Assembly (NCBI GenBank): GCA_002842735.1 | Contig: PHEB01000001.1 | Location: forward strand, 124,001-188,000 | Reading direction: 5' to 3' | DNA length: 64,000 nucleotides | From: Alphaproteobacteria bacterium HGW-Alphaproteobacteria-7 | Lineage (GTDB): Bacteria; Pseudomonadota; Alphaproteobacteria; Sphingomonadales; Sphingomonadaceae | Shown here: positions 1 to 64,000 of the stretch, one piece after another | Position numbering within the stretch: position 1 is the stretch's first letter | Layout of the letters: each line of letters begins with the position of its first letter | Notes under the pieces: generated by a model | What the model was told of the DNA's origin: nothing | The model's database searches: none | The model's input: the letters and a program-made list of their open reading frames with translations, nothing else | Translations under genes and position numbers: made by a program

Positions 1-319
1 GCCCCGCACTGGTGGTCAGCACAGCAACCACCTCACTATCGTCCACTCGGCGAAGGCGCTTGATCAATTCACCAAGGCCATAGCCCGATGTTGGTTCGCC
101 CTCCTGCGGGGCCATGCCTTGGCGCAGCTTCCACAATTGCACCACATTCAGCCGGTCAACCATGCGGCCCGCCATGCAATCGGCGCGCTGTTCATTGACG
201 CCTGCCTGCACCAATGCGCCCGCAACCTGCCGTTCGATCAGCGGGTTGGCGAGGCCGCTATACACCGCCCCGCCCACGAGCACGGCGAGCAGCAGAAAAA
301 GGATGATCAGCTTGCGCAT
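1..319 (-). CDS. small membrane-anchored hypothetical protein (C-terminus cut off by window edge)
   Basis: Reverse-strand frame from ATG at 319 reads MRKLIILFLLLAVLVGGAVYSGLANPLIERQVAGALVQAGVNEQRADCMAGRMVDRLNVVQLWKLRQG..., open to position 1; hydrophobic N-terminus. Confidence 0.65.
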   Translation of the reverse strand, partial: MRKLIILFLLLAVLVGGAVYSGLANPLIERQVAGALVQAGVNEQRADCMAGRMVDRLNVVQLWKLRQGMAPQEGEPTSGYGLGELIKRLRRVDDSEVVAVLTTSAG

Positions 320-344
320 CAGCGGCTTGCCTTCATTTGTTGTC

Positions 345-450
345 GCATCGCCGAGAAGCCGAAAACCGGTTCCCACTTTTCGGCGCGATGCTCAGTTATT
401 GTCGCATCGCCGAGAAGCCGAAAACCGGTTCCCACTTTTCGGCGCGATGC
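345..450. repeat. tandem pair (period 59 bp) of a 47-bp palindromic repeat GCATCGCCGAGAAGCCGAAAACCGGTTCCCACTTTTCGGCGCGATGC
   Basis: Identical 47-mers at 345-391 and 404-450; ends are inverted GCATCGC/GCGATGC with an inner CCGAAAA/TTTTCGG hairpin. Confidence 0.95.
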
Positions 451-1950
451 TTAATCGAGCGATTTGACGATTTCCTCGACCATCTTCTTGGCGTCGGCCA
501 GCAGCATCACGGTCTGGTTCATGTAGAACACGTCGTTATCGACCCCGGCATAGCCGACACCGCCCATCGACCGCTTGATGAAGAACACCTGCTTGGCCTT
601 GTCGACATCAAACACCGGCATTCCGTAGATCGGTGAGGATTTGTCGGTCTTGGCCGCAGGGTTCACCACGTCGTTCGCGCCGATGATGAAGGCAACATCG
701 GCCTGCGCGAATTCGGAGTTGATGTCTTCGAGTTCAAACACCTCGTCATAAGGCACGGATGCTTCGGCGAGCAGCACGTTCATGTGCCCCGGCATCCGCC
801 CTGCGACGGGGTGGATGGCGTATTTCACGTCCACACCCTTTTCCTTGAGCTTGTCGCCCATTTCGCGCAGCGCGTGCTGGGCCTGCGCCACCGCCATGCC
901 GTAACCGGGGATGATGATGACGCTTTCGGCCTGTTCGAGCATATAGGCCGCGTCTTCGGCGCTGCCCTGTTTATAGGGCCTCTGTTCGCGCGCGCCGCCT
1001 GCGCCGCCTGCATCGGGCGCTGCGCCGAACCCGCCTGCGATCACCGAAATGAAGCTGCGGTTCATCGCGCGACACATGATGTAACTGAGGATCGCGCCAG
1101 AACTGCCGACCAGCGCGCCGGTGATAATCATCGCGCTGTTGCCGAGCGTAAAGCCCATCGCCGCTGCGGCCCAGCCCGAATAGGAGTTGAGCATCGACAC
1201 CACCACGGGCATATCCGCCCCGCCGATCGGGATGATCAGCAGGAAACCGATGATGAAGGCCAGCACCGCAATGGCGATCACCAGATAGCCTTCACCCGCG
1301 CCGCCTTCGGGCGAGATGGTGTAAATCCCGATCAGCGCCAGAATCGCGATCAGCGTGCCGAGGTTGATGACGTGCCGCCCCGGCAGCATGATCGGTGAAC
1401 CGCTCATCCGGCCCGACAATTTCAGGAACGCGATGACGCTCCCCGAGAAAGTGATCGCCCCGATGGCTATGCCAAGGCCGAGTTCCACGCGGCTGACCGC
1501 TAGAATCTGATCCGCCGCATCGGTAATCCCGAACGCCGCCGGGTTCAGCCACGCGGCAAAGCCCACCACCACCGCGGCAAGGCCGACGAGACTGTGGAAG
1601 CCTGCAACCAGTTCGGGCATCTGGGTCATCGCAATGCGGCGAGCGACGGTGACGCCAATGATCCCGCCAAGGAAAATCGCGATGCCGATCTCGGCAATGT
1701 TGGCAATGTCGTGGGTGACAAGCGTCGTCACCACCGCGATTCCCATGCCGATCATGCCATTGCGGTTGCCCGCCTGGCTGGTCGCCGGGCTGGAAAGCCC
1801 GCGCAGCGCGAGGATGAAGAACACGCCCGCGATCAGGTAAGCGAGCATCGCCCAGGCAGGCGTGCCGCCTTCGCCGCCACCTGCCGCATAGGCGGGGGTC
1901 GCAAACAAAAACATCGTCATCGCGAGAAGCGAAGCGACGAAGCGATCCAT
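451..1950 (-). CDS. pntB: NAD(P) transhydrogenase subunit beta
   Basis: LAYLIAGVFFILALRGLSSPATSQAGNRNGMIGM... and C-terminal NADP domain (ADVAFIIGANDVVNPAAKTDKSSPIYGMPVFDVDKAKQVFFIKRSMGGVGYAGVDNDVF). Start assigned to MDRFVASLLAM at 1950; the ORF is open to 2046. Confidence 0.93.
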   Translation of the reverse strand: MDRFVASLLAMTMFLFATPAYAAGGGEGGTPAWAMLAYLIAGVFFILALRGLSSPATSQAGNRNGMIGMGIAVVTTLVTHDIANIAEIGIAIFLGGIIGVTVARRIAMTQMPELVAGFHSLVGLAAVVVGFAAWLNPAAFGITDAADQILAVSRVELGLGIAIGAITFSGSVIAFLKLSGRMSGSPIMLPGRHVINLGTLIAILALIGIYTISPEGGAGEGYLVIAIAVLAFIIGFLLIIPIGGADMPVVVSMLNSYSGWAAAAMGFTLGNSAMIITGALVGSSGAILSYIMCRAMNRSFISVIAGGFGAAPDAGGAGGAREQRPYKQGSAEDAAYMLEQAESVIIIPGYGMAVAQAQHALREMGDKLKEKGVDVKYAIHPVAGRMPGHMNVLLAEASVPYDEVFELEDINSEFAQADVAFIIGANDVVNPAAKTDKSSPIYGMPVFDVDKAKQVFFIKRSMGGVGYAGVDNDVFYMNQTVMLLADAKKMVEEIVKSLD

Positions 1951-2018
1951 GGCCGAACCGCGCGTGGCGAGCGCCGGTCCATGGATTGCCGCAGCGACTA
2001 CGTCGCCTCGCAATGACG
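1915..2018. repeat. CGTCATTGCGAG-type palindromic repeat, copy 1 (overlaps pntB 5' end)
   Basis: CGTCATCGCGAG..GCGATCCATGG .. CCATGGATTGC..CTCGCAATGACG; same architecture at 21151, 27296 and 39842. Confidence 0.9.
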
Positions 2019-2042
2019 AAGTCTGAGAGAAGCGCCCCATCC

Positions 2043-2324
2043 TCACTTCTCCTTCTTCTTGTACATCGCGAGCATGCGCTGCGTGACCGCGAACCCGCCG
2101 AAAATGTTGATGCTGGCCAGAACCACCCCGAACAGGCCGAAATACTTCGCCACCGGGCTCTGCGCCTCAGCCGCCGCAATCAGCGCGCCGACGATAATCA
2201 CCGAGGAGATCGCATTGGTCACCGCCATCAGCGGCGTGTGCAGCGCCGGTGTGACCGACCAGACAACGTAATAGCCCACGAAACAGGCCAGCACGAAGAT
2301 CGAGAGGATTGAGATGAAGTCCAT
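2043..2324 (-). CDS. pntAB: NAD(P) transhydrogenase subunit alpha, transmembrane part (PntAB)
   Basis: MDFISILSIFVLACFVGYYVVWSVTPALHTPLMAVTNAISSVIIVGALIAA...; overlaps the pntB ORF. Confidence 0.92.
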   Translation of the reverse strand: MDFISILSIFVLACFVGYYVVWSVTPALHTPLMAVTNAISSVIIVGALIAAAEAQSPVAKYFGLFGVVLASINIFGGFAVTQRMLAMYKKKEK

Positions 2325-2327
2325 TGG

Positions 2328-2798
2328 TTACGCAGCCTCCCCGGCACGGGGAGGGGGACCAGCCGCAGGCTGGTGGAGGGGACTCGCCACACGCGCAACG
2401 ATGGCTTGCGCCGCGTCGCTCGCATCACGCAGCACACGCTGTGCCGAGACCCTCAAAACCCTGAACCCGTTTTCTTTCAGAAATGAAACGCGACGCTCGT
2501 CAAACTTGGCACGGTCGATGTTGTCATGCGCGCTCCCATCGACTTCCACGACGAAGCGTTCCGAAACGCAGCAGAAATCGACCACATAGGGGCCGATCGG
2601 GTGCTGTCTGCGGAACTTGTAACCGCCCGGGCGCTGCCGCAGCAATTGCCACAATGTCCGTTCCGGCAGGCTCATGTCCTTGCGCAGTTGACGTGCGAGG
2701 ATCACCTCGGGCCTTGCGACGAACCGCGAGTCCCCACCACCGCGCTGCGCGCGGTCCCCCTCCCCGTTCCGGGGAGGATTTGATGCCGCAAGGCTCAC
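2328..2798 (-). CDS. DUF559 domain protein (Vsr-like endonuclease fold)
   Basis: ARQLRKDMSLPERTLWQLLRQRPGGYKFRRQHPIGPYVVDFCCVSERFVVEVDGSAHD...DERRVSFLKENGFRVLRV is the typical DUF559 signature. GTG start overlaps pntAA stop. Confidence 0.9.
   Translation of the reverse strand: MSLAASNPPRNGEGDRAQRGGGDSRFVARPEVILARQLRKDMSLPERTLWQLLRQRPGGYKFRRQHPIGPYVVDFCCVSERFVVEVDGSAHDNIDRAKFDERRVSFLKENGFRVLRVSAQRVLRDASDAAQAIVARVASPLHQPAAGPPPRAGEAA
2336..2785. mobile_element. candidate compact cassette: ~50-bp terminal inverted repeats flanking the DUF559 gene
   Basis: Left CCTCCCCGGCACGGGGAGGGGGACCAGCCGCAGGCTGGTGGAGGGGACTCGC versus reverse complement of right CCTCCCCGGAACGGGGAGGGGGACCGCGCGCAGCGCGGTGGTGGGGACTCGC. 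Confidence 0.6.
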
Positions 2799-3916
2799 CC
2801 CAACAGCCTTTCATTCACAACCTTGCCGCCCTGCGTCAGCCGGATCGCATTGCCGATTTCCTCGTCGAGCACGGGCTTGCCCGCCTCCTTGTCCCAGAAA
2901 GCCGAAAGGAAGTTGTAGTGGTTGCGCGCGAACAGTGCCGATGCGTCGGCGGGCAGGTGCGCGGGGGTGTTGGAATAGCCGATGATTTTGACCCCGTGCT
3001 TGACCACGACCTCATCCGGCTTCGACCCTTCGACATTGCCGCCCTGCGCCACCGCAAGATCGAAGATCACGCTGCCGGGCTTCATCGTCGCGATCTGCGC
3101 ATCGGTGATGAGGCGCGGCGCAGCACGGCCCGGGATCAGCGCGGTGGTGATGACGATGTCCTGCTTGGCAATATGCGAACTCACCAGCTCGGCCTGCGCC
3201 TTCTGGTATTCCTCGCTCATTTCGGTAGCATAGCCGCCCGAACCTTCGCCTTCGATCCCGGCGACATTTTCAACGAAAATCGGTTTCGCGCCGAGCGACT
3301 GGATCTGTTCTTTGGTCGCGGAACGCACGTCGGTAGCTGAAACCTGCGCGCCCAGCCGCCGTGCGGTGGCAATCGCCTGAAGCCCCGCCACGCCCACGCC
3401 CATGATGAAGGCGCGCGCGGCCTGCACAGTGCCCGCCGCCGTCATCATCATCGGGAAGGCGCGGCCATAGGTATCCGCCGCCGCCAGCACCGCCTTGTAT
3501 CCGGCGAGGTTCGATTGTGACGACAGCACGTCCATCGACTGCGCGCGGGTGATGCGCGGCATGAACTCCATGCTCAATGCCTCAAACCCGGCCGCAGCAT
3601 AGGCATCCACCACATCGCGCCGCGTGAAAGGATCGAACAGCGCAGCCACCCACGCGCCGGGCCGCGCGCCTTTCAGCAGCGCCACGTCAGGCGCCTGAAT
3701 GCCTAGCACAATGTCGGCGTCCTTCACCGTTGCGGCAGCGGTGCCAAGGCTCGCGCCCGCTTCACCATAGGCCGCATCGGTGACAGAAGCCGTCACACCC
3801 GCCCCCTTTTCAACCGCGACATCGAGGCCCAGCGCGGCGAATTTCTTGACCGTTTCCGGCGAGGCGGCAACGCGCGTCTCACCGGGCGCGCGTTCTTTCA
3901 GGATCGCGATTTTCAC
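2795..3916 (-). CDS. pntAA: NAD(P) transhydrogenase subunit alpha part 1
   Basis: MKIAILKERAPGETRVAASPETVKKFAALGLDVAVEKGAG..., alanine dehydrogenase/PNT family. Confidence 0.95.
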   Translation of the reverse strand: MKIAILKERAPGETRVAASPETVKKFAALGLDVAVEKGAGVTASVTDAAYGEAGASLGTAAATVKDADIVLGIQAPDVALLKGARPGAWVAALFDPFTRRDVVDAYAAAGFEALSMEFMPRITRAQSMDVLSSQSNLAGYKAVLAAADTYGRAFPMMMTAAGTVQAARAFIMGVGVAGLQAIATARRLGAQVSATDVRSATKEQIQSLGAKPIFVENVAGIEGEGSGGYATEMSEEYQKAQAELVSSHIAKQDIVITTALIPGRAAPRLITDAQIATMKPGSVIFDLAVAQGGNVEGSKPDEVVVKHGVKIIGYSNTPAHLPADASALFARNHYNFLSAFWDKEAGKPVLDEEIGNAIRLTQGGKVVNERLLG

Positions 3917-3928
3917 CCGCGGCGCGCC

Positions 3929-4051
3929 TTAATCGGCGATCAGCGCGAGAATGATGAACACAATCACCGCAACAATCGGCACCGCCCATTTCAGCGTGGC
4001 CATGAAACCGCCAAAAGTTGCCTGGGCTTTTTCCATATCGTGAACTGTCAT
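3929..4051 (-). CDS. aa3-type cytochrome c oxidase subunit IV-like small membrane protein (40 aa)
   Basis: MTVHDMEKAQATFGGFMATLKWAVPIVAVIVFIILALIAD; single TM helix with the alphaproteobacterial small COX IV pattern. Confidence 0.7.
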   Translation of the reverse strand: MTVHDMEKAQATFGGFMATLKWAVPIVAVIVFIILALIAD

Positions 4052-4296
4052 TATCCTTGTTTCCCCTTGGGCGTTCCAAACCGCAAGCGCGCGTCTGGTT
4101 GCCGAAAAAACATGCCTGCAATCGGCACCTGTTTTCCTCGTATCGAAGCGGGAGCGCTATCTCAAGTCACCATTCATGACAGGCGGGGACATCGCTGCAA
4201 ACAGCCTTAATCCCGTTTTTACCTCCTTGCCCTATTCATTGTGGATTGTGTCATCCGGGGACTCGTGCCCGGGCTGAGGGAAAGTGAGCGGCAAGG

Positions 4297-5745
4297 TTGA
4301 TGGCTGAGATGGATTGCCACCCAGACGCGCACAGCGATGCGCGAATCGTGATGCTGATCGATGATGAGCCGGCGCAGTCGCGCCTGATCACCGCGATTGC
4401 CGCTCGCGATGGCTGGCGCACCATTGTCGCCGCCGATGCCGAAACCGCGATTGCGATGCTCGGCACGCGCGAAGGGATGCAGCTGTCGGCAATCCTGCTC
4501 GATCAATGGGTGCCGGGCGATGATGCCTGCAAACTGATCGCCGAATTGAAATCGCGCCGCCCCGCGCTGCCGATCCTGATGCTCACAACCAGCGCATCAC
4601 CGCTGCTCGCGGTTGAGGCGATGCGCGCCGGGGCCAGCGATTATCTGGTCAAGCCGGTCGCTCCCGATCGGTTGATGGAGGCGCTGCGCAGCGTTACCAC
4701 CCGCGAAACGGCGCGCGATGAACTCGCCCCGCTGACGGAGAAAATGTCCGCCAGCCTCGATTTCGATGCGATGATCGGCACCGCCCCGCAATTCCGCACT
4801 GCGCTGGCACAGGCGGCCAAGGCCGCGCGCGGCCACGGCCATGTGTTGATCGAAGGCGAAACCGGCACCGGCAAGGAAATGCTGATGCGCGCGATGCACG
4901 CCGCCAGCCCGCGTTCCAAGGAGCCGCTGCGGATCATCAACCTCGCCAGCATTCCGCCCGGATCGATCGAATCGGTATTGTTCGGGCATGAACCCGGATC
5001 GTTTCCCGGCGCGTTTGATCGCCAGATCGGCGCATTCCAGCATTGCGACGGCGGCACGCTGGTGCTCGACGAAATCGACCGCCTGACCCCGGCGCTGCAA
5101 CAGCGGCTGGGCGATGCGCTGGACAGCGGGATCATCCGTCCGGTTGGCGCGAGCTATGGCTTCCGGGTCGATGTGCGGCTGCTGGTGACCAGCAATGTCG
5201 GGCTCGACCGGATTGTAGGTGCCAGCCAGTTCGATGCCGGACTCGCGGCGAAGTTGGGGAGCACCCGGATCGTGCTGCCGCCCCTGCGCGAACGCGTGGG
5301 CGATATTCCCGCGCTGACCCGCCATTTCCTCGCCCGGATTGGCGAACAACCCGGGCTGAACCATCTGTCCGTATCCGATAGCGCCTTGGCGTTGCTCGCC
5401 GCCTATGACTGGCCGGGCAATGTCCGCCAGCTGCAATCGGTGTTGTTCCGCGCCGCGGTCTATTGCGAAGACAACTCGCTCACCGCGGACAGTTTCCCGC
5501 AATTGTCCGAAATGCTGGGCGAACAAGGCAGCGTCACGGTGGCGAGCGCGCATGAAGGGGTGGGCATCATGCTCTACACCCCCGACGGCAACCTGCGCCC
5601 GCTGGAGGATATCGAGGCTGACGTCATCCGCCTCGCCATCGGCCATTATCGCGGCCGCATGACCGAAGTGGCGCGGCGGCTGGGGATCGGGCGCTCGACG
5701 CTCTATCGCAAGCTTTCCGATCTCGGGATTGATAACGCGGCCTAA
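4297..5745 (+). CDS. NtrC-like response regulator (receiver + AAA+ + Fis HTH) with degenerate GAFTGA
   Basis: Receiver VMLIDDEPAQ..ILLDQWVPG..; AAA+ GETGTGKE and GGTLVLDEI; C-terminal MTEVARRLGIGRSTLYRKL. The true start may be the ATG at 4300 or 4309. Confidence 0.9.
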   Translation: MMAEMDCHPDAHSDARIVMLIDDEPAQSRLITAIAARDGWRTIVAADAETAIAMLGTREGMQLSAILLDQWVPGDDACKLIAELKSRRPALPILMLTTSASPLLAVEAMRAGASDYLVKPVAPDRLMEALRSVTTRETARDELAPLTEKMSASLDFDAMIGTAPQFRTALAQAAKAARGHGHVLIEGETGTGKEMLMRAMHAASPRSKEPLRIINLASIPPGSIESVLFGHEPGSFPGAFDRQIGAFQHCDGGTLVLDEIDRLTPALQQRLGDALDSGIIRPVGASYGFRVDVRLLVTSNVGLDRIVGASQFDAGLAAKLGSTRIVLPPLRERVGDIPALTRHFLARIGEQPGLNHLSVSDSALALLAAYDWPGNVRQLQSVLFRAAVYCEDNSLTADSFPQLSEMLGEQGSVTVASAHEGVGIMLYTPDGNLRPLEDIEADVIRLAIGHYRGRMTEVARRLGIGRSTLYRKLSDLGIDNAA

Positions 5746-5786
5746 TTTTCGGGTGAATAACCCGTTGACCCAGATTGAGATAGCGA

Positions 5787-6650
5787 ATGTCGGTGTTATC
5801 TTGCCGTATGAGCAAGGCCACACCAACCTATCAGCAAAGGCTATTTTCGGATGAGCAGCTCGGATTGCGCTCTCATGACGAGATAGTTCGCTGGGTAGAT
5901 CAGCGGACTAAGTTTGGGATTGGAACGCTTTTGCGAGCGCTTCAGGTTCCGCATGTCGAGGACGAAGATGGAGCCTGTCGGGCTTGGGGAAGTGATTACA
6001 TAGATCTCGACGATTTTCAGTATTCGGATGATCGGTCCGCCTGCCGTATGATCCGGCTTCTTTTGAGGGATACCAAACCGAAGTATCCCCGAGCGCCAAA
6101 AGTTATCGTAAACCCACCGAAATGGGAACTCCCGGTTCGTGGGCCGCGTGGAGGCGTCATAGGTTTTTTCGATCTCGCGTTCTCGGTCAAAATCTTCCAG
6201 CCGTGCCTAGATATCAAGACGGTTAATGAACTTCCAATAACCAAGGATTCGCTCACGGATCGTCTCGACAAATTATTCGGCAAATATTCATCTGGAATTT
6301 GGGCTGATCACAGGATCGCGGTCGAGGACTACAAGGAATGGAGCCAGTGCCCGTATGAAATCTCTGACTTGCTGGCGATCATAAGGCACCGTTACGGAAC
6401 AATCGGCATAAAGGATTTTAGCTGGGGGCAGTACGACTCTTTGGCTGAGACCCATGATGTGTACGTCGAAGCAAAAACAGAGGTGAGAAGCGCGGGAGAG
6501 TTACTGCGACAAATGAACCTCTATCGGGCTCATACGCCAAGTAGAGGCAATAAGTTTCTGGTAGTAGCTCCACGGGATAAGGTGCCGACCGAACTAGAAG
6601 AAATTCTCAATGAGCAGGGAATTTATTTCTTAGCATACCAGTCAAATTAG
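5787..6650 (+). CDS. hypothetical protein with PD-(D/E)XK nuclease-like motif
   Basis: GGVIGFFDLAFSV...DVYVEAKTEVRSAGELLRQMNLYRAHTP...NKFLVVAPR resembles PD-(D/E)XK core followed by QxxxY; noticeably lower GC than neighbours. Alternative ATG at 5808. Confidence 0.7.
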   Translation: MSVLSCRMSKATPTYQQRLFSDEQLGLRSHDEIVRWVDQRTKFGIGTLLRALQVPHVEDEDGACRAWGSDYIDLDDFQYSDDRSACRMIRLLLRDTKPKYPRAPKVIVNPPKWELPVRGPRGGVIGFFDLAFSVKIFQPCLDIKTVNELPITKDSLTDRLDKLFGKYSSGIWADHRIAVEDYKEWSQCPYEISDLLAIIRHRYGTIGIKDFSWGQYDSLAETHDVYVEAKTEVRSAGELLRQMNLYRAHTPSRGNKFLVVAPRDKVPTELEEILNEQGIYFLAYQSN

Positions 6651-6661
6651 TCGGGATCAAA

Positions 6662-7441
6662 GTGGCTTATATAGAGGCGGACATGACGAGTGCCTACTGC
6701 TTCACCGGGCGCAGCGCGCTCGTCACCGGGGCAGCTTCGGGGATCGGTGCGGCTGCGGCAAAGGCGCTTGCGGCGCGCGGTGCGGCGCGGCTGTTTCTGG
6801 TCGATATTGATGGCGCGGGGCTGGATGCGCTCGATTTACCGGGCGAAGTTCACCGCATTGTCGGCAGCGTCGCGGATGAGGCGCTTTGGCAGGCGTTAGA
6901 CCCCCGCTTGGCCGGGCTAGACCATGCCTTGGTCAATGCTGGGATCGGGTCTGGCGGGCCGATTGCGTCAATTTCGCTGGCCGAATGGCGCCGGGTGATG
7001 GCGGTCAATCTGGACGGTGCGTTCATGACTTTGGCGAGTTCGCTGCGGGCAATGGAACAACGCGGCGGCAGCGTGGTGGTGGTCGCCTCAGTCACCGGGA
7101 TCAAGCCGGTGCCGGGCATCGGCCCTTACGGCGTATCCAAGGCAGCAGTTGCTCACATGGCCCGTATTGCCGCTGCCGAAAATGCCAAACAAGGCATCCG
7201 TGTCAATGCGATAGCCCCCGGCGGGGTGGACACTGCGATCTGGGAAAGCGGCGCAGATTTTACAGCTTTGGTCGCAGCAATTGGCCGCGAGGCGACGATC
7301 AAGGCAATGGCCAAGACCACGCCGCTGGGCCGGTTTGCCACCTCAGAAGAAATGGCCGACAGCATCCTTTACCTGCTCAGCGATGCTGCTTCCAACATTA
7401 CCGGCCACGTGATGGTGTCGGACGGCGGCTTTACTCTCTGA
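6662..7441 (+). CDS. SDR family NAD(P)-dependent oxidoreductase
   Basis: ALVTGAASGIGAAAAKAL..., YGVSKAAVAHM, C-terminal SNITGHVMVSDGGFTL. Start may be ATG at 6683. Confidence 0.92.
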   Translation: MAYIEADMTSAYCFTGRSALVTGAASGIGAAAAKALAARGAARLFLVDIDGAGLDALDLPGEVHRIVGSVADEALWQALDPRLAGLDHALVNAGIGSGGPIASISLAEWRRVMAVNLDGAFMTLASSLRAMEQRGGSVVVVASVTGIKPVPGIGPYGVSKAAVAHMARIAAAENAKQGIRVNAIAPGGVDTAIWESGADFTALVAAIGREATIKAMAKTTPLGRFATSEEMADSILYLLSDAASNITGHVMVSDGGFTL

Positions 7442-7482
7442 TTTTTATGCAGTTTTTCTTATCATCCCAACAGGGAGGAAAA

Positions 7483-7498
7483 TGTTTCACGTGAAACA
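7483..7498. promoter_or_regulatory. parS: parS centromere site (perfect)
   Basis: TGTTTCACGTGAAACA, exact match to the conserved ParB-binding 16-mer; intergenic. Confidence 0.95.
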
Positions 7499-7587
7499 TT
7501 AGTAGAACATCACAATGTAACGCCCGTGTCGACCGGAGTGTTACAGTCGCCCCGCATGAGGATGTGCCAGGGGTTGGAAAGGCCGTC

Positions 7588-8700
7588 TCAGTGCAGCGGG
7601 AGCTGGCTAAAATCCGTCAGCCCGACATCGCGCAAACCGCGCCACACATTGCGCGCCTGCACCGTTTCGGACACATCGTGGACACGCAGGATGTGCACGC
7701 CGGCCTCCATCCCCCTCACCGCCATTGCGAGCGACCCGGCGAGCCGCTGATCGGCAGGCTCCTCAGCCGACAGCGCGCCAATCATCCGCTTGCGGCTCGC
7801 CCCCAGCATAACCGGGCTGCCCAACGCGTGGAACAACGGCAAGGCGTTGATCAGCGCAAGGTTATCCGCCAGCGACTTGCCGAAACCGATGCCCGGATCG
7901 ACGATGATACGGTCTTCGGCAATGCCCGCCGCGATGGCGCGCGCGCGCGCTGCTTTGAGGAAGTCGAACACCTCGCTAACCACGTCAGCATATTGCCCGC
8001 CCGCGTGCAGATCCTCGCCCGCACCCGGCGCGTGCATCAAAACCACCGGGCAACCGCGCGCCGCAACCAGATCGATGCTGCGCGGATCATATCGCAGAGC
8101 CGAGACATCATTGACCATATGCGCGCCCGCCGTCAGCGCCGCTTCGAGCACGCCTGCGCGCCGGGTGTCGACGCTGATTGCGGCTCCCATTGCCGCGCAA
8201 TATTCGACAGCAGGGATCACCCGGCGGATTTCCTCATCCTCAAACGTCGCCGCAGCGCCGGGGCGGGTGCTTTCGCCGCCAATGTCGATGATCGCAGCCC
8301 CAGCCTCCAGCATCGCGGCGGCATGGGTGCGGCCGGCCTGCGCATCATCATGCGCTCCGCCATCGGAGAAACTGTCGGGCGTGACGTTGAGGATGCCCAT
8401 GATCTGCGGCTGATCGAGCCGGATCGTGCGCGCACCCAATTGCAGCGGAGGGTGTGCCTTCCTGAGGTTCGCCCACTGCAATGCTGCATCAGCGGCCACC
8501 GCATCAGGCAGTCTGGCCAGCGCCCGCTCCACCGTGGCTGCGGTGCAGATGATCCGGTCAGCCACCACCCCATCGCGGCGCAGCACCAGCGCAAATTCGC
8601 GGGCATAGGCCATGCTGCCGCCCAGCCGCACGGCGTCCCCCTCCACCGCCTGCGGGCCGGGGACGAGCGTGAGCGGGTGGAGATAGGCGGTGGCGGTCAT
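7588..8700 (-). CDS. folP: dihydropteroate synthase with N-terminal extension
   Basis: QIMGILNVTPDSFSDGG...IIDIGGESTRPGA...VDPGIGFGKS...LGASRKRMIG. Confidence 0.95.
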   Translation of the reverse strand: MTATAYLHPLTLVPGPQAVEGDAVRLGGSMAYAREFALVLRRDGVVADRIICTAATVERALARLPDAVAADAALQWANLRKAHPPLQLGARTIRLDQPQIMGILNVTPDSFSDGGAHDDAQAGRTHAAAMLEAGAAIIDIGGESTRPGAAATFEDEEIRRVIPAVEYCAAMGAAISVDTRRAGVLEAALTAGAHMVNDVSALRYDPRSIDLVAARGCPVVLMHAPGAGEDLHAGGQYADVVSEVFDFLKAARARAIAAGIAEDRIIVDPGIGFGKSLADNLALINALPLFHALGSPVMLGASRKRMIGALSAEEPADQRLAGSLAMAVRGMEAGVHILRVHDVSETVQARNVWRGLRDVGLTDFSQLPLH

Positions 8701-8792
8701 GCTGCCTCCCCCTCGGCAAATCCTGCAGGAATGAACACATGGAACACGGTCCAGTGGCGGGAATCGCAGGGCGTTTGGAGCGGCTTGGTCAT
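8697..8792 (-). CDS. 31-aa small ORF translationally coupled to folP (ATGA overlap)
   Basis: MTKPLQTPCDSRHWTVFHVFIPAGFAEGEAA; stop TGA overlaps folP ATG. Confidence 0.45.
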   Translation of the reverse strand: MTKPLQTPCDSRHWTVFHVFIPAGFAEGEAA

Positions 8793-9099
8793 GCCCAGCG
8801 GCTTAGCGGGTAGGAGCCGTGAACGATAGGATTGCGAGTCGATTATCGCCATCCGTGCTCTGCTTCGTCATCATATTCCGCCATTCTCGCGTTGGTAGCG
8901 GATCAGTTTTCAAAGTGACCCACTACCGATTCAACGACAGAACCAAGAAGCCCATAATATTGGCGATTTTAGCCGTCGTTATTCCACTAACATTTGCGCC
9001 TGCGTGAACCGGTCAACGATCACTATAGTACTGACTAGGAGGCCATCGCTGTCGTCTCGCGTTGCACAGCGTTGGCAACCCGGTTGTCGATAAATTCGC

Positions 9100-10131
9100 T
9101 CAGCGCCCTCTTGGCTCGCGAGCGATGGCGCGCATCTTCTGGACAAACTCAATGTCGCCCCTATCTAGCGCGAGCGTTTCGAGGCTTTGCCCCTTTGGCG
9201 TCTTATGCAGGATATTAGCACCTGCATTGTGCAACATACGCAGCAGGTCTAGGGTCGGCTCGTATTTGCGATCGCGGTCGGGATATTGGAGATAATTCGC
9301 GACACCGAATCCGTTGGCGTCGATCAGGCTCGCATTCGCGCCTTTTTCGAGCAGGAACTCGACCGTGTTGAAACGCCGCATGCTCACTTCGCCGACATAG
9401 TCCACCGCCTGCATCAGGGGCGTCGAACCCTGATAGAAGGGCTCGCCGAATGTGTGATGCTGAGCCGGGCGGGTGCGCGTGTCCCTCACATCGATATCCG
9501 CTCCTGCAGCCAGCAGGTAGTTCATCGTGTTCGTCACAGACTGCGCGTATTCGGCCAAGTTTTCATGACTCGTGTCGGTTCTGCGTCTCGCACAATAGTG
9601 AAGCGCGCTCGCACCATCTTTATCGGTGAAATTCACCTTGACGCCCTGTTGGGTCAGCAAGCGGGCGTTGTTCTCCCCCATAGAGCGCCCCCAGCAGACA
9701 TAAGAGATCGGGCGCCGAGCATTGTCGAATTGCTCGTCGAGGTCGAAACCAGCGCTGATCAACGTCTGAACAACGTCTTGGCCGGGCGTGCAGTCACCTC
9801 TGTCGAAATCGCAGTTACCACTTCCATATAGGTAGAAAACGAGGCTGTGTCCGGTCGAGAGGTCTTTGGCATCGACGAGGCCTTCGTTGAGGTAGAACAT
9901 CGCATCTTCGAGATTGCCCTGCCGCATGGCCGAGACGAACTGTCTCTCTACCGCAGACAGGCGCTCGCTGCGCGGGGCCTTTTGCGGCTCGACCTCAGCC
10001 AGCGAAACTTGTTTGGAAGACTGTCCGGTCACATCGGCCAGAACTTTGGTTTCCGCCTCTTCCGCATTGTTCGAACAGGCCACTAGGTTAAGGAAAACGC
10101 CAGCGACGAATAACGACACAGTGACCCGCAA
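9100..10131 (-). CDS. ankyrin-repeat lipoprotein
   Basis: MRVTVSLFVAGVFLNLVACSNN lipobox; ankyrin-type DKDGASALHYCARR.., GSTPLMQAVDYV.., TVEFLLEKGANASLIDANGFGV. Confidence 0.8.
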   Translation of the reverse strand: MRVTVSLFVAGVFLNLVACSNNAEEAETKVLADVTGQSSKQVSLAEVEPQKAPRSERLSAVERQFVSAMRQGNLEDAMFYLNEGLVDAKDLSTGHSLVFYLYGSGNCDFDRGDCTPGQDVVQTLISAGFDLDEQFDNARRPISYVCWGRSMGENNARLLTQQGVKVNFTDKDGASALHYCARRRTDTSHENLAEYAQSVTNTMNYLLAAGADIDVRDTRTRPAQHHTFGEPFYQGSTPLMQAVDYVGEVSMRRFNTVEFLLEKGANASLIDANGFGVANYLQYPDRDRKYEPTLDLLRMLHNAGANILHKTPKGQSLETLALDRGDIEFVQKMRAIAREPRGR

Positions 10132-10241
10132 GGAACCCTCCGATATTATCCCGTTCGAAATACTCGATTTTTCTGTATTTGCAATTGATTTCTATCTCTT
10201 CACTTCAACAAACGCGAACATCCACTGCAATCAGGCGTAGA

Positions 10242-11414
<1,173 letters not shown>

Positions 11415-11428
11415 TTATCCACAGGCAT

Positions 11429-11581
11429 GAGTCTTTGAGGAGTCCGCGTCAAGCGCCTAATTATGCGCGCATTATGGTTAACGCTGCATCAACGCAGCGG
11501 AACGAAGCAAGACCGGCACAAGATGTTGAGTCCCGCGCCGCGCAAGGGACTCGATATGCAGCGGTGTGGCCCGCAGGACTC
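11429..11581. promoter_or_regulatory. ccrM upstream region: five GANTC sites and one CtrA-like TTAACCAT
   Basis: GAGTC/GACTC at 11429, 11440, 11528, 11548, 11577; TTAACCAT on minus strand at 11474-11481. Confidence 0.65.
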
Positions 11582-11614
11582 ACCTGCTACGCCATCAACC
11601 GTGCAAAATTCCGA

Positions 11615-12238
11615 TCAGATCAACGTCAGCTGCGCAACCGGGGCAAAGCTGCGGCGGTGTAGCGAGGTCGGGCCGTGGCGGCGCAGCGCCTCCATGTGTT
11701 CGGCCGTGCCGTAACCCTTGTTGCGCTCCCACCCGTATTGCGGGTGCGCAGCTGCGGCCTCCACCATCAACCGGTCGCGCCATTCCTTGGCGATGATCGA
11801 CGCGGCAGAGATCGCCGGTTCGATCCCGTCTCCGCCAACGATGGCGCGCGCGGGCCAGCCCCATTCGGCGCAGCGACCGGAAGGGGTCATATTGCCATCG
11901 ATCAGCACTTCGCGCACCGGCGCGGGAATCGCGGCAGTCAGGCGAGCCACCGCGCGGGTCATCGCCTCCATCGTCGCGATGAAGATATTGAGCCGGTCGA
12001 TCTCGTCAGGCTCCACCACCGCCACTGCCCAGCCGCAGCTTGCGCGAATAGCCGTTTCCAGCCGCGCACGGCGGGCGGGCGAAAGCTGCTTGGAATCATC
12101 GAGCCCAGTGGGTATCTCAACCCCAAGCACAACCGCCGCGGCCACCACCGGCCCGGCCAACGGCCCGCGCCCGGCCTCGTCAACCCCGATGACAAGGCCG
12201 CCGTTTGTAACCGTGAAACCCGGAGTGACCCCAAACAT
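11615..12238 (-). CDS. rnhB: ribonuclease HII
   Basis: GLVIGVDEAGRGPLAGPVVAAAVVLG...DSKQLSPARR...ISAASIIAKEWRD. Confidence 0.95.
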   Translation of the reverse strand: MFGVTPGFTVTNGGLVIGVDEAGRGPLAGPVVAAAVVLGVEIPTGLDDSKQLSPARRARLETAIRASCGWAVAVVEPDEIDRLNIFIATMEAMTRAVARLTAAIPAPVREVLIDGNMTPSGRCAEWGWPARAIVGGDGIEPAISAASIIAKEWRDRLMVEAAAAHPQYGWERNKGYGTAEHMEALRRHGPTSLHRRSFAPVAQLTLI

Positions 12239-13409
12239 GGCCCGTTCTTTCCCTCTGACCGCCGCACTTTCCCTACCCGCGTTGATGCTGGCAAGCTGTG
12301 GCGCTGAAAAACTTGGGGCCGAAACCGGGGAAACCGCCGGATCGGCAGCCGATGGCGCTCCGTTTGTCATCAGCGAAGTGGCGACGTTTGAGGAACCCTG
12401 GGCGATTGAATTTGCGCCGGGCACCACGGTTCTGTTCGTCACTGAAAAGGCGGGCACGGTGAAGTTTATCGACACGGCAACGGGAACCATCGGCACGGTC
12501 AGCGGCGTTCCCGAAGTGGCCTATGGAGGGCAAGGCGGATTGGGCGACATCGCCTTCCTGCCCGCCGAAGCCTCAGACGTTCTGGGGCAGCGCACAATCT
12601 ATCTCAGCTGGGCCGAGGCGGGCGCGGATGACACGCGCGGGGCGGCGGTTGGCAAGGGGACACTGGTGTGCGCCAGCACCGAGACTTGCACCATCGAAGG
12701 CCTCAGCGTCATCTGGCGGCAAGCCCCCAAGGTGACCGGGCGCGGGCATTATTCGCACCGCATCAGCGTGTCGCCCGATGGTCAGCACCTTTATATCGCC
12801 AGCGGCGAACGTCAGAAGATGGAGCCTGCGCAGGACACATCGAACACGCTCGGCACGATCGTCCGGCTCAATCTGGATGGCACACCGGCGGCGGGCAATC
12901 CGATGGCGGATCAGGGCGGCGTGACAGCGGAAATCTGGTCTTACGGGCACCGCAACATTCTGGGGATGGATTGGGACGCGCAAGGGCGCCTGTGGGAAGT
13001 CGAACACGGCCCGGCGGGCGGGGATGAACTCAACCTCGTCCAGCGCGGTGCCAATTATGGCTGGCCGGTGCGTTCCTATGGCGAACATTACAACGGCGGC
13101 GCAATTCCTGATCACAGCGCCGATGATGGCTTCGCCAAGCCCGCGATGTTCTGGAATCCGGTGATCGCGCCGGGCGATATGCTGATTTATGACGGCACAA
13201 TGTTCGACAACTGGCAGGGACGCGCGCTGATTGTGGGGCTTGGTTCGCAGGCTTTGGTCGAGGTCGCTATCGAAGGTGACAGTGCGAGCGAGGTCAGCCG
13301 CCATGAATTCGACCGTCGGCTACGCTCGCTTGCGCAAGGGCCAGACGGCGCGCTGTGGATCGCCGAGGATGGCAAGGGCGCGCGGGTGTTGAAGCTTTCC
13401 CCGCAATGA
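12237..13409 (+). CDS. PQQ-dependent sugar dehydrogenase-like lipoprotein
   Basis: MARSFPLTAALSLPALMLASCGAEK lipobox; EEPWAIEFAPG.., GHRNILGMDWDAQGRLWEVEHGPAGGDELN. Confidence 0.9.
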   Translation: MARSFPLTAALSLPALMLASCGAEKLGAETGETAGSAADGAPFVISEVATFEEPWAIEFAPGTTVLFVTEKAGTVKFIDTATGTIGTVSGVPEVAYGGQGGLGDIAFLPAEASDVLGQRTIYLSWAEAGADDTRGAAVGKGTLVCASTETCTIEGLSVIWRQAPKVTGRGHYSHRISVSPDGQHLYIASGERQKMEPAQDTSNTLGTIVRLNLDGTPAAGNPMADQGGVTAEIWSYGHRNILGMDWDAQGRLWEVEHGPAGGDELNLVQRGANYGWPVRSYGEHYNGGAIPDHSADDGFAKPAMFWNPVIAPGDMLIYDGTMFDNWQGRALIVGLGSQALVEVAIEGDSASEVSRHEFDRRLRSLAQGPDGALWIAEDGKGARVLKLSPQ

Positions 13410-13945
13410 CAACGGCTGCCACTGCCCCCACCACCGCAACGCTGATCCCGCTGGAGGCGGTTGATCCCGCCATGATCGAGGCGGTGCTTGACCGCGCGTT
13501 CGGCGCGGATCGTCACGCGCGCACGGCCTACCGCATCCGCGAAGGCATGGATTGGCTGCCGGGTCTGAGCCTGGCGGCGCTGGATGAAGACGATCTGCTG
13601 GTCGCCACGATTCAATGCTGGCCCATCGCGCTCCAGACGCGGCAGGGGCCGGTGCCGTTGGTGATGGTCGGGCCGGTGGCGGTGGTGCCCGAACGGCAGG
13701 GCGAAGGCTTTGGCGTCGGCTTGATGAGCGCGATGATCGCTGAAGATGCGCGGCTGGCGGCAGGCGGGCAGGCGCTGGCGCAGGTGTTGATCGGCGATGC
13801 CGAATACTATGGGCGCTGGGGCTTTTCCGCGGCAATGACAGGCGGCTGGCGCTGCCCCGGCCCCTATGAACCGCATCGGCTGCTGGCACGCGGTGCGGGT
13901 TTGGCGGCAATGCCGGCCGAAGGAATGCTGGGCCCGTGGGAATAA
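13406..13945 (+). CDS. GNAT family N-acetyltransferase
   Basis: VMVGPVAVVPERQGEGFGVGLMSAMIAEDARLAAGGQALAQVLIGDAEYYGRWGFSAAM. Confidence 0.85.
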   Translation: MTTAATAPTTATLIPLEAVDPAMIEAVLDRAFGADRHARTAYRIREGMDWLPGLSLAALDEDDLLVATIQCWPIALQTRQGPVPLVMVGPVAVVPERQGEGFGVGLMSAMIAEDARLAAGGQALAQVLIGDAEYYGRWGFSAAMTGGWRCPGPYEPHRLLARGAGLAAMPAEGMLGPWE

Positions 13946-14008
13946 TAAGAAGGAGCAGCTTAGCCCCTTCACCTTGCGCAAAGCTTCTGGCATCGCTCTA
14001 ATCGAACC

Positions 14009-14563
14009 ATGCCCTATGAACCGCCCCCCTATCTCGCCGAACTGACGCTGGCCGAAATCGCCGATCTGGTGGCGCAGCGCAAATTGCCGCCGCTCGAAGG
14101 CTGGGCACCGCAGCAATCGGGCGACAGCGCGATGCGGATCGCGGCCGACGGCACCTGGTATCACGAAGGCAGCCCGATCCGGCGTGAAGCGATGGTGCGC
14201 GCCTTTGCCGGGCTGCTCAAACGCGACGACAGCGGCCAGCACTGGCTGATCACCCCGTTCGAGAGACTTAGCATCGCAGTTGATGACGCCGCCTTCATCG
14301 CGGTCGATTGCGTGCGCGCCGATGATGCGCTGGTGTTCCGGCTCAACACCGATGACATCGTGATTGCCGGGCCGGATCACCCCTTGCGCGCAGCAGGCGA
14401 TGCCGATGCCCCGGCGCTCTACCTCGATGTCAGGCGTGGGTGCGAGGCGCGATTGAACCGCTCAACTTACGCGCAACTGGCCGAAATTGCGCTGGCCGAA
14501 GGGGCCGAGGACAATAGCTGGCAAGTCACCAGCAAAGGTCAGGCGTTTTCGCTGCTGCCATGA
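14009..14563 (+). CDS. DUF1285 domain-containing protein
   Basis: MRIAADGTWYHEGSPIRREAMVRAFAGLLKRD..HWLITPFERLSIAVDDAAFIAV. Confidence 0.85.
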   Translation: MPYEPPPYLAELTLAEIADLVAQRKLPPLEGWAPQQSGDSAMRIAADGTWYHEGSPIRREAMVRAFAGLLKRDDSGQHWLITPFERLSIAVDDAAFIAVDCVRADDALVFRLNTDDIVIAGPDHPLRAAGDADAPALYLDVRRGCEARLNRSTYAQLAEIALAEGAEDNSWQVTSKGQAFSLLP

Positions 14564-15186
14564 TGCCATCCCCCGCCGCCAGCATTTACGACCCGCTTGC
14601 TCAGGCATTTACCGAAGGCCACCGCACGCCCATCCCCGATCTGCTCAGCGACGCGCATTTCGCACAGGGTGGCCGCACCACGCCTGCCGCCGTGCTGATT
14701 GCGGTGACCGATGCGGCGCATGATCCGCAGGTTATCCTGACCCAGCGCCCGCGCGCGATGCGCGAACATCCGGGGCAGGTCGCCTTTCCGGGCGGTAAGA
14801 TCGATCCGGGTGAGGACGCCATCACCGCCGCCTTGCGCGAGGCCGAGGAGGAACTCGCTATGCCGCGCGATGCGGTTCGAGTGATCGGAACCAGCGATGT
14901 CTATCATACTGGCACCGGCTTTCTGGTGACGCCGGTGGTCGGCGTGGTGCCACCGGGGCTGTGCCTCACCCCCAACCCTTCGGAGGTGGAAGCATGGTTC
15001 GAAGCCCCGCTCGGCCTGCTGCTCGATCCGGAAAGCTGGACGACGAACGAGGTGTTCTGGCGCGGCGCAACCCGGCGTTACCTCGAACTGGAATGGCAAG
15101 GTTTCCGCATCTGGGGCGTGACCGCGGCGATCATCGCCAACCTTTCGCGCCGGATCGCGATAAAGGCGCTGCGCGATGCGGCGTGA
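14560..15186 (+). CDS. CoA pyrophosphatase (Nudix)
   Basis: RPRAMREHPGQVAFPGGKIDPGEDAITAALREAEEELA Nudix box. Confidence 0.92.
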   Translation: MMPSPAASIYDPLAQAFTEGHRTPIPDLLSDAHFAQGGRTTPAAVLIAVTDAAHDPQVILTQRPRAMREHPGQVAFPGGKIDPGEDAITAALREAEEELAMPRDAVRVIGTSDVYHTGTGFLVTPVVGVVPPGLCLTPNPSEVEAWFEAPLGLLLDPESWTTNEVFWRGATRRYLELEWQGFRIWGVTAAIIANLSRRIAIKALRDAA

Positions 15187-16360
15187 TCTCACCCAAGCCG
15201 AATGGCCGCACCGCGCTGGCCTTGCCGCGCTGACAGCGGCGCTGGGCGCGGCGAATATCCGCTGGGTCGGCGGCGCGGTGCGCGATGGCTTGCTGGGCGT
15301 AGAGGTGCATGATGTCGATTGCGCCACCGTGCTGATGCCCGCCGAGGTGATCGACCGCTGCGCCCGCGCGGGCATTCGCACCGTTCCCACCGGGATCGAA
15401 CATGGCACGGTCACCGCGATCCTTGCCGATGGCCCGGTCGAAATCACCACCTTGCGCCGCGATGTTGCCACCGATGGCAGGCGCGCCACCATCGCCTTTG
15501 CCCGCGATTGGGCAGAGGATGCCGCGCGGCGCGATTTCACCATCAACGCGCTCTATGCCCATCCTGAAACGCTGGAAATTGCCGATTATTTCGGCGGGCT
15601 GGATGATCTGGCGGCGCACCGCGTCCGGTTCATCGGCGATGCGCGCGAACGGATAGCCGAGGATCACTTGCGGATTCTACGCTATTACCGCTTTCAGGCG
15701 CGCTTTGGCGCAGCATTGGACACCGAGGCGGAGGCTGCCTGCGCAGACCTCGCTCACACTCTGAAAGGGTTGAGCCGGGAACGGGTGGCGGCGGAATTGC
15801 TGACATTGCTGGCCCTACCCGATCCGCACGCCACGCTGGAACGGATGCGCGCGCACGGCGTGCTCGGCGTGATCCTGCCCGAAGCTTGCGCCGCGCAGCT
15901 TGCCGCGCTTGCCCGGTTGATCGCGCAGGAGAGCGCGCAAGGGGTCGCCCCCGATCCGGTGCGGCGGTTGGCAGCCCTGCTCCCCCCTTCGCCCGATGTC
16001 GCCGAGACGGTCGCCGCGCGGCTGCGGCTGTCCAAAACGCAGCGCGCGCGGTTGATTGGCGCGGCTGAACGCGTGGCAGACGACGCCGCCAACCCCCGCG
16101 CGCTTGCCTATCGTGTCACAGTGCCGTCGGCGGTTGACCGGTTGCTGCTGCTGGGCGGCGATGCGCGCGCGCTGATTGGCTGGACGCCGCCGGTCTTCCC
16201 GCTGAAAGGCGGCACGATTGTCGCACGCGGAGTTACCGCTGGCCCGGCGGTTGCGCGTGTGCTGCAAGCGGTGGAGCAACGCTGGGTCGCTGAAGGTTTT
16301 CCCGATCCTGCACGGATCGAAACCCTGCTCAACGAGGAATTGGCAAAGACCGCGACGTGA
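15176..16360 (+). CDS. cca: CCA tRNA nucleotidyltransferase
   Basis: IRWVGGAVRDGLLGVEVHDVDCAT...RRDFTINALYAHPET..RFIGDARERIAEDHLRILRYYRFQARFG. Confidence 0.93.
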   Translation: MRRDLTQAEWPHRAGLAALTAALGAANIRWVGGAVRDGLLGVEVHDVDCATVLMPAEVIDRCARAGIRTVPTGIEHGTVTAILADGPVEITTLRRDVATDGRRATIAFARDWAEDAARRDFTINALYAHPETLEIADYFGGLDDLAAHRVRFIGDARERIAEDHLRILRYYRFQARFGAALDTEAEAACADLAHTLKGLSRERVAAELLTLLALPDPHATLERMRAHGVLGVILPEACAAQLAALARLIAQESAQGVAPDPVRRLAALLPPSPDVAETVAARLRLSKTQRARLIGAAERVADDAANPRALAYRVTVPSAVDRLLLLGGDARALIGWTPPVFPLKGGTIVARGVTAGPAVARVLQAVEQRWVAEGFPDPARIETLLNEELAKTAT

Positions 16361-16635
16361 CCTGCCCGACGGGATGAACCGAGACTAAAGAACGGCGGGC
16401 TGCATTCAAGGGCGGCGCCTTGCGGTTGTCACCCACGTCGGGCCCGGGCTAGGAATGGGTCACGGGTCAATGCACCGCATTCGCAACCGCGACGGCAGCA
16501 GCATTTTAATTGACCTCGGCCACACTCTCTGGCCTCTCGCTGCGGCCAACCCGGTCGCTGGGATCCTCCGTATCCCGCAGAGCTTGTCGTCCCGTTCGGC
16601 AATCCTCCGGCAACGTGTAACAATGGAGTATATCA

Positions 16636-17148
16636 ATGAAATCTGTTAAACTGGCGCTGATTGCCGCCGTGTTTGCTGCGACCCCCACAGTGGCTTTCGC
16701 ACAGGACGTGGGCGCGACAATCTACGGGAATGATGGAAACCCGATCGGCACGGTCGAACAGAAGACCGAACAGGTGGTCGTGATCAACACCGGCAAGCAC
16801 AAGGCCCCGATTCCCGCCAATCTGTTGTTCGAAAACGATAAGGGTCACGCCGTCAACGCTACCACAGCACAGATTGATGCGATGATGGATCAACAGCTCG
16901 CTGCTGCTGCGGCCAAGCGTGATGCGGCGCTGGTCACTGGCGCAGCAGTGGTATCGGTCAACGGCAATCCGGCAGGCAAGCTGGGCGAGGTTGATCTGGC
17001 CGCCGATGAAATCACGCTGGAAAGCCCCGACGGGCCGATCTTGCTCAAGAAAGAATATTTTATCGTCGATAACGATGGCCAGCTCAAGGCGCTGGTTACG
17101 CGTGATCAGATCGCCAACGCTGCCGCTAGCCGCAAGGCGGGCGGATAA
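16636..17148 (+). CDS. exported hypothetical protein
   Basis: Signal peptide MKSVKLALIAAVFAATPTVAFAQD; repeated short motif IGTVEQKTEQVVV / AGKLGEVDLAADEITL. Confidence 0.75.
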   Translation: MKSVKLALIAAVFAATPTVAFAQDVGATIYGNDGNPIGTVEQKTEQVVVINTGKHKAPIPANLLFENDKGHAVNATTAQIDAMMDQQLAAAAAKRDAALVTGAAVVSVNGNPAGKLGEVDLAADEITLESPDGPILLKKEYFIVDNDGQLKALVTRDQIANAAASRKAGG

Positions 17149-17223
17149 CCTTACCGACCGCTCCCTCACAAGGGTCGTAATCGGGCTGCGGGTGCTGCAA
17201 TCGCATCCGCAGCCCTTTCAGCG

Positions 17224-19530
17224 TCAGTCAAACCGGCCCGACTTGGGGAAGCCCTGCGGCGGCATTCGCCCGGCGGCCCCGCGCGCCACCTTCCACATGC
17301 GGATTTCGGTTTCGGTGCGGGTGCGTTCGCCCGATCCGCCCATCTGCCAGCTGAGGCCATCGCCCAGCACAAAGGTGATCGCGTCGGACAACCCGCCGTC
17401 GCGGTAGCGCTGCAATTGCACCCCCTGCCCGCGCGCCATCACCGGCAGTTCTTCAAGGTTGAACACCACCAGCTTGCGGTTGTCCCCGACGCAGGCGACA
17501 TGATCGTGGGTGGGCGCAATCTCGCGGATCACCCGCAGCGCAGCGCCATCTTTCAGGTTCACCACCTGCCGCCCTTTGCGTGTTTCGGCCAGCAGATCAT
17601 CCATCGCCGCCACAAAGCCCTTGCCGTGGCTTGAGGCGAGCAGCAACCGCCCGCCCGGGCGGTGCACCATCATCGCAGTGATCGCGGCTTCGCTTTCAAG
17701 GTCGACCATGGTGCGCACCGGTTCGCCGAACCCGCGCGCGCCGGGAAGCTTGTCGCACCCCAGCGTATAGAACCGCCCGTCGGATGCAGCCAACAACAGC
17801 TTATCAGTCGTCTGCGCATGGAGGATGAAGGCGAGGCTGTCGCCCTCCTTGTATTTGAATTCCTGATCCAGCGGCACGTGGCCGCTCGCCGCGCGGATCC
17901 AGCCTTTCTGGCTGAGGATCACCGTGACCGGGGCCTTTTCAATCATCGCATCCATGCTGAATTCGACCGCAGGCGCGGCTTCGGCAATCAGCGTGCGGCG
18001 CGCGCCGAGCGCGGTATCCTCGGCGTATTCCTTGCGCAGCGCCTTGAGATCGCGTTTCAGCCGGGTGCGCTGTTTCGCGGGGCTTTCCAGCAGCGCCTGC
18101 AATTCCGCCTCTTCGGCCAGCAGCGTGTCCTGTTCCTTGCGCAGCTCCATTTCCTCCAGCTTGCGCAAAGACCGCAGCCGCATATTGAGGATCGCTTCGG
18201 CCTGCCGGTCGGTAAGGTCGAATTCGGCCATCATCAGCGGCTTGGGCTCATCCTCGGTGCGGATGATTTCGATCACCCGGTCAAGGTTGAGGAAGGCGAT
18301 GATGTAACCGCGCACCAGTTCCAGCCGCGATGCGATCTTGTCCAGCCGATGCTGCGCGCGGCGTTGCAGGATGTCTATCTGCGCCGCCGTCCAGCTGCCC
18401 AGCAGTTCCTTCAGCCCCATCACCATCGGGGTGCGCCCCAAACCGGGCTGCGCATCGAGCACGTTCAGATTGAGGCTGAACCGGGTTTCCAGATCGGTCA
18501 GCTTGAACAGGCTTTCTTTCAGCAGTTCAGGATCGACATTGCGGCTTTTGGGGGTGAGCACGATGCGGATCGCGGTATCGCTTTCATCGCGCACGTCTTC
18601 CAGAATCGGCAGTTTGCGATCACCGATCAGCGCGGCGATCTGTTCGATCAGCTTGCCCTTGGGCACCTGATAGGGGATTTCCGAGATAACAAGCTGCCAC
18701 TGCCCGCCGCCCAGCCGTTCGATCCCGGCGGCGATATCATCGGCGTCCTTGGCCTCTGGCGCGTGGAACTTGCCGCGCAGGCGGAAACTGCCGCGTCCGG
18801 TGCGATAGGCCTCGGCAATGCTGGCCGCGCTGTCGACCACCTGCCCGCCGGTAGCAAAATCGGGGCCATGGAACAGTTCCATCAGCCGCGCATGTTCCAC
18901 GTGGGGATTGTCGATCAGTTCCAGCGTCGCGTCGATCACTTCTGCAACATTGTGGCTGGGAATGCTGGTCGCCATGCCGACCGCGATCCCGCTTGACCCA
19001 TTGGCGAGCAGGTTGGGGAACAGGCCGGGGAAAATTTCCGGCTCGACCTCTTCACCGTTGTAAGTCGGCAGAAAATCGACCGTGCCTTCATCCAGCCCCG
19101 CCATCAGCGCCAGCGCGGTCTTGGTCAGCCGCGCTTCGGTATAGCGATAGGCGGCGGCGTTATCGCCATCGACATTGCCGAAGTTGCCCTGGCCTTCAAC
19201 CAGCGGATAACGCAGCGCAAAATCCTGCGCCAGCCGCACCATCGCGTCATAAACCGAGGCATCGCCATGCGGGTGATACTTGCCGATCACATCGCCGACC
19301 ACGCGCGCCGATTTCTTGAACGCTGAGGATGGATCAAGCTTCAACTGCCGCATCGCCCACAGCAATCGGCGGTGCACCGGCTTCAACCCGTCGCGCAGAT
19401 CGGGGAGCGAGCGCGCGGTGATGGTGGACAGTGCATAAACGAGGTAGCGTTCGGACAGCGCAGCATCGAACGGCGCATCGACGATCGCATCAAACGGGTC
19501 TTCTGGCGGGGTGGTAACAGTGTCGGACAT
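17224..19530 (-). CDS. parC: DNA topoisomerase IV subunit A
   Basis: [36 protein letters not shown]...[22 protein letters not shown]. Confidence 0.96.
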
Positions 19531-19659
19531 GGCCCCCCTCTAGCAATCCGCCGCACCGCGAGGGAGAGGGGTTTCCACAGGCTTGAGCTCTTATGCTGCC
19601 AGCGCGCTAAGATGCTGTCGCATCACGCGCTGGAAATGCTCAAGCGCCGCACGGGCTTA

Positions 19660-19697
19660 ACCAAAGTTCGATGAGGCAAAGCCCATCGAACTTTGGT
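19660..19697. terminator. 14-bp perfect hairpin between parC and ferredoxin gene
   Basis: ACCAAAGTTCGATG aggcaaagcc CATCGAACTTTGGT; just 3' of the minus-strand ferredoxin ORF. Confidence 0.6.
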
Positions 19698-19698
19698 A

Positions 19699-20034
19699 TT
19701 ACATCCGCCGCAGATCATTGCTTTCGGACGGCACGCTGACGGTCAGTCCGTCCATCTCGGCCGTCAGTTCGATCTGGCATGACAGGCGCGACGTGCGCCG
19801 CGCTCCGGCGGCGAAATCGAGCATGTCTTCCTCCTCATCGGCGGCGGGGGGCAGGCGGTCGAACCATTCGGCAGCGACGATCACGTGGCACGTTGAACAG
19901 GCCATCTGCCCTTCGCAGGTACCCTCCAGCGGCAGCCCCGCCGCCTGGCCGACGCGCAGCAGATTGTCGCCCGCTTCGCACGCCGTTTCCACCCGCTTGC
20001 CATGGGGGTCGACAAAGGTGATGGTGATGCTCAC
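19699..20034 (-). CDS. 2Fe-2S ferredoxin (adrenodoxin type)
   Basis: PLEGTCEGQMACSTCHVIV...DEEEDMLDFAAGARRTSRLSCQI. Confidence 0.93.
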   Translation of the reverse strand: MSITITFVDPHGKRVETACEAGDNLLRVGQAAGLPLEGTCEGQMACSTCHVIVAAEWFDRLPPAADEEEDMLDFAAGARRTSRLSCQIELTAEMDGLTVSVPSESNDLRRM

Positions 20035-21131
20035 AGGCCTTGCTCCTTGGCGGCAGAGAGGATCGCGCTGGCGGCGACCTCGATGTCCTGCGCCGCGGTA
20101 TAGCGGCCAAATCCCAGCCGAATAGAGGACTTTGCCTGCCCGTCAGTCAGCCCGATCGCCTTCAACACATGGCTCGGCCGGCCCGATCCGCTGGCGCAGG
20201 CGCTGCCTGCCGAGAACATCACATTGCGGCAATCTGAGATCAAGCGGGCGACGTCGAGGCCGTCTAATCGCACATTGAGATTGCCGGGCCAGCGGTGGTC
20301 GACGCTGCCGTTGACCTCCCATCCCGCAAAGGCATCGCGGGCAATGTTCGCCAAATGTTTCACGTGAAACATTTGCGCTTCGATCCCCTCTGCCGCCACC
20401 TGCGCCGCCGCGCCGAACCCGGCGCAAAGCGCGGGCGAGAGGGTGCCTGAACGAAGGCTAGCCTCCTGTCCGCCGCCCCACAGCAGGGGTGCGGGGCGCG
20501 GCGCATCTGCGGCGATCCACAAGGCACCAATCCCCTTTGGCCCGTGAATCTTGTGCGCCGATACCGCGATGTAGTCGGGCCTAAAGGGGGTCAAGGCGAG
20601 CCTACCGATAGCCTGGACGGCATCAACCAGAACCCGCGCTCCGGCAGCGTGAGCGATAGTGATGGCCTCGGCCAGCGGATGGATCACGCCGATTTCATTA
20701 TTGACCGCCATCACCGCGACAAGCCCGGTTGCAGGCGTGATCGCGGCCTTCAGCGCGTCAAGATCGGCGCGGCCATCGGGCAGGACGGGGAGCACGGTGA
20801 AGCGCCGCCCCTGCGCCTCCACCACCCGCGCGCAATCGAGCACTGCTGCATGCTCGGCGGCGAAGGTGATGACATCGCCCGGCGTGCCTTGCAGCACCAT
20901 ATTGAGCGCTTCGGTTGCGCCGGAGGTAAAGATCACTTTCCCATCATCGGGCAGCAAAGCCGCGACCCGACCCCGCGCCGCCTCCACCGCCGCCGCCGCC
21001 ATGCGGCCCATGCGGTGGGCGGAATGCGGGTTGCCGAAGGTGTCGCTGTCCGGCCCGCCGAGCCAGCGCAGCATCGCCTCACGCGCCTCGGGGGCGAGCG
21101 GCGTGGTGGCTTGGTAATCGAGGTAGATCAT
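20031..21131 (-). CDS. cysteine desulfurase family protein
   Basis: MIYLDYQATTPLAPEAREAM..., SAHKIHGPKGIGALW, SAGSACASGS. Confidence 0.94.
   Translation of the reverse strand: MIYLDYQATTPLAPEAREAMLRWLGGPDSDTFGNPHSAHRMGRMAAAAVEAARGRVAALLPDDGKVIFTSGATEALNMVLQGTPGDVITFAAEHAAVLDCARVVEAQGRRFTVLPVLPDGRADLDALKAAITPATGLVAVMAVNNEIGVIHPLAEAITIAHAAGARVLVDAVQAIGRLALTPFRPDYIAVSAHKIHGPKGIGALWIAADAPRPAPLLWGGGQEASLRSGTLSPALCAGFGAAAQVAAEGIEAQMFHVKHLANIARDAFAGWEVNGSVDHRWPGNLNVRLDGLDVARLISDCRNVMFSAGSACASGSGRPSHVLKAIGLTDGQAKSSIRLGFGRYTAAQDIEVAASAILSAAKEQGL
20356..20371. promoter_or_regulatory. parS: parS centromere site (perfect), inside cysteine desulfurase CDS
   Basis: TGTTTCACGTGAAACA; translated on minus strand as ..MFHVKHL... 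Confidence 0.95.
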
Positions 21132-21150
21132 CGGTTCACGCCCCCACCCT

Positions 21151-21234
21151 CGTCATTGCGAGGAGCGAAGCAACGCGGCAATCCAGAGCGTATCGCGAGA
21201 CACTCTGGATTGCTTCGCTGCGCTCGCAATGACG
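21151..21234. repeat. CGTCATTGCGAG-type palindromic repeat, copy 2
   Basis: CGTCATTGCGAGGAGCGAAGCAACGCGGCAATCCAGAG..CTCTGGATTGCTTCGCTGCGCTCGCAATGACG; lies between the two desulfurase genes. Confidence 0.95.
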
Positions 21235-21236
21235 AA

Positions 21237-22274
21237 CTAGCATAGCGAAGCCCAAGCATCGGCAAACCGCTCCAAGTCCTCGGGCGTGGTGTTCCACCCC
21301 AAACTCACCCGGATGGTGCGCGCGGCCACATCATCCGCCACGCCAAAGGCATCAAGCACCCGGCTTTTCTTGAGCGTGCCCGAAGAACACGCGCTCCCCG
21401 CCGACACGGCAAAGCCCATGGCGTCGAGCCGGATCAGCAATGCCTGCGAGCTGATCGTGGGGTGGGCGACCGAGATAATATGGGAGCATTGAAAGCCCGG
21501 TGCGATCACCTCACCATGACGGAAAAGCGCGTTCTTCAAGTCGAAATGCTGTTCAACCGTGGTTGCCCAACTATCCAGCCCGCCCGCTTCCAGCGCCGCT
21601 GCCATGCCAAGCGCGCCGGGCAGATTCTCGGTGCCCTGACGATAACCGCGTTCATGCCCGCCGCTCGGCTCCAGCAGATTGAAATCGCGCACCAGCAATG
21701 CGCCGATCCCGATCGGTCCGCCGAACTTATGTGCGCTGACGACGATCATGTCGGCATCAGGAAGCGTCATCTTTCTGGCACTTTGCGAGCAATCGACGAG
21801 CAGTTGCCCTCCACTCTCACGGACCGATTCCGCCAGCTTGCCTTGCAGATATGGCATTAAATTCGTGCCAGTTTCCGAATTGATTTGCTGCACTGCCACC
21901 AGAGCGCCAGCGCTGTTTGTGAGCGTATCGGGATCAACTTCGCCGTCAGTAACCGGCACAACCTCCGCATCGGGCGCGGCGCGAAATACCGCGTCATGCT
22001 CGACCGCGCTGACAATCCGGCGGTTCACCTTCGCGCGGTTCAGCGCAATCCACAACGCCTCGCTCGCGCCGGAGGTGAAGATCAGCTCCCCGCTCCATTG
22101 TAGCGAAGCCTTGATCCGCTCACGCGCATCCTCCAGCAGGTGCCGCGCCTTGCGCCCTTCCGCGTGGGGCGAGGACGGGTTGGCCCACAGCGCAAACCCC
22201 TCCTCCATCGCCGCCTTTGCCTCGGGCCGCAGCGGCGATGTGGCCGCGTGGTCGAGATAGATCCGCTCCGGAAT
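21237..22274 (-). CDS. second cysteine desulfurase family protein; start unresolved (AUU at 22274, or truncated ATG at 22208)
   Basis: Frame reads stop-A-I-P-E-R-IYLDHAATSPLRPEAKAAMEEGF...; VSAHKFGGPIGIGALL and SAGSACSSGT intact. Confidence 0.85.
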   Translation of the reverse strand: MPERIYLDHAATSPLRPEAKAAMEEGFALWANPSSPHAEGRKARHLLEDARERIKASLQWSGELIFTSGASEALWIALNRAKVNRRIVSAVEHDAVFRAAPDAEVVPVTDGEVDPDTLTNSAGALVAVQQINSETGTNLMPYLQGKLAESVRESGGQLLVDCSQSARKMTLPDADMIVVSAHKFGGPIGIGALLVRDFNLLEPSGGHERGYRQGTENLPGALGMAAALEAGGLDSWATTVEQHFDLKNALFRHGEVIAPGFQCSHIISVAHPTISSQALLIRLDAMGFAVSAGSACSSGTLKKSRVLDAFGVADDVAARTIRVSLGWNTTPEDLERFADAWASLC

Positions 22275-22383
22275 GGCTCAGCCCCTACAAAAAATTGCGA
22301 ATTGCGCGCGCGTCCCTATATAGAGCGCGCTTTCGCGGACGCCACCCGGCGTAGCGCGGCCCCTCGATCAACAAGGTCTGCTC

Positions 22384-23040
22384 ATGCCATCCGTCATCTT
22401 CCCCGGCCCCGAAGGCCGTCTTGAAGGCCGTTTCTCCCCCCCGCCGCGCCCGCGTGCGCCCGTGGCGATGATCCTGCACCCGCACCCCGAAGGCGGCGGC
22501 ACCATGAACGACCGGATCGTGCAGCGGCTTTACAAAACCTTTGCCGATCGCGGCTTTGCCACCCTGCGGTTCAACTTTCGCGGCGTGGGCCGTTCGCAAG
22601 GCAGCTTCGATTCCGGCATCGGCGAGCTTTCCGACGCGGCGAGCGCATTGGATTGGGTGCAGTCGATCCACCCTGAGGCACAAAGCACCTGGATCGCGGG
22701 CTATTCTTTCGGCGCGCTGATCGGGATGCAATTGCTGATGCGCCGCCCCGAAGTGCGCGGGTTTATCTCGGTCGCGCCGCCCGCCAATATGTATGATTTC
22801 AGCTTCCTCGCCCCTTGTCCTGCGAGCGGCATCTTCGTGCAGGGCGCGGCGGATACCGTGGTGCAGCCGATTGCGGTGCAGAAGCTGGTCGACAAGCTGC
22901 GCACGCAAAAGCACATCACTATCCACCACGAAGAAATCCCGCGCGCCAACCACTTCTTCGAAAACGAGATCGAGGAATTGATGGGTTCGGTGAACAATTA
23001 TCTGGATTTCCGGCTCTCGCCCGATTGCCCGATCAAGTGA
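22384..23040 (+). CDS. alpha/beta hydrolase
   Basis: GRFSPPPRPRAPVAMILHPHPEGGGTMNDRIVQRLYKTFADRGFATLRFNFRGVGRSQGSFD. Confidence 0.93.
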   Translation: MPSVIFPGPEGRLEGRFSPPPRPRAPVAMILHPHPEGGGTMNDRIVQRLYKTFADRGFATLRFNFRGVGRSQGSFDSGIGELSDAASALDWVQSIHPEAQSTWIAGYSFGALIGMQLLMRRPEVRGFISVAPPANMYDFSFLAPCPASGIFVQGAADTVVQPIAVQKLVDKLRTQKHITIHHEEIPRANHFFENEIEELMGSVNNYLDFRLSPDCPIK

Positions 23041-23069
23041 TGCGTTGATGCGGGCGGTGGACGCCGCCC

Positions 23070-23282
23070 CTACCCTTCCCCGGCGGCCTTGATCTGGGTG
23101 ATCGGCGCTTCGCCGGTGCTGGTGGGCAGCGTCCAGATCAGCACGTTGAGCACCGCGATCACCGCCAGCACCATCATCAGCGCGGGCTGTTTGATCTGCC
23201 CCGTGCGCCGCCACAGCGCGTAGGCCCCGGCCAGCAGTGCCAGCGCGGCGAGCATGACGATGGATAATACGATATCGGTCAT
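23070..23282 (-). CDS. small membrane protein
   Basis: MTDIVLSIVMLAALALLAGAYALWRRTGQIKQPALMMVLAVIAVLNVLIWTLPTSTGEAP; two TM segments. Confidence 0.65.
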   Translation of the reverse strand: MTDIVLSIVMLAALALLAGAYALWRRTGQIKQPALMMVLAVIAVLNVLIWTLPTSTGEAPITQIKAAGEG

Positions 23283-23389
23283 ACGGAAGAGCCTTCCTGT
23301 GAAGCCCGCAGCACGAAATTAGGAGTCGCCATACTTCAACATATCCAGCATATTGAATTGGCAAAGCTTAATGCCACAATGGGAGGGTT

Positions 23390-23773
23390 ATGATGGGTAT
23401 TTTCAGTTCAATCAAGAATGCGGTCTGGGGTTCAGGCGATGATAAAAAGGCCGAAGCGCCTGCGCCCAAGCCTGTTGCTGCACCCGCTGCACCAGCCGCC
23501 CCCGCTGCGCCTGACCCGATCAGCCAGGCCGAAATGGAAGCGCGCATCGCCGCCATGCCCAATGCCGACAAATTCAATTGGCGCACATCAATCGTCGATC
23601 TGATGAAGATGGTCGGGCTCGACCCCAGCTTTGCCAATCGCAAGGAATTGGCCGGGGAACTGGGCATGGAAGGATATAGCGGCACCGCCGAAGAAAACAT
23701 CAATCTGCACCACGCCGTGCTCAACCTGCTGGCAGCCGAGGGCGGCAAGGTAGGCGGCATCCTCAAGGATTGA
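23390..23773 (+). CDS. DUF3597 domain-containing protein
   Basis: MMGIFSSIKNAVWG...FNWRTSIVDLMKMVGLDPSFANRKELAGELGMEGYSGTAEENINLHHAVLN. Confidence 0.9.
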   Translation: MMGIFSSIKNAVWGSGDDKKAEAPAPKPVAAPAAPAAPAAPDPISQAEMEARIAAMPNADKFNWRTSIVDLMKMVGLDPSFANRKELAGELGMEGYSGTAEENINLHHAVLNLLAAEGGKVGGILKD

Positions 23774-23820
23774 TCCTGCGCGATTGACTCCGCTTGGCCG
23801 CCTCGTCAAACCTTGCGCCC

Positions 23821-25668
23821 ATGAGAGAGAACCACGCTGATTTCACCCGCCGCCAAACCCTTGCCGGGTTTGGCGGCGTTTCCGCGCTTGCGCTGCTGCC
23901 CGCCTGCGCCGCAACCAGCACCGCGCCCAATAGCGGAGCGCCGGTCGCTGGGCTTGATCCCGATGCCGCGCTCGACAGGATCGCCTACCGGATGCTCGCC
24001 CACGAACCGGGCCGCGCTACCGGGCTGGGTGTGGACACCGGCGAATATGCCGCGTGGCGATCAACCTTCGGCACGGCGGGCGAACAAGGGCGCAGCGAAT
24101 ATGCGGCCACGCTCAAGGAACTGGTCGCCGAAGCCCGCGCCTACCCCAAGGATGGCCTGACCAGCGATCAGCAGATCGGGTTTGAGGTCGTCGAAACCGC
24201 GTTTTCCAAAGCGCTTGAAGGCATGGCGATGCCCTACGGCGATGTCGCGGTCGGCAGCTGGCGCAATGCGCCCTATGTGGTGATCCAGAATGTGGGCGGC
24301 TATATTGATCTGCCGCGGTTCTTCGGTTCGACCCAGCCGTTGAATGCATCCGAAGATGTCGGCCCTTACATGGACCGCCTCGCCGAAGTTCCCGCGATCC
24401 TCGACGGAGAGCTTGACCGCATCCGCGCCGCGCGCGCCATGGGCGTGGTGCCGCCGGCCTTCCTGATCGACAAGGCGATCGCCCAGATGGAAGCGAGCAT
24501 CGCCAGCGCCAGCGATAGCTACGCCGGGCCGCTCACCGCCGCACCGTTCAACATTGGCGACTGGGCCGCACCGCAAGCCGGGCGGATCGTCGCCAACGGG
24601 ATTGTCCCCGCGCTCGAACGCCAGATTGCCGAACTCAAGGCCCAGCGCGCCGTCGCGAAGGATAGCGCCGGGATGTGGGCGCAGCCGATGGGTGAGGAAT
24701 ATTACAGCTGGGCGGTCGGCGCATCGACCACGACCGCGATGACGCCCGATGAAATCCACCGTCAGGGGCTGGCCGAACTTGACGAAATCCACGGGAAAAT
24801 GGACCCGATCCTGCGCGAAATCGGCTATACCCAAGGCACCGTGGGTGACCGGATGCGCGCGTTGTCAGACGATCCGCGTTACAAATTTGCCGAGGGCGAT
24901 CCGGGGCGCGAGGAAATCTTCGCCTTCATCAATGACCGGGTGGCGTGGATCAAATCGCAGATGCCGCGCGCGTTCAACCAACTGGTCGACCCCCCGCTCG
25001 AAATCCGCCGCCTGCCGCTCGCTGAAGAACCCGGCGCGCCGGGGGCTTACGGCGGGGCGGGCAGCAAGGATGGCTCGATTCCGGGGCGGTTCTGGATCAA
25101 CCTCAGAACCACCGATCTGCACCGCAAATATGACTTGGCCGACCTTGCCTTCCACGAATCGATCCCCGGCCACGTGTGGGAAGGCGAGTTTTCCAACCGC
25201 CTGCCGCTGATCCGATCGATCCTCGCCTTCAACGCTTTTTCCGAAGGCTGGGCGCTTTATGCCGAACAATTGGCGGATGAGCTGGGCGCTTATGATGAAT
25301 TCAAGGTCGGGCGGCTGGGCTACCTCCAATCGCTCGCCTTTCGTGCCTGCCGGTTGGTGGTGGATACCGGGCTGCACTCCAAACGCTGGACGCGCGAACA
25401 GGGGCGGCAGTTCTTTGTCGAGCGCAACGGCTCCAAGGTCGAAGAAGTGGCGAGCGAGGTTGATCGTTATTGCAGTTGGCCGGGGCAGGCCTGCGGTTAC
25501 AAGATCGGCCACAGCGAAATCGTGCGCCAACGCGCGCGGGCGCAGGCGGAACTGGGCGGCGCGTATGATTTCAAGGCGTTCAACACCGCCGTGGTGCTGG
25601 GCGGCAACGCCCCGCTGAGCGTGGTGGCGAACACGGTGAGCCGCTACATCGCGGGCGCGCGGGGGTGA
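23821..25668 (+). CDS. DUF885 family putative peptidase with Tat-like/lipoprotein leader
   Basis: MRENHADFTRRQTLAGFGGVSALALLPACA; YDLADLAFHESIPGHVWEGEFSNRL..AFSEGWALYAEQLADELG. Confidence 0.9.
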   Translation: MRENHADFTRRQTLAGFGGVSALALLPACAATSTAPNSGAPVAGLDPDAALDRIAYRMLAHEPGRATGLGVDTGEYAAWRSTFGTAGEQGRSEYAATLKELVAEARAYPKDGLTSDQQIGFEVVETAFSKALEGMAMPYGDVAVGSWRNAPYVVIQNVGGYIDLPRFFGSTQPLNASEDVGPYMDRLAEVPAILDGELDRIRAARAMGVVPPAFLIDKAIAQMEASIASASDSYAGPLTAAPFNIGDWAAPQAGRIVANGIVPALERQIAELKAQRAVAKDSAGMWAQPMGEEYYSWAVGASTTTAMTPDEIHRQGLAELDEIHGKMDPILREIGYTQGTVGDRMRALSDDPRYKFAEGDPGREEIFAFINDRVAWIKSQMPRAFNQLVDPPLEIRRLPLAEEPGAPGAYGGAGSKDGSIPGRFWINLRTTDLHRKYDLADLAFHESIPGHVWEGEFSNRLPLIRSILAFNAFSEGWALYAEQLADELGAYDEFKVGRLGYLQSLAFRACRLVVDTGLHSKRWTREQGRQFFVERNGSKVEEVASEVDRYCSWPGQACGYKIGHSEIVRQRARAQAELGGAYDFKAFNTAVVLGGNAPLSVVANTVSRYIAGARG

Positions 25669-25748
25669 TGCCGAACAAACTCTATTTCGGGGATAATCTC
25701 CACGTCCTGCGCGAACATATCGCGGATGCCAGCGTTGATCTGATTTAA
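25668..25748 (+). pseudogene. 5' remnant of type II-like DNA methyltransferase
   Basis: MPNKLYFGDNLHVLREHIADASVDLI* stops exactly where a catalytic YLDPPF motif would follow. Confidence 0.7.
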
Positions 25749-25768
25749 AAAAGGCTCGCAGAGACTTC

Positions 25769-26509
25769 ATGGGCGAACCCCTTCCTTATTCCGATTACAT
25801 CGTTTTCGCCGACGAAAGCGGTGATCATGGGCTGGACAAGATTGACCCCGAATTCCCGATGTTCGCCCTGTCCTTTTGCATGATCGAGAAGGCGGCATAC
25901 ATAAGCAGTGTTGTTCCCGCATTTCAGCAGTTCAAATTCGATTTTTGGGGCCATGACGGGGTGGTTCTTCACGAACATGAGATCCGCAAGAGGAAGGGGC
26001 CGTTCACACTTCTGCTCACCAATCCCGATTTGCGTGCCAGTTTTTATGAACGCTTGAATGGGCTGATGGCCGACACACCAATGTCCATCGTCGCGTCAGT
26101 GATCGACAAGGTTAAACTCAAGGCCAAATACGCCCAACCTTCGAACCCCTATGAAATCGCGCTTCTTTTCTGCATGGAGCGACTGCTGGGACAGTTGTTG
26201 GCAAAAGGGCAGTCGGACCGAACTGTTCACGTGCTTTTCGAGAGCCGCGGCAAACAGGAGGATGCCGACCTCGAACTGGAATTTCGCCGGATTTGCGCGA
26301 ACCAGCGCAACTGGGGTTGGAAGCAGACCGACTTCACCCAAATCCGGTTTGAGCCTGTTTTCGTGAAGAAAGCCGCTAATGCAACCGGGCTTCAGCTATC
26401 AGATCTGACTGCGAGACCGATTGCCCTACACTATCTGCGGCCCGATCAAAGCAATCGCGCCTATGATACGATCTCAACCAAGTTGCGAGCCGTGAAATGC
26501 TTCCCCTAA
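25769..26509 (+). CDS. DUF3800 domain-containing protein
   Basis: YIVFADESGDHGLDKIDPEFPMFALSFCMIEK... DESG(D) motif; C-terminal ATGLQLSDLTARPIALHYLRPDQSNRAYDTISTKLRAVKCFP. Confidence 0.85.
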   Translation: MGEPLPYSDYIVFADESGDHGLDKIDPEFPMFALSFCMIEKAAYISSVVPAFQQFKFDFWGHDGVVLHEHEIRKRKGPFTLLLTNPDLRASFYERLNGLMADTPMSIVASVIDKVKLKAKYAQPSNPYEIALLFCMERLLGQLLAKGQSDRTVHVLFESRGKQEDADLELEFRRICANQRNWGWKQTDFTQIRFEPVFVKKAANATGLQLSDLTARPIALHYLRPDQSNRAYDTISTKLRAVKCFP

Positions 26510-26535
26510 TAGCTTACGCCAACGCATAAAAACAA

Positions 26536-26631
26536 AGGGACCCCAGGTTGTCCCAGAGTCCCTATGCCGACCGGGTAGGTCCCAATCCGGCTTCTGAGAT
26601 AACATTCTTGCTGCAAATGTCAATGATAGAC
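26536..26631 (+). ncRNA. candidate structured non-coding segment 3' of DUF3800
   Basis: AGGGAC..GTCCCT, CCGGG.. and ACATT..AATGT inverted repeats over ~95 nt with no plausible CDS, up to the point where methyltransferase homology resumes. Confidence 0.35.
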
Positions 26632-27255
26632 GGCTGCGGCACCGCCGTTCACGCCGCGCAAAAACTCGGGCGGCAGTGGATCGGGATCGATGTCACCCAC
26701 CTTGCCATCGGCCTGATCGAAAAGCGGATGAAGGAAGCCTTCCCCGGCCTCGGCTTTGAAGTGGTGGGCCGTCCGCAAGACCTGAACTCCGCGCTCGATC
26801 AGGCCGCGCGCGACAAGCATCAGTTTGAACTCTGGGCGCTGTCGGTGGTCGAGGCCCAGCCGTGGAAGGGCGGGCGCAAGGGGGCCGATGGCGGGATTGA
26901 CGGGATCATCTATTTCAAGCCCGACGGCAAACGCACAGAGCGCGCTATTGTTGAGGTAAAAGGCGGCGGTGTGGGGGTGAAGGACATTGGCCGCCTTGCG
27001 CAAGTCATCGAACGCGAACGCGCGCCGTTTGGCGTGTTCCTGACCGCGCAGCCCCCAACCCGCGCGATGGAGCGCGATGCGGCGGCGGTGGGCGTGTGGG
27101 AAAACGAACTCACCGGCCGCCGCCACCCGCGCCTGCAAATCATCACACTGGCCGAATTGTTTCAGGGCAAACAGCCCGATATTCCGTGGGTCGATGCCAG
27201 CGTCGCCAAACAGGCCAAGCGTGAGGATACGAGCAAGCAGGGCAGTTTGCTGTAA
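26548..27255 (+). pseudogene. 3' remnant of DNA methyltransferase fused to restriction-endonuclease-like C-terminal domain
   Basis: Homology resumes at DGCGTAVHAAQKLGRQWIGIDVTHLAIGLIEKRMKEAF..KGADGGIDGIIYF..IVEVKGGGVGVKDIGRLAQVIERE. Confidence 0.75.
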
Positions 27256-27295
27256 CGCGCGTGCCCCCGGCTGCCCAACGGTTTGCTCTTGCTCT

Positions 27296-27400
27296 CGTCA
27301 TTGCGAGGAGCCGTAAGGCGACGCGGCAATCCATGAACTGCCGTTGCACCCAAACGCAAGGTCAGCCCATGGATTGCTTCGCCTACGGCTCGCAATGACG
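27296..27400. repeat. CGTCATTGCGAG-type palindromic repeat, copy 3
   Basis: CGTCATTGCGAGGAGCC..GCGGCAATCCATG...CATGGATTGCTTCGCCTACGGCTCGCAATGACG. Confidence 0.95.
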
Positions 27401-27410
27401 ACGAAAGCTA

Positions 27411-27438
27411 GGCCCCGGCCTGCGCCGGGGTGACGGGA
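27411..27438. repeat. short hairpin repeat GGCCCCGGCCTGCGCCGGGGTGACGGG, copy 1
   Basis: Near-identical sequence at about 41433-41460. Confidence 0.75.
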
Positions 27439-27455
27439 ATGCGCGAAAGCCCGGT

Positions 27456-27779
27456 TCAGCTTTTGCCGAACAGTCCCTTGGCCATGCCCATGATGTCGTT
27501 GATCGGGTTGCCATCGCCATCGCGGTCAAGGATCGAGGCGAAGTTCGCCAGCGAGCCTTCGCCGCCAATCGCGCCGACGATCTGGTTGAGAATATCCGGG
27601 CTCATCCCGGTCTTTTCCGCCGCCAGCGTCACCGTGTCGCCGTCCATCTGATGGGTCTTGCCCAGCGCGCCGATCGCCATTTCGACCATCTTGGGGTCAA
27701 CCCCGACCTTGGCCGCCAGATTGGCGACATCATCCGGCGCGCCGCCGATGTTCTTCAGAATCCCGTCGAGAATGCTCAT
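27456..27779 (-). CDS. conserved hypothetical protein (DUF937-like)
   Basis: MSILDGILKNIGGAPDDVANLAAKVGVDPKMVEMAIGALGKTH...INDIMGMAKGLFGKS. Confidence 0.7.
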   Translation of the reverse strand: MSILDGILKNIGGAPDDVANLAAKVGVDPKMVEMAIGALGKTHQMDGDTVTLAAEKTGMSPDILNQIVGAIGGEGSLANFASILDRDGDGNPINDIMGMAKGLFGKS

Positions 27780-27857
27780 GCTGCTGTGCTCCCTTGCTGA
27801 TGAATCAGGCTGTTGCACCGGCAAGGTTACGCCATCATGGCGCGGGACGCCAGAAAA

Positions 27858-29477
27858 TCAGGCGGCAACCAGCCCCGGCGCAGCCTGCCGCACGCCTTCG
27901 TCAACGTGATCCGCAAACTGGGCGAAGTTATCGATGAACAGTTGCACCAGTTTGCGAGCGGTGGCGTCATATTCGGCCCCGTCCGCCCATGTGCTGCGCG
28001 GATCGAGGATGGTCTGATCCAGCCCCGCATCGGCCAGCGCGGGCACGAACACCGGCACGTCAAAGCCGAAATTTTCATCCTTGCGGAATTCGACCGCGTC
28101 CATCTTGCCATCGAGCACCGCGTTGAGCAGCGCGCGGGTCGCCTTGATCGGCATCCGGCTGCCGGTGCCATACTTGCCGCCAGTCCAGCCGGTGTTGACC
28201 AGCCAGCATTGCGCGCCGCCCTTGGCGATGCGTTCTTTCAGCAGGTTGCCATAAACGCTGGGATGGCGCGGCATGAAGGCTGCGCCGAAACAGGTGGAGA
28301 AGGTCGCCTCAGGCTCGGTCACGCCGATTTCGGTGCCCGCCACCTTGGCGGTGTAGCCGCTGAGGAAATAATACATCGCCTGATCCGCGGTCAGCCGCGC
28401 AATCGGAGGCAGCACGCCAAACGCATCCGCCGTCAGCATGATGACATTCGAAGGTGCCGGGCCGAGGTTTTTTTCGCTGCTGTTGGGGATGAATTCGATC
28501 GGATAGGCACCGCGCGTATTTTCGGTTTTGCTGGCGTCGGTAAAATCCAGTTCGCGCGTGCTATCATCCATCGCCACGTTTTCAAGGATCGTGCCAAACA
28601 TCTGTGTGGTGGCGTAGATTTCCGGCTCACCCTCAGCCGAAAGGTTGATCATCTTGGCATAACAGCCGCCTTCGAAGTTGAACACGGCGGTGTCCGACCA
28701 GCCGTGTTCATCATCGCCGATCAGCGTGCGGCTGGCATCGGCGGACAGCGTGGTCTTGCCGGTGCCCGACAGGCCGAAGAAAATAGCGCTTTTGCCGTCG
28801 GCACCGATATTGGCGCTGCAATGCATCGGCATCACGCCCTGCGCAGGCAGCAGGTAATTGAGCAGGCCGAACACGCCCTTTTTCATCTCGCCCGAATATT
28901 CGGTGTTGCCGATCAGGATCAGCTTTTCGGTAAAGCTGACCGCGATCACCGTATCGCTGCGGCAACCATGGCGGGCGGGATCGGCCTTGAAACTGGGCAG
29001 GTTGATGATGGTGTATTCGGGCGTGAAGCCGGCCACTTCGTCCGCCGTTGGGCGCACCAGCAGCGTGCGCACGAACAGGCTGTGCCACGCCATCTGGGTA
29101 ATCACCCGCACATTGACGCGGTATTCGGGCTGCGATCCGCCGAACAGGTCGGCGACGTAAAGTTCGTCCTGATCTTCCAGCGCCTTGAGGAAATCGGCCT
29201 TCAACGCGGCGAAATGTTCGGGGCTCATCGGCTGGTTGATCGCGCCCCAGTTCACCGTGTCTTCGGTCGCGGCGTCGCGTACGATAAACTTGTCCTTGAC
29301 GCTGCGCCCGGTGAACTTGCCCGTTTCCACCAGCAGCGCGCCATGTTTCGTCAGCTTGCCTTCGCCCTTTGCCAACGCGTGTTCGACCAGCGCCGGGGTG
29401 CCGAGGTTGGCGTGAATGGTCGCACGGGTGGCAATGTTCTGGGCAGACAGCGGGGTTGCAAGCGAGGTCAACGTCAT
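27858..29477 (-). CDS. pckA: phosphoenolpyruvate carboxykinase (ATP)
   Basis: [23 protein letters not shown]..., [28 protein letters not shown]. Start taken as [14 protein letters not shown] at 29477. Confidence 0.95.
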
Positions 29478-29552
29478 TCTCCTGAGCGAAACGGCAGGTT
29501 CGGGCGAACTGGCAACCGCCAGCGAATCCATGCCGCGCTCACTAGCAGCCGC

Positions 29553-29564
29553 GCATACGTATGC
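29553..29564. promoter_or_regulatory. 12-bp perfect palindrome in pckA-chvI intergenic region
   Basis: GCATACGTATGC. Confidence 0.4.
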
Positions 29565-29656
29565 AACCTCTGGCTGGCACGGTTGGCGCGCAGACGATTG
29601 TCTCACGCGGGCGATGGGGCTACCCAAGCGAATATCGAAGGTCGGGGTTGAAAAGG

Positions 29657-30439
29657 ATGAACATGATGTCCGATAGCACCGCCGAGACCATCACCCCCGC
29701 GTCCGAACCCGGTGATGCAGACAGCCGCAAGCTGCAAATCGCGCTGGTGGATGATGATCGCAACATCCTCACCACCGTATCCATCGCGCTGCAATCCGAA
29801 GGGTTTGCCACGCGAATCTATTCCGATGGTGAAACCGCGCTGAAGGCGCTGCTCGACAATCCGCCCGATCTGGCAGTGTTCGACATCAAAATGCCCAATA
29901 TGGACGGGATGGAGCTGCTGCGCCGCCTGCGCGAACATTCGCCGCTGCCGGTGATTTTCCTGACCAGCAAGGATGATGAAAGCGACGAAGAGGCCGGGCT
30001 GGAACAGGGCGCGGATGATTACATCGCCAAACCGTTCAGCCTGCGCCTGCTGGTCGCCCGGATCCGCGCGATCCTGCGCCGCGCCGATCCGGCGGCGGGC
30101 GGCGATGCTATCGGCCCATCGTCCGAACCCGCGCTGGCAAGCATATCGCGCGGGCGTTTGTTCATGGATCCGGCGCGCCATCACATCGCGTGGGACGGCA
30201 AAAGCGTCAGCCTTACCGTCACCGAATTCCTGATTCTTGAAGCACTCGCGATCCGCCCCGGCGTGATCAAGAGCCGCAACCAGCTGATGGACGCAGCCTA
30301 TCCCGACGATGTGTTCGTCGATGATCGCACAGTCGATAGCCACATCAAACGGATGCGGCGCAAGTTCAAGGTGGTCGACCCGTCCTTTGATGCGATCGAA
30401 ACGCTGTATGGCGCGGGCTACAGTTTTACCGATGACTGA
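29657..30439 (+). CDS. chvI: response regulator ChvI
   Basis: [38 protein letters not shown]...[17 protein letters not shown]..., OmpR-type C-terminus; followed by chvG, hprK, rapZ and PTS genes. Confidence 0.92.
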
Positions 30440-31991
30440 CATAGGGCGGCGGCCAGCGGGCGGCGAACAGCTGACGGCGAACGGGCGGTTTGCGCTGACG
30501 GCGCGCATTCTGGTCGTCAACATCCTGCCGCTGCTGATCATGGGCGGTGGGTTGTTCTATCTCGATGGCTACCGCACGCAGTTGATCAACGAACGCTTCA
30601 AACTCGCCCGGATCGAAGCGCAAATCACCGCCGAGGCGCTGGCGGGCGCTTCGCGTGATCGGCAGAATGCGCTGCTGGTGCAGATCGGCAAGGAACAGCG
30701 GCTGCGGATGCGGATGTTCGATGCCGATGGCAAATTGACCGCCGACAGTTTCGCGCTCGCCAATCCCGCGTTCCGGTTCAACGACATCAGCGATGATGAT
30801 TGGGAACAGCGCTTTGCCCGCTGGCTTGATCGCACGGTGGATACCATTGTCAGCGCCGAATCCGTGCAAGATTATATCGAACCCGAAGCGCAGGACGCCG
30901 ATGCCTGGCCCGAACTGGCGCGCGCACGCGAACTCGGTCTTTCGCAGGTGCGGTTATATGACTGGCGTGATGGCACCCCGGTGATCACCGCTGCTGCGCC
31001 GGTCGGATTGCAGGGCGCGACCTTGCTGACCGTGCGCAACGCGGTCGACATTACTGATCGGGTAAGGGAGGCGCGATCAACGCTCGGCATTGCGATGCTG
31101 ATAGTGATGGCGGCATCGGCGCTGCTTTCGCTGTTCCTGGCGCGCACCATCGTCACGCCTTTGCGCCAGCTCGCCCGCGCGGCCATGCGGGTGAGGCAGG
31201 GGCGCGAACGCGAAGTTGAGGTGCCGCGCCTGCCGCAGCGCCGCGATGAAATCGGCCTGCTGGCGCGCGCGGTTTCAGATATGACCGGCACACTGCGCCA
31301 CCGGATCGACGCGGTCGATAGCTTCGCCGCCGATGTCGCGCATGAAATCAAGAACCCGCTCGCCAGCCTGAGGAGCGCAATCGAATCGCTCCCACGGGTA
31401 GAAGACCCGGCACTGCGCAATGAACTGATCCAGATCGCCACCCATGATGTGCGCCGGATTGACCGGCTGGTGAGCGAGATTTCCGAAGCCAGCCGGATCG
31501 ACGCGGAAATGAGCCGCGCCACGCGCGAACAGATTGATCTGGCCGATCTGGTGCAGGCGATCATCGGCGGACGCGAACACCGCGCCGAAAATGAAGGCCG
31601 CCGGATTGAACTGATCACAACCGGGCCTGCGGCTCTGGTGTGCGGCGTGGGCACGCGGCTGGAACGGTTGGTGGAAAACCTGCTTGATAACGCGGTCTCG
31701 TTTTCGCCGCCCGATGCACCGATTGACGTCACCATTTCCAATGACCGCCGCTGCGTCACGCTGGAGGTGTGCGATTCCGGCCCCGGCATTCCTGTCGATG
31801 CGCGCGAAAAAGTGTTCCTGCGGTTCCATTCGGTGCGCCCCGACGCGGAGGACTTCGGCAATCATTCGGGCCTTGGGCTCGCGATTGGCCGCGCGATTGC
31901 CGAGGCGCATGATGGCACGCTGACCGCCCATGCCCGGCCCGATGGCGCCAGCGGTGCGTGTCTGCGCTTGCAGCTTCCGGCGGCGGCATGA
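30432..31991 (+). CDS. chvG: sensor histidine kinase ChvG
   Basis: [27 protein letters not shown]-box; HAMP segment; C-terminal ATPase [16 protein letters not shown]. Confidence 0.92.
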
Positions 31992-32485
31992 ACGCGGGAA
32001 TGGATCGGGACGCGGACTTCGTCCACCACGCCAGCGCGGTGGTGATTGGCGGCCGCGCGCTGCTGATCGCAGGCCCACCGGGCAGCGGCAAATCCAGCCT
32101 CGCGCTCGCGCTGATTGATCGCGGCGCGGGGTTGATCGGTGATGACGCGGTGACGCTCACTCTGGCCGATGATCGCCTGATCGCCAGCCCCCCGCCCAAT
32201 ATCGCCGGGTTGCTGGAACTGCGCGGTGTCGGCTTGGTGCGCCTGCCGGTGGCTGACCCCGCGCCGGTTGCGCTGATCCTGGAACTCGGCGGCACGGCGC
32301 AGCCTGCGCGCTTGCCCGAAACGCTCCCCCAGCGCGACATTGCCGGCGTGCAGGTGCCGGTGCTTGCGTTTGACCCCGGCACCATCGCCCCCGGCCCGCG
32401 CGCAGAATTGGCGTTACAGATGCACGGGCTGGTGTTCAAACCGGCTTCCCTTTGCCGCGCTTCCGGGCAAGATGCGCAGACATGA
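31988..32485 (+). CDS. hprK: HPr kinase/phosphorylase, short alphaproteobacterial type
   Basis: ASAVVIGGRALLIAGPPGSGKSSLALALIDRGAGLIGDDAV. Confidence 0.9.
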   Translation: MNAGMDRDADFVHHASAVVIGGRALLIAGPPGSGKSSLALALIDRGAGLIGDDAVTLTLADDRLIASPPPNIAGLLELRGVGLVRLPVADPAPVALILELGGTAQPARLPETLPQRDIAGVQVPVLAFDPGTIAPGPRAELALQMHGLVFKPASLCRASGQDAQT

Positions 32486-33414
32486 CCAACACTCCCACCC
32501 CCTCCGCTGACCAAAGCGCCATGCCGCAACAACAATTGCTGCTGGTCACCGGACTATCGGGCGCGGGCAAATCCACCACGCTCGCGGTGCTGGAGGATCT
32601 GGGCTGGGAGACGATCGATAATTTCCCGGTGCGGCTGCTCAAGCGCCTGGTCGCCATGCCCGACGAATCGCGCGGGCCGCTCGCCATCGGGTTCGATTCG
32701 CGCACCCGCGGGTTTGTTCCGGGTGACATCATCGCGCTGGTGAAAGACCTCGCCGCGCGCGCCGATATCGCGCTGACCTTCCTGTTTCTCGACTGTTCGG
32801 GCGGCGAGCTTGAACGCCGCTATAATGAAACCCGCCGCCGTCATCCGATGGCCGATGGCCGCCCGGTGATGGAGGGGATCGCCGCAGAACGCGAACTGCT
32901 GGAACCGCTGCGCCGCTGGGCCGACGCGGTAATTGATACCAGCGCGATGACCAGCAACGATCTGCAAGGGCAGGTGCGCAAGCTGTTCGGGGACACTGCT
33001 GGCGAAGCGGCGATGACGCTGACTCTGTCGAGTTTCGGTTTCGCCCGCGGGATGCCACCGCTGGCTGATCTGGTGTTCGATATGCGCTTTCTCGATAATC
33101 CGCACTGGGTGCCGGGTTTGCGCGAATTGACCGGGCAGGACGCCGCCGTGGGCGCACATATCGAAACCGATCCGACCTTTGCCGACGCATTCGCCCGCAT
33201 CCGCGATCTGTTGCTGGTGCTGCTGCCGCGCTATCAGGCGCAGGGCAAACCCTATGTCCACGTCGCGTTCGGGTGTACCGGGGGGAGACACCGTTCGGTC
33301 TACACCGCCGAACGCATGGCAGAAAGCTTGCGCGGGGCGGGATTTTCGCCCACTGTCCGCCATCGTAACCTGGGCTCGCGTGCAGCGGACGAGATTGAAC
33401 GGGATCGAAAGTGA
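32482..33414 (+). CDS. rapZ: RNase adapter protein RapZ
   Basis: LLVTGLSGAGKSTTLAVLEDLGWETIDNFPVRLL..., FGCTGGRHRSVYTAERMAESL. Confidence 0.95.
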   Translation: MTNTPTPSADQSAMPQQQLLLVTGLSGAGKSTTLAVLEDLGWETIDNFPVRLLKRLVAMPDESRGPLAIGFDSRTRGFVPGDIIALVKDLAARADIALTFLFLDCSGGELERRYNETRRRHPMADGRPVMEGIAAERELLEPLRRWADAVIDTSAMTSNDLQGQVRKLFGDTAGEAAMTLTLSSFGFARGMPPLADLVFDMRFLDNPHWVPGLRELTGQDAAVGAHIETDPTFADAFARIRDLLLVLLPRYQAQGKPYVHVAFGCTGGRHRSVYTAERMAESLRGAGFSPTVRHRNLGSRAADEIERDRK

Positions 33415-33506
33415 TCGCGGCGCTCGGAAAAGCTGGCATTGTCCTGATCGGTTGAAACGCGTAAGGCTTGGCCCCCGGCGGGCAGTTAACGGACCCTTTT
33501 TCACAC

Positions 33507-33932
33507 ATGATCGGTTTGATTCTGGTAACCCACGGCCGCCTTGCGGACCAATTTGTCGAGGCAATGGAGCACGTCGTCGGCCCGCAGGACGGGATCGTCA
33601 CCGTCTGCATCGGCCCCAATGACGATATGGAACAGCGCCGCACCGAAATCGCCGACGCGATCAGCGCGGTTGATAGCGGCAGCGGCGTCATCATCCTCAC
33701 CGACCTGTTCGGCGGCACACCGTCGAACCTTGCGATTTCGCTGCTGGTGGCTGGGCAGATCGAGGTGATCGCCGGGATCAACCTGCCGATGCTGATCCGG
33801 CTGGCGGGCGCGCGCAAGGCGATGGATGTCACCGCCGCCGTCCACGCTGCGCAAACCGCCGGGCGCAATTACATCACCATCGCCAGCGAATTGCTCGGCC
33901 ATGACACGGCCCCCGCGCGGGCCAAGGCCTGA
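33507..33932 (+). CDS. PTS sugar transporter subunit IIA (mannose type)
   Basis: MIGLILVTHGRLADQFVEAMEHVVGPQ...ILTDLFGGTPSNLAISLL. Confidence 0.93.
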   Translation: MIGLILVTHGRLADQFVEAMEHVVGPQDGIVTVCIGPNDDMEQRRTEIADAISAVDSGSGVIILTDLFGGTPSNLAISLLVAGQIEVIAGINLPMLIRLAGARKAMDVTAAVHAAQTAGRNYITIASELLGHDTAPARAKA

Positions 33933-33944
33933 AGGTTCGCCGCC

Positions 33945-34223
33945 GTGGGGGAGGCTCGCACGACCATCACCATTGTCAACCGCCGCGGCCTGCACGCGCG
34001 CGCGAGTGCGAAGTTCGTCGGCGCGGTGGCTGTCCTGCCCGAAAATGTGACCGTCACCGTGACCAAACCGCCCAACAGCGCGGCGGGCGGATCAATCCTT
34101 GGGTTGATGATGTTGGGCGCAGCCAAGGGTGACACCGTCGAAGTGGCGGTTGAAGGCGAAAATGCCGATGCGGTGCTGGCCGATCTCGCGGCGTTGATCG
34201 CCTCCGGCTTCGGCGAGGATTAG
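33945..34223 (+). CDS. HPr family phosphocarrier protein
   Basis: ITIVNRRGLHARASAKFVGAV...GGSILGLMMLGAAKGDTVEV. Confidence 0.93.
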   Translation: MGEARTTITIVNRRGLHARASAKFVGAVAVLPENVTVTVTKPPNSAAGGSILGLMMLGAAKGDTVEVAVEGENADAVLADLAALIASGFGED

Positions 34224-34231
34224 TGCTCAGG

Positions 34232-35035
34232 CCCATGCGCAAGCACATCACCGGCTTCTCCAATCCGACCGTCAAATATCTGCGGTCTTTGCGCGACAAG
34301 AAGCACCGCAAGCGTAGCGGCCAGTTTCTGGTCGAAGGGTTGCGGTTGCTCGAGGACGCGCGCAGCACGGGCCGCTTACCAACAACACTGGTGATGGCTG
34401 AAGGACGCGCCGCGCATGAGCTGCTGGCGCGGCTGGAAGCTGACGTCGTGGCGGCGGGCGGAGAGGTGATCGCCACCTCGCCCGATATCCTGTCCAAGAT
34501 TACCGGCAAGGACAATGCGCAAAGCGTGGTGGGGGTGTTCGATGAATGGGACACGGGCCTCGCGGCGCTTGATCGCAGCGCCGCGCCGATCTGGCTGGTC
34601 GCGCAGGCTTTGCGCGATCCCGGCAACCTTGGCACGATGCTGCGCACCGGCGATGCGGTGGGCGCAGGCGGATTGATCCTGATCGATGATTGCGCCGACC
34701 CGTTCAGCGCCGAAGCCGTGCGCGCGAGCATGGGTGCGGTGTTCACCGTGCCACTGGCACAGGCGCGGTGGGAGGAGTTTTTGCCATGGCTGCGGGGCGG
34801 TTCAGGGCAGTTGGTCGCCGCGTCCCTGCGCGATGCGGTGCCTTATCGCGACGCGGCCTATGCGGCACCGTGCTTCATCCTGGTCGGCAACGAATCGCAA
34901 GGCCTGCCTGAGGAATACGAGGCTGCCTGCGATCTGCGCGTGACGATGCCGATGCGCGGCCGCGCAGATTCGCTCAACGCCGCCGTGGCCGGTGCGGTGC
35001 TGGCTTACGAGGTGTTAGCGGGGGTGGAGGCGTAG
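34232..35035 (+). CDS. TrmH/SpoU family RNA methyltransferase
   Basis: SNPTVKYLRSLRDKKHRKRSGQFLVEGLRLLEDA...DPGNLGTMLRTGDAVGAGGLILIDDCADPFSAEAVRASMGAVF...GNESQGLPEEY. Confidence 0.94.
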   Translation, partial: PMRKHITGFSNPTVKYLRSLRDKKHRKRSGQFLVEGLRLLEDARSTGRLPTTLVMAEGRAAHELLARLEADVVAAGGEVIATSPDILSKITGKDNAQSVVGVFDEWDTGLAALDRSAAPIWLVAQALRDPGNLGTMLRTGDAVGAGGLILIDDCADPFSAEAVRASMGAVFTVPLAQARWEEFLPWLRGGSGQLVAASLRDAVPYRDAAYAAPCFILVGNESQGLPEEYEAACDLRVTMPMRGRADSLNAAVAGAVLAYEVLAGVEA

Positions 35036-36475
35036 TTACTCCGCTGCATCCTTGCGCGGTTCCAACGCCGGATACTCCGCCTCAACCGCATCGCCATCCG
35101 CCGCGTTGTAGCGCGGGGCGCTTTCCACCAGCGGCACTGGCTCAATCTCGCGCTTGCCGATTTCGACGCCCTTTTCGGCGAGCCGCCGCCCGGAGGACAG
35201 CACATTGCGTTCAAAGCTGCCGACGAATTTGTTGTAGTTGTTGACCGCGCTTTCCAGCCCGCCGCCGACGCGTTTGAGATGTTCGGCCGCGGTGGCGAGC
35301 CGATCATACAATTCCGCGCCCATCCGCCCGATTTCCGCCGCCTCGTTCGCCATCTTGTCCTGCCGCCAGACCTGCGCCACCGTGCGCGCAATCGCCACAA
35401 GATTGGTCGGGGTGGCGAGCAGCACCTTGTTGCGGAACGCGAAGTCCCACAATTCGGGATCATGTTCCAACGCGGCGGCGACGAAATGTTCGCCCGGCAC
35501 AAACATCACCACATAATCGGGCGCGTCGTCGAACTGGCTCTGATAGCTTTTGCCGCCCAGCGTCTGCACATGGTTGCGCATCGATTTGGCGTGGAGATCA
35601 AGGTGCCGCTTGCGCTCCCCATCATCATCCGCCTCAAACGCCGCCTGATAGGCGTTCAGGGACACCTTGGCGTCGATCACCAGCTTCTTTTGCCCCGGCA
35701 CATTGACGATCGCATCGGGGCGAAGGCGCCCATCGGCGGTGTCCATTGATTGTTCGAGATGAAAATCTGTGTGCTCGGCCAGCCCGCATTGTTCGAGCAC
35801 ATTCTGCAACGCCCGCTCCCCCCAGCGCCCGCGCGCCTTGGGGGCGTTAGTGAGCGAATTGCCGAGCCGCTGCGCCTCACGCTTGACCTCTTCCTGGCCC
35901 TTGCGCATTTCCTCGATCACGCCGGTGAGCTGACCGAAAGCATCGGTGCGTTTGGCCTCCAACTCGGCCACCTGCTTTTCGTAACTCGCGAGCCGTTCGC
36001 CTACGGGTGACAGCAGGGCTTTCAATTTTTCCTCGCTGGCCTTTTCCGAATGGCCCAGCCGTTCCTCGGCGCGTTTGAGGAAGGCTTCCTGCGCCTTGCC
36101 CAGCACAGCGGCCCCGGTGTTTTCAAACTCCTTGAGCAGATTGGTGCGCGATTCTTCGAGCAACCGCTTCTGTTCGGCAAAACCGGCGCGTTCGGCGCGG
36201 AACTGCGCATTTTCGGCGCGCGCGGCCTCCAACTGCTCGGCCAGCGCATCGGCCCGCCCGGCACGCTCCCCCAGCGTCGCAACTTCGATCCGCGCTTCAC
36301 CCAATTCGGCCACGGCGCGCTTGAATTCGCCCTCACGCTCCGCCGCCGCGCCTTCCGCCGCCGCCAGCCGCGCGCGCAAGTCTGCCAAGGGACGCGAAGC
36401 GAAAAACCACGCCGCAACGCCGCCCACAGCGGCACCAAGGATCAGAGCGAGAAGCGGGAGAATCGACGAGTCCAT
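35036..36475 (-). CDS. rmuC: DNA recombination protein RmuC
   Basis: RGRWGERALQNVLEQCGL...RPDAIVNVPGQKKLVIDAKVSLNAYQAAFEADDD. Confidence 0.94.
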   Translation of the reverse strand: MDSSILPLLALILGAAVGGVAAWFFASRPLADLRARLAAAEGAAAEREGEFKRAVAELGEARIEVATLGERAGRADALAEQLEAARAENAQFRAERAGFAEQKRLLEESRTNLLKEFENTGAAVLGKAQEAFLKRAEERLGHSEKASEEKLKALLSPVGERLASYEKQVAELEAKRTDAFGQLTGVIEEMRKGQEEVKREAQRLGNSLTNAPKARGRWGERALQNVLEQCGLAEHTDFHLEQSMDTADGRLRPDAIVNVPGQKKLVIDAKVSLNAYQAAFEADDDGERKRHLDLHAKSMRNHVQTLGGKSYQSQFDDAPDYVVMFVPGEHFVAAALEHDPELWDFAFRNKVLLATPTNLVAIARTVAQVWRQDKMANEAAEIGRMGAELYDRLATAAEHLKRVGGGLESAVNNYNKFVGSFERNVLSSGRRLAEKGVEIGKREIEPVPLVESAPRYNAADGDAVEAEYPALEPRKDAAE

Positions 36476-36721
36476 CGCCCTTCCCTACACGGAACGTATA
36501 GAGAACGCTAGTAAATGTTGGATGATATACTCAAGAAAGCCCAACCCCGTATCCCCGGCCTGCGGCGGGGCAGACAAGTCCGGGGCGAAGAGGAGGTGAC
36601 GACCACATCGGCGCGCAGCGCCGCAAGCGCGACTGCGCGCCCGCAGCGGGCGCAGCTTTGCTGCGCATCTAGCGAGGACGCCAAAACACTTGGGCGCCCG
36701 GAGGGACGAGCGCAAAACAAA

Positions 36722-37294
36722 CTACGCCGCTTGCCGCAATTTCTTCAGCTTCTTCAGCGCCATCGCCTTCTTCAACCGCGACAGGTGGTCGATGAACAGG
36801 ATGCCTTCCAAGTGGTCCATCTCGTGTTGCAAACACGTCGCCATCAGGCCTTCCAGTTGTTCTTCGTGGGTCGCGCCGTCGAGATCCTGATAGCGCACAC
36901 CGCAGGTCGCCGGACGTTCGACGTCGGCGTAAATCTCCGGCACCGACAGGCAGCCTTCCTGATAGATCGAAAGATCGTCCGCCGGATCAAGGATCACCGG
37001 GTTGATGAACACCCGCGGTTCCTTTTTCGTGGCGGGATGGGTGTGGCTATGCCCGTCATGGCTGCATTCGACCGGGGGCGCATCGGGATCATCGGGTTGC
37101 AGATCGATCACCAGCACCCGCTTGGGCACGCCGACCTGAATCGCGGCGAGGCCAATGCCGGGGGCGTCATACATCGTCTCGAACATATCTTCGACCAGCG
37201 TGCGCAGATCGGCGTTGAACTCATGCGGTTCAACCGGGGTCGAGATGATTTTGAGCCGGGGGTCCGGCACTTCAAGGATTTCGCGTATGGCCAT
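36722..37294 (-). CDS. def: peptide deformylase with His-rich insertion
   Basis: [55 protein letters not shown]; insert [21 protein letters not shown]. Confidence 0.95.
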
Positions 37295-37330
37295 GATTGG
37301 CGATTTAGTGCGCACAGCTTGAAATCTCAA

Positions 37331-37397
37331 GTGAGTCCCCGTGCAGACGGGGATCTCGTTCGGAACTGCGGGAGGCTCCCGCCTGCGCGGGAGCTCA
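37331..37397. repeat. GTGAG..CTCAC double-hairpin palindromic repeat, copy A (intergenic, recR-def)
   Basis: gtgagtccccgtgcagacggggatctcgttcggaactgcgggaggctcccgcctgcgcgggagctcac. Confidence 0.93.
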
Positions 37398-37403
37398 CAA
37401 TTG

Positions 37404-38000
37404 TCACCCCATCGGCCGCCGCGCGCGCAATGCCTGCGCCAGCGTACCTTCATCAAGGTAGTCAAGCTCGCCCCCCACCGGCAATCCGTGGGCCAGCTGC
37501 GTCACCCGCAGCGGGAAGGCCTCGAGCCGTTCGGCAATGTAATGCGCGGTGGTCTGGCCTTCCAAGGTGGCGTTCATGGCGAGCACCACTTCGTCCACCG
37601 CGCCGCCTTCAACGCGGGCGAGCAGGCTGGCTATGCCCAAGTCCTCCGGCCCCACCCCGTCCAATGCCGAAAGCCGCCCGCCCAGCACATGATAGCGCCC
37701 CGGAAACAGCCGCGCACGGTCAAGCGCCCAGACATCCGCGACCTCTTCCACCACGCACAGGCTGCGCGAATCGCGGCGCGGATCGGTGCAGATGCCGCAC
37801 GGGTCGCTGGTATCGACATTGCCGCAGGTGGCGCATTCCACCAGCGTTTCCGCAACCCCAGCCAACGCCTCCAGCAGCGCGGGCAGCGCCGTTTCGCGGT
37901 GCTTGACCAGCCACAGCACCGCCCGCCGCGCCGAACGCGGCCCCAGACCCGGCAGACGGGCGAGCGCGGAACTCAGAGCTTCGATTTCCTGTGAGGCCAT
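37404..38000 (-). CDS. recR: recombination protein RecR
   Basis: [25 protein letters not shown]...[41 protein letters not shown]. Confidence 0.95.
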
Positions 38001-38012
38001 GATTTTCCCCTA

Positions 38013-38107
38013 CCCGCTCGCCCTGAGCTTGTCGAAGGGCTGTTCTGCTCTTTATGGGACAGGCTAGAAGAAAGTGCGGGGCTTCGACAAGCTCAGCCTG
38101 AACGGGG
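38013..38107. repeat. inverted repeat CCTGAGCTTGTCGAAGG..CTTCGACAAGCTCAG between recR and fmt
   Basis: cccgctcgccctgagcttgtcgaaggg ... cggggcttcgacaagctcagcctgaacgggg. Confidence 0.9.
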
Positions 38108-38115
38108 TTTGTGAG

Positions 38116-39075
38116 TTGCGCATCATTTTCATGGGAACACCCGATTTCGCGGTTCCAGCGCTGCAAGCCCTGAACGCGGCGGGGCATGATATTGCCTGCG
38201 TCTATACCCAGCCGCCGCGCGCTGCGGGCCGGGGCAAGCAGCTGCGCGCATCGCCGGTGCAGGTTGCGGCTGAGGCCTTGGGGCTGATGGTGCGATCGCC
38301 GGTGTCACTGAAGAACGCCGAGGAGCAGGCCGCGTTTGCCGCGCTGAACGCCGATGTCGCGGTGGTGGCCGCTTACGGTTTGATCCTGCCGCAGGCGGTG
38401 CTGGATGCCGCTGCGCATGGCTGCCTCAACATCCACGCCAGCCTGCTGCCGCGCTGGCGCGGGGCGGCGCCGATCCACCGCGCGGTGATGGCGGGCGATG
38501 CGGAGACCGGCGTTACGATCATGCAGATGGAAGCCGGGCTGGATACCGGGCCGATGCTGCACAAGGTGCGCGTGCCCGTGGGGCGCAAGACCACCGGCGG
38601 ACTGACCGAAGAACTCGCCGCCTTGGGGGCCAAGGCGATGGTTGCCGTGCTGGCCGATCTTACGGCTTTCGCGCCAGAGGTGCAGGACGACAGCGCCGCC
38701 ATCTACGCGCCCAAGATCGACAAGGCCGAGGCGAAGATCGACTGGGCCGAGCCTGCCGCAGTGATCGAACGCAAGGTGCGCGCCCTGGCCCCGTTTCCCG
38801 GCGCGTGGTTTGCGTTGGAGGGCGAGCGGGTGAAGTTGCTGCTGGCTGAAACGGTGGTGAGTCCTCGCGCAGGCGGGGACCTCGTGCCAGACGCGGGAGG
38901 CTCCCGCCTGCGCGGGAGTTCGCAAATTGGCACGGTGCTGGACGATAATTTCGCCATCGCCTGCGGGGACGGCGCGCTACGCCCGCTAAAGCTCCAGCGC
39001 GCGGGCAAGCCGGCCATGTCGCGCGAAGACTTCCTGCGTGGGCGGCCGGTGGCGGCGGGCACGGTGCTGGTATGA
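38116..39075 (+). CDS. fmt: methionyl-tRNA formyltransferase (TTG start) containing an in-frame palindromic repeat
   Basis: [40 protein letters not shown]...[24 protein letters not shown]; repeat encodes [24 protein letters not shown]. Confidence 0.95.
38857..38924 (+). repeat. GTGAG..-type double-hairpin palindromic repeat, copy B (in frame inside fmt)
   Basis: gtgagtcctcgcgcaggcggggacctcgtgccagacgcgggaggctcccgcctgcgcgggagttcgc aligns to copy A along its length. Confidence 0.93.
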
Positions 39076-39085
39076 GCCTGACGGA

Positions 39086-39835
39086 ATGACCCGCTTCGCG
39101 CTCACCCTCGAATTTGACGGCACGCCGTTCCACGGGCTGCAACGCCAGTCCAACGGGCCGAGCGTGCAGCAATCGGTCGAAACCGCGCTGCACCGCATCA
39201 CCGGTGAACACGCCACGCTCCACAGCGCCGGGCGCACCGATGCGGGGGTGCACGCGCTGGGGATGCGATCCCATGTCGACCTTGAAAAAGACATCACCGC
39301 GTTCCGATTGATGGGGGCGCTGAATGCCCACCTGCGGCCTGATCCGATTGCGGTCACAGCTTGCGAGATTGTGCCGGACGATTGGCACGCGCGCTTTTCC
39401 TGCACAGGCAGGCGCTATCTCTACCGCATCGTCAACCGCCGCGCACCGCTCGCCTTGCAGCGCGATCGGGCGTGGCAGGTGGCGACCCCGCTGGATGCCG
39501 ACGCGATGCACCATGCTGCGCAGGTGCTGGTGGGGCGGCATGATTTCACTACCTTCCGATCCATCCATTGTCAGGCAGCCGATCCGGTCAAGACGCTCGA
39601 CCGGCTCGACGTTGAGCGGGTTGGTGAGGACGTGCACATCCACGCCGCCGCGCGTTCGTTCCTGCATCATCAGGTGCGCAGCATGGTCGGGTGCCTCAAA
39701 CTGGTGGGCACCGGAACGTGGGACTCCGCCCGCCTCGCCGCCGCGCTGGCCGCGCGGGATCGCGGCGCATTGGGCCTGAACGCACCGCCGCATGGGTTAT
39801 ATTTTGTCGAGGCGGTTTACCCAACGTCACCCTAG
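39086..39835 (+). CDS. truA: tRNA pseudouridine(38-40) synthase
   Basis: [32 protein letters not shown]...[20 protein letters not shown]. Confidence 0.95.
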
Positions 39836-39841
39836 CCACCA

Positions 39842-39938
39842 CGTCATTGCGAGCGTAGCGAAGCAATCCAGCCCCGCATTTGCTGGCCAGTCCCGCGCCT
39901 GCTGGATTGCCACGGAGCCTGCGGCCACGCGCAATGAC
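39842..39938. repeat. CGTCATTGCGAG-type palindromic repeat, copy 4
   Basis: CGTCATTGCGAGCGTAGCGAAGCAATCCAG...CTGGATTGCCACGGAGCCTGCGGCCACGCGCAATGACG. Confidence 0.93.
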
Positions 39939-39957
39939 GAAATCGAGGATCGAACTT

Positions 39958-41067
39958 ATGACCACCGGAAAACAGCTTTTCACCACCCTCACCGCCGACG
40001 GCAAATTGACGCTCGAAGTGGCCGAGGCCACCTTCCCCGCGCCCACCGGCAATCAGGTGCTGGTCAAGATGGAGGCCGCGCCGATCAACCCGTCCGATCT
40101 GGCGATCCTCACCAGCGCGGCCGATTTCGACAATGCCCAATACACCCCCGGCAAGGTGGTGGCGACCATGCCCGAACCGTTCCTGTCGGGCCAGAAAGGC
40201 CGCCACGGCCAGCGCCTGCCTGCGGGCAACGAAGGCGCAGGCACCGTGGTCGCCTGCGGTGATAGCGACATGGCAAAGGCGCTGATGGGCACGCGCGTCG
40301 CCTGCGTTCCGGGCAGCGCGTTCAGCCAATATGCCATTGCCGATGCGATGATGTGCCTGCCGCTGGGCGATCATTCTTCCGAGGAAGGCGCGTCGAGCTT
40401 CGTCAACCCGATGACCGCTCTGGCCTTCGTCGAAACCGCGAAGCTGGAAGGCCATTCCGCGATCATCCACCTCGCCGCCGCGTCCAACCTCGGCCAGATG
40501 CTCAATCGGATCTGCATCGAAGACGGGATGAAGCTGGTCAACATCGTGCGCCGCGATGAACACGTCGAACTGCTCAAATCGCAGGGCGCGCAATATGTCG
40601 TGAACTCGTCCGCCCCGACCTACATGGCCGATCTGCGCGCGGCGATTAAGGAAACCGGCGCGTTCCTCGGCTTTGATCCGATTGGCGGCGGGCAAAACTC
40701 CGACCATGTGCTGAAAGCGATGGAGCAGGTCGCATCCAGCCAGATGACCGAGTTTTCGCGCTACGGATCGAACCAGGACAAGAAGATGTATATGTACGGG
40801 CGGCTTGACCTGTCGCCGACGATCCTGACGCCTTCCTATGGCCTGCAATGGAGTGTTGCGGGCTGGTTGCTGACCCCGTTCCTGCAACGTGCGGGCATGG
40901 AAACCGTGGTGCGGCTGCGCACGCGGGTGCAGCAGAACCTCACCACCACCTTCGCTTCGCATTACAAGGCGAAGGTGACGCTGGAAGGAATGCTGGAGAA
41001 GGACGTGATCAGCGATTACCGCCAGATGAAAACCGGCGAGAAATATCTGGTTACGCCCTGGGGCTGA
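39958..41067 (+). CDS. zinc-binding/quinone-type alcohol dehydrogenase family protein
   Basis: VLVKMEAAPINPSDLAIL...GNEGAGTVVACGDS...HLAAASNLGQMLNRIC; MDR fold. Confidence 0.9.
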   Translation: MTTGKQLFTTLTADGKLTLEVAEATFPAPTGNQVLVKMEAAPINPSDLAILTSAADFDNAQYTPGKVVATMPEPFLSGQKGRHGQRLPAGNEGAGTVVACGDSDMAKALMGTRVACVPGSAFSQYAIADAMMCLPLGDHSSEEGASSFVNPMTALAFVETAKLEGHSAIIHLAAASNLGQMLNRICIEDGMKLVNIVRRDEHVELLKSQGAQYVVNSSAPTYMADLRAAIKETGAFLGFDPIGGGQNSDHVLKAMEQVASSQMTEFSRYGSNQDKKMYMYGRLDLSPTILTPSYGLQWSVAGWLLTPFLQRAGMETVVRLRTRVQQNLTTTFASHYKAKVTLEGMLEKDVISDYRQMKTGEKYLVTPWG

Positions 41068-41090
41068 TTCAACGCACCGCCGCTGCCGGG

Positions 41091-41120
41091 CATTCAGGAA
41101 GCCGTGACGGTTCCTGAATG
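41091..41120. terminator. 10-bp perfect inverted repeat 3' of dehydrogenase gene
   Basis: CATTCAGGAA gccgtgacgg TTCCTGAATG; no clear U-tract. Confidence 0.4.
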
Positions 41121-41432
41121 TAGGAGACACATGTGACACTGTCCTGAAACCAAAAACCCGCCCCCCATGCTGCGCCGCGCGCGATCCGGCGCGGCCTGCA
41201 ACCCCGGCTGCGCGCAGAAACGGATTAGGAGAGGGTCGCACAATCATCGAGCCAGACTGCCAGCAGCAAGCCAGGTAGGAAAGGAGGCACTGCTGGCCCG
41301 GAGGGGATGGCAGCTTTCAGGGATGCGGTTGCAGTTGTCGGAGGGCTGGAAGTGGGTGGATTTGCGGCCATCCCTCGTCATCCCGGCGACGGATGGGACG
41401 CAGGGCGGTGCGCACTGCCCGATGAGGCTCTG

Positions 41433-41460
41433 GGCCCCGGCCTTCGCCGGGGTGACGGGA
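41433..41460. repeat. short hairpin repeat GGGCCCCGGCCTTCGCCGGGGTGACGGG, copy 2
   Basis: Matches 27411-27438 with one mismatch in the loop. Confidence 0.75.
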
Positions 41461-41584
41461 ACGTCCGCTTCGGGATCGATTGCTGAACGGCGGTTTTCAG
41501 CGGCGAGAATGCTAGACCGCTTTCGGGATTGCGCATCGACCCCGCTTATGATTGCTGATGGGTGGATTCCCGCCATTCTCTCAA

Positions 41585-41677
41585 TCGTCGCCCCGTGCTT
41601 GACACGGGGCTTGGCTTCCTTGTTTCGACACCATCGAAGGAGAAAAGCCTGACCCCGTGTCAAGCACGGGGCGACGA
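41585..41677. repeat. 25-bp perfect inverted repeat TCGTCGCCCCGTGCTTGACACGGGG..CCCCGTGTCAAGCACGGGGCGACGA
   Basis: Arms at 41585-41609 and 41653-41677. Confidence 0.93.
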
Positions 41678-41753
41678 ATCTTGGAAAGTCGTGAATGTGG
41701 TCGCTAGCCGAATCTCAGCTTTTAGCGAGATTTCCGAAAAAGCCGCCGCCCCC

Positions 41754-42740
41754 TCACCCCCCGTCAAACGCCGCCTGCACCGCTGCCGCATCGCTAATCC
41801 CGCCCGCGATCAGCACCATCAGCAGCACCCGCGCCTTGGCCGGGCCGAGCGCGCGGGCTGCCACCAGCCCCAGCGCATCGTCATCCACTTCGACATTGCG
41901 GTCGACGATGCCTTCGTCCACCCGGCTTGATCGCACCACCGGCACGCCTGCCGCCGCTGCCTCGGCCAGCGCGGCGATCACGCAGGCGGGCGCGTTGCCC
42001 TGCCCCATTCCGGCGAGCACAATCCCCTTGCATCCGATGCCGAGCAGTGCCTTGACCGGTTGTTCATCCATCCCGGCGCCCGCGGTCAGGATCGCCACGC
42101 GCGGCAGCGTAGCGGGCCATGCAAAGCGCGCACGTTCGCCCAATCTGTGCGGCGGGCCGAACCAGTCGAGACGCGCCGGGGTCACGCGCGCAATGCTCCC
42201 GCGCGGAAAGCTTTTGAATGCATCGATGCTGCTCGTCGCCGCCTTGCGAGCATCGCGCGCCGCCAGCACGCCGTCACCCATCACCAGCAACACGCCGCGC
42301 CCCGCCGCCGCAGGGTCGCTCACCACCCGCACCGCATTGGCGAAATTGCGCATCCCGTCCGCCCCCACCGCATCGGCAGGCCGCATCGCGCCGACCAGCA
42401 CAACCGGCTTGCCCGCAGGCAGGGTGAGATCGAGCAGGAACGCGGTTTCCTCCGCCGTATCCGTGCCGTGGGTGATGATAACGCCGGTAATCGCGGGATC
42501 GGCGAGCGCGCCCGCGCAGGCCGCGTGCAGCGCCTGCCACTGCGGCCAGCCGATGTCCTGCGAACCGATCTGCGCGATGTCCTGCGGGATCAACTCCGCG
42601 TCGAGGCCCAGCCCGGCCAGATTGCCCAGCATGGCATCAAGCGACAATCCGCCGGGTTGATAGGCCGCGCTGGTGGCGCTTTCCGCCGCGCCGGCAATCG
42701 TGCCGCCGGTGCCCAGAACAAGAATGCGCGGGTTGGTCAT
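41754..42740 (-). CDS. L-asparaginase family protein
   Basis: ILVLGTGGTIAGAAES...GVIITHGTDTAEETAFLLDLTL. Confidence 0.94.
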   Translation of the reverse strand: MTNPRILVLGTGGTIAGAAESATSAAYQPGGLSLDAMLGNLAGLGLDAELIPQDIAQIGSQDIGWPQWQALHAACAGALADPAITGVIITHGTDTAEETAFLLDLTLPAGKPVVLVGAMRPADAVGADGMRNFANAVRVVSDPAAAGRGVLLVMGDGVLAARDARKAATSSIDAFKSFPRGSIARVTPARLDWFGPPHRLGERARFAWPATLPRVAILTAGAGMDEQPVKALLGIGCKGIVLAGMGQGNAPACVIAALAEAAAAGVPVVRSSRVDEGIVDRNVEVDDDALGLVAARALGPAKARVLLMVLIAGGISDAAAVQAAFDGG

Positions 42741-42833
42741 CCGCCTGCCCTACTCATCCGCGCCCGCCAGCGCCAGCACCAGAAGGCAATTGCATTTGCG
42801 CAAACCTGCGTTAGAGAGCGCATCCGCATAGTG

Positions 42834-42909
42834 GGGCGGTTAGCTCAGTTGGTAGAGCATCTCGTTTACACCGAGAGGGTCAGCGGTTCGAGCCCGTTAC
42901 CGCCCACCA
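42834..42909 (+). tRNA. tRNA-Val (anticodon TAC)
   Basis: GGGCGGTTAGCTCAGTTGGTAGAGCATCTCGTTTACACCGAGAGGGTCAGCGGTTCGAGCCCGTTACCGCCCACCA; complete cloverleaf, encoded CCA. Confidence 0.97.
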
Positions 42910-43021
42910 TATTTTCAGTTGCTTGGTTCGCTTCCCTGAAATTCTCGATGTCCGGCGGTCACTCCACCTGCATTGTCGGGCCCGCAAACTCCCGATACAT
43001 GGCGGCCAAAGGAATATCCCA

Positions 43022-43687
43022 ATGCCCCGTTTTGCCACTGGCGTCGTCAAGTTCCAGCGCGAAGTCTTCCCTGAAAAGCGGGAGCTGTTTGAACAGCTGA
43101 GCGCGGGCCAAAGCCCCGAAGCGCTGTTCATCACCTGCTCGGATAGCCGGATCGAAACCGCGATGATCACCCAGACCGATCCGGGCGACCTGTTCATCTG
43201 CCGCAATGCGGGCAACATCGTGCCCCCGCACACCAACGAAACCGGCGGGATGACCGCATCGATCGAATTTGCCATCGGCGCGCTTCATATTCCGCACATT
43301 GTCATCTGCGGGCATACCGAATGCGGCGCGATGGCAGGCGCGATGAACCGCGCGGGGCTGACAGGCCTGCCCCACGTCAGCAAATGGTTGGGCTTTGTGC
43401 AGGGTGCGATCGATATCGTCGAGGCGATGGGTGCTGGCCTTGATCCCGAGGCAAAGATGCGGATGCTGCTGGAGCAGAACGTGATCCTGCAATTGCAGCA
43501 CATCAAAACCCACCCGACCGTTGCGGTTGCCTTGGCACAAAAGGAAGTCCGGCTGCACGGCTGGGTATATGATATCGCAACCGGGCAGGTGGCAGCCTAC
43601 GACGAAGCGACCGAAAGCTGGTTACCGGTTGAAGATCACTATGCCGCTGAACTTGCTGCAGCGGCGATGGAAAGCCACCACTGCTGA
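43022..43687 (+). CDS. beta-class carbonic anhydrase
   Basis: ALFITCSDSRIETAMITQTDPGDLFICRNAGNIVPP...HIVICGHTECGAM. Confidence 0.95.
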   Translation: MPRFATGVVKFQREVFPEKRELFEQLSAGQSPEALFITCSDSRIETAMITQTDPGDLFICRNAGNIVPPHTNETGGMTASIEFAIGALHIPHIVICGHTECGAMAGAMNRAGLTGLPHVSKWLGFVQGAIDIVEAMGAGLDPEAKMRMLLEQNVILQLQHIKTHPTVAVALAQKEVRLHGWVYDIATGQVAAYDEATESWLPVEDHYAAELAAAAMESHHC

Positions 43688-43771
43688 ATCGCGCCACTTT
43701 CCCATTACACGTTCCTTGATCCTGCGCTTCGACACGCGCATGACCGCGATACGGAAACAGGAGAGCGAGCG

Positions 43772-45751
43772 ATGATGATGGTGGTGCGATATTGGGCAGG
43801 CGCAATGCTCGCCGTGGCCAGCGCGGCGGCGCTGTCAGCGCAGGAAACCGCCGGGCCTCCGGCCGCCAGCGATCCGACCCGCGCCGCGCAGGCCGTCGCA
43901 GCAGCCGCCCTGCCCGCCGAAGGCACGCGCGACGGCGATTTTTCCACCCGCGGCTTTATCGCCACCCGCACCGACCCGATCATCACCGATGCCAGCGGCA
44001 AGCCGGTCTGGAACCTTGCCGCCTATGCCTTTGTCGATGGCCCTGCGCCCGACACTGTCCACCCCAGCCTGTGGCGGCATATGCGCCACCTGAAACACCA
44101 CGGGCTGTATCAGGTGACGGACAATGTCTGGCAGGTGCGCGGCTTTGACCTGTCGAACATGACGATCATTCGCGGGCAGACTGGCTGGATCGTGATCGAC
44201 CCGCTCACCAGCGTCGAAACCGCGCGCGCGGCGATGGAGTTGGTGAACGCGACCCTCGGCCAGCGTACCGTCAGCGCGGTGATCTATTCGCACAGCCATG
44301 CCGACCATTTCGGCGGTGTGCGCGGGGTGGTGGATCCAGCAGACGTTTCCGCAGGCCGCACGCAGGTGATCGCGCCCGAAGGCTTCATGGAAGAAGCCAC
44401 GTCGGAAAATGTCATGGCCGGCGGAGCGATGCTGCGGCGCGCGGCCTATCAGTTTGCCACCGGGATGCCGCCCGGCCCAACTGGCCAGATGGGCAGCGGG
44501 ATCGGCATGGCGGTATCGGGCGGCACGCTGTCGCTGATCGCGCCGACCGCCACCATCGCCGCGACTGGCGAGGCCCGCGAGGTTGACGGTGTGACGCTGG
44601 AATTCCAGATCGTTTCGGGCAGCGAGGCTCCGGCGGAATTCAACGTGTTCGTCGCACCCGAAAAGATCTTCCTCGCCGCTGAAATCGCCACCTGCACGCT
44701 GCACAACATCCTCACCCCGCGCGGCGCCAAGGTGCGCGATACGCGCGCATGGGCGCATTACCTCGACGAAGCGGCCACCCGTTACGGCCCGCAAAGCGAA
44801 GTGGTGATTTCCAGCCATTGCTGGCCGATCTTCGGGCAGGCGGAAGGCACCGCATGGCTCACCGCGCAGCGCGACAATTATCGCTGGCTGCACGATCAGA
44901 CCGTGCGGCGCATGAACCGGGGTGAGACGATGGGCGAGATTGCCGAGGCATTGTCCGCCGCGCCGCCGCCGGGGTTGGGCGATGAATGGGCGACGCATGG
45001 CTATTACGGAACGGTCAGCCACAATTCCAAGGCGATCTATCAGTTCTACCTCGGCTGGTATGATGCGGTGCCCGCCAACCTCCACGCTCACCCGCCGGTG
45101 GAGCGCGCCGCGCGGCTGATCGCGGCATTGGGCGGCGCGGATCGCACGCTGGCGCTGGCGCGCGGCGCGATGGCGACGGGGGATTACCGCTGGGCATCCG
45201 ACCTCCTGCAAAATCTGGTTTTTGCCGCGCCTGACAATGCGGCGGCCACGGCATTGCTGGCCGAAAGTTATGAACAGCAGGGCTTTCAGGCTGAAAGCGC
45301 GATTTGGCGTAACCAGTTCCTCGCCGCCGCGCGCGATCTGCGACAGGGCAGCACACCAAGATCAGCGGCGCAGAGCACCGATCTGATCGCCGCGATTGCC
45401 ACCGCCGAACTGCTCGATTCCGCTGCCACCCGGTTTGCGCCGGAGCGGTTCGGCGCGCGCAAGCTGACCGTCGCGCTCGACCTGACAGACCGCAAGGAAC
45501 AGGCGATGCTCGAAGCCAATGGAAGCGTGCTGATCGGGCGGGTCGGCGCATTGCCCGCCGCGCCCCCCGCCATACCCGACATTACCGTTCGCGGCCCGCG
45601 TGCGCTGTTGCTGGCGATGCTGTTTCTGAAACAGCCGGTCGCCGCGATGCAAAAAGCCGGGCTTCAGGTCGAAGGCGATGCCGCCGCGCTGCAACACCTG
45701 ATCGATGCGCTTGATCCGGTGCCGCAGGGCTTTGACATCGTAATGCCCTAG
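43772..45751 (+). CDS. alkyl/aryl-sulfatase (MBL fold)
   Basis: YQVTDNVWQVRGFDLSNMTIIRGQTGWIVIDPLTSVETARAAMELV..IYSHSHADHFGGVRGVV; secreted N-terminus. Confidence 0.94.
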   Translation: MMMVVRYWAGAMLAVASAAALSAQETAGPPAASDPTRAAQAVAAAALPAEGTRDGDFSTRGFIATRTDPIITDASGKPVWNLAAYAFVDGPAPDTVHPSLWRHMRHLKHHGLYQVTDNVWQVRGFDLSNMTIIRGQTGWIVIDPLTSVETARAAMELVNATLGQRTVSAVIYSHSHADHFGGVRGVVDPADVSAGRTQVIAPEGFMEEATSENVMAGGAMLRRAAYQFATGMPPGPTGQMGSGIGMAVSGGTLSLIAPTATIAATGEAREVDGVTLEFQIVSGSEAPAEFNVFVAPEKIFLAAEIATCTLHNILTPRGAKVRDTRAWAHYLDEAATRYGPQSEVVISSHCWPIFGQAEGTAWLTAQRDNYRWLHDQTVRRMNRGETMGEIAEALSAAPPPGLGDEWATHGYYGTVSHNSKAIYQFYLGWYDAVPANLHAHPPVERAARLIAALGGADRTLALARGAMATGDYRWASDLLQNLVFAAPDNAAATALLAESYEQQGFQAESAIWRNQFLAAARDLRQGSTPRSAAQSTDLIAAIATAELLDSAATRFAPERFGARKLTVALDLTDRKEQAMLEANGSVLIGRVGALPAAPPAIPDITVRGPRALLLAMLFLKQPVAAMQKAGLQVEGDAAALQHLIDALDPVPQGFDIVMP

Positions 45752-45760
45752 GGTCAGGCT

Positions 45761-48142
45761 CTAGAACGAACACTCCGCGCCAGATGCCGCGTCATCACGG
45801 GTGATTTCGCTGATCTGGAGCGTGAATGCGCCCTGCGAGGCGAAGTTCAGGTTGCCGCCCGCAGCGCCCAGACAGACGCTGGTCAACACCATTTCGCGCC
45901 AGCCCTTGCCCTCGGCAACCGCCATTGGCTGGGTGATGTCGAACGCGGCGGCGCCTGCGCTGACAGTGACCGACGCGGTCGGGCGCGCGGTCACCTGATA
46001 GGCGATCCGCCACGCCGCGCCGCTGTCCGGCCCGGTCAGCGCCAGCTTCGCGCCGGGCGCAAAGGCGATGCGGCGCGCGTCTTCCTGCGCCTTGCGATCG
46101 ATGCCGGTGGCGGTGATGCCGCTGCCCACACCGCGCAGGTCGGGCAGCAGCGCGTTATCCGCCACAGCCTGCACCTGCATACCGAGCTTCCCGTTTGCAA
46201 ACCACGTCGCGCCGGTATCGATGGTGAGCGCATCGCACGTCTCATCCAGCGGCGCGAGCTGCGCGCTTGCGGTCAGATCAAGCCCATAGCCGCGCGGAAA
46301 CAGCGCGCCTTGGGGCCCGTTGACCGGGGTGCCTTCGCAAGTTGCGGGCCAGCTGAATGACAGCCGCCCCGTGGCCGGGTGCTGACCGAACAGCACATCG
46401 GCCACGCCTGCCCCTTCGCTACCCGGAAGCCATGCGGCGACAAACGCGTCGGCGGCGTTCAATTCGCGGTTCATCCACAGCGGGCGGCCTGAAAGGAACA
46501 CCGCCACCGTCGGCACGCCGCGCTCACGATAGGATTTGATCAGCGCAAGCCCTTCTTCATCGCGAAACGCCAGATCCTTACGGTCACCGACAAATTCGGC
46601 ATAGGGTTCTTCGCCAAACACCACGATCGCAACATCGGGTTTGCCGGTCGAAACGCCATCAACCGCCAGCATCGCCTCACCGCCGACAGCCTTCACGGCG
46701 GCTGCGATCCCGCCATAGATCGAAGTTGCGCCGGGGAAATCAGCCGGGGTCAGATCGCCCCCGCCCTGCCAGGTGATTGTCCACCCGCCCGCCTGCTGCG
46801 CGATGTTGTCTGCCGCGCTGCCTGCCACTTCGATCCGCGCGCCCGGCTTCAGCGGCAACACGCCGTGGTTCTTGAGCAACACCTGCGATTTGGCCACCGC
46901 TTCGCGCGCAATGGCGCGGTGTTCGGGTGAACCCAACAGTTCCCAGCGTCCACCATAGGCGCGCGCCGATGGTTTTACCTCACCATCAAAAATGCCGATT
47001 TGCTGCTTTAATCGCAGCACCCGCAGCACCGCTTCATCCAGCCGCGCCATCGGGATCGCGCCATCCTTGACCTGCGCGGTAAGCGACGCATGGAGCGCCT
47101 TCCAGTCTTCAGGCACCATGTAGACATCGAGACCCGCCAGCAGCGCCTGCGGGCAATCGGAATTGGTGCAGCCGGTGACTTGCCCATGCCCGTTCCAGTC
47201 GCCAACCACCAGGCCCTCAAACCCAAGATTGCCGCGCAACTCGCCGGTCAACAGCGGGCCATTGCCGTGCATCTTGGTGCCATTGATCGAATTGAAGCTG
47301 GCCATCACGCTGGCAACGCCCGCGCCGATTGCGGCAGGATAGGGCGCGGCGTGGATCGCCATCAATTCGGCCAGATCGCCGTTGACATCGCCCTGATCCA
47401 CACCCTGCGCGGTGCCGCCGTCACCAAAGAAATGCTTGGCCGTCGCTGCGACCTTGCCCGCGCCAAGGAACCCCGGTTCGCCCGGGCGGCCTTGCAGCCC
47501 TTCGACCATCGCCGCGCCAAGGCGGCTGACCAGCGCCGGGTCTTCGGAATAGCTTTCGTATGTCCGGCCCCAGCGATCATCCCGCGCCACCGCGATGGTG
47601 GGGGCGAATGTCCAGTCGATCCCGGTTACTTCGATCTCAACCGCCGTCGCCGCGCCGATCCGGCGGATCAGGTCAGTATCGCCGGTCGCGCCCAGCGCGA
47701 TGTTGTGCGGAAAAATGGTCGCGCCGATGATATTGGCATGGCCGTGCACAGCATCGGTCGCCCACACCGCCGGGATAGCCGGTTCACCATCGGGCAGCGG
47801 CGCGGTGGACGCTTCCCAATATGCATCGACCAGCTTGAGCCATTCGGGCGCAGGGGCCTTGTCATCCCCGCCGGGGCCGGAATTGCCGCCATTAAGGATC
47901 GTGCCGAACCGATATTGCCGCACGTCGTCCGGCGTGATTGATCCGATATCGGGCATCACCAGCTGCGCAACCTTGCGTTCAACGCTCATGCGCGCAAGCA
48001 GCGCTTCGGGCGCGTTGGCGCCAGCTTGAACGGCAGCGTTGGTGCCGCTTACTTCGACCGGCGGCGCACCTGCGCATCCCGCCAACAACGCAGCAAGTCC
48101 CACACCGCAGGCCAACCGCCCCAGCAATTGTCGTATCATCAA
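45761..48142 (-). CDS. glycoside hydrolase family 3 exo-glucosidase
   Basis: APEWLKLVDAYWEAS...IPAVWATDAVHGHANIIGATIFPHNIALGAT...GLVVGDWNGHGQ; LLAGCAG lipobox. Confidence 0.94.
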   Translation of the reverse strand: MMIRQLLGRLACGVGLAALLAGCAGAPPVEVSGTNAAVQAGANAPEALLARMSVERKVAQLVMPDIGSITPDDVRQYRFGTILNGGNSGPGGDDKAPAPEWLKLVDAYWEASTAPLPDGEPAIPAVWATDAVHGHANIIGATIFPHNIALGATGDTDLIRRIGAATAVEIEVTGIDWTFAPTIAVARDDRWGRTYESYSEDPALVSRLGAAMVEGLQGRPGEPGFLGAGKVAATAKHFFGDGGTAQGVDQGDVNGDLAELMAIHAAPYPAAIGAGVASVMASFNSINGTKMHGNGPLLTGELRGNLGFEGLVVGDWNGHGQVTGCTNSDCPQALLAGLDVYMVPEDWKALHASLTAQVKDGAIPMARLDEAVLRVLRLKQQIGIFDGEVKPSARAYGGRWELLGSPEHRAIAREAVAKSQVLLKNHGVLPLKPGARIEVAGSAADNIAQQAGGWTITWQGGGDLTPADFPGATSIYGGIAAAVKAVGGEAMLAVDGVSTGKPDVAIVVFGEEPYAEFVGDRKDLAFRDEEGLALIKSYRERGVPTVAVFLSGRPLWMNRELNAADAFVAAWLPGSEGAGVADVLFGQHPATGRLSFSWPATCEGTPVNGPQGALFPRGYGLDLTASAQLAPLDETCDALTIDTGATWFANGKLGMQVQAVADNALLPDLRGVGSGITATGIDRKAQEDARRIAFAPGAKLALTGPDSGAAWRIAYQVTARPTASVTVSAGAAAFDITQPMAVAEGKGWREMVLTSVCLGAAGGNLNFASQGAFTLQISEITRDDAASGAECSF

Positions 48143-48170
48143 GCCAGCCCCTCCCTAGGCCGTGTCATTT

Positions 48171-48184
48171 TGAGAACGTTATCA
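48171..48184. promoter_or_regulatory. putative LacI-family operator upstream of GH3 gene
   Basis: TGAGAACGTTATCA; near-perfect dyad with central AACGTT. Confidence 0.55.
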
Positions 48185-48230
48185 ACTTATGCCGAGCCGC
48201 ACCCGCTTTGGCAAGTATCAAGCGCAAGCT

Positions 48231-49427
48231 TCACGCGCGGCGCATTACGGCGGTGAGCAATGCGGCGCTCATCAGCGACAGGGTCGCAAACAGCACAAAC
48301 AGCGCCGAATAGCCGAAGCTGGGCACCAGCAGCACTGTCAGCCACGGCATCACCATGCCCGGCACGGTGTTGGTAAGGTTGAACAGCCCAAGATCGCGCC
48401 CGCGATGCTGCGGCGCGGGCAGCACGCGCAATGTCTGGCCGGAATGAAGCGCAAGGAAAATCGCCGCCGCAAGTCCGAACAAGACATAGCCAGCAATCGC
48501 CGTTTCCAGCGTGCCTGCCGCCGCCATCACCAGCATCCCGGCAGTGCACAACAGCGCGCAGGCGACCAGCGGCAGTATCGGGCGCGCGTGGCGATCCGAC
48601 CAGCGACCCAGCAACAGCGACAGCGGCACCGCGCAGACCAGCACCATGCTGAAGATATTGGCCGCGCCGTTTTCAGGATAATCGGGCGCCAGCGAACGCA
48701 GCCAATAGAGCAGAAACGCAAACATCCCGCCCTCTGCCACCTGCACCAGCAGCCGCGCGATCCACATCCTTACCACCACCCGGTCACGCAGCCGCAGCGG
48801 ATCGCCTGTCGGCACAACCGGCTGCATCAGCTCACCGCGCACCCGCCCGCCGCCCAGCACCACGGCAGGCAGCACCAGCGCAGTCACCAGCAACGCCACC
48901 AGCCCCAGCCGCGCATCAGGCGGAACCAGCCCCGCAAACGTCACCACCGACCCGGCAATCGCCCCCAGCGCCGGGGCCAGTGCCAATGCCCCGCCCAGCA
49001 CGCCTTTCTGGCTATCGGGGAAGCAATCGCCCGCCCACGCCATCAGCGGGGCGAGCATCAGGTTGAGCGCCACCTGCCACGCCATGATCAGCAGCACCAA
49101 TTCTGCAATCGAATCCGCCCTGCCGATAGCGATCAGCGCCATGTTAGAGGCAATCAGGCCCGCGATAATCCATGGGCGGCGCACCGTGCTGCGGTCGCTG
49201 AGTGCACCCACGGCGATATTGGCAAGACTGGCCATGACCGCGCCCAGAAAGGACACCTGCGCCAACGCGGCGACATCTTCGCCGCCCTGCAATGTGACGA
49301 TCTGCTGCGGCAACAGCACTGTCAGCAACGGGACATAGGCCACCGCGCCCCCTGCGGCAGCAAGCGCGAACAGCACAAGGAACCAGCGCGGCTGGCGTTC
49401 CGGTAAAACGACGAAAGGCGCGATCAA
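48231..49427 (-). CDS. MFS transporter (sugar type)
   Basis: Multiple TM segments; GALSDRSTVRRPWIIAGLIASNMALIAIGRADS. Confidence 0.9.
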   Translation of the reverse strand: MIAPFVVLPERQPRWFLVLFALAAAGGAVAYVPLLTVLLPQQIVTLQGGEDVAALAQVSFLGAVMASLANIAVGALSDRSTVRRPWIIAGLIASNMALIAIGRADSIAELVLLIMAWQVALNLMLAPLMAWAGDCFPDSQKGVLGGALALAPALGAIAGSVVTFAGLVPPDARLGLVALLVTALVLPAVVLGGGRVRGELMQPVVPTGDPLRLRDRVVVRMWIARLLVQVAEGGMFAFLLYWLRSLAPDYPENGAANIFSMVLVCAVPLSLLLGRWSDRHARPILPLVACALLCTAGMLVMAAAGTLETAIAGYVLFGLAAAIFLALHSGQTLRVLPAPQHRGRDLGLFNLTNTVPGMVMPWLTVLLVPSFGYSALFVLFATLSLMSAALLTAVMRRA

Positions 49428-50479
49428 GCCGCGCCCGGCGCAGGTGCGGTGGAGGAACGTTCAACCAGCGCCGCGGCGACTTCGATTACCGTGTCGCTAT
49501 CACTGTCTTCACCGCGCGCAATCAACTGTTCGACCGCGCGTGATACCGTTTCAGCAATCGGCTGATCAATCGCTGTCAGCGGCGGTTGAGAGAAGCGCAC
49601 AATCGGGGTGTTGTCGAAGGAAATCAGCGAAAGATCGCGCGGTACATTCAGCCCGCGATCACGCGCCACTTCGAGCGCGGCCAGCGCCATCTGGTCGCTG
49701 CTGGCGATGATCGCGGTAAGATCGGGGTTGCGAACCAGCAAAGCGCGCGCCGCGCGGGTGCCCGATTCATAGCCGAAATCGCCCACTTCCAGCAGCCCTT
49801 CGCTTGGGATGCCATTATCGCCCAGCGCGCGCCGCCAGCCATCGATGCGCCAGGCGCTAAGGCTATATTGCGATGGCCCCGCGATCATCGCGATGCGGCG
49901 GTGGCCGAGCTCGATCAAGCGGCTGGTGGCGAGATGCGCAGCGCCTTCATCGCCCATCGTCAGCGGGATCCCCGGCCCCGGCGCATTCGATCCGATCCGC
50001 GCAAACGGAATCGCGCGCGCCGCCAGCAATTCGGTAATCAACCGGTTTTCCGAGTGTGGCGGGGTTAGGATCACGCCGTCGGGTTGAAGCGCGGAAATCG
50101 CCGCGCCCAATTCACGTTCGACATGATCGGAATGGGTATCGACCAGTTCGACCATCATCCGGTAGCCATGTTTGGAACAGGTCAAAATCCCGCCCAGCAG
50201 CATCTGGTCAACCCAGTCAGTCCCGCGCCGCTCGCTCCAGTCGGCCAGCGTGCGTTCGCGGTCGTTGATGGCAAGGATGATGTAGGAACGCGACCCGCTC
50301 ATCCGCTGTGCGGCGAGTGAGGGGACGTAGCCCAGCCGTTCAATCGAAGCGCGCACCTTGTCGCGCAATTGCGGGCGCACGTTCGGCCCGCCGTTGACCA
50401 CCCGGCTTACCGTCTGAAGCGAGACGCCCGCATCCCCGGCCACGTCCTTGATCGTGACTGCTTTGCGCACCCGCGCCAT
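49424..50479 (-). CDS. LacI family transcriptional regulator
   Basis: MARVRKAVTIKDVAGDAGVSLQTVSRVVNGGPNVRPQLRDKVRASIERLGYVPSLAAQRM. Confidence 0.95.
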   Translation of the reverse strand: MARVRKAVTIKDVAGDAGVSLQTVSRVVNGGPNVRPQLRDKVRASIERLGYVPSLAAQRMSGSRSYIILAINDRERTLADWSERRGTDWVDQMLLGGILTCSKHGYRMMVELVDTHSDHVERELGAAISALQPDGVILTPPHSENRLITELLAARAIPFARIGSNAPGPGIPLTMGDEGAAHLATSRLIELGHRRIAMIAGPSQYSLSAWRIDGWRRALGDNGIPSEGLLEVGDFGYESGTRAARALLVRNPDLTAIIASSDQMALAALEVARDRGLNVPRDLSLISFDNTPIVRFSQPPLTAIDQPIAETVSRAVEQLIARGEDSDSDTVIEVAAALVERSSTAPAPGAA

Positions 50480-50501
50480 TACGCACCCATTCCCATCTTG
50501 C

Positions 50502-52495
50502 CTACCGCATGCACGCGCGCCCCCGATCGGGATCCTCGGCGCATTGGTAAACCCTGATCCAATCGATTGCGAATTGCGCGGGAAAGCTCTTGGCCGCAAC
50601 CCCCTTGGCGTTGCTTTCTTCTGCCAGGCGTCCGCCCACAGCCAGGTTGGCCATGACATAGAACGGCTGATCGAACGGGGCTGCGGCATTGCCCTTGGCA
50701 CGCGGCGATGCGCTATCCCATTGATCTGCTGTGACAGTCAGATGGACATGGTCATCGACCAGGAACCGGATCAGACCTTCGCCCCATTCGACCGCATAGA
50801 CGTGAAAATCGTCTGACGGCAACGCCCCATCGGGCAGCCCGATGATCCCCGCAGCTTTCACCTCGGTTTCAACATAACGCAGGCCGAAATTGCCGATCAG
50901 CTTCCAGCCATTGTTGAAATCGGTGCCGTAATCGATGCGGCCATAGGCGGCCTTGGTGGTTTCAGCCACGGCCGAGATTTCGGGCGTGCAGAGCGGGTCG
51001 CATGGCGTGACCTCGCCCATCACCGCATTGTTGAAGGTGCGGTTGTTCACGCCGAAGAACCGGCCAGGGGTAAAGCCCGGCTCAAACACGGGGACGCCAT
51101 CGACAAACAGCGATGTTGTGCCCGGGGCACCGGGTTGGCAGCCACCCCCCTCGCCCCACGGCAGACAACCCGCGCGGCCTGCCCATGGTGCGGACAGGTT
51201 GCCCCAAGTGCTGAAATTGGTGTCACGCGTTACCCGATCACGATCTGACCAGCGTGCGCCGAACTTGGCAGTCTTGAAGAAGCCTTCGTCGCTGATGTCA
51301 TATTCGGCATCAAACCGCAGGCTGTCGAGTTCACCCTCATTGCGGGCCTTGCTATCGAGCAGGAACCAGAAAAAGGTGTTGTCGCCGCTGCTGAAGAAAT
51401 CGCTGGGCGATCCCGGAGGTGCGAGGAACTGGACTTGCGGGGTGCTGCCGGTGGCATCGATGGCGATGTTGGCCCAGCTGTTCATCACGCCAATGATCGA
51501 ATCCTGCTGCAAATCGGATTCGATCCGCTGCGCTTCGAAGTTGACCCGCAAACGGTCAGAGATATTCCAGTCGACATCGAAGGAAAAATCCTGCGTCTTG
51601 GCATCGGTGGCCCGCTCAAACCGCAGGGTTTCAAACGGAATGCCCCCGCGCCCGCCCGGGTTGGCGAAGGAATCGCCAATCCGCTGACTCAGGATACCGC
51701 GCTGAAAGATGCCGTTCTGGTCGAATTCCCAGGTGCTGCCCGCCGCAGGAACCGGGAACAGCGCGTCATCATTCACCAGTGCGAGCGCGGCAAACTCCTT
51801 GGTGAAGAAGCTGGTTTCGGCGCGCAGCCATTCAAAGGTGACGAGCAGATCGCGATTGGGGGTTTCATACTGAACGACCGCCGACCATGCCTCGCGGTCA
51901 CGTTCCAGATCGGTGGTGCGCACGCCTGCGCCCTTGGGAACAACCACGGAGCCCGGAGGCGGGAAGTTGGTTTCGTCAAAATTGGTGCCTTCAAGGAACC
52001 CGTCGCTGCTCACCGGGCGCACGCGGAAGCAGCCGCCATCCAGCGTCGCAGCGCGATAGCAAGGATCGGTAATCTGCGATGCGTCGGTGCGGCTGACCAG
52101 TTCCGAATTGGCGTAGCCAAGCTGCACACCGATCGACCCGGCATCGTTTTTAAACGTTGTCGAACCGATCAGCGAGAAACCCGGTGACCATTCTTCGGCA
52201 AGATCGCCGTAATTGGCTTCGATCGTGCCCGCGATATGGGTGCCGCGCCGATCAAGCGGTTTGCGGGTGACGAGGTTCACGGTGCCCGCAATCCCGCCTT
52301 CGACCATGTCGGCGGTAAGGTTCTTGAACACCTCGACCCGGCCCAGCAATTCGGGCGAGACATCGTTAAAGCTGAGAACGGTGCCACCCGTGGCGGAGAA
52401 TATGTCGCGGCCGTTCAGTTCCGAACGCACGAACGGCAGACCGCGCACGATCACCCCGGTGCCTTCGACCGAGAAACGGTCAGGATCGGACGGCT
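50502..52495 (-). pseudogene. in-frame chimera: TonB-dependent receptor internal segment joined to C-terminus of a GH16 family protein
   Basis: DPDRFSVEGTGVIVRGLPFVRSELNGRDIFSATGG... to GNFGLRYVETEVKAAGIIGLPD (TBDR), then ALPSDDFHVYAVEWGEGLIRFLVDDHVHL..PFYVMANLAVGG..FAIDWIRVYQC (GH16). Confidence 0.8.
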
Positions 52496-52499
52496 TTTC

Positions 52500-53807
52500 G
52501 AAATGCTCGCCGCGGTCGGGGGCACGTTCAAGCTGGGCATTCAGTTCGAAAACTGGAACCGCATCGGCGACAGCTACATTCACCCCTTCGGCGCTTATGG
52601 ATACACCATGGGCGGGATTTCGTTTCACCATGTCTGGCACCGCATGGCGAATGCGGGAGACAAGCGCCCGATCCAGGTTTTCAACCTTGAAACAATGGCC
52701 GCCTATTTCGGCAAGTTTGCCCGCACGCAGGATTTCGCGCGCGACGATCTGCCGCCGGTCAATTACGCCTATCACCTCGATGCGACCCGCTATGCCGCTT
52801 TTCTCAGGCGCTTTGCCGAAGCGCGCGGCGTGGTGCGGCAGGAAGGCCGGATCGCCGATGTCGCGCTGGATGGCGAAACCGGGTTTGTTACCACCGTCAC
52901 GCTGGATGATGGGCGGCAATTCGCAGGCGATCTGTTCATCGATTGCTCGGGCTTTCGCGGGCTGCTGATCGAACAGGCTTTGCAGACCGGCTATGATGAC
53001 TGGAGCCATTACCTGCCGTGCAACCGCGCGGTTGCGCTGCCCTGCCAGCGCGATGACGGTAGCCCGCCCCCGCCCTTCACCCGCGCCACCGCACACCGCG
53101 CCGGCTGGCAATGGCAGGTGCCGCTGCAACACCGCAACGGCAATGGGCACGTCTATTGTTCCAGCTTTATGGAGGATCAGGACGCGCTCGACATCCTTGT
53201 CGGCAATATCGCGGGCAAACCGCAGGCTGAGCCGAATTTTCTGCGCTTCGTTACCGGCCGGCGCAAGAAGTTCTGGAACAAGAACGTGGTCGCGCTCGGG
53301 CTGGCGGCGGGGTTCATGGAGCCGCTCGAATCCACTTCGATCCACCTCGTCAATACCGGGATCGACAAGCTGATTTCGCTGTTGTCACTGGATGGCATCA
53401 CACAGGCGCAGGAAGATGCCTTCAACCGCCTGACGGGCCGCGAATATGCCCGCATCCGCGATTTCCTGATCCTGCATTACAACGCGACATCGCGGGACGA
53501 TTCCGACTTCTGGAATTATGTGCGCACGATGGAAGTGCCCGAATCGCTGACCGAGAAGATCGAGATATTCAAAGCCAACGGCCAGATCTTTCGGGAAGAG
53601 GATGAATTATTCACCGAAACCAGCTGGGCAGCGGTGATGATGGGCCAGGGAATCGCGATGGGCGGGCATAATGCGATGGCCGACGCGCTTGATCCGGCCA
53701 AGACCCGCGAGGAAGCCGACGAGATGGAGAAATCGATCCGCTATCTGGTGCAGCACATGCCGGGGCACGGCGATTATGTGGCGCGGTATTGCCCGGCGGC
53801 GACGTAA
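52500..53807 (+). pseudogene. N-terminally truncated flavin-dependent tryptophan halogenase family protein
   Basis: MLAAVGGTFKLGIQFENWNRIGDSYIHPFGAYG...DCSGFRGLLIEQAL...KNVVALGLAAGFMEPLESTSIHLV; N-terminal FAD-binding GxGxxG part absent. Confidence 0.8.
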
Positions 53808-53850
53808 CGCGCCGCACGGCATCGGCAAGCAGTCGGAAGGGCCGAGGGTT

Positions 53851-54846
53851 TCAAGGAGCCGAGCGTGGCGGACACGCTTCGGCCAGCAGTAGCAGGAATT
53901 GCCCTGCGCTATCGGCCCACCGCGCGCGCGGTTCCCACCCGGCGCTCGCCAACAGCATCTGGGCCGAACGGCGGGTGAACTTGTGGCTGTTTTCAGTGTG
54001 GATGCTTTCCCCGCTGCGAAGCGTAAAGCGCTGCCCGCTGATCGTAAACGTCATGTCAGCGGCGGCGATCAAGTGCATTTCGATCCGCGCAAATGTGTCG
54101 TTCCAACGCGCTTCGTGGCGGAATTGGTCGACCGGAATATCGCCCGCAAGCTCCCGGTTGATCCGGGTCAGCAGGTTGCGGTTGAACGCTGCCGTGACAC
54201 CCGCCGCATCATCATAGGCGGCCTTCAACAGCGCCTCGTCCTTGACCAGATCCATGCCGATCAACAGCAGCGCGCCTTCACCCAGCGTTTCGCGCATCGA
54301 ACGCAGCAGATCAGTGGCAGTGCGCGCGATCATGTTGCCGATGGTCGATCCGGGGAAAAAGCCGAGCTTGGGCAGGTCTGCAACCGCGCCGGGCAATTCA
54401 ACCCGGCGCATGAAATCAGCCTCAACCGGGTAAACCGGAAGGCCCGGAAACTTAGCCGCCAGATCAGCCGCCGCCGCGCGCAGAAAATCGCCTGCAATAT
54501 CGAGCGGAACATAGGCCGATGGCGCAATCGCGGATAATAGCAGCGGAGTCTTGACCGAAGAGCCAGAGCCAAACTCCACCACCGCCCGCCCCGGCCCGAT
54601 CAGATCGGCCATCGCGCCCGCGCGCTCGGTCAGGATTTCGGTTTCGGCGCGGGTCGGGTAATATTCGGGCTGCTGGGTGATATCTTCAAACAGTTGCGAT
54701 CCCGCATCATCATAGAACCAGCGCGCCGGGATTGCTTTTTGCGGTTCGGCCAGCCCCGCCAACACGTCTGCCCGGAAGGCGCGATCAACCCCGGCGGAAT
54801 CGCGCTCAACCAGCTTCAGCCCTGTATTCGTCGTCATCTCAAACAT
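53851..54846 (-). CDS. egtD: L-histidine N(alpha)-methyltransferase
   Basis: LAGLAEPQKAIPARWFYDDAGSQLFEDITQQPEYYPTRAETEIL...VEFGSGSSVKTPLLL. Confidence 0.95.
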   Translation of the reverse strand: MFEMTTNTGLKLVERDSAGVDRAFRADVLAGLAEPQKAIPARWFYDDAGSQLFEDITQQPEYYPTRAETEILTERAGAMADLIGPGRAVVEFGSGSSVKTPLLLSAIAPSAYVPLDIAGDFLRAAAADLAAKFPGLPVYPVEADFMRRVELPGAVADLPKLGFFPGSTIGNMIARTATDLLRSMRETLGEGALLLIGMDLVKDEALLKAAYDDAAGVTAAFNRNLLTRINRELAGDIPVDQFRHEARWNDTFARIEMHLIAAADMTFTISGQRFTLRSGESIHTENSHKFTRRSAQMLLASAGWEPRARWADSAGQFLLLLAEACPPRSAP

Positions 54847-56128
54847 CCTTGGCCAGCCGCAGGCCGGTGAATTGCCAGCGCTGCTGGGGATAGAAGAAAT
54901 TGCGGTAGGACGCGCGCGAATGACCGCGCACCGTGGCGCAGCTTGCTCCGCGCAGCACCACCTGCCCGCTCATGAATTTGCCGTTATATTCGCCAACTGC
55001 TCCTTCGGCGATGCGAAAGCCGGGATAGGGTAGATAAGCTGAGCGGGTGAACTGCCAGCAATCGCCGAACAGGTGCTGCCCACCCTGCGGGAGTGGCGGC
55101 GCGGCGCCATCAAGCTGATTGCCAGCGGCGGGATCATGGCTGGTCGCTATCGCCTCCCACTCGAACTCGGTCGGCAGGCGGTGCCCCGCCCAAGTGGCAA
55201 AGGCATCCGCTTCATAATACGAGACATGGCTAACCGGCGCATTGGTATCGCGCGGCTGCCAGCCTTGGTGGGTGAAATGCTGATCGTCACGCCAATACAG
55301 CGGTGCGCCTATGTCTTGCACCTGCACCCAGCCCCAGCCATCAGACAGCCACAGCCGCGCATCGCGATAGCCGCCGTCAGCGATGAAGCCATCCCATTCG
55401 CCATTGGTCACCAAGCGGTCAGCCAGCGCAAACGGTTCGATCAACACGCGGTGACGCGGGCCTTCATTGTCGAAGGCGAAGCCACCACCTTCGTGGCCGA
55501 CAAGCGCGATCCCGCCGGGGTGCTGGTGCCAGCCAAGTGATGCTTGTGCGTTTTCCCGCAAATCGGAAGTGTGCTTTGCCTGCCTGAGATCCCCGCCTTC
55601 GCGGGGACTCACAACGGCTTCATACATCGCCGGGCCAAGCGGATTCTGGAACAGCGCGTGTTTGATATCGGTCAGCAACAATTCGATGTGCTGTTGTTCA
55701 TGCGCAACGCCCAATGCGATCAGGCCGCTGAGCGCCGGATCATCCAGCAGCGGCGTCATCGCGTCATTCACCGCTGCGCGCCATTCCTGCACCTCGGCCA
55801 GCGTCGGGCGTGACAGCATCCCACGCTGCCCCCGCGCCATCCGCGCGCCTTCCGCTTCGTAATAGGAATTGAACAGGAACGGCCAGTCTTCGCGCCACAG
55901 CCGATAACCCGGCAAATAATCGCGTAGCAGGAACGTTTCCCAGAACCACGTCGTATGCGCGAGGTGCCACTTGGCAGGAGAGGCATCCTCCATCGATTGC
56001 AGGCTGGCATCGGCATCGCTCAGCGGGCGAACCAGCGCCTCGGTCAGCGCGCGGGTGGCGCGAAAACTATCACCGAATGTTGCCGCATCTGCGCCGCTGA
56101 TGGGATTTTGCCGTTCGCCACGAGGCAC
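54839..56128 (-). CDS. egtB: ergothioneine biosynthesis protein EgtB with in-frame repeat insertion
   Basis: SPAKWHLAHTTWFWETFLL...HEQQHIELLLTDIKHALFQNP...GHRLPTEFEWEA; insert AVVSPREGGDLRQAKHTSDLRENAQ. Confidence 0.94.
   Translation of the reverse strand: MPRGERQNPISGADAATFGDSFRATRALTEALVRPLSDADASLQSMEDASPAKWHLAHTTWFWETFLLRDYLPGYRLWREDWPFLFNSYYEAEGARMARGQRGMLSRPTLAEVQEWRAAVNDAMTPLLDDPALSGLIALGVAHEQQHIELLLTDIKHALFQNPLGPAMYEAVVSPREGGDLRQAKHTSDLRENAQASLGWHQHPGGIALVGHEGGGFAFDNEGPRHRVLIEPFALADRLVTNGEWDGFIADGGYRDARLWLSDGWGWVQVQDIGAPLYWRDDQHFTHQGWQPRDTNAPVSHVSYYEADAFATWAGHRLPTEFEWEAIATSHDPAAGNQLDGAAPPLPQGGQHLFGDCWQFTRSAYLPYPGFRIAEGAVGEYNGKFMSGQVVLRGASCATVRGHSRASYRNFFYPQQRWQFTGLRLAKDV
55540..55612 (-). 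repeat. GTGAG..-type palindromic repeat, copy C (first hairpin conserved; in frame inside egtB)
   Basis: gtgagtccccgcgaaggcggggatctcaggcaggcaaagcacacttccgatttgcgggaaaacgcac; second half diverged. Confidence 0.75.
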
Positions 56129-56211
56129 GCGCGTCTCCTGTTACCGCCTTGCTTCAGCATATCCGCCACTGCCCGCACGCTGTGACAATTTAAAGCGCCA
56201 GCGCGCCGCGT

Positions 56212-57603
56212 TCAGGCCGCGTTGGCGCTGATCCCGGCATCACGTTCACCCGCCGCTTCATTGAGCATTTCTGCGACCAGAAACGCCAGTTCGAGCGATT
56301 GTTCCGCATTCAGGCGCGGGTCGCAATGGGTGTGATAGCGATCGCCGAGGCGTTCCTCGGTAATCGCCACCGCGCCGCCGACGCATTCGGTCACGTCCTG
56401 CCCGGTCATTTCGATATGGATGCCGCCGGGGTGCGTGCCTTCGGCGCGATGCACGGCGAAAAAGCCCTTCACTTCGCGCAGTATGCGGTCGAACGGGCGG
56501 GTCTTGAAGCCGGTGTCGGATTTCACCACGTTGCCGTGCATCGGATCGCAGCTCCACACCACCGGATGCCCTTCCCGCTCCACCGCGCGAACAAGCCGGG
56601 GCAGGCCGTCTTCAACCTTGTCATGACCGAACCGGCTGATCAGCGTGATCCGCCCGGCCTCACGCTTGGGGTTGAGTTCATCAAGCAACGCCAGCAACGC
56701 GTCAGGTTCCAGCGTGGGCCCGCATTTCATCCCCAGCGGATTACCGATCCCGCGCGCATATTCGATATGCGCAGAGCCGGGGAAGCGGGTGCGATCACCG
56801 ATCCACAGCATATGCGCGCTGGTCGCATACCAATCACCGGTCAGCGAATCCTGCCGGGTCATCGCCTGTTCGTAAGGCAGCAGCAGGCTTTCGTGGCTGG
56901 TGTAGAAACTGGTGCCCTGCAATTGCGGGACGGTGGCGGGATCAATCCCGCAAGCCTCCATGAAATCGAGCGCTTCGCCGATGCGGTCGGCCATTTCGCT
57001 GAACTTTTCGGTCCACGGGGTGCGGCCCATGAAATCGAGCGTCCACTGATGCACCTGGCGCAGGTTGGCATAGCCGCCATTGGCGAAGGCACGCAGCAGG
57101 TTCAATGTCGCGGCGGCCTGCGAATAGGCGCGCACCATCCGCTCGGGATCATTGCGGCGCGACACAGGATCAAATTCGATCCCGTTGATATTGTCGCCAA
57201 GGTAGCTTGGCAGGGTCACACCATCGATCGTTTCCGTCGGGGCGGAACGCGGCTTGGCAAACTGACCTGCCATCCGCCCGACCTTCACCACCGGACGTTT
57301 GCTGGCAAAGGTCATCACCACCGCCATCTGCAAAATCGCACGGAAGGTGTCGCGGATGTTGTTGGGGTGAAATTCAGCGAAGCTTTCTGCGCAGTCCCCG
57401 CCTTGCAGCAGAAAACCGTGGCCATTGGCGACATCGGCCAGATCGGACTTCAATGCGCGTGCCTCGCCCGCGAACACCAGCGGGGGGTAGTTCGAAAGGG
57501 TTTGCTCTGCCGCTGCCAGTTCGGCTGCATCCTCGTAATGCGGCAGGTGGCGCGCTTCGTGAGCCTTCCAGCTTTGCGGGGTCCAGGTCATCGGCACAGT
57601 CAA
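56212..57603 (-). CDS. class II 3-deoxy-7-phosphoheptulonate synthase
   Basis: [69 protein letters not shown]. Confidence 0.96.
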
Positions 57604-57732
57604 AACTCTTTCATGGCTTGGCGCGCAAGGTTCGCGCGGGGCCGCTCGCTACAGGAGGCGCGATTGAATTGTAAAGCCGCAACGGCGTGTAGCACAACTT
57701 TATTTCCCGACCACACTATGCGGCAGAGCCGA

Positions 57733-60700
57733 TCAACGGCCTGTCATGCCCCCTCTGGCACCAGCGGCACTCGCCCCGCCAACCGGCGCTTCGACCAAGG
57801 CTTGGCCTTCGGGGATGATCGCCAAGCGATACGGCGCTCCGTTGGCGAAATAGCGGTCGGCCAGAAACTGCATCACCTGCGGGCTGGTCTGCGAATAATC
57901 GGCCAGCAGCGTGCGCAACAACCCCACGCGCCGCGGATCGAACGCTGCGCCTTCGAGGTTATACAGCCAGAACTGGTTGCCCGTCGACGCACGCCGGATC
58001 AGCTGACCGAGCGGTTCGGTCACTCGCTCCAATTCGTCGGCCGTGGGCGGATTGGCGGCCAAATCTTTGGCAATGCGGTCAGCCTCGGCAAAGAACACGG
58101 GCACGAATTCCGGCTCCAGCTGCGCCAGCGCAGTGATCCGTCCGCCGCTGGCAATATCCGCGGGCCAGCGCGAAAACACCTGCGGCGAATAGCTGGCCCC
58201 GGCACGTTCCCGCAACGCTTCGAGCAGGCGGTTGTTGAACAACTGGGTAAGGATTTCAAGCTGGCGGCCTTCGCGCAAGGCATCAACCCCGCCCCCGCTG
58301 GGCCATGCGACCACAGCGGCGGCCTGATTGGCATCGCCGCGATGGGTGACGATGGCCGGGCGATCGCCCGCCACCGCGAACGACGGCACCCGCGCAGCCA
58401 CATCTGGCGCAATCGGTTCGCGCGGCGGCAAGGCACCAAAGGTCAGGCGCAGCTGCTCGATCACGGCAGGCTGATCAAATTCGCCAAACACCAGCACCTC
58501 GACCGGGCCTTGTTTGAGCAATGGCTCCCACACCGCGCGAAAGCCTTCGGGGGTGACGTCGCGCAAAGCCTCCGGACTGGGCGTCGCAAACCGCTGATCG
58601 CCGCCGGTGACAAGGTATTCCAGATCACGGTTGAGAATGCCGCCGGGGCTGGTCGAATAGGTGTTGTAGGCGAGTTCTGCCGCAGCCTTGGCGCGGATCA
58701 CCGGATCCTTGTCCCAGCGCGGCATCCCCAGCTTGGCCGCGAACAGGTAGAGCTGATCGACAACGTCTTCCGACCGGGTCTGGGCGGTGAAGGTGAACAC
58801 CGCTTCATCAATGCCGAAATCGAACCCGAGCTTGCGCCCGGTTGCCAGCCGGTCAATCTCGTTCTGACCCAATTCGCCAAGTCCTGATCCGACCAGCGCC
58901 GCCTCACCCAGCGCCGCATAGACTGCGCTATCCTTGTTAAACGCCCGGTAGCCCGCGCCAAACCGCACACGCACCGTCACCCGGCCGGGTTCGGCATCAT
59001 TGGCCCACACCAACGCCTTTACGCCGTTGGCGAAATCGATCTGCTCGACATCAAGCAGGCCAAGCGGCTTTTGTTCAGCGATGATGCCCGGTTCGCCGAC
59101 CGCGGGAAGTTCGTCGAACGAAATCGTCTGCGCGGCCAGTCTGGCGCTGCCATCGACCACCGCTTCGCGCGCCAAGGCCAGCCGCAGCATATCGGCGTCA
59201 GCTTCGCCGCTTGTGGGCGTTACATAGACCGACCGCGTGACAGTGCCATCAAACAGCGCCTTGGTGCGCGCCAGCACTTCATCGGGATTGAGCCGCGCGG
59301 TCATCCCGCGAAACACATTGAGCACCACGTCCGGCGCAGCCACGGTTTCGCGGATATCGACCGCGTTGACGAGGTTGTTGGCAAGGTCAGAACCTGACTG
59401 CACGCTTTCCTGTTCGACCTGATTGGCGAACACCACGTCGAATTCGGCCGCTTCGCGGTCAATCTCCTCCTGCGTGGGCGGATTGGTCAGCGCGTCGGCG
59501 ATCACGCTGCGCACATCGGCAAGCGCCGCCTGCCAATCGCTTGTCAGCGGCGCAAAGGTGACAAACGTCGCATCGGTGGAACGCGAAACATCGTCCTGCT
59601 GCACCTGCGCATAGAGGAAACTGCCCCCGCCGCGCGCGCGCGCTTCAAGCCGGCGATTGATGATCGACTGCGCAACCGCATCGATCAGCAGGCCTTCATT
59701 ATAGGCGATGGTATCTTCAACCTGCCGCCACGGCCGCATAACCGCATAGGTCAGGCTGCGCGGCAGATCGGGTTCGACCCCCACCGCAAGTTCACCAATC
59801 GGGGTGCCTTCAACCGGGTTTTCGGGCGCGGCTGCGGGCGCAACCGGATCGCCGAAATCGGGTGCAACACCGGGTTTGCCCTTGCCTTCCCAGTCGCCGA
59901 ACCACTGTTCAACCAAACCAGCCAGCACCATCGGATCAGCATCGCCCACAACCACGATCACGGCGTTTTCCGGACGATACCAGCGATCATAGAACGCCTT
60001 TACGTCCTTGCCGTTGGCGGCCCGCAGCGTTTCATCAGTGCCGATCGGATTGCGCGCGGCGAGCCGCTGTCCGGCAAAGAAGGTCTGCCGGGTCAGATCG
60101 GCAATCCGCAGCCCCGCCCCGCCGCGTTCACGCTTTTCAGCCAGCACGATCGGGCGTTCGGCGGCAACATTGGCATCATTCAGCACCGGTTCGCGGATCA
60201 TGCCCGACAACAGCTTGAAACTTTCAGACAGCTTGGCCTGATTAATATTGGGAATATCCAGCTTGTAGGCGGTGTGGGTCGGGCTGGTTTCGGCATTGGC
60301 ATCGCTGCCAAAGGTTGCGCCCAGCCGCTGCCATGCGGCAATCGCCTCGGCCTGTTTCAGATATTTGCTTTCGCGGAACAGCAGGTGTTCGAGCAGGTGG
60401 GCATAGCCTTGTTCGGTGTCTTTTTCGTGCAGCGACCCGGCATCAATGCGCACCCGGATCGAAACCTGTTGGGGCGGCACGCCGTTGCCGCGCACGGCAT
60501 AGCGCAGGCCGTTCTTCATTTCGCCAAACAGCCATTGTTCATCAACCGGGACATCGCTGCCACGATACAGCCACGGCACTTCACCATTGACCTGAAGCGC
60601 GCGCGGGGCCGGGATCGCTGGTTCAGCCGGGGCCTGCACCGCGGCCGGAGCAGGCGCAGGAGCAGCGGTTTGCTGGGCAAATGCCGGGTGGAGCAGCGCA

Positions 60701-60753
60701 GCAGGCGCAAGCAAAAGAACGAAAGCGCGGCTGGCGCGGGATAACAACGTCAT
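57733..60753 (-). CDS. M16 family zinc metallopeptidase
   Basis: VRIDAGSLHEKDTEQGYAHLLEHLLFRESKYL (HxxEH motif), duplicated M16 architecture, signal peptide. Confidence 0.94.
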   Translation of the reverse strand: MTLLSRASRAFVLLLAPAALLHPAFAQQTAAPAPAPAAVQAPAEPAIPAPRALQVNGEVPWLYRGSDVPVDEQWLFGEMKNGLRYAVRGNGVPPQQVSIRVRIDAGSLHEKDTEQGYAHLLEHLLFRESKYLKQAEAIAAWQRLGATFGSDANAETSPTHTAYKLDIPNINQAKLSESFKLLSGMIREPVLNDANVAAERPIVLAEKRERGGAGLRIADLTRQTFFAGQRLAARNPIGTDETLRAANGKDVKAFYDRWYRPENAVIVVVGDADPMVLAGLVEQWFGDWEGKGKPGVAPDFGDPVAPAAAPENPVEGTPIGELAVGVEPDLPRSLTYAVMRPWRQVEDTIAYNEGLLIDAVAQSIINRRLEARARGGGSFLYAQVQQDDVSRSTDATFVTFAPLTSDWQAALADVRSVIADALTNPPTQEEIDREAAEFDVVFANQVEQESVQSGSDLANNLVNAVDIRETVAAPDVVLNVFRGMTARLNPDEVLARTKALFDGTVTRSVYVTPTSGEADADMLRLALAREAVVDGSARLAAQTISFDELPAVGEPGIIAEQKPLGLLDVEQIDFANGVKALVWANDAEPGRVTVRVRFGAGYRAFNKDSAVYAALGEAALVGSGLGELGQNEIDRLATGRKLGFDFGIDEAVFTFTAQTRSEDVVDQLYLFAAKLGMPRWDKDPVIRAKAAAELAYNTYSTSPGGILNRDLEYLVTGGDQRFATPSPEALRDVTPEGFRAVWEPLLKQGPVEVLVFGEFDQPAVIEQLRLTFGALPPREPIAPDVAARVPSFAVAGDRPAIVTHRGDANQAAAVVAWPSGGGVDALREGRQLEILTQLFNNRLLEALRERAGASYSPQVFSRWPADIASGGRITALAQLEPEFVPVFFAEADRIAKDLAANPPTADELERVTEPLGQLIRRASTGNQFWLYNLEGAAFDPRRVGLLRTLLADYSQTSPQVMQFLADRYFANGAPYRLAIIPEGQALVEAPVGGASAAGARGGMTGR

Positions 60754-60847
60754 GCCCGGCTTATAGAGGCCTCAAATGTGAAGCGATAGTGAATGTGTGT
60801 GCCCGCGCGCCCTTGCCGCATCGGCCTGGGGCACCTAAATTGCGGTC

Positions 60848-61426
60848 ATGTTCATAGAAACCGAAACCACGCCCAACCCTGCTGCGCTGAAATTCCTGCC
60901 CGGTCAGGCCGTGATGGACGCAGGCAGCCGCGAATTTTCCACCCCCGAAGCCGCTGAGGCAAGCCCGCTTGCCCAGGCGATTTTTGACACGGGCGAAGTC
61001 GTCAACGTGTTCTTCGGTGCCGATTTCGTCAGCGTCACCGCTGCGCCGGGGGCCAATTGGAGCGCGCTGAAACCGCAGGTCATTGCCATCCTGCTCGATC
61101 ATTTCGTGTCCGAAGCGCCGCTGTTTGCCGGTGGCAGCGCGCACGGCATTGCTGTCCCGCCCGACAACGATCTGGCGGTCGAAGAACGCGCCGAGGATGC
61201 CGAGGTGATCGCGGCGATCAACGAACTGCTCGAAACCCGCGTCCGCCCGGCGGTGGCGGGTGACGGCGGCGATATCGCCTATCGCGGCTTTCGCGACGGG
61301 GTGGTATATCTGACGCTGCAAGGTTCCTGCGCAGGCTGCCCTTCAAGCACCGCGACATTGAAGCACGGGATCGAAGGCCTGCTGAAACATTACGTGCCCG
61401 AAGTCACAGAGGTTCGCGCAGCATGA
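60848..61426 (+). CDS. NifU family Fe-S scaffold (Nfu type)
   Basis: [30 protein letters not shown]...[34 protein letters not shown]. Confidence 0.95.
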
Positions 61427-62031
61427 CCGTGCAATTTCACGACCAAGTGCTGCCGGACGCAGCGCTCGCACAGCTGTTCAACGAAGCGCGCAGCTACAAC
61501 GGCTGGCTCGACAAGCCGGTTTCGGACGCGCAGCTTCACGCGATCTGGGATCTGGTGAAAATGGCCCCCACCTCGGCCAATATGCAGCCGGCGCGGATTG
61601 TCTGGGTGAAATCGGCTGACGCCAAGGCCAAGCTGGCCGACTGCGTGATGGAGGGCAACAAGGCCAAGGTGCTGACCGCCCCCGTCACCGCCGTGATCGG
61701 TTACGATATCGACTTTCACGAACACCTGCCATGGCTGTTCCCGCATACCGACGCCAAAAGCTGGTTCGAAGGCGACGAGGCCGGGCGCGAGGAAGGTGCG
61801 TTCCGCAATTCATCCTTGCAGGGTGCCTATCTGATGCTGGCAGCGCGGGCGCTGGGGTTGGATTGCGGGCCGATGTCGGGGTTTGATGCCGATGCCGTCA
61901 ACGCCGCGTTCTTTGCCGATCAACCGCGCCACCGGGTCAATTTCATCTGCGCGGTTGGCTATGGCGATCCCGCCAGCATTTTTGACCGCAGCCCGCGTCC
62001 GGACTTCGCGCGCTTCAACCGTATCGCCTGA
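61423..62031 (+). CDS. rutE: malonic semialdehyde reductase/nitroreductase family
   Basis: [61 protein letters not shown]. Confidence 0.88.
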
Positions 62032-62085
62032 CCGGCAGCATCTGCTGCTTGCACAGCGCGGCAGCGTGAGGCATCGCGCACCGCA

Positions 62086-62718
62086 ATGCGCGTGCTTGCC
62101 ATCGAAACCGCTTCCGAAGCATGTTCCATCGCCCTGTTTGATGGCGAGGCAATCGTCGCGCATAATCACCGGCTGATCGGGCGCGGCCATGCCGAAGCCT
62201 TGGTTCCGATGATCGCCGCCCTGCCGGACAGGGGGCGCGCGAATCGCATTCTCGTTTCGCTTGGCCCCGGCAGCTTCACCGGCGTGCGTATCGGCCTCGC
62301 CGCCGCGCGGGCGCTGGGGTTCGCGTGGGGGGCTGAAGTGCTGGGCTACCCAACGCTCGCGCTGGCCGCCGCACAGGCTCAGCATATCCACCCCGCGCAG
62401 GCCGTGACAATTTGCATGAACGGCGGGCATGGCGAATGGTTCGTCGCGGATTTCGGCGCTGACGGATTGCCGCAGGGCCATGCCTCCTCGCTGACGCCCG
62501 ATGCTGCGCGCGCGCGCAAATCTCACCCGCTGGTTGCGGGCAACCGTGCAGCGGCGCTGGCCGCATTATACGCTGATCAGGCCATCACGGCGATCGACCT
62601 GCTGCCCGATGCCACGTCTGTGCGATTCCTTAATCCCCGGTTGCTGACGCACAACCTAGCCCCGATCTATGGTCGCGGGCCGGATGCCACCCCATTGGCA
62701 CTCCAGGGGCGACCATGA
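62086..62718 (+). CDS. tsaB: tRNA threonylcarbamoyladenosine biosynthesis protein TsaB
   Basis: MRVLAIETASEACSIALFDG...HAEALVPMIAALP...SLGPGSFTGVRIGLAAARALGFA. Confidence 0.94.
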   Translation: MRVLAIETASEACSIALFDGEAIVAHNHRLIGRGHAEALVPMIAALPDRGRANRILVSLGPGSFTGVRIGLAAARALGFAWGAEVLGYPTLALAAAQAQHIHPAQAVTICMNGGHGEWFVADFGADGLPQGHASSLTPDAARARKSHPLVAGNRAAALAALYADQAITAIDLLPDATSVRFLNPRLLTHNLAPIYGRGPDATPLALQGRP

Positions 62719-63191
62719 CCCCCTGCCCGCACCTCGTCGACCGGATCATGGCGGTGATGGATGCCGCATTTGACCCGGCCTTTGGAGAAGCATGGAACCG
62801 GCGGCAGGTCGTTGATGCGCTGACCGTGCCTTCCACCCATGCATTGGTGGTTGATGCTGATGGCACCGCGATCCCCGATGGGCCAGCACCCCGCGCAACG
62901 CCTGCGGGTTTCGTGCTCACCCGCCATGTGCTTGATGAAGAAGAGTTGCTGCTAATCGCGGTCGCTCCCGATGCACGGCGACGCGGCATCGGCGCGGGTT
63001 TGATCGAATACCTGTTCGCCGCCGCCCGCAAACGCGGAATTGGCCGTATCTTTCTAGAAATGCGGCGCGGCAATCCGGCAATTCATCTCTACATCAAACT
63101 TGGTTTTGAACCCATTGGTGTGCGTCGCAACTATTACCGAATGGTAAATGGTGATAGAATTGATGCCATTACTTTTGGCCGGACGATCTAA
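62715..63191 (+). CDS. rimI: RimI-like GNAT acetyltransferase
   Basis: ELLLIAVAPDARRRGIGAGLIEYLFAAARKRGIGRIFLEMRRGNPAIHLYIKLGFEPIGVRRNYYR; adjacent to tsaB. Confidence 0.92.
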   Translation: MTPCPHLVDRIMAVMDAAFDPAFGEAWNRRQVVDALTVPSTHALVVDADGTAIPDGPAPRATPAGFVLTRHVLDEEELLLIAVAPDARRRGIGAGLIEYLFAAARKRGIGRIFLEMRRGNPAIHLYIKLGFEPIGVRRNYYRMVNGDRIDAITFGRTI

Positions 63192-63307
63192 TTCGGGCCT
63201 GCCTGCCGGATAATTATAGCCATGCCAAATATCCTGGTTGCCAAAGCCAAGGGCCTGCGTCATGAGTTAATAGGTGGGGCAGATGGAACAACGCCAAAGA
63301 GGAATTT

Positions 63308-63751
63308 ATGCAAGATTTGGAAATGGAAATGAAAGAAGCGCTGATCACACTTACCAGCGATATCGTCGCCGCTCATGTCAGCAACAATGATGTCGATGTT
63401 GCTGATCTGCCAAGCCTGATTACCAACGTCTATACCGCGCTCGCCAATTTGGGCGAAAAGGTTGAAGTTGAAGAGCCCAAGCCGCAGCCCGCCGTCGCGA
63501 TCCGTAACTCGGTGAAGCCGGATTACATTGTCTGTCTTGAAGACGGCAAGAAGCTGAAAATGCTCAAGCGTTACCTTCGCACGAATTACGACATGACCCC
63601 CGAAGAATACCGCGCGCGCTGGGGCCTTGCCGCTGATTACCCGATGGTTGCGCCCAATTACGCGGAAAAGCGCCGCGAACTCGCCAAGAAGATCGGCCTT
63701 GGTCGCAAACCCGGAACCGTCGTGCGCCCGCGCCGCGCAAAGAAGGCCTGA
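63308..63751 (+). CDS. MucR/Ros family transcriptional regulator
   Basis: AIRNSVKPDYIVCLEDGKKLKMLKRYLRTNYDMTPEEYRARWGLAADYPMVAPNYAEKRRELAKKIGLGRKPG. Confidence 0.95.
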   Translation: MQDLEMEMKEALITLTSDIVAAHVSNNDVDVADLPSLITNVYTALANLGEKVEVEEPKPQPAVAIRNSVKPDYIVCLEDGKKLKMLKRYLRTNYDMTPEEYRARWGLAADYPMVAPNYAEKRRELAKKIGLGRKPGTVVRPRRAKKA

Positions 63752-63827
63752 TCCCGGCCCCAAGGTCGCCTATCCTTGGCTGGCAAGGCCGCCTCTGTTG
63801 AGAGGGTGCCCGTGCCAGCTTGAGCAT

Positions 63828-63857
63828 GCAGCCTCATCCCTATAAGGATGGGGCTGC
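63828..63857 (+). terminator. strong hairpin downstream of mucR-type gene
   Basis: GCAGCCTCATCC ctataa GGATGGGGCTGC followed by TTTGCT. Confidence 0.75.
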
Positions 63858-63902
63858 TTTGCTATCAAATGGTCGATCCGGTTTCGGGCGGCGTGTGCGG
63901 CG

Positions 63903-64000
63903 ATGGAGCTTTCGTTGAACCAGAAAATCGATCTCGAACAACTCTGCGCCGAAAAAGGTCTGCGCATCACCGAACAACGCCGGGTGATTGCCAAGGTGTT
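63903..64000 (+). CDS. Fur family transcriptional regulator (partial, runs off window)
   Basis: MELSLNQKIDLEQLCAEKGLRITEQRRVIAKV... Confidence 0.8.
   Translation, partial: MELSLNQKIDLEQLCAEKGLRITEQRRVIAKV

What the first reader, a model, noticed from the sequence alone, without database searches (positions are those of the whole stretch)
25668..27255. DNA methyltransferase catalytic core replaced by a DUF3800 gene
Left remnant MPNKLYFGDNLHVLREHIADASVDLI stops just before the expected YLDPPF motif. The right remnant resumes at ..GCGTAVHAAQKLGRQWIGID, just after the expected DPF of the SAM-binding motif, and runs through the intact restriction-endonuclease-like tail. Between them is a complete DUF3800 gene plus a non-coding tail. 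Both breakpoints fall at the most conserved methyltransferase motifs and the intervening ~250 aa are gone, so this looks like a directed replacement rather than simple insertion. DUF3800 (DESG motif) has unknown function, and the pattern hints at a mobile or anti-RM system.
Basis: partly seen in the sequence, partly recalled or inferred. Interest (0 to 1): 0.75.

Follow-up and report, generated by a model that had tools for sequence, protein, structure and literature searches.

The report
DUF3800–small-RNA module inside gutted methyltransferase
A compact two-part bacterial gene module, a predicted RNase-H-like nuclease plus a small structured RNA facing it, has replaced the middle of a DNA-methyltransferase gene; relatives of the module sit inside restriction operons and next to prophage repressor genes, so it is probably an uncharacterised phage-defence module.

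Summary
Confirmed. At 25668-27255 a solo methyltransferase-Mrr fusion gene is cut to its first 26 codons and its last 207, with a complete DUF3800 gene between them. Against the closest intact allele (94-97% DNA identity), 932 bp were lost and 888 bp gained. At least 73 of 78 readable relatives carry the same RNA in the same place, with strong covariation; no Rfam family covers it at its threshold. DUF3800 is predicted to have an RNase-HII-like fold. The module usually has no promoter and follows another gene: in type I restriction operons (22 of 80 loci), beside type III-like methyltransferases (5), after the CI repressor in two temperate phages, and in housekeeping operons. The methyltransferase is a replacement hotspot. 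In related genomes its core is replaced by a different DUF3800 + DUF3800-VI RNA (three genomes, same endpoints), by a complete Mrr nuclease gene, or by non-coding DNA. Endpoints differ between cargo types, and the module elsewhere sits between intact genes, so motif-directed replacement is not supported. Most likely: an RNA-controlled defence nuclease that has taken over a methyltransferase operon. Function is inferred, not shown.

The parts
23794..25668 (+). DUF885 gene, upstream operon partner; its stop codon overlaps the start of the methyltransferase remnant (TGATG)
   Evidence: PF05960 E=5e-140; sequence; same order in the intact locus of G026
25668..25748 (+). N-terminal methyltransferase remnant, 26 codons then TAA; probably acts as a translated leader for DUF3800
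   Evidence: tblastn/blastn to intact orthologues L010, L008, L169
25743..26630 (+). inserted segment (888 bp, 51.9% GC) that replaces 932 bp of the methyltransferase gene
   Evidence: junctions against intact G386; GC
25769..26509 (+). DUF3800 protein, 246 aa, motif DESGDH; predicted RNase-HII-like fold
   Evidence: PF12686; AlphaFold2 pLDDT 95.4; Foldseek best hit RNase HII 1eke
26526..26588 (-). conserved structured small RNA, convergent with DUF3800; ends in a terminator-like hairpin and U-run next to the DUF3800 stop codon
   Evidence: model R1 65.9 bits; covariation; 50-sequence alignment A3
26596..26623 (-). sigma70-like promoter for the RNA: TTGACA at 26623-26618, TATCTC at 26601-26596, 16-bp spacer
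   Evidence: sequence; promoter-like sites precede the RNA in most relatives by eye
26631..27255 (+). C-terminal methyltransferase remnant (207 aa, from GCGTAV through the Mrr_cat-like domain), open frame without a credible start
   Evidence: versus G386 4 non-synonymous and 24 synonymous differences over 150 codons

Best explanation
Shown by sequence: a compact, mobile two-gene module, a DUF3800 protein plus a convergent ~60-nt structured RNA with its own promoter, has entered the DUF885-methyltransferase operon and replaced the core of the methyltransferase gene. DUF3800 now stands as the next promoterless gene after a 26-codon leader. Predicted: DUF3800 is an RNase-H-type (RNase-HII-like) nuclease. 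Inferred: the module is a phage-defence accessory. The protein is co-expressed with a restriction operon or with a prophage repressor, and the constantly made invariant RNA binds the protein and controls it (as inhibitor, or as obligate cofactor) until infection or loss of restriction changes the balance. Inferred for the replacement: an illegitimate insertion-deletion in a gene that bacteria lose and swap readily, kept and spread because the methyltransferase operon supplies expression and its conserved ends allow recombination.
For: One RNA per module: 67 of the loci by motif plus 6 by model, at least 73 of 78 readable, with the RNA on the opposite strand next to the DUF3800 stop. In 114 genomes of the genus the only strong RNA hits are the three genomes that have this DUF3800 type. 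Covariation: 121 both-side changes against 39.5 in shuffles, 0 of 500. Fold: pLDDT 95.4, best solved match RNase HII; an RNaseH fold and ncRNA link for DUF3800 are also stated in PMC10910872. RM nesting: 22 type I and 5 type III-like of 80 loci, Pfam-confirmed on representatives. Phages JBD68 and Pkon1: the module lies directly or one small ORF after CI and carries the same RNA. No own promoter: 48 of 78 start codons lie within about 60 bp of an upstream ORF stop, 12 of them with the 4-bp overlap. Same gene replaced by other cargo in G013, G383, G177 and G362.
Against: No experiment links DUF3800 or this RNA to defence. PADLOC has no model for the window protein. Many modules sit in housekeeping operons (thrS, fabI, hisA-hisF), which does not by itself suggest defence. 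Whether the RNA inhibits, activates or is a substrate cannot be told. RM nesting is counted on the 80 nearest relatives of this protein, not on all DUF3800.
Confidence: 0.6

Rival explanations
1. Ordinary decay of a dispensable RM gene. An unrelated insertion and later deletions happened to leave the two ends; the DUF3800 module is just one of several pieces of DNA that landed there.
For: G164 has a plain internal deletion, G016 has two deletions plus non-coding DNA, G383's tail has a further in-frame loss and raised dN/dS. RM genes are often lost (general knowledge).
Against: Two DUF3800 types and an Mrr gene, all complete, in the same gene and in sense orientation, seven altered genomes in a small gene family; the window's tail shows strong purifying selection until recently.
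Confidence: 0.2
2. Site-specific, homing-like replacement: the DUF3800 nuclease with its RNA cuts methyltransferase genes and is copied into the break.
For: The DUF3800-VI cassettes of G013, G383 and G177 are only 76-81% identical to each other yet share both endpoints within about 10 bp, while the carriers' methyltransferase arms do not share a common interrupted ancestry: G383 is nearest to intact G026 and G013 to intact G372, with lineage-specific differences up to about 20 bp from the left junction. RNase-H fold.
Against: The RNA is invariant across sites and has no variable segment that could guide. The window module uses other endpoints. DUF3800-VI elements in G297 and G246 are not in methyltransferases. 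Homologous recombination of an interrupted allele, with later conversion of the arms, gives the same pattern.
Confidence: 0.1
3. The RNA and DUF3800 form a regulatory or RNA-processing pair without a defence role: DUF3800 is a ribonuclease that matures or consumes the sRNA or its targets.
For: Housekeeping contexts (thrS, fabI, hisA-hisF) and RNase-HII-like fold.
Against: Patchy distribution (18 of 114 genomes of the genus have any DUF3800, 3 have this type); plasmids, phages and RM loci are typical of accessory defence genes, not of core RNA metabolism.
Confidence: 0.2
4. Assembly chimera or misjoined contig at the junctions.
For: No read data available here.
Against: Single-copy sequence inside a 207-kb contig; an independent replacement of the same gene by another DUF3800 lies in a single-contig assembly (G383).
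Confidence: 0.02

Closest known systems
DUF3800-associated RNAs (Rfam DUF3800-I to XI, e.g. RF02915, RF02969; original report recalled as Weinberg et al. 2017, not held here)
   Same: Structured RNA consistently next to a DUF3800 gene; the second cassette type (G013, G177, G297) matches DUF3800-VI just below threshold.
   Different: The window's RNA matches none of them, nor any Rfam family at threshold. Rfam types DUF3800-VI as cis-regulatory, but here both RNA types are antisense and convergent, and the window type has its own promoter-like site.
TPR-DUF3800 protein of a Cas12a2 sub-branch (PMC10910872)
   Same: Same domain; RNaseH fold predicted there too, and the ncRNA association noted.
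   Different: Here a stand-alone 246-aa protein without TPR or CRISPR.
PrrC anticodon nuclease nested in a type I RM operon (PMC2610378)
   Same: A nuclease gene embedded in an hsd operon; in that case the linked RM enzyme silences it.
   Different: DUF3800 has an RNase-H-type fold and comes with an RNA; no ABC ATPase; no link to anticodons tested.
Type III toxin-antitoxin systems (ToxIN/AbiQ)
   Same: An RNase paired with a small RNA.
   Different: RNA is single-copy, downstream and convergent, not a repeat array upstream; different protein fold.
IscB/TnpB (OMEGA, HEARO) elements
   Same: Compact mobile unit of a RuvC/RNase-H-like nuclease plus ncRNA.
   Different: No guide-like variable segment, no terminal features, different nuclease.
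BjrC68 sRNA (RF02353)
   Same: Two-hairpin outline; 32.9 bits at 26528-26598.
   Different: Below its threshold of 39; true BjrC68 copies in Bradyrhizobium-type genomes have no DUF3800 nearby.

Membership tests
DUF3800 (PF12686) | profile match above the curated cut-off | tested here: met
   51.5 bits against 21
DUF3800 (PF12686) | invariant acidic motif DE(S)GD and RNase-H-type fold | tested here: met
   D15 E16 G18 D19 H20 invariant in 49 sequences; model pLDDT 95.4, RNase HII best match, TM about 0.43; prediction only
Rfam DUF3800-I to XI RNAs | score at or above the gathering threshold of a family | tested here: not met
   no match for the window RNA or ten relatives
DUF3800-VI RNA (second cassette in G013/G177/G297) | score at or above gathering (35 bits) | tested here: inconclusive
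   30.1, 26.6 and 28.1 bits, always in the right place and strand
BjrC68 (RF02353) | gathering score 39 bits | tested here: not met
   32.9 bits; genuine copies not linked to DUF3800
Type III toxin-antitoxin | tandem-repeat antitoxin RNA upstream of a ToxN-fold RNase | tested here: not met
   single RNA downstream and convergent; RNase-H-type fold
IscB/TnpB (OMEGA) elements | guide segment in the ncRNA that varies with the site | tested here: not met
   RNA conserved across unrelated insertion sites
RM-nested guard nuclease (PrrC-like in function) | gene embedded in a type I hsd operon | tested here: met
   22 of 80 relatives near hsdM/S/R genes; in the window itself only a broken methyltransferase
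RM-nested guard nuclease (PrrC-like in function) | silenced by the RM enzyme, released by anti-restriction | not testable with these tools
   needs experiment
RM-nested guard nuclease (PrrC-like in function) | membership of the PrrC/RloC protein family | tested here: not met
   DUF3800 profile and RNase-H-type fold instead

The most novel reading that the evidence does not exclude
DUF3800-RNA modules are a distinct kind of RM-targeting element: the nuclease with its invariant RNA recognises and replaces the core of DNA-methyltransferase genes, at fixed sites for each module type, thereby disabling one defence gene while taking over its operon for another.
Probability: 0.08. Interest if true: 0.88.

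Novelty: new variant of a known kind. Interest (0 to 1): 0.6.

Why it matters
DUF3800 is widespread and has no assigned function. Here it is tied to a new, covariation-supported RNA that faces it in nearly every relative, from Proteobacteria to Bacteroidetes, Chlorobi and Actinobacteria, and to restriction operons and prophage repressor operons. That makes its function directly testable in a laboratory strain. The repeatedly refilled methyltransferase gene also shows how defence genes can be swapped through the conserved ends of an RM gene without a transposase or integrase in sight.

Tried and rejected
(1) BjrC68 identity of the RNA: rejected. (2) A constant deletion length of about 0.92 kb as a sign of a measured cut: dropped when G016 proved to be two deletions plus non-coding DNA. 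(3) A clean empty site in Sinorhizobium meliloti pSymA: the module lies at a junction of two unrelated regions, so no empty site could be defined. (4) DUF3800-VI elements as methyltransferase-specific: G297 and G246 carry them elsewhere. (5) A DUF3800 relic inside the G016 insert: none found. (6) Solved structures by sequence: none. (7) Viral contig scan with the DUF3800 queries: the machine gave no answer three times. (8) Plasmid search for the second DUF3800 type: no match.

Full report
WHAT IS THERE. The window (Sphingomonadaceae-type genome of 2.66 Mb in 39 contigs) contains a DUF885 gene (23794-25668) followed, with TGATG overlap, by the first 26 codons of a DNA methyltransferase gene and a TAA (25668-25748). 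A complete DUF3800 gene follows at 25769-26509, then a short intergenic stretch, then the last 207 codons of the methyltransferase from 26631. The intact gene is a 540-700 aa fusion of an N4/N6 methyltransferase and an Mrr-like domain; intact copies exist in G026 (same DUF885-PEPCK locus), G386, G372 and G015. The closest intact allele (G386) is 94-97% identical at DNA level to both remnants. Against it, 932 bp are missing and 888 bp of lower-GC DNA are inserted. The tail differs from G386 by 24 synonymous and 4 non-synonymous changes over 150 codons, so the gene was under selection until recently, or the insertion is young.

THE OVERLOOKED RNA. The 'non-coding tail' encodes a structured RNA on the minus strand (26526-26588). 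It has a TTGACA-16-TATCTC promoter-like site at the right edge of the insert and a terminator-like hairpin next to the DUF3800 stop codon. Eighty related DUF3800 genes were collected from genomes of many phyla. At least 73 of 78 with readable downstream DNA have the same RNA in the same place and strand. A 50-sequence alignment gives two hairpins plus a closing GGCG/CGCU helix, with 121 both-side changes against 39.5 expected from shuffles, 0 of 500, and a clear optimum against slid pairings. No Rfam family reaches its threshold; a BjrC68 match is a look-alike. In the genus the only strong RNA hits are in the three genomes that have this DUF3800 type. The RNA does not vary with the insertion site, so it does not look like a guide.

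THE PROTEIN. AlphaFold2 on 49 sequences gives mean pLDDT 95.4. The best solved-structure matches are RNase HII, RNase H2 and RNase HI (E 7e-4 for the best, TM about 0.43). D15, E16, G18, D19, H20, E158, E164, D165 and D212 are invariant. Others have reported an RNaseH fold for DUF3800 and noted ncRNA association (PMC10910872).

WHERE RELATIVES LIVE. Of the 80 loci, 22 are near type I hsd genes (typically between hsdS and hsdR) and 5 are beside an N6_N4-type methyltransferase or helicase of a type III-like locus. Others follow thrS or fabI, or lie between hisA and hisF. For 48 of 78 the start codon lies within about 60 bp of an upstream ORF stop, 12 with a 4-bp overlap; some of those upstream frames may be spurious in GC-rich DNA. 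So the module usually borrows a promoter. In temperate phages JBD68 and Pkon1 it comes directly, or after one small ORF, behind the CI repressor, and it carries the same RNA. That is a position expressed in lysogens and typical of prophage-borne exclusion genes (established phage biology).

THE METHYLTRANSFERASE AS A REPLACEMENT SITE. In G013 (DUF885 96% identical, so the same locus in a sister species), G383 and G177 (another genus), the same gene keeps codons 1 to about 90 and resumes near codon 394 around a different DUF3800 with a DUF3800-VI-like RNA, also convergent. In G362 codons 1-20 and 500-543 flank a complete Mrr endonuclease gene. G016 has two deletions and about 0.77 kb of non-coding DNA. 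G164 has a plain deletion. The three DUF3800-VI cassettes are only 76-81% identical to each other, yet share endpoints within about 10 bp. The carriers' left arms keep lineage-specific differences to within about 20 bp of the junction (G383 to intact G026 17 differences, to carrier G013 46). This means either repeated insertion at one site, or one insertion whose arms were later overwritten by recombination with intact alleles; the data do not decide.

INTERPRETATION. Shown: a replacement; a conserved two-part module; RM and prophage contexts; recurrent refilling of this gene. Predicted: an RNase-H-type nuclease. Inferred: a defence accessory whose nuclease is controlled by the RNA, expressed from the captured operon. 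Its 'directed at conserved motifs' does not, because endpoints differ among cargo and most relatives sit between other genes. 'Anti-RM' is less likely than 'RM-associated', since neighbouring hsd genes are full-length where read.

LIMITS. No transcript data, no reads, no biochemistry. The neighbourhood counts are for the relatives nearest to this protein, not for DUF3800 as a whole. Organism names are hidden for genome handles.

Noticed in passing
L232 (G362:C1), 2122-3249: The same methyltransferase gene with its core replaced by a complete Mrr (type IV) restriction endonuclease gene; codons 1-20 and 500-543 remain.
   Followed up: partly
L227 (G177), L050 (G383), L051 (G013): A second DUF3800 type with a DUF3800-VI-like RNA sits at the same methyltransferase site in two genera, although the cassettes are only 76-81% identical.
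   Followed up: partly
L255 (Paracoccus phage Pkon1) and L256 (Pseudomonas phage JBD68): DUF3800 plus the same convergent RNA directly or one small ORF downstream of the CI repressor in temperate phages.
   Followed up: partly
L048, L049, L068: Related DUF3800-RNA modules placed right after thrS in three genomes of two genera.
   Followed up: partly
L134, L135, L153, L155, L162: Module inserted between hisA and hisF, opposite to the his genes, in several Hyphomicrobiales-type genomes.
   Followed up: no
L127, downstream of the DUF3800 gene: Two tandem copies of the RNA downstream of one DUF3800 gene.
   Followed up: no
Rfam RF02915 matches in L030, L227, L247: DUF3800-VI is typed as cis-regulatory in Rfam, but in all three loci it lies antisense and convergent behind the DUF3800 gene, which suggests an independent small RNA.
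   Followed up: partly
L009 (G016), rc positions about 727-1491: About 0.77 kb of non-coding DNA with strong hairpins replaces the methyltransferase core; no DUF3800 and no Rfam match.
   Followed up: partly
G000:C37:74835-76577 (L014, L077): The window's genome holds a second, intact but distant (about 46% identity) methyltransferase-Mrr fusion gene.
   Followed up: no
window 27295-27401: Palindrome-rich repeat just behind the methyltransferase tail, with an 83% identical copy inverted beside the G016 methyltransferase.
   Followed up: no
L082/L083 (Sinorhizobium meliloti pSymA): The module sits at a junction of two unrelated regions that are separate in other strains; the DUF3800 gene is shortened in several strains.
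   Followed up: partly

Follow-up and report, generated by a model that had tools for sequence, protein, structure and literature searches.

The fmt gene of Alphaproteobacteria bacterium HGW-Alphaproteobacteria-7 contains one copy of a mobile palindromic REP dimer, which lies in the reading frame of methionyl-tRNA formyltransferase (Fmt). It is very probable that the dimer entered fmt in an ancestor, was tolerated as a protein loop, and persists as near-neutral selfish DNA at a position that has been used more than once. The copy was found in a window of 64,000 nucleotides from a 2.66-Mb draft genome of 39 contigs belonging to the Erythrobacter/Porphyrobacter group. The nearest named Fmt records are those of Erythrobacter and Porphyrobacter, with two alphaproteobacterial MAGs nearer still. 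The features of the window that define the element are as follows.

38116..39075, + strand: fmt, methionyl-tRNA formyltransferase coding sequence bearing the insert (TTG start; TIGR00460, 265 bits; matches to Fmt structures in the PDB)
38857..38924, + strand: REP dimer with the layout of a REPIN, in frame in fmt, encoding about 23 residues (alignment, fold, genome-wide family)
38857..38883, + strand: left REP of the fmt dimer, with tag GTGA, stem GTCCTCGC/GCGGGGAC, loop GCAG, and tail CTC (sequence, family statistics)
38897..38923, − strand: right, inverted REP of the fmt dimer, with tag GCGA, stem ACTCCCGC/GCGGGAGC, loop GCAG, and tail CTC (sequence, family statistics)
37331..37398, + strand: another dimer of this subfamily, in the recR–def intergenic region (alignment to the fmt copy)

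The insert in fmt and its predicted structure

The two dimers of the window are 84% identical when aligned, which bears out the claim of the sequence-only reading that about 68 bp of fmt are a near-copy of the recR–def intergenic repeat. The 24-base core of the repeat occurs exactly twice in the window, against a chance expectation of 0.01. The insert folds with a free energy of −52.3 kcal/mol (z = −6.1 relative to shuffled sequences), and a search of Rfam gave no match to it. The reading frame of fmt is open across the insert, with normal Fmt residues on both sides, and the frame that is used contains no stop codon within the element. Because the frame is stop-free, the insert should be translated as an extra Fmt loop.

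The linker that extends from VKLLLAE to the residue before GTVLDD has 15 residues in most of 74 aligned Fmt sequences, 33 in this genome, and 33–36 in the carriers of a full dimer. The in-frame insertion proposed earlier stands, with the correction that about four linker codons were replaced, so that the net gain relative to insert-free relatives is 57 bases, or 19 codons. The 15-residue linker of the non-carriers excludes ordinary variation within the Fmt family as the source of the additional residues.

The AlphaFold model of Fmt has a mean pLDDT of 91.1; however, most of the insert (residues 248–255 and 259–264) scores below 50. The insert follows the strand formed by residues 234–244 and occupies a low-confidence loop between two β strands of the C-terminal domain. 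The rest of the protein is predicted to retain its fold. The closest solved structures are those of Fmt from P. aeruginosa and E. coli.

Two further repeats were observed in the window. The recR–fmt intergenic region contains another inverted repeat, CCCTGAGCTTGTCGAAGGGC ... GGGGCTTCGACAAGCTCAGCCTGAACGG (38018–38108), of the same type as a repeat in the IleS loop of the congener G026. A tandem pair of a 59-base unit with 97% identity is located at positions 333–450.

The repeat family and its copies in genes

A genome-wide scan identified about 90 half-sites, nearly all of which form inverted pairs. At least 43 complete dimers of the fmt-type subfamily are present in the genome; they are 60–83 bases long, with a length of 78 bases in 16 of them. 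The half-site consists of a tag G(T/C)G(A/C), an 8-bp stem, a 4-base loop, and a CTC tail, as determined from 86 halves. Their tags are GTGA (35), GCGA (27), GTGC (19), GCGC (4), and GAGC (1), and the most frequent loops are GCAG (50) and GAAG (23). The CTC tail is present in 69 of the 86, and on average 7.3 of the 8 stem positions are paired. The repeat is a short stem-loop that recurs many times, and it is organized in inverted pairs with a short spacer, the two features by which REP dimers and REPINs are recognized. The loops on both arms of a dimer match in 23 of 43 cases, which is only a mild excess over the 17.5 obtained by shuffling.

A strict half-site pattern has 42 matches in this genome, 41 in the congener G013, 26 in G001, and 0–10 in the other congeners tried; the reversed control pattern has none. 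The recR–def site lacks a copy of the repeat in four relatives (L022, L023, L026, and L028); therefore, the repeat family has moved later than the insertion into fmt. A single strict half-site was found in the genome G007, which is close to this one in both Fmt and MutS. The repeats may have been lost from G007 or never gained by it.

The REP dimer would be a non-autonomous mobile palindrome, moved in trans by some enzyme. Neither a RAYT, with or without flanking REPs, nor another REP-linked transposase was found in the genome, which counts against the explanation preferred here. The sole full Y1_Tnp protein was rejected as a RAYT mobilizer; this IS200-type TnpA has CCGACTTCAGTCGG hairpins of its own, and no REP lies near it. 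An IS200-type Y1 transposase is present in this genome, G007, and G013, and was not detected in 21 other congeners searched; this distribution was not accepted as a link between the transposase and the repeats because nothing joins them.

The window served to train the codon model with which genes around the repeat copies were called; the calls were then translated and assigned by family searches. About nine dimers are located in frame in conserved enzymes: Fmt, MutS, IleS, GlyS, QueE, MtaB, the E1-beta subunit of PDH, a biotin carboxylase of the propionyl-CoA type, and a protein resembling 23S rRNA methyltransferases. The motif is therefore shared by about eight conserved coding sequences in addition to fmt. 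In SufS and ArgS the copies lie close to the N-terminus, and the position of the true start is not certain there. A half copy of the repeat lies within the window, in the gene encoding ergothioneine synthase.

54839..56128, − strand: egtB, ergothioneine synthase coding sequence with a single in-frame REP (TIGR03440, 525 bits)
55586..55612, − strand: single REP, a half copy, in frame in egtB, encoding the peptide VSPREGGDL (repeat scan and translation)

One insertion was disruptive: the rlmN gene is split by a repeat copy (G000:C37:10661-11778; L196, L238, and L239). Parts 4–150 and 167–350 of the rlmN family model flank the repeat in different frames, about 16 model positions are lost, and no other rlmN was found in the genome. 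Only 10 of the 43 dimers are in genes, far fewer than expected from an assumed coding share of 88% (binomial probability 2e-22). This scarcity fits selection removing most genic insertions. Our reading of the translations of 13 genic copies, which include those in rlmN, SufS, ArgS, and egtB, showed that the frame of the left half that encodes PR(A/E)GGDL-like peptides is used in 11 and the next frame in 2. The third frame, which is open and arginine-rich, is used by none of the 13. A short open reading frame over a copy in L188 was not counted as a gene. Besides its dimer, the glyS locus (L181) contains a second stretch resembling another REP family and a third repeat-like stretch, near VTPAQAGVSGRSARTPEMPASAGMT and PPRDGEGDRPQGGGG.

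The insert in MutS is at one place in this genome, G001, and G013, is degraded in G026, and is absent from G007, G028, G022, G031, G024, and G036. G007 is the closest relative in MutS, yet it lacks the insert that the less closely related G001 and G013 possess; this counts against the explanation preferred here.

Reuse of the loop and the origin of the insert

The match to fmt is about 900 bases long in nearly all of 61 congener genomes, whereas it has 957 bases in this genome, 954 in G013, and 915 in G007. Alignment shows a full dimer in this genome and G013. The copy in the relative L083 is cut in its right half, and G007 (L084) retains a single-hairpin remnant; both are still in frame. Relatives lack these residues in Fmt, and the motif recurs in other coding sequences; thus neither of the two observations named in the sequence-only reading as grounds for refuting it was made. 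In the Fmt tree, G013 is placed apart from the three other related carriers, although grouping them is not rejected (p = 0.12). The insert may therefore have been moved by recombination, which weighs against the preferred explanation.

A wider survey of Fmt drew 400 genomes from the family and listed roughly the 147 best matches. Among the matches listed, a palindromic pair of a different sequence occupies the Fmt loop in at least five other genera (G160, G085, G322, G315, and G367), and Fmt of Sphingomonas glacialis also has a palindromic repeat there. In 73 aligned Fmt sequences, all insertions of five or more residues are in the C-terminal-domain loop that contains the insert. The carrier state requires eight changes on the Fmt tree, three of which are forced by well-supported branches, and placement of all carriers in one clade is rejected (AU test, p = 0.0013). 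The comparison set aside L210, L212, and L213, whose Fmt genes are longer but show no clear repeat, and L211, whose linker has 15 residues. Changes on the tree alone cannot separate gains from losses; however, separate gains in different genera are favoured by the sequence comparison because the repeat sequences and their junctions differ.

A similar situation was found in IleS, in the loop between QWFVPMD and TLR (L228–L236). Among nine congeners with readable sequence, one position in this loop is occupied by palindromic inserts that belong to at least four repeat families (types CCCCAGCGAAAGCTGGGG, CTCCCCTCCCC, CTCGACTTCGCTCGA, and CTTCGACAAGCTCAG), and two congeners have none. It appears somewhat likely that a few loops of core enzymes of translation and repair, those of the Fmt C-terminal domain and IleS and perhaps that of MutS, are repeated landing sites of unrelated palindromes across sphingomonad genera. 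Selfish palindromes would then be a steady source of new loops at fixed places.

According to the preferred explanation, the dimer would have entered fmt before this species and its close relatives diverged, taking the place of about four codons in the linker that joins two C-terminal-domain strands. The stop-free element would be translated as a flexible, hydrophilic, and disordered loop that Fmt tolerates. The insert would persist as near-neutral selfish DNA and decay by in-frame deletions and substitutions. Insertions would be retained only where the protein fold tolerates them, and other REP families may have been retained at the Fmt loop because few sites in Fmt can bear 18–25 extra residues with little harm.

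The strongest competitor is an insertion into the Fmt loop that took place once, early in the history of the whole family; most lineages would have lost it exactly, and in the others resident REPs would have rewritten it through gene conversion. Carriers mostly use the same frames of the repeat, and the dimers of G013 and this genome show parallel differences in their arms, a pattern that conversion by resident copies could generate. However, the eight state changes on the tree would demand many exact losses, and the junctions are unlike between genera. Most non-carriers have a linker of exactly 15 residues, whereas G007, in which the insert is nearly lost, keeps a scar. An ancient origin is therefore considered unlikely.

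It is still less probable that the peptide was recruited for a function of Fmt, such as contact with tRNA or regulation, and has been kept by selection. The insert has outlasted the divergence of several species. In the comparison of this genome with G013, its dS of 0.40 exceeds its dN of 0.124; dN is equal in the rest of fmt, where dS is 0.69, but the values for the insert come from only 24 codons and are weak evidence. Against recruitment, L083 and G007 have shortened versions of the peptide, the loop contains different peptides in other genera, and nearly all congeners lack an insert.

Selection for the RNA hairpin rather than the peptide, through an effect on the speed of fmt translation or on mRNA stability, would account for the very stable fold of the insert; however, any REP dimer folds well wherever it is placed. 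Furthermore, L083 has lost the hairpin and G007 has only a shrunken one, yet both preserve the frame, which makes this alternative highly improbable. Repeats can confuse the assembly of a draft in 39 contigs, but an assembly artefact or a pseudogene can be practically dismissed: three other assemblies have inserts in this position, and fmt remains open all the way across, flanked by residues normal for Fmt. Entry of a mobile REP dimer followed by its near-neutral persistence thus remains the best explanation of the fmt insert.

Relation to known palindromic repeats

Elements of the kind described here are already known. The literature searched, covered at the level of main texts, yielded no report of one loop of Fmt or IleS being reused by different repeat families, and a search for fmt together with palindromes returned nothing relevant.

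The GTAG and CGTC superfamilies of REPs were defined by Di Nocera et al. 2013 (PMC3733652), who report that the prevailing form in alphaproteobacteria is the CGTC dimer, which has no dedicated transposase. The same paper reports in-frame REPs in genes of many bacteria, including those for tRNA synthetases in E. litoralis and S. alaskensis, which belong to the same order as the present genome, and REPs at about one site in the recB genes of Xanthomonas. The Fmt site is not named in its main text. The fmt-type repeat shares with CGTC dimers the 8-bp stem, 4-base loop, 3-base tail, and head-to-head arrangement, within the range given for the superfamily (8–9-bp stem, 4–5-base loop), as well as the in-frame position of some copies and the lack of a dedicated transposase. 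By contrast, its tag is G(T/C)G(A/C) and its tail CTC, whereas those of CGTC dimers are CGTC and CCA. None of the 86 halves has CGTC, TGTC, or CCTC next to the stem, and none has a GTAG tag.

The parallel with Rickettsia palindromic elements (RPEs) drawn in the sequence-only reading is appropriate, since both consist of short palindromes that lie in frame within numerous unrelated genes and are tolerated there (described for RPEs by Ogata et al. 2000, 2002, cited in PMC3733652 and PMC10969869); here the hosts are about nine unrelated genes. As in RPEs, the fmt insert is predicted to occupy a loop and leave the protein fold intact. The occurrence outside Rickettsiales, also put forward there, is not new, because it was reported in 2013 and included sphingomonads (PMC3733652). 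The fmt-type repeat differs from RPEs in sequence, as had been claimed, in host, and in length, with about 150 bases given in a review against about 68–83 here. The claimed difference in sequence needs the qualification that RPE-4 and RPE-6 are placed in the CGTC superfamily in PMC3733652; the architecture of this superfamily, but not its tag, is common to the fmt-type repeat. Protein expression has been shown for some RPE-containing proteins, as cited in that paper, whereas the fmt-type insert is known from sequence.

In Pseudomonas REPINs, as in the fmt-type repeat, two inverted REPs and a spacer form the unit, and singlets may arise by decay (Bertels and Rainey 2011, PMC3116915). Unlike REPINs, the fmt-type repeat has no RAYT found in the genome and no GTAG tag. 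About one quarter of the dimers described here are in genes, a far larger share than in P. fluorescens SBW25, where 14 of 1067 16-mers overlap genes (PMC3116915). An insertion seen in an alignment of core proteins can derive from a repeat and can have arisen independently more than once, which calls for caution in using such insertions as phylogenetic markers. The full, shrunken, and empty states of the fmt site in close relatives constitute a natural experiment on the cost of insertion, its decay, and the reuse of loops. The fmt insert indicates that mobile palindromes in frame in core genes are routine in ordinary free-living bacteria rather than a peculiarity of Rickettsia.
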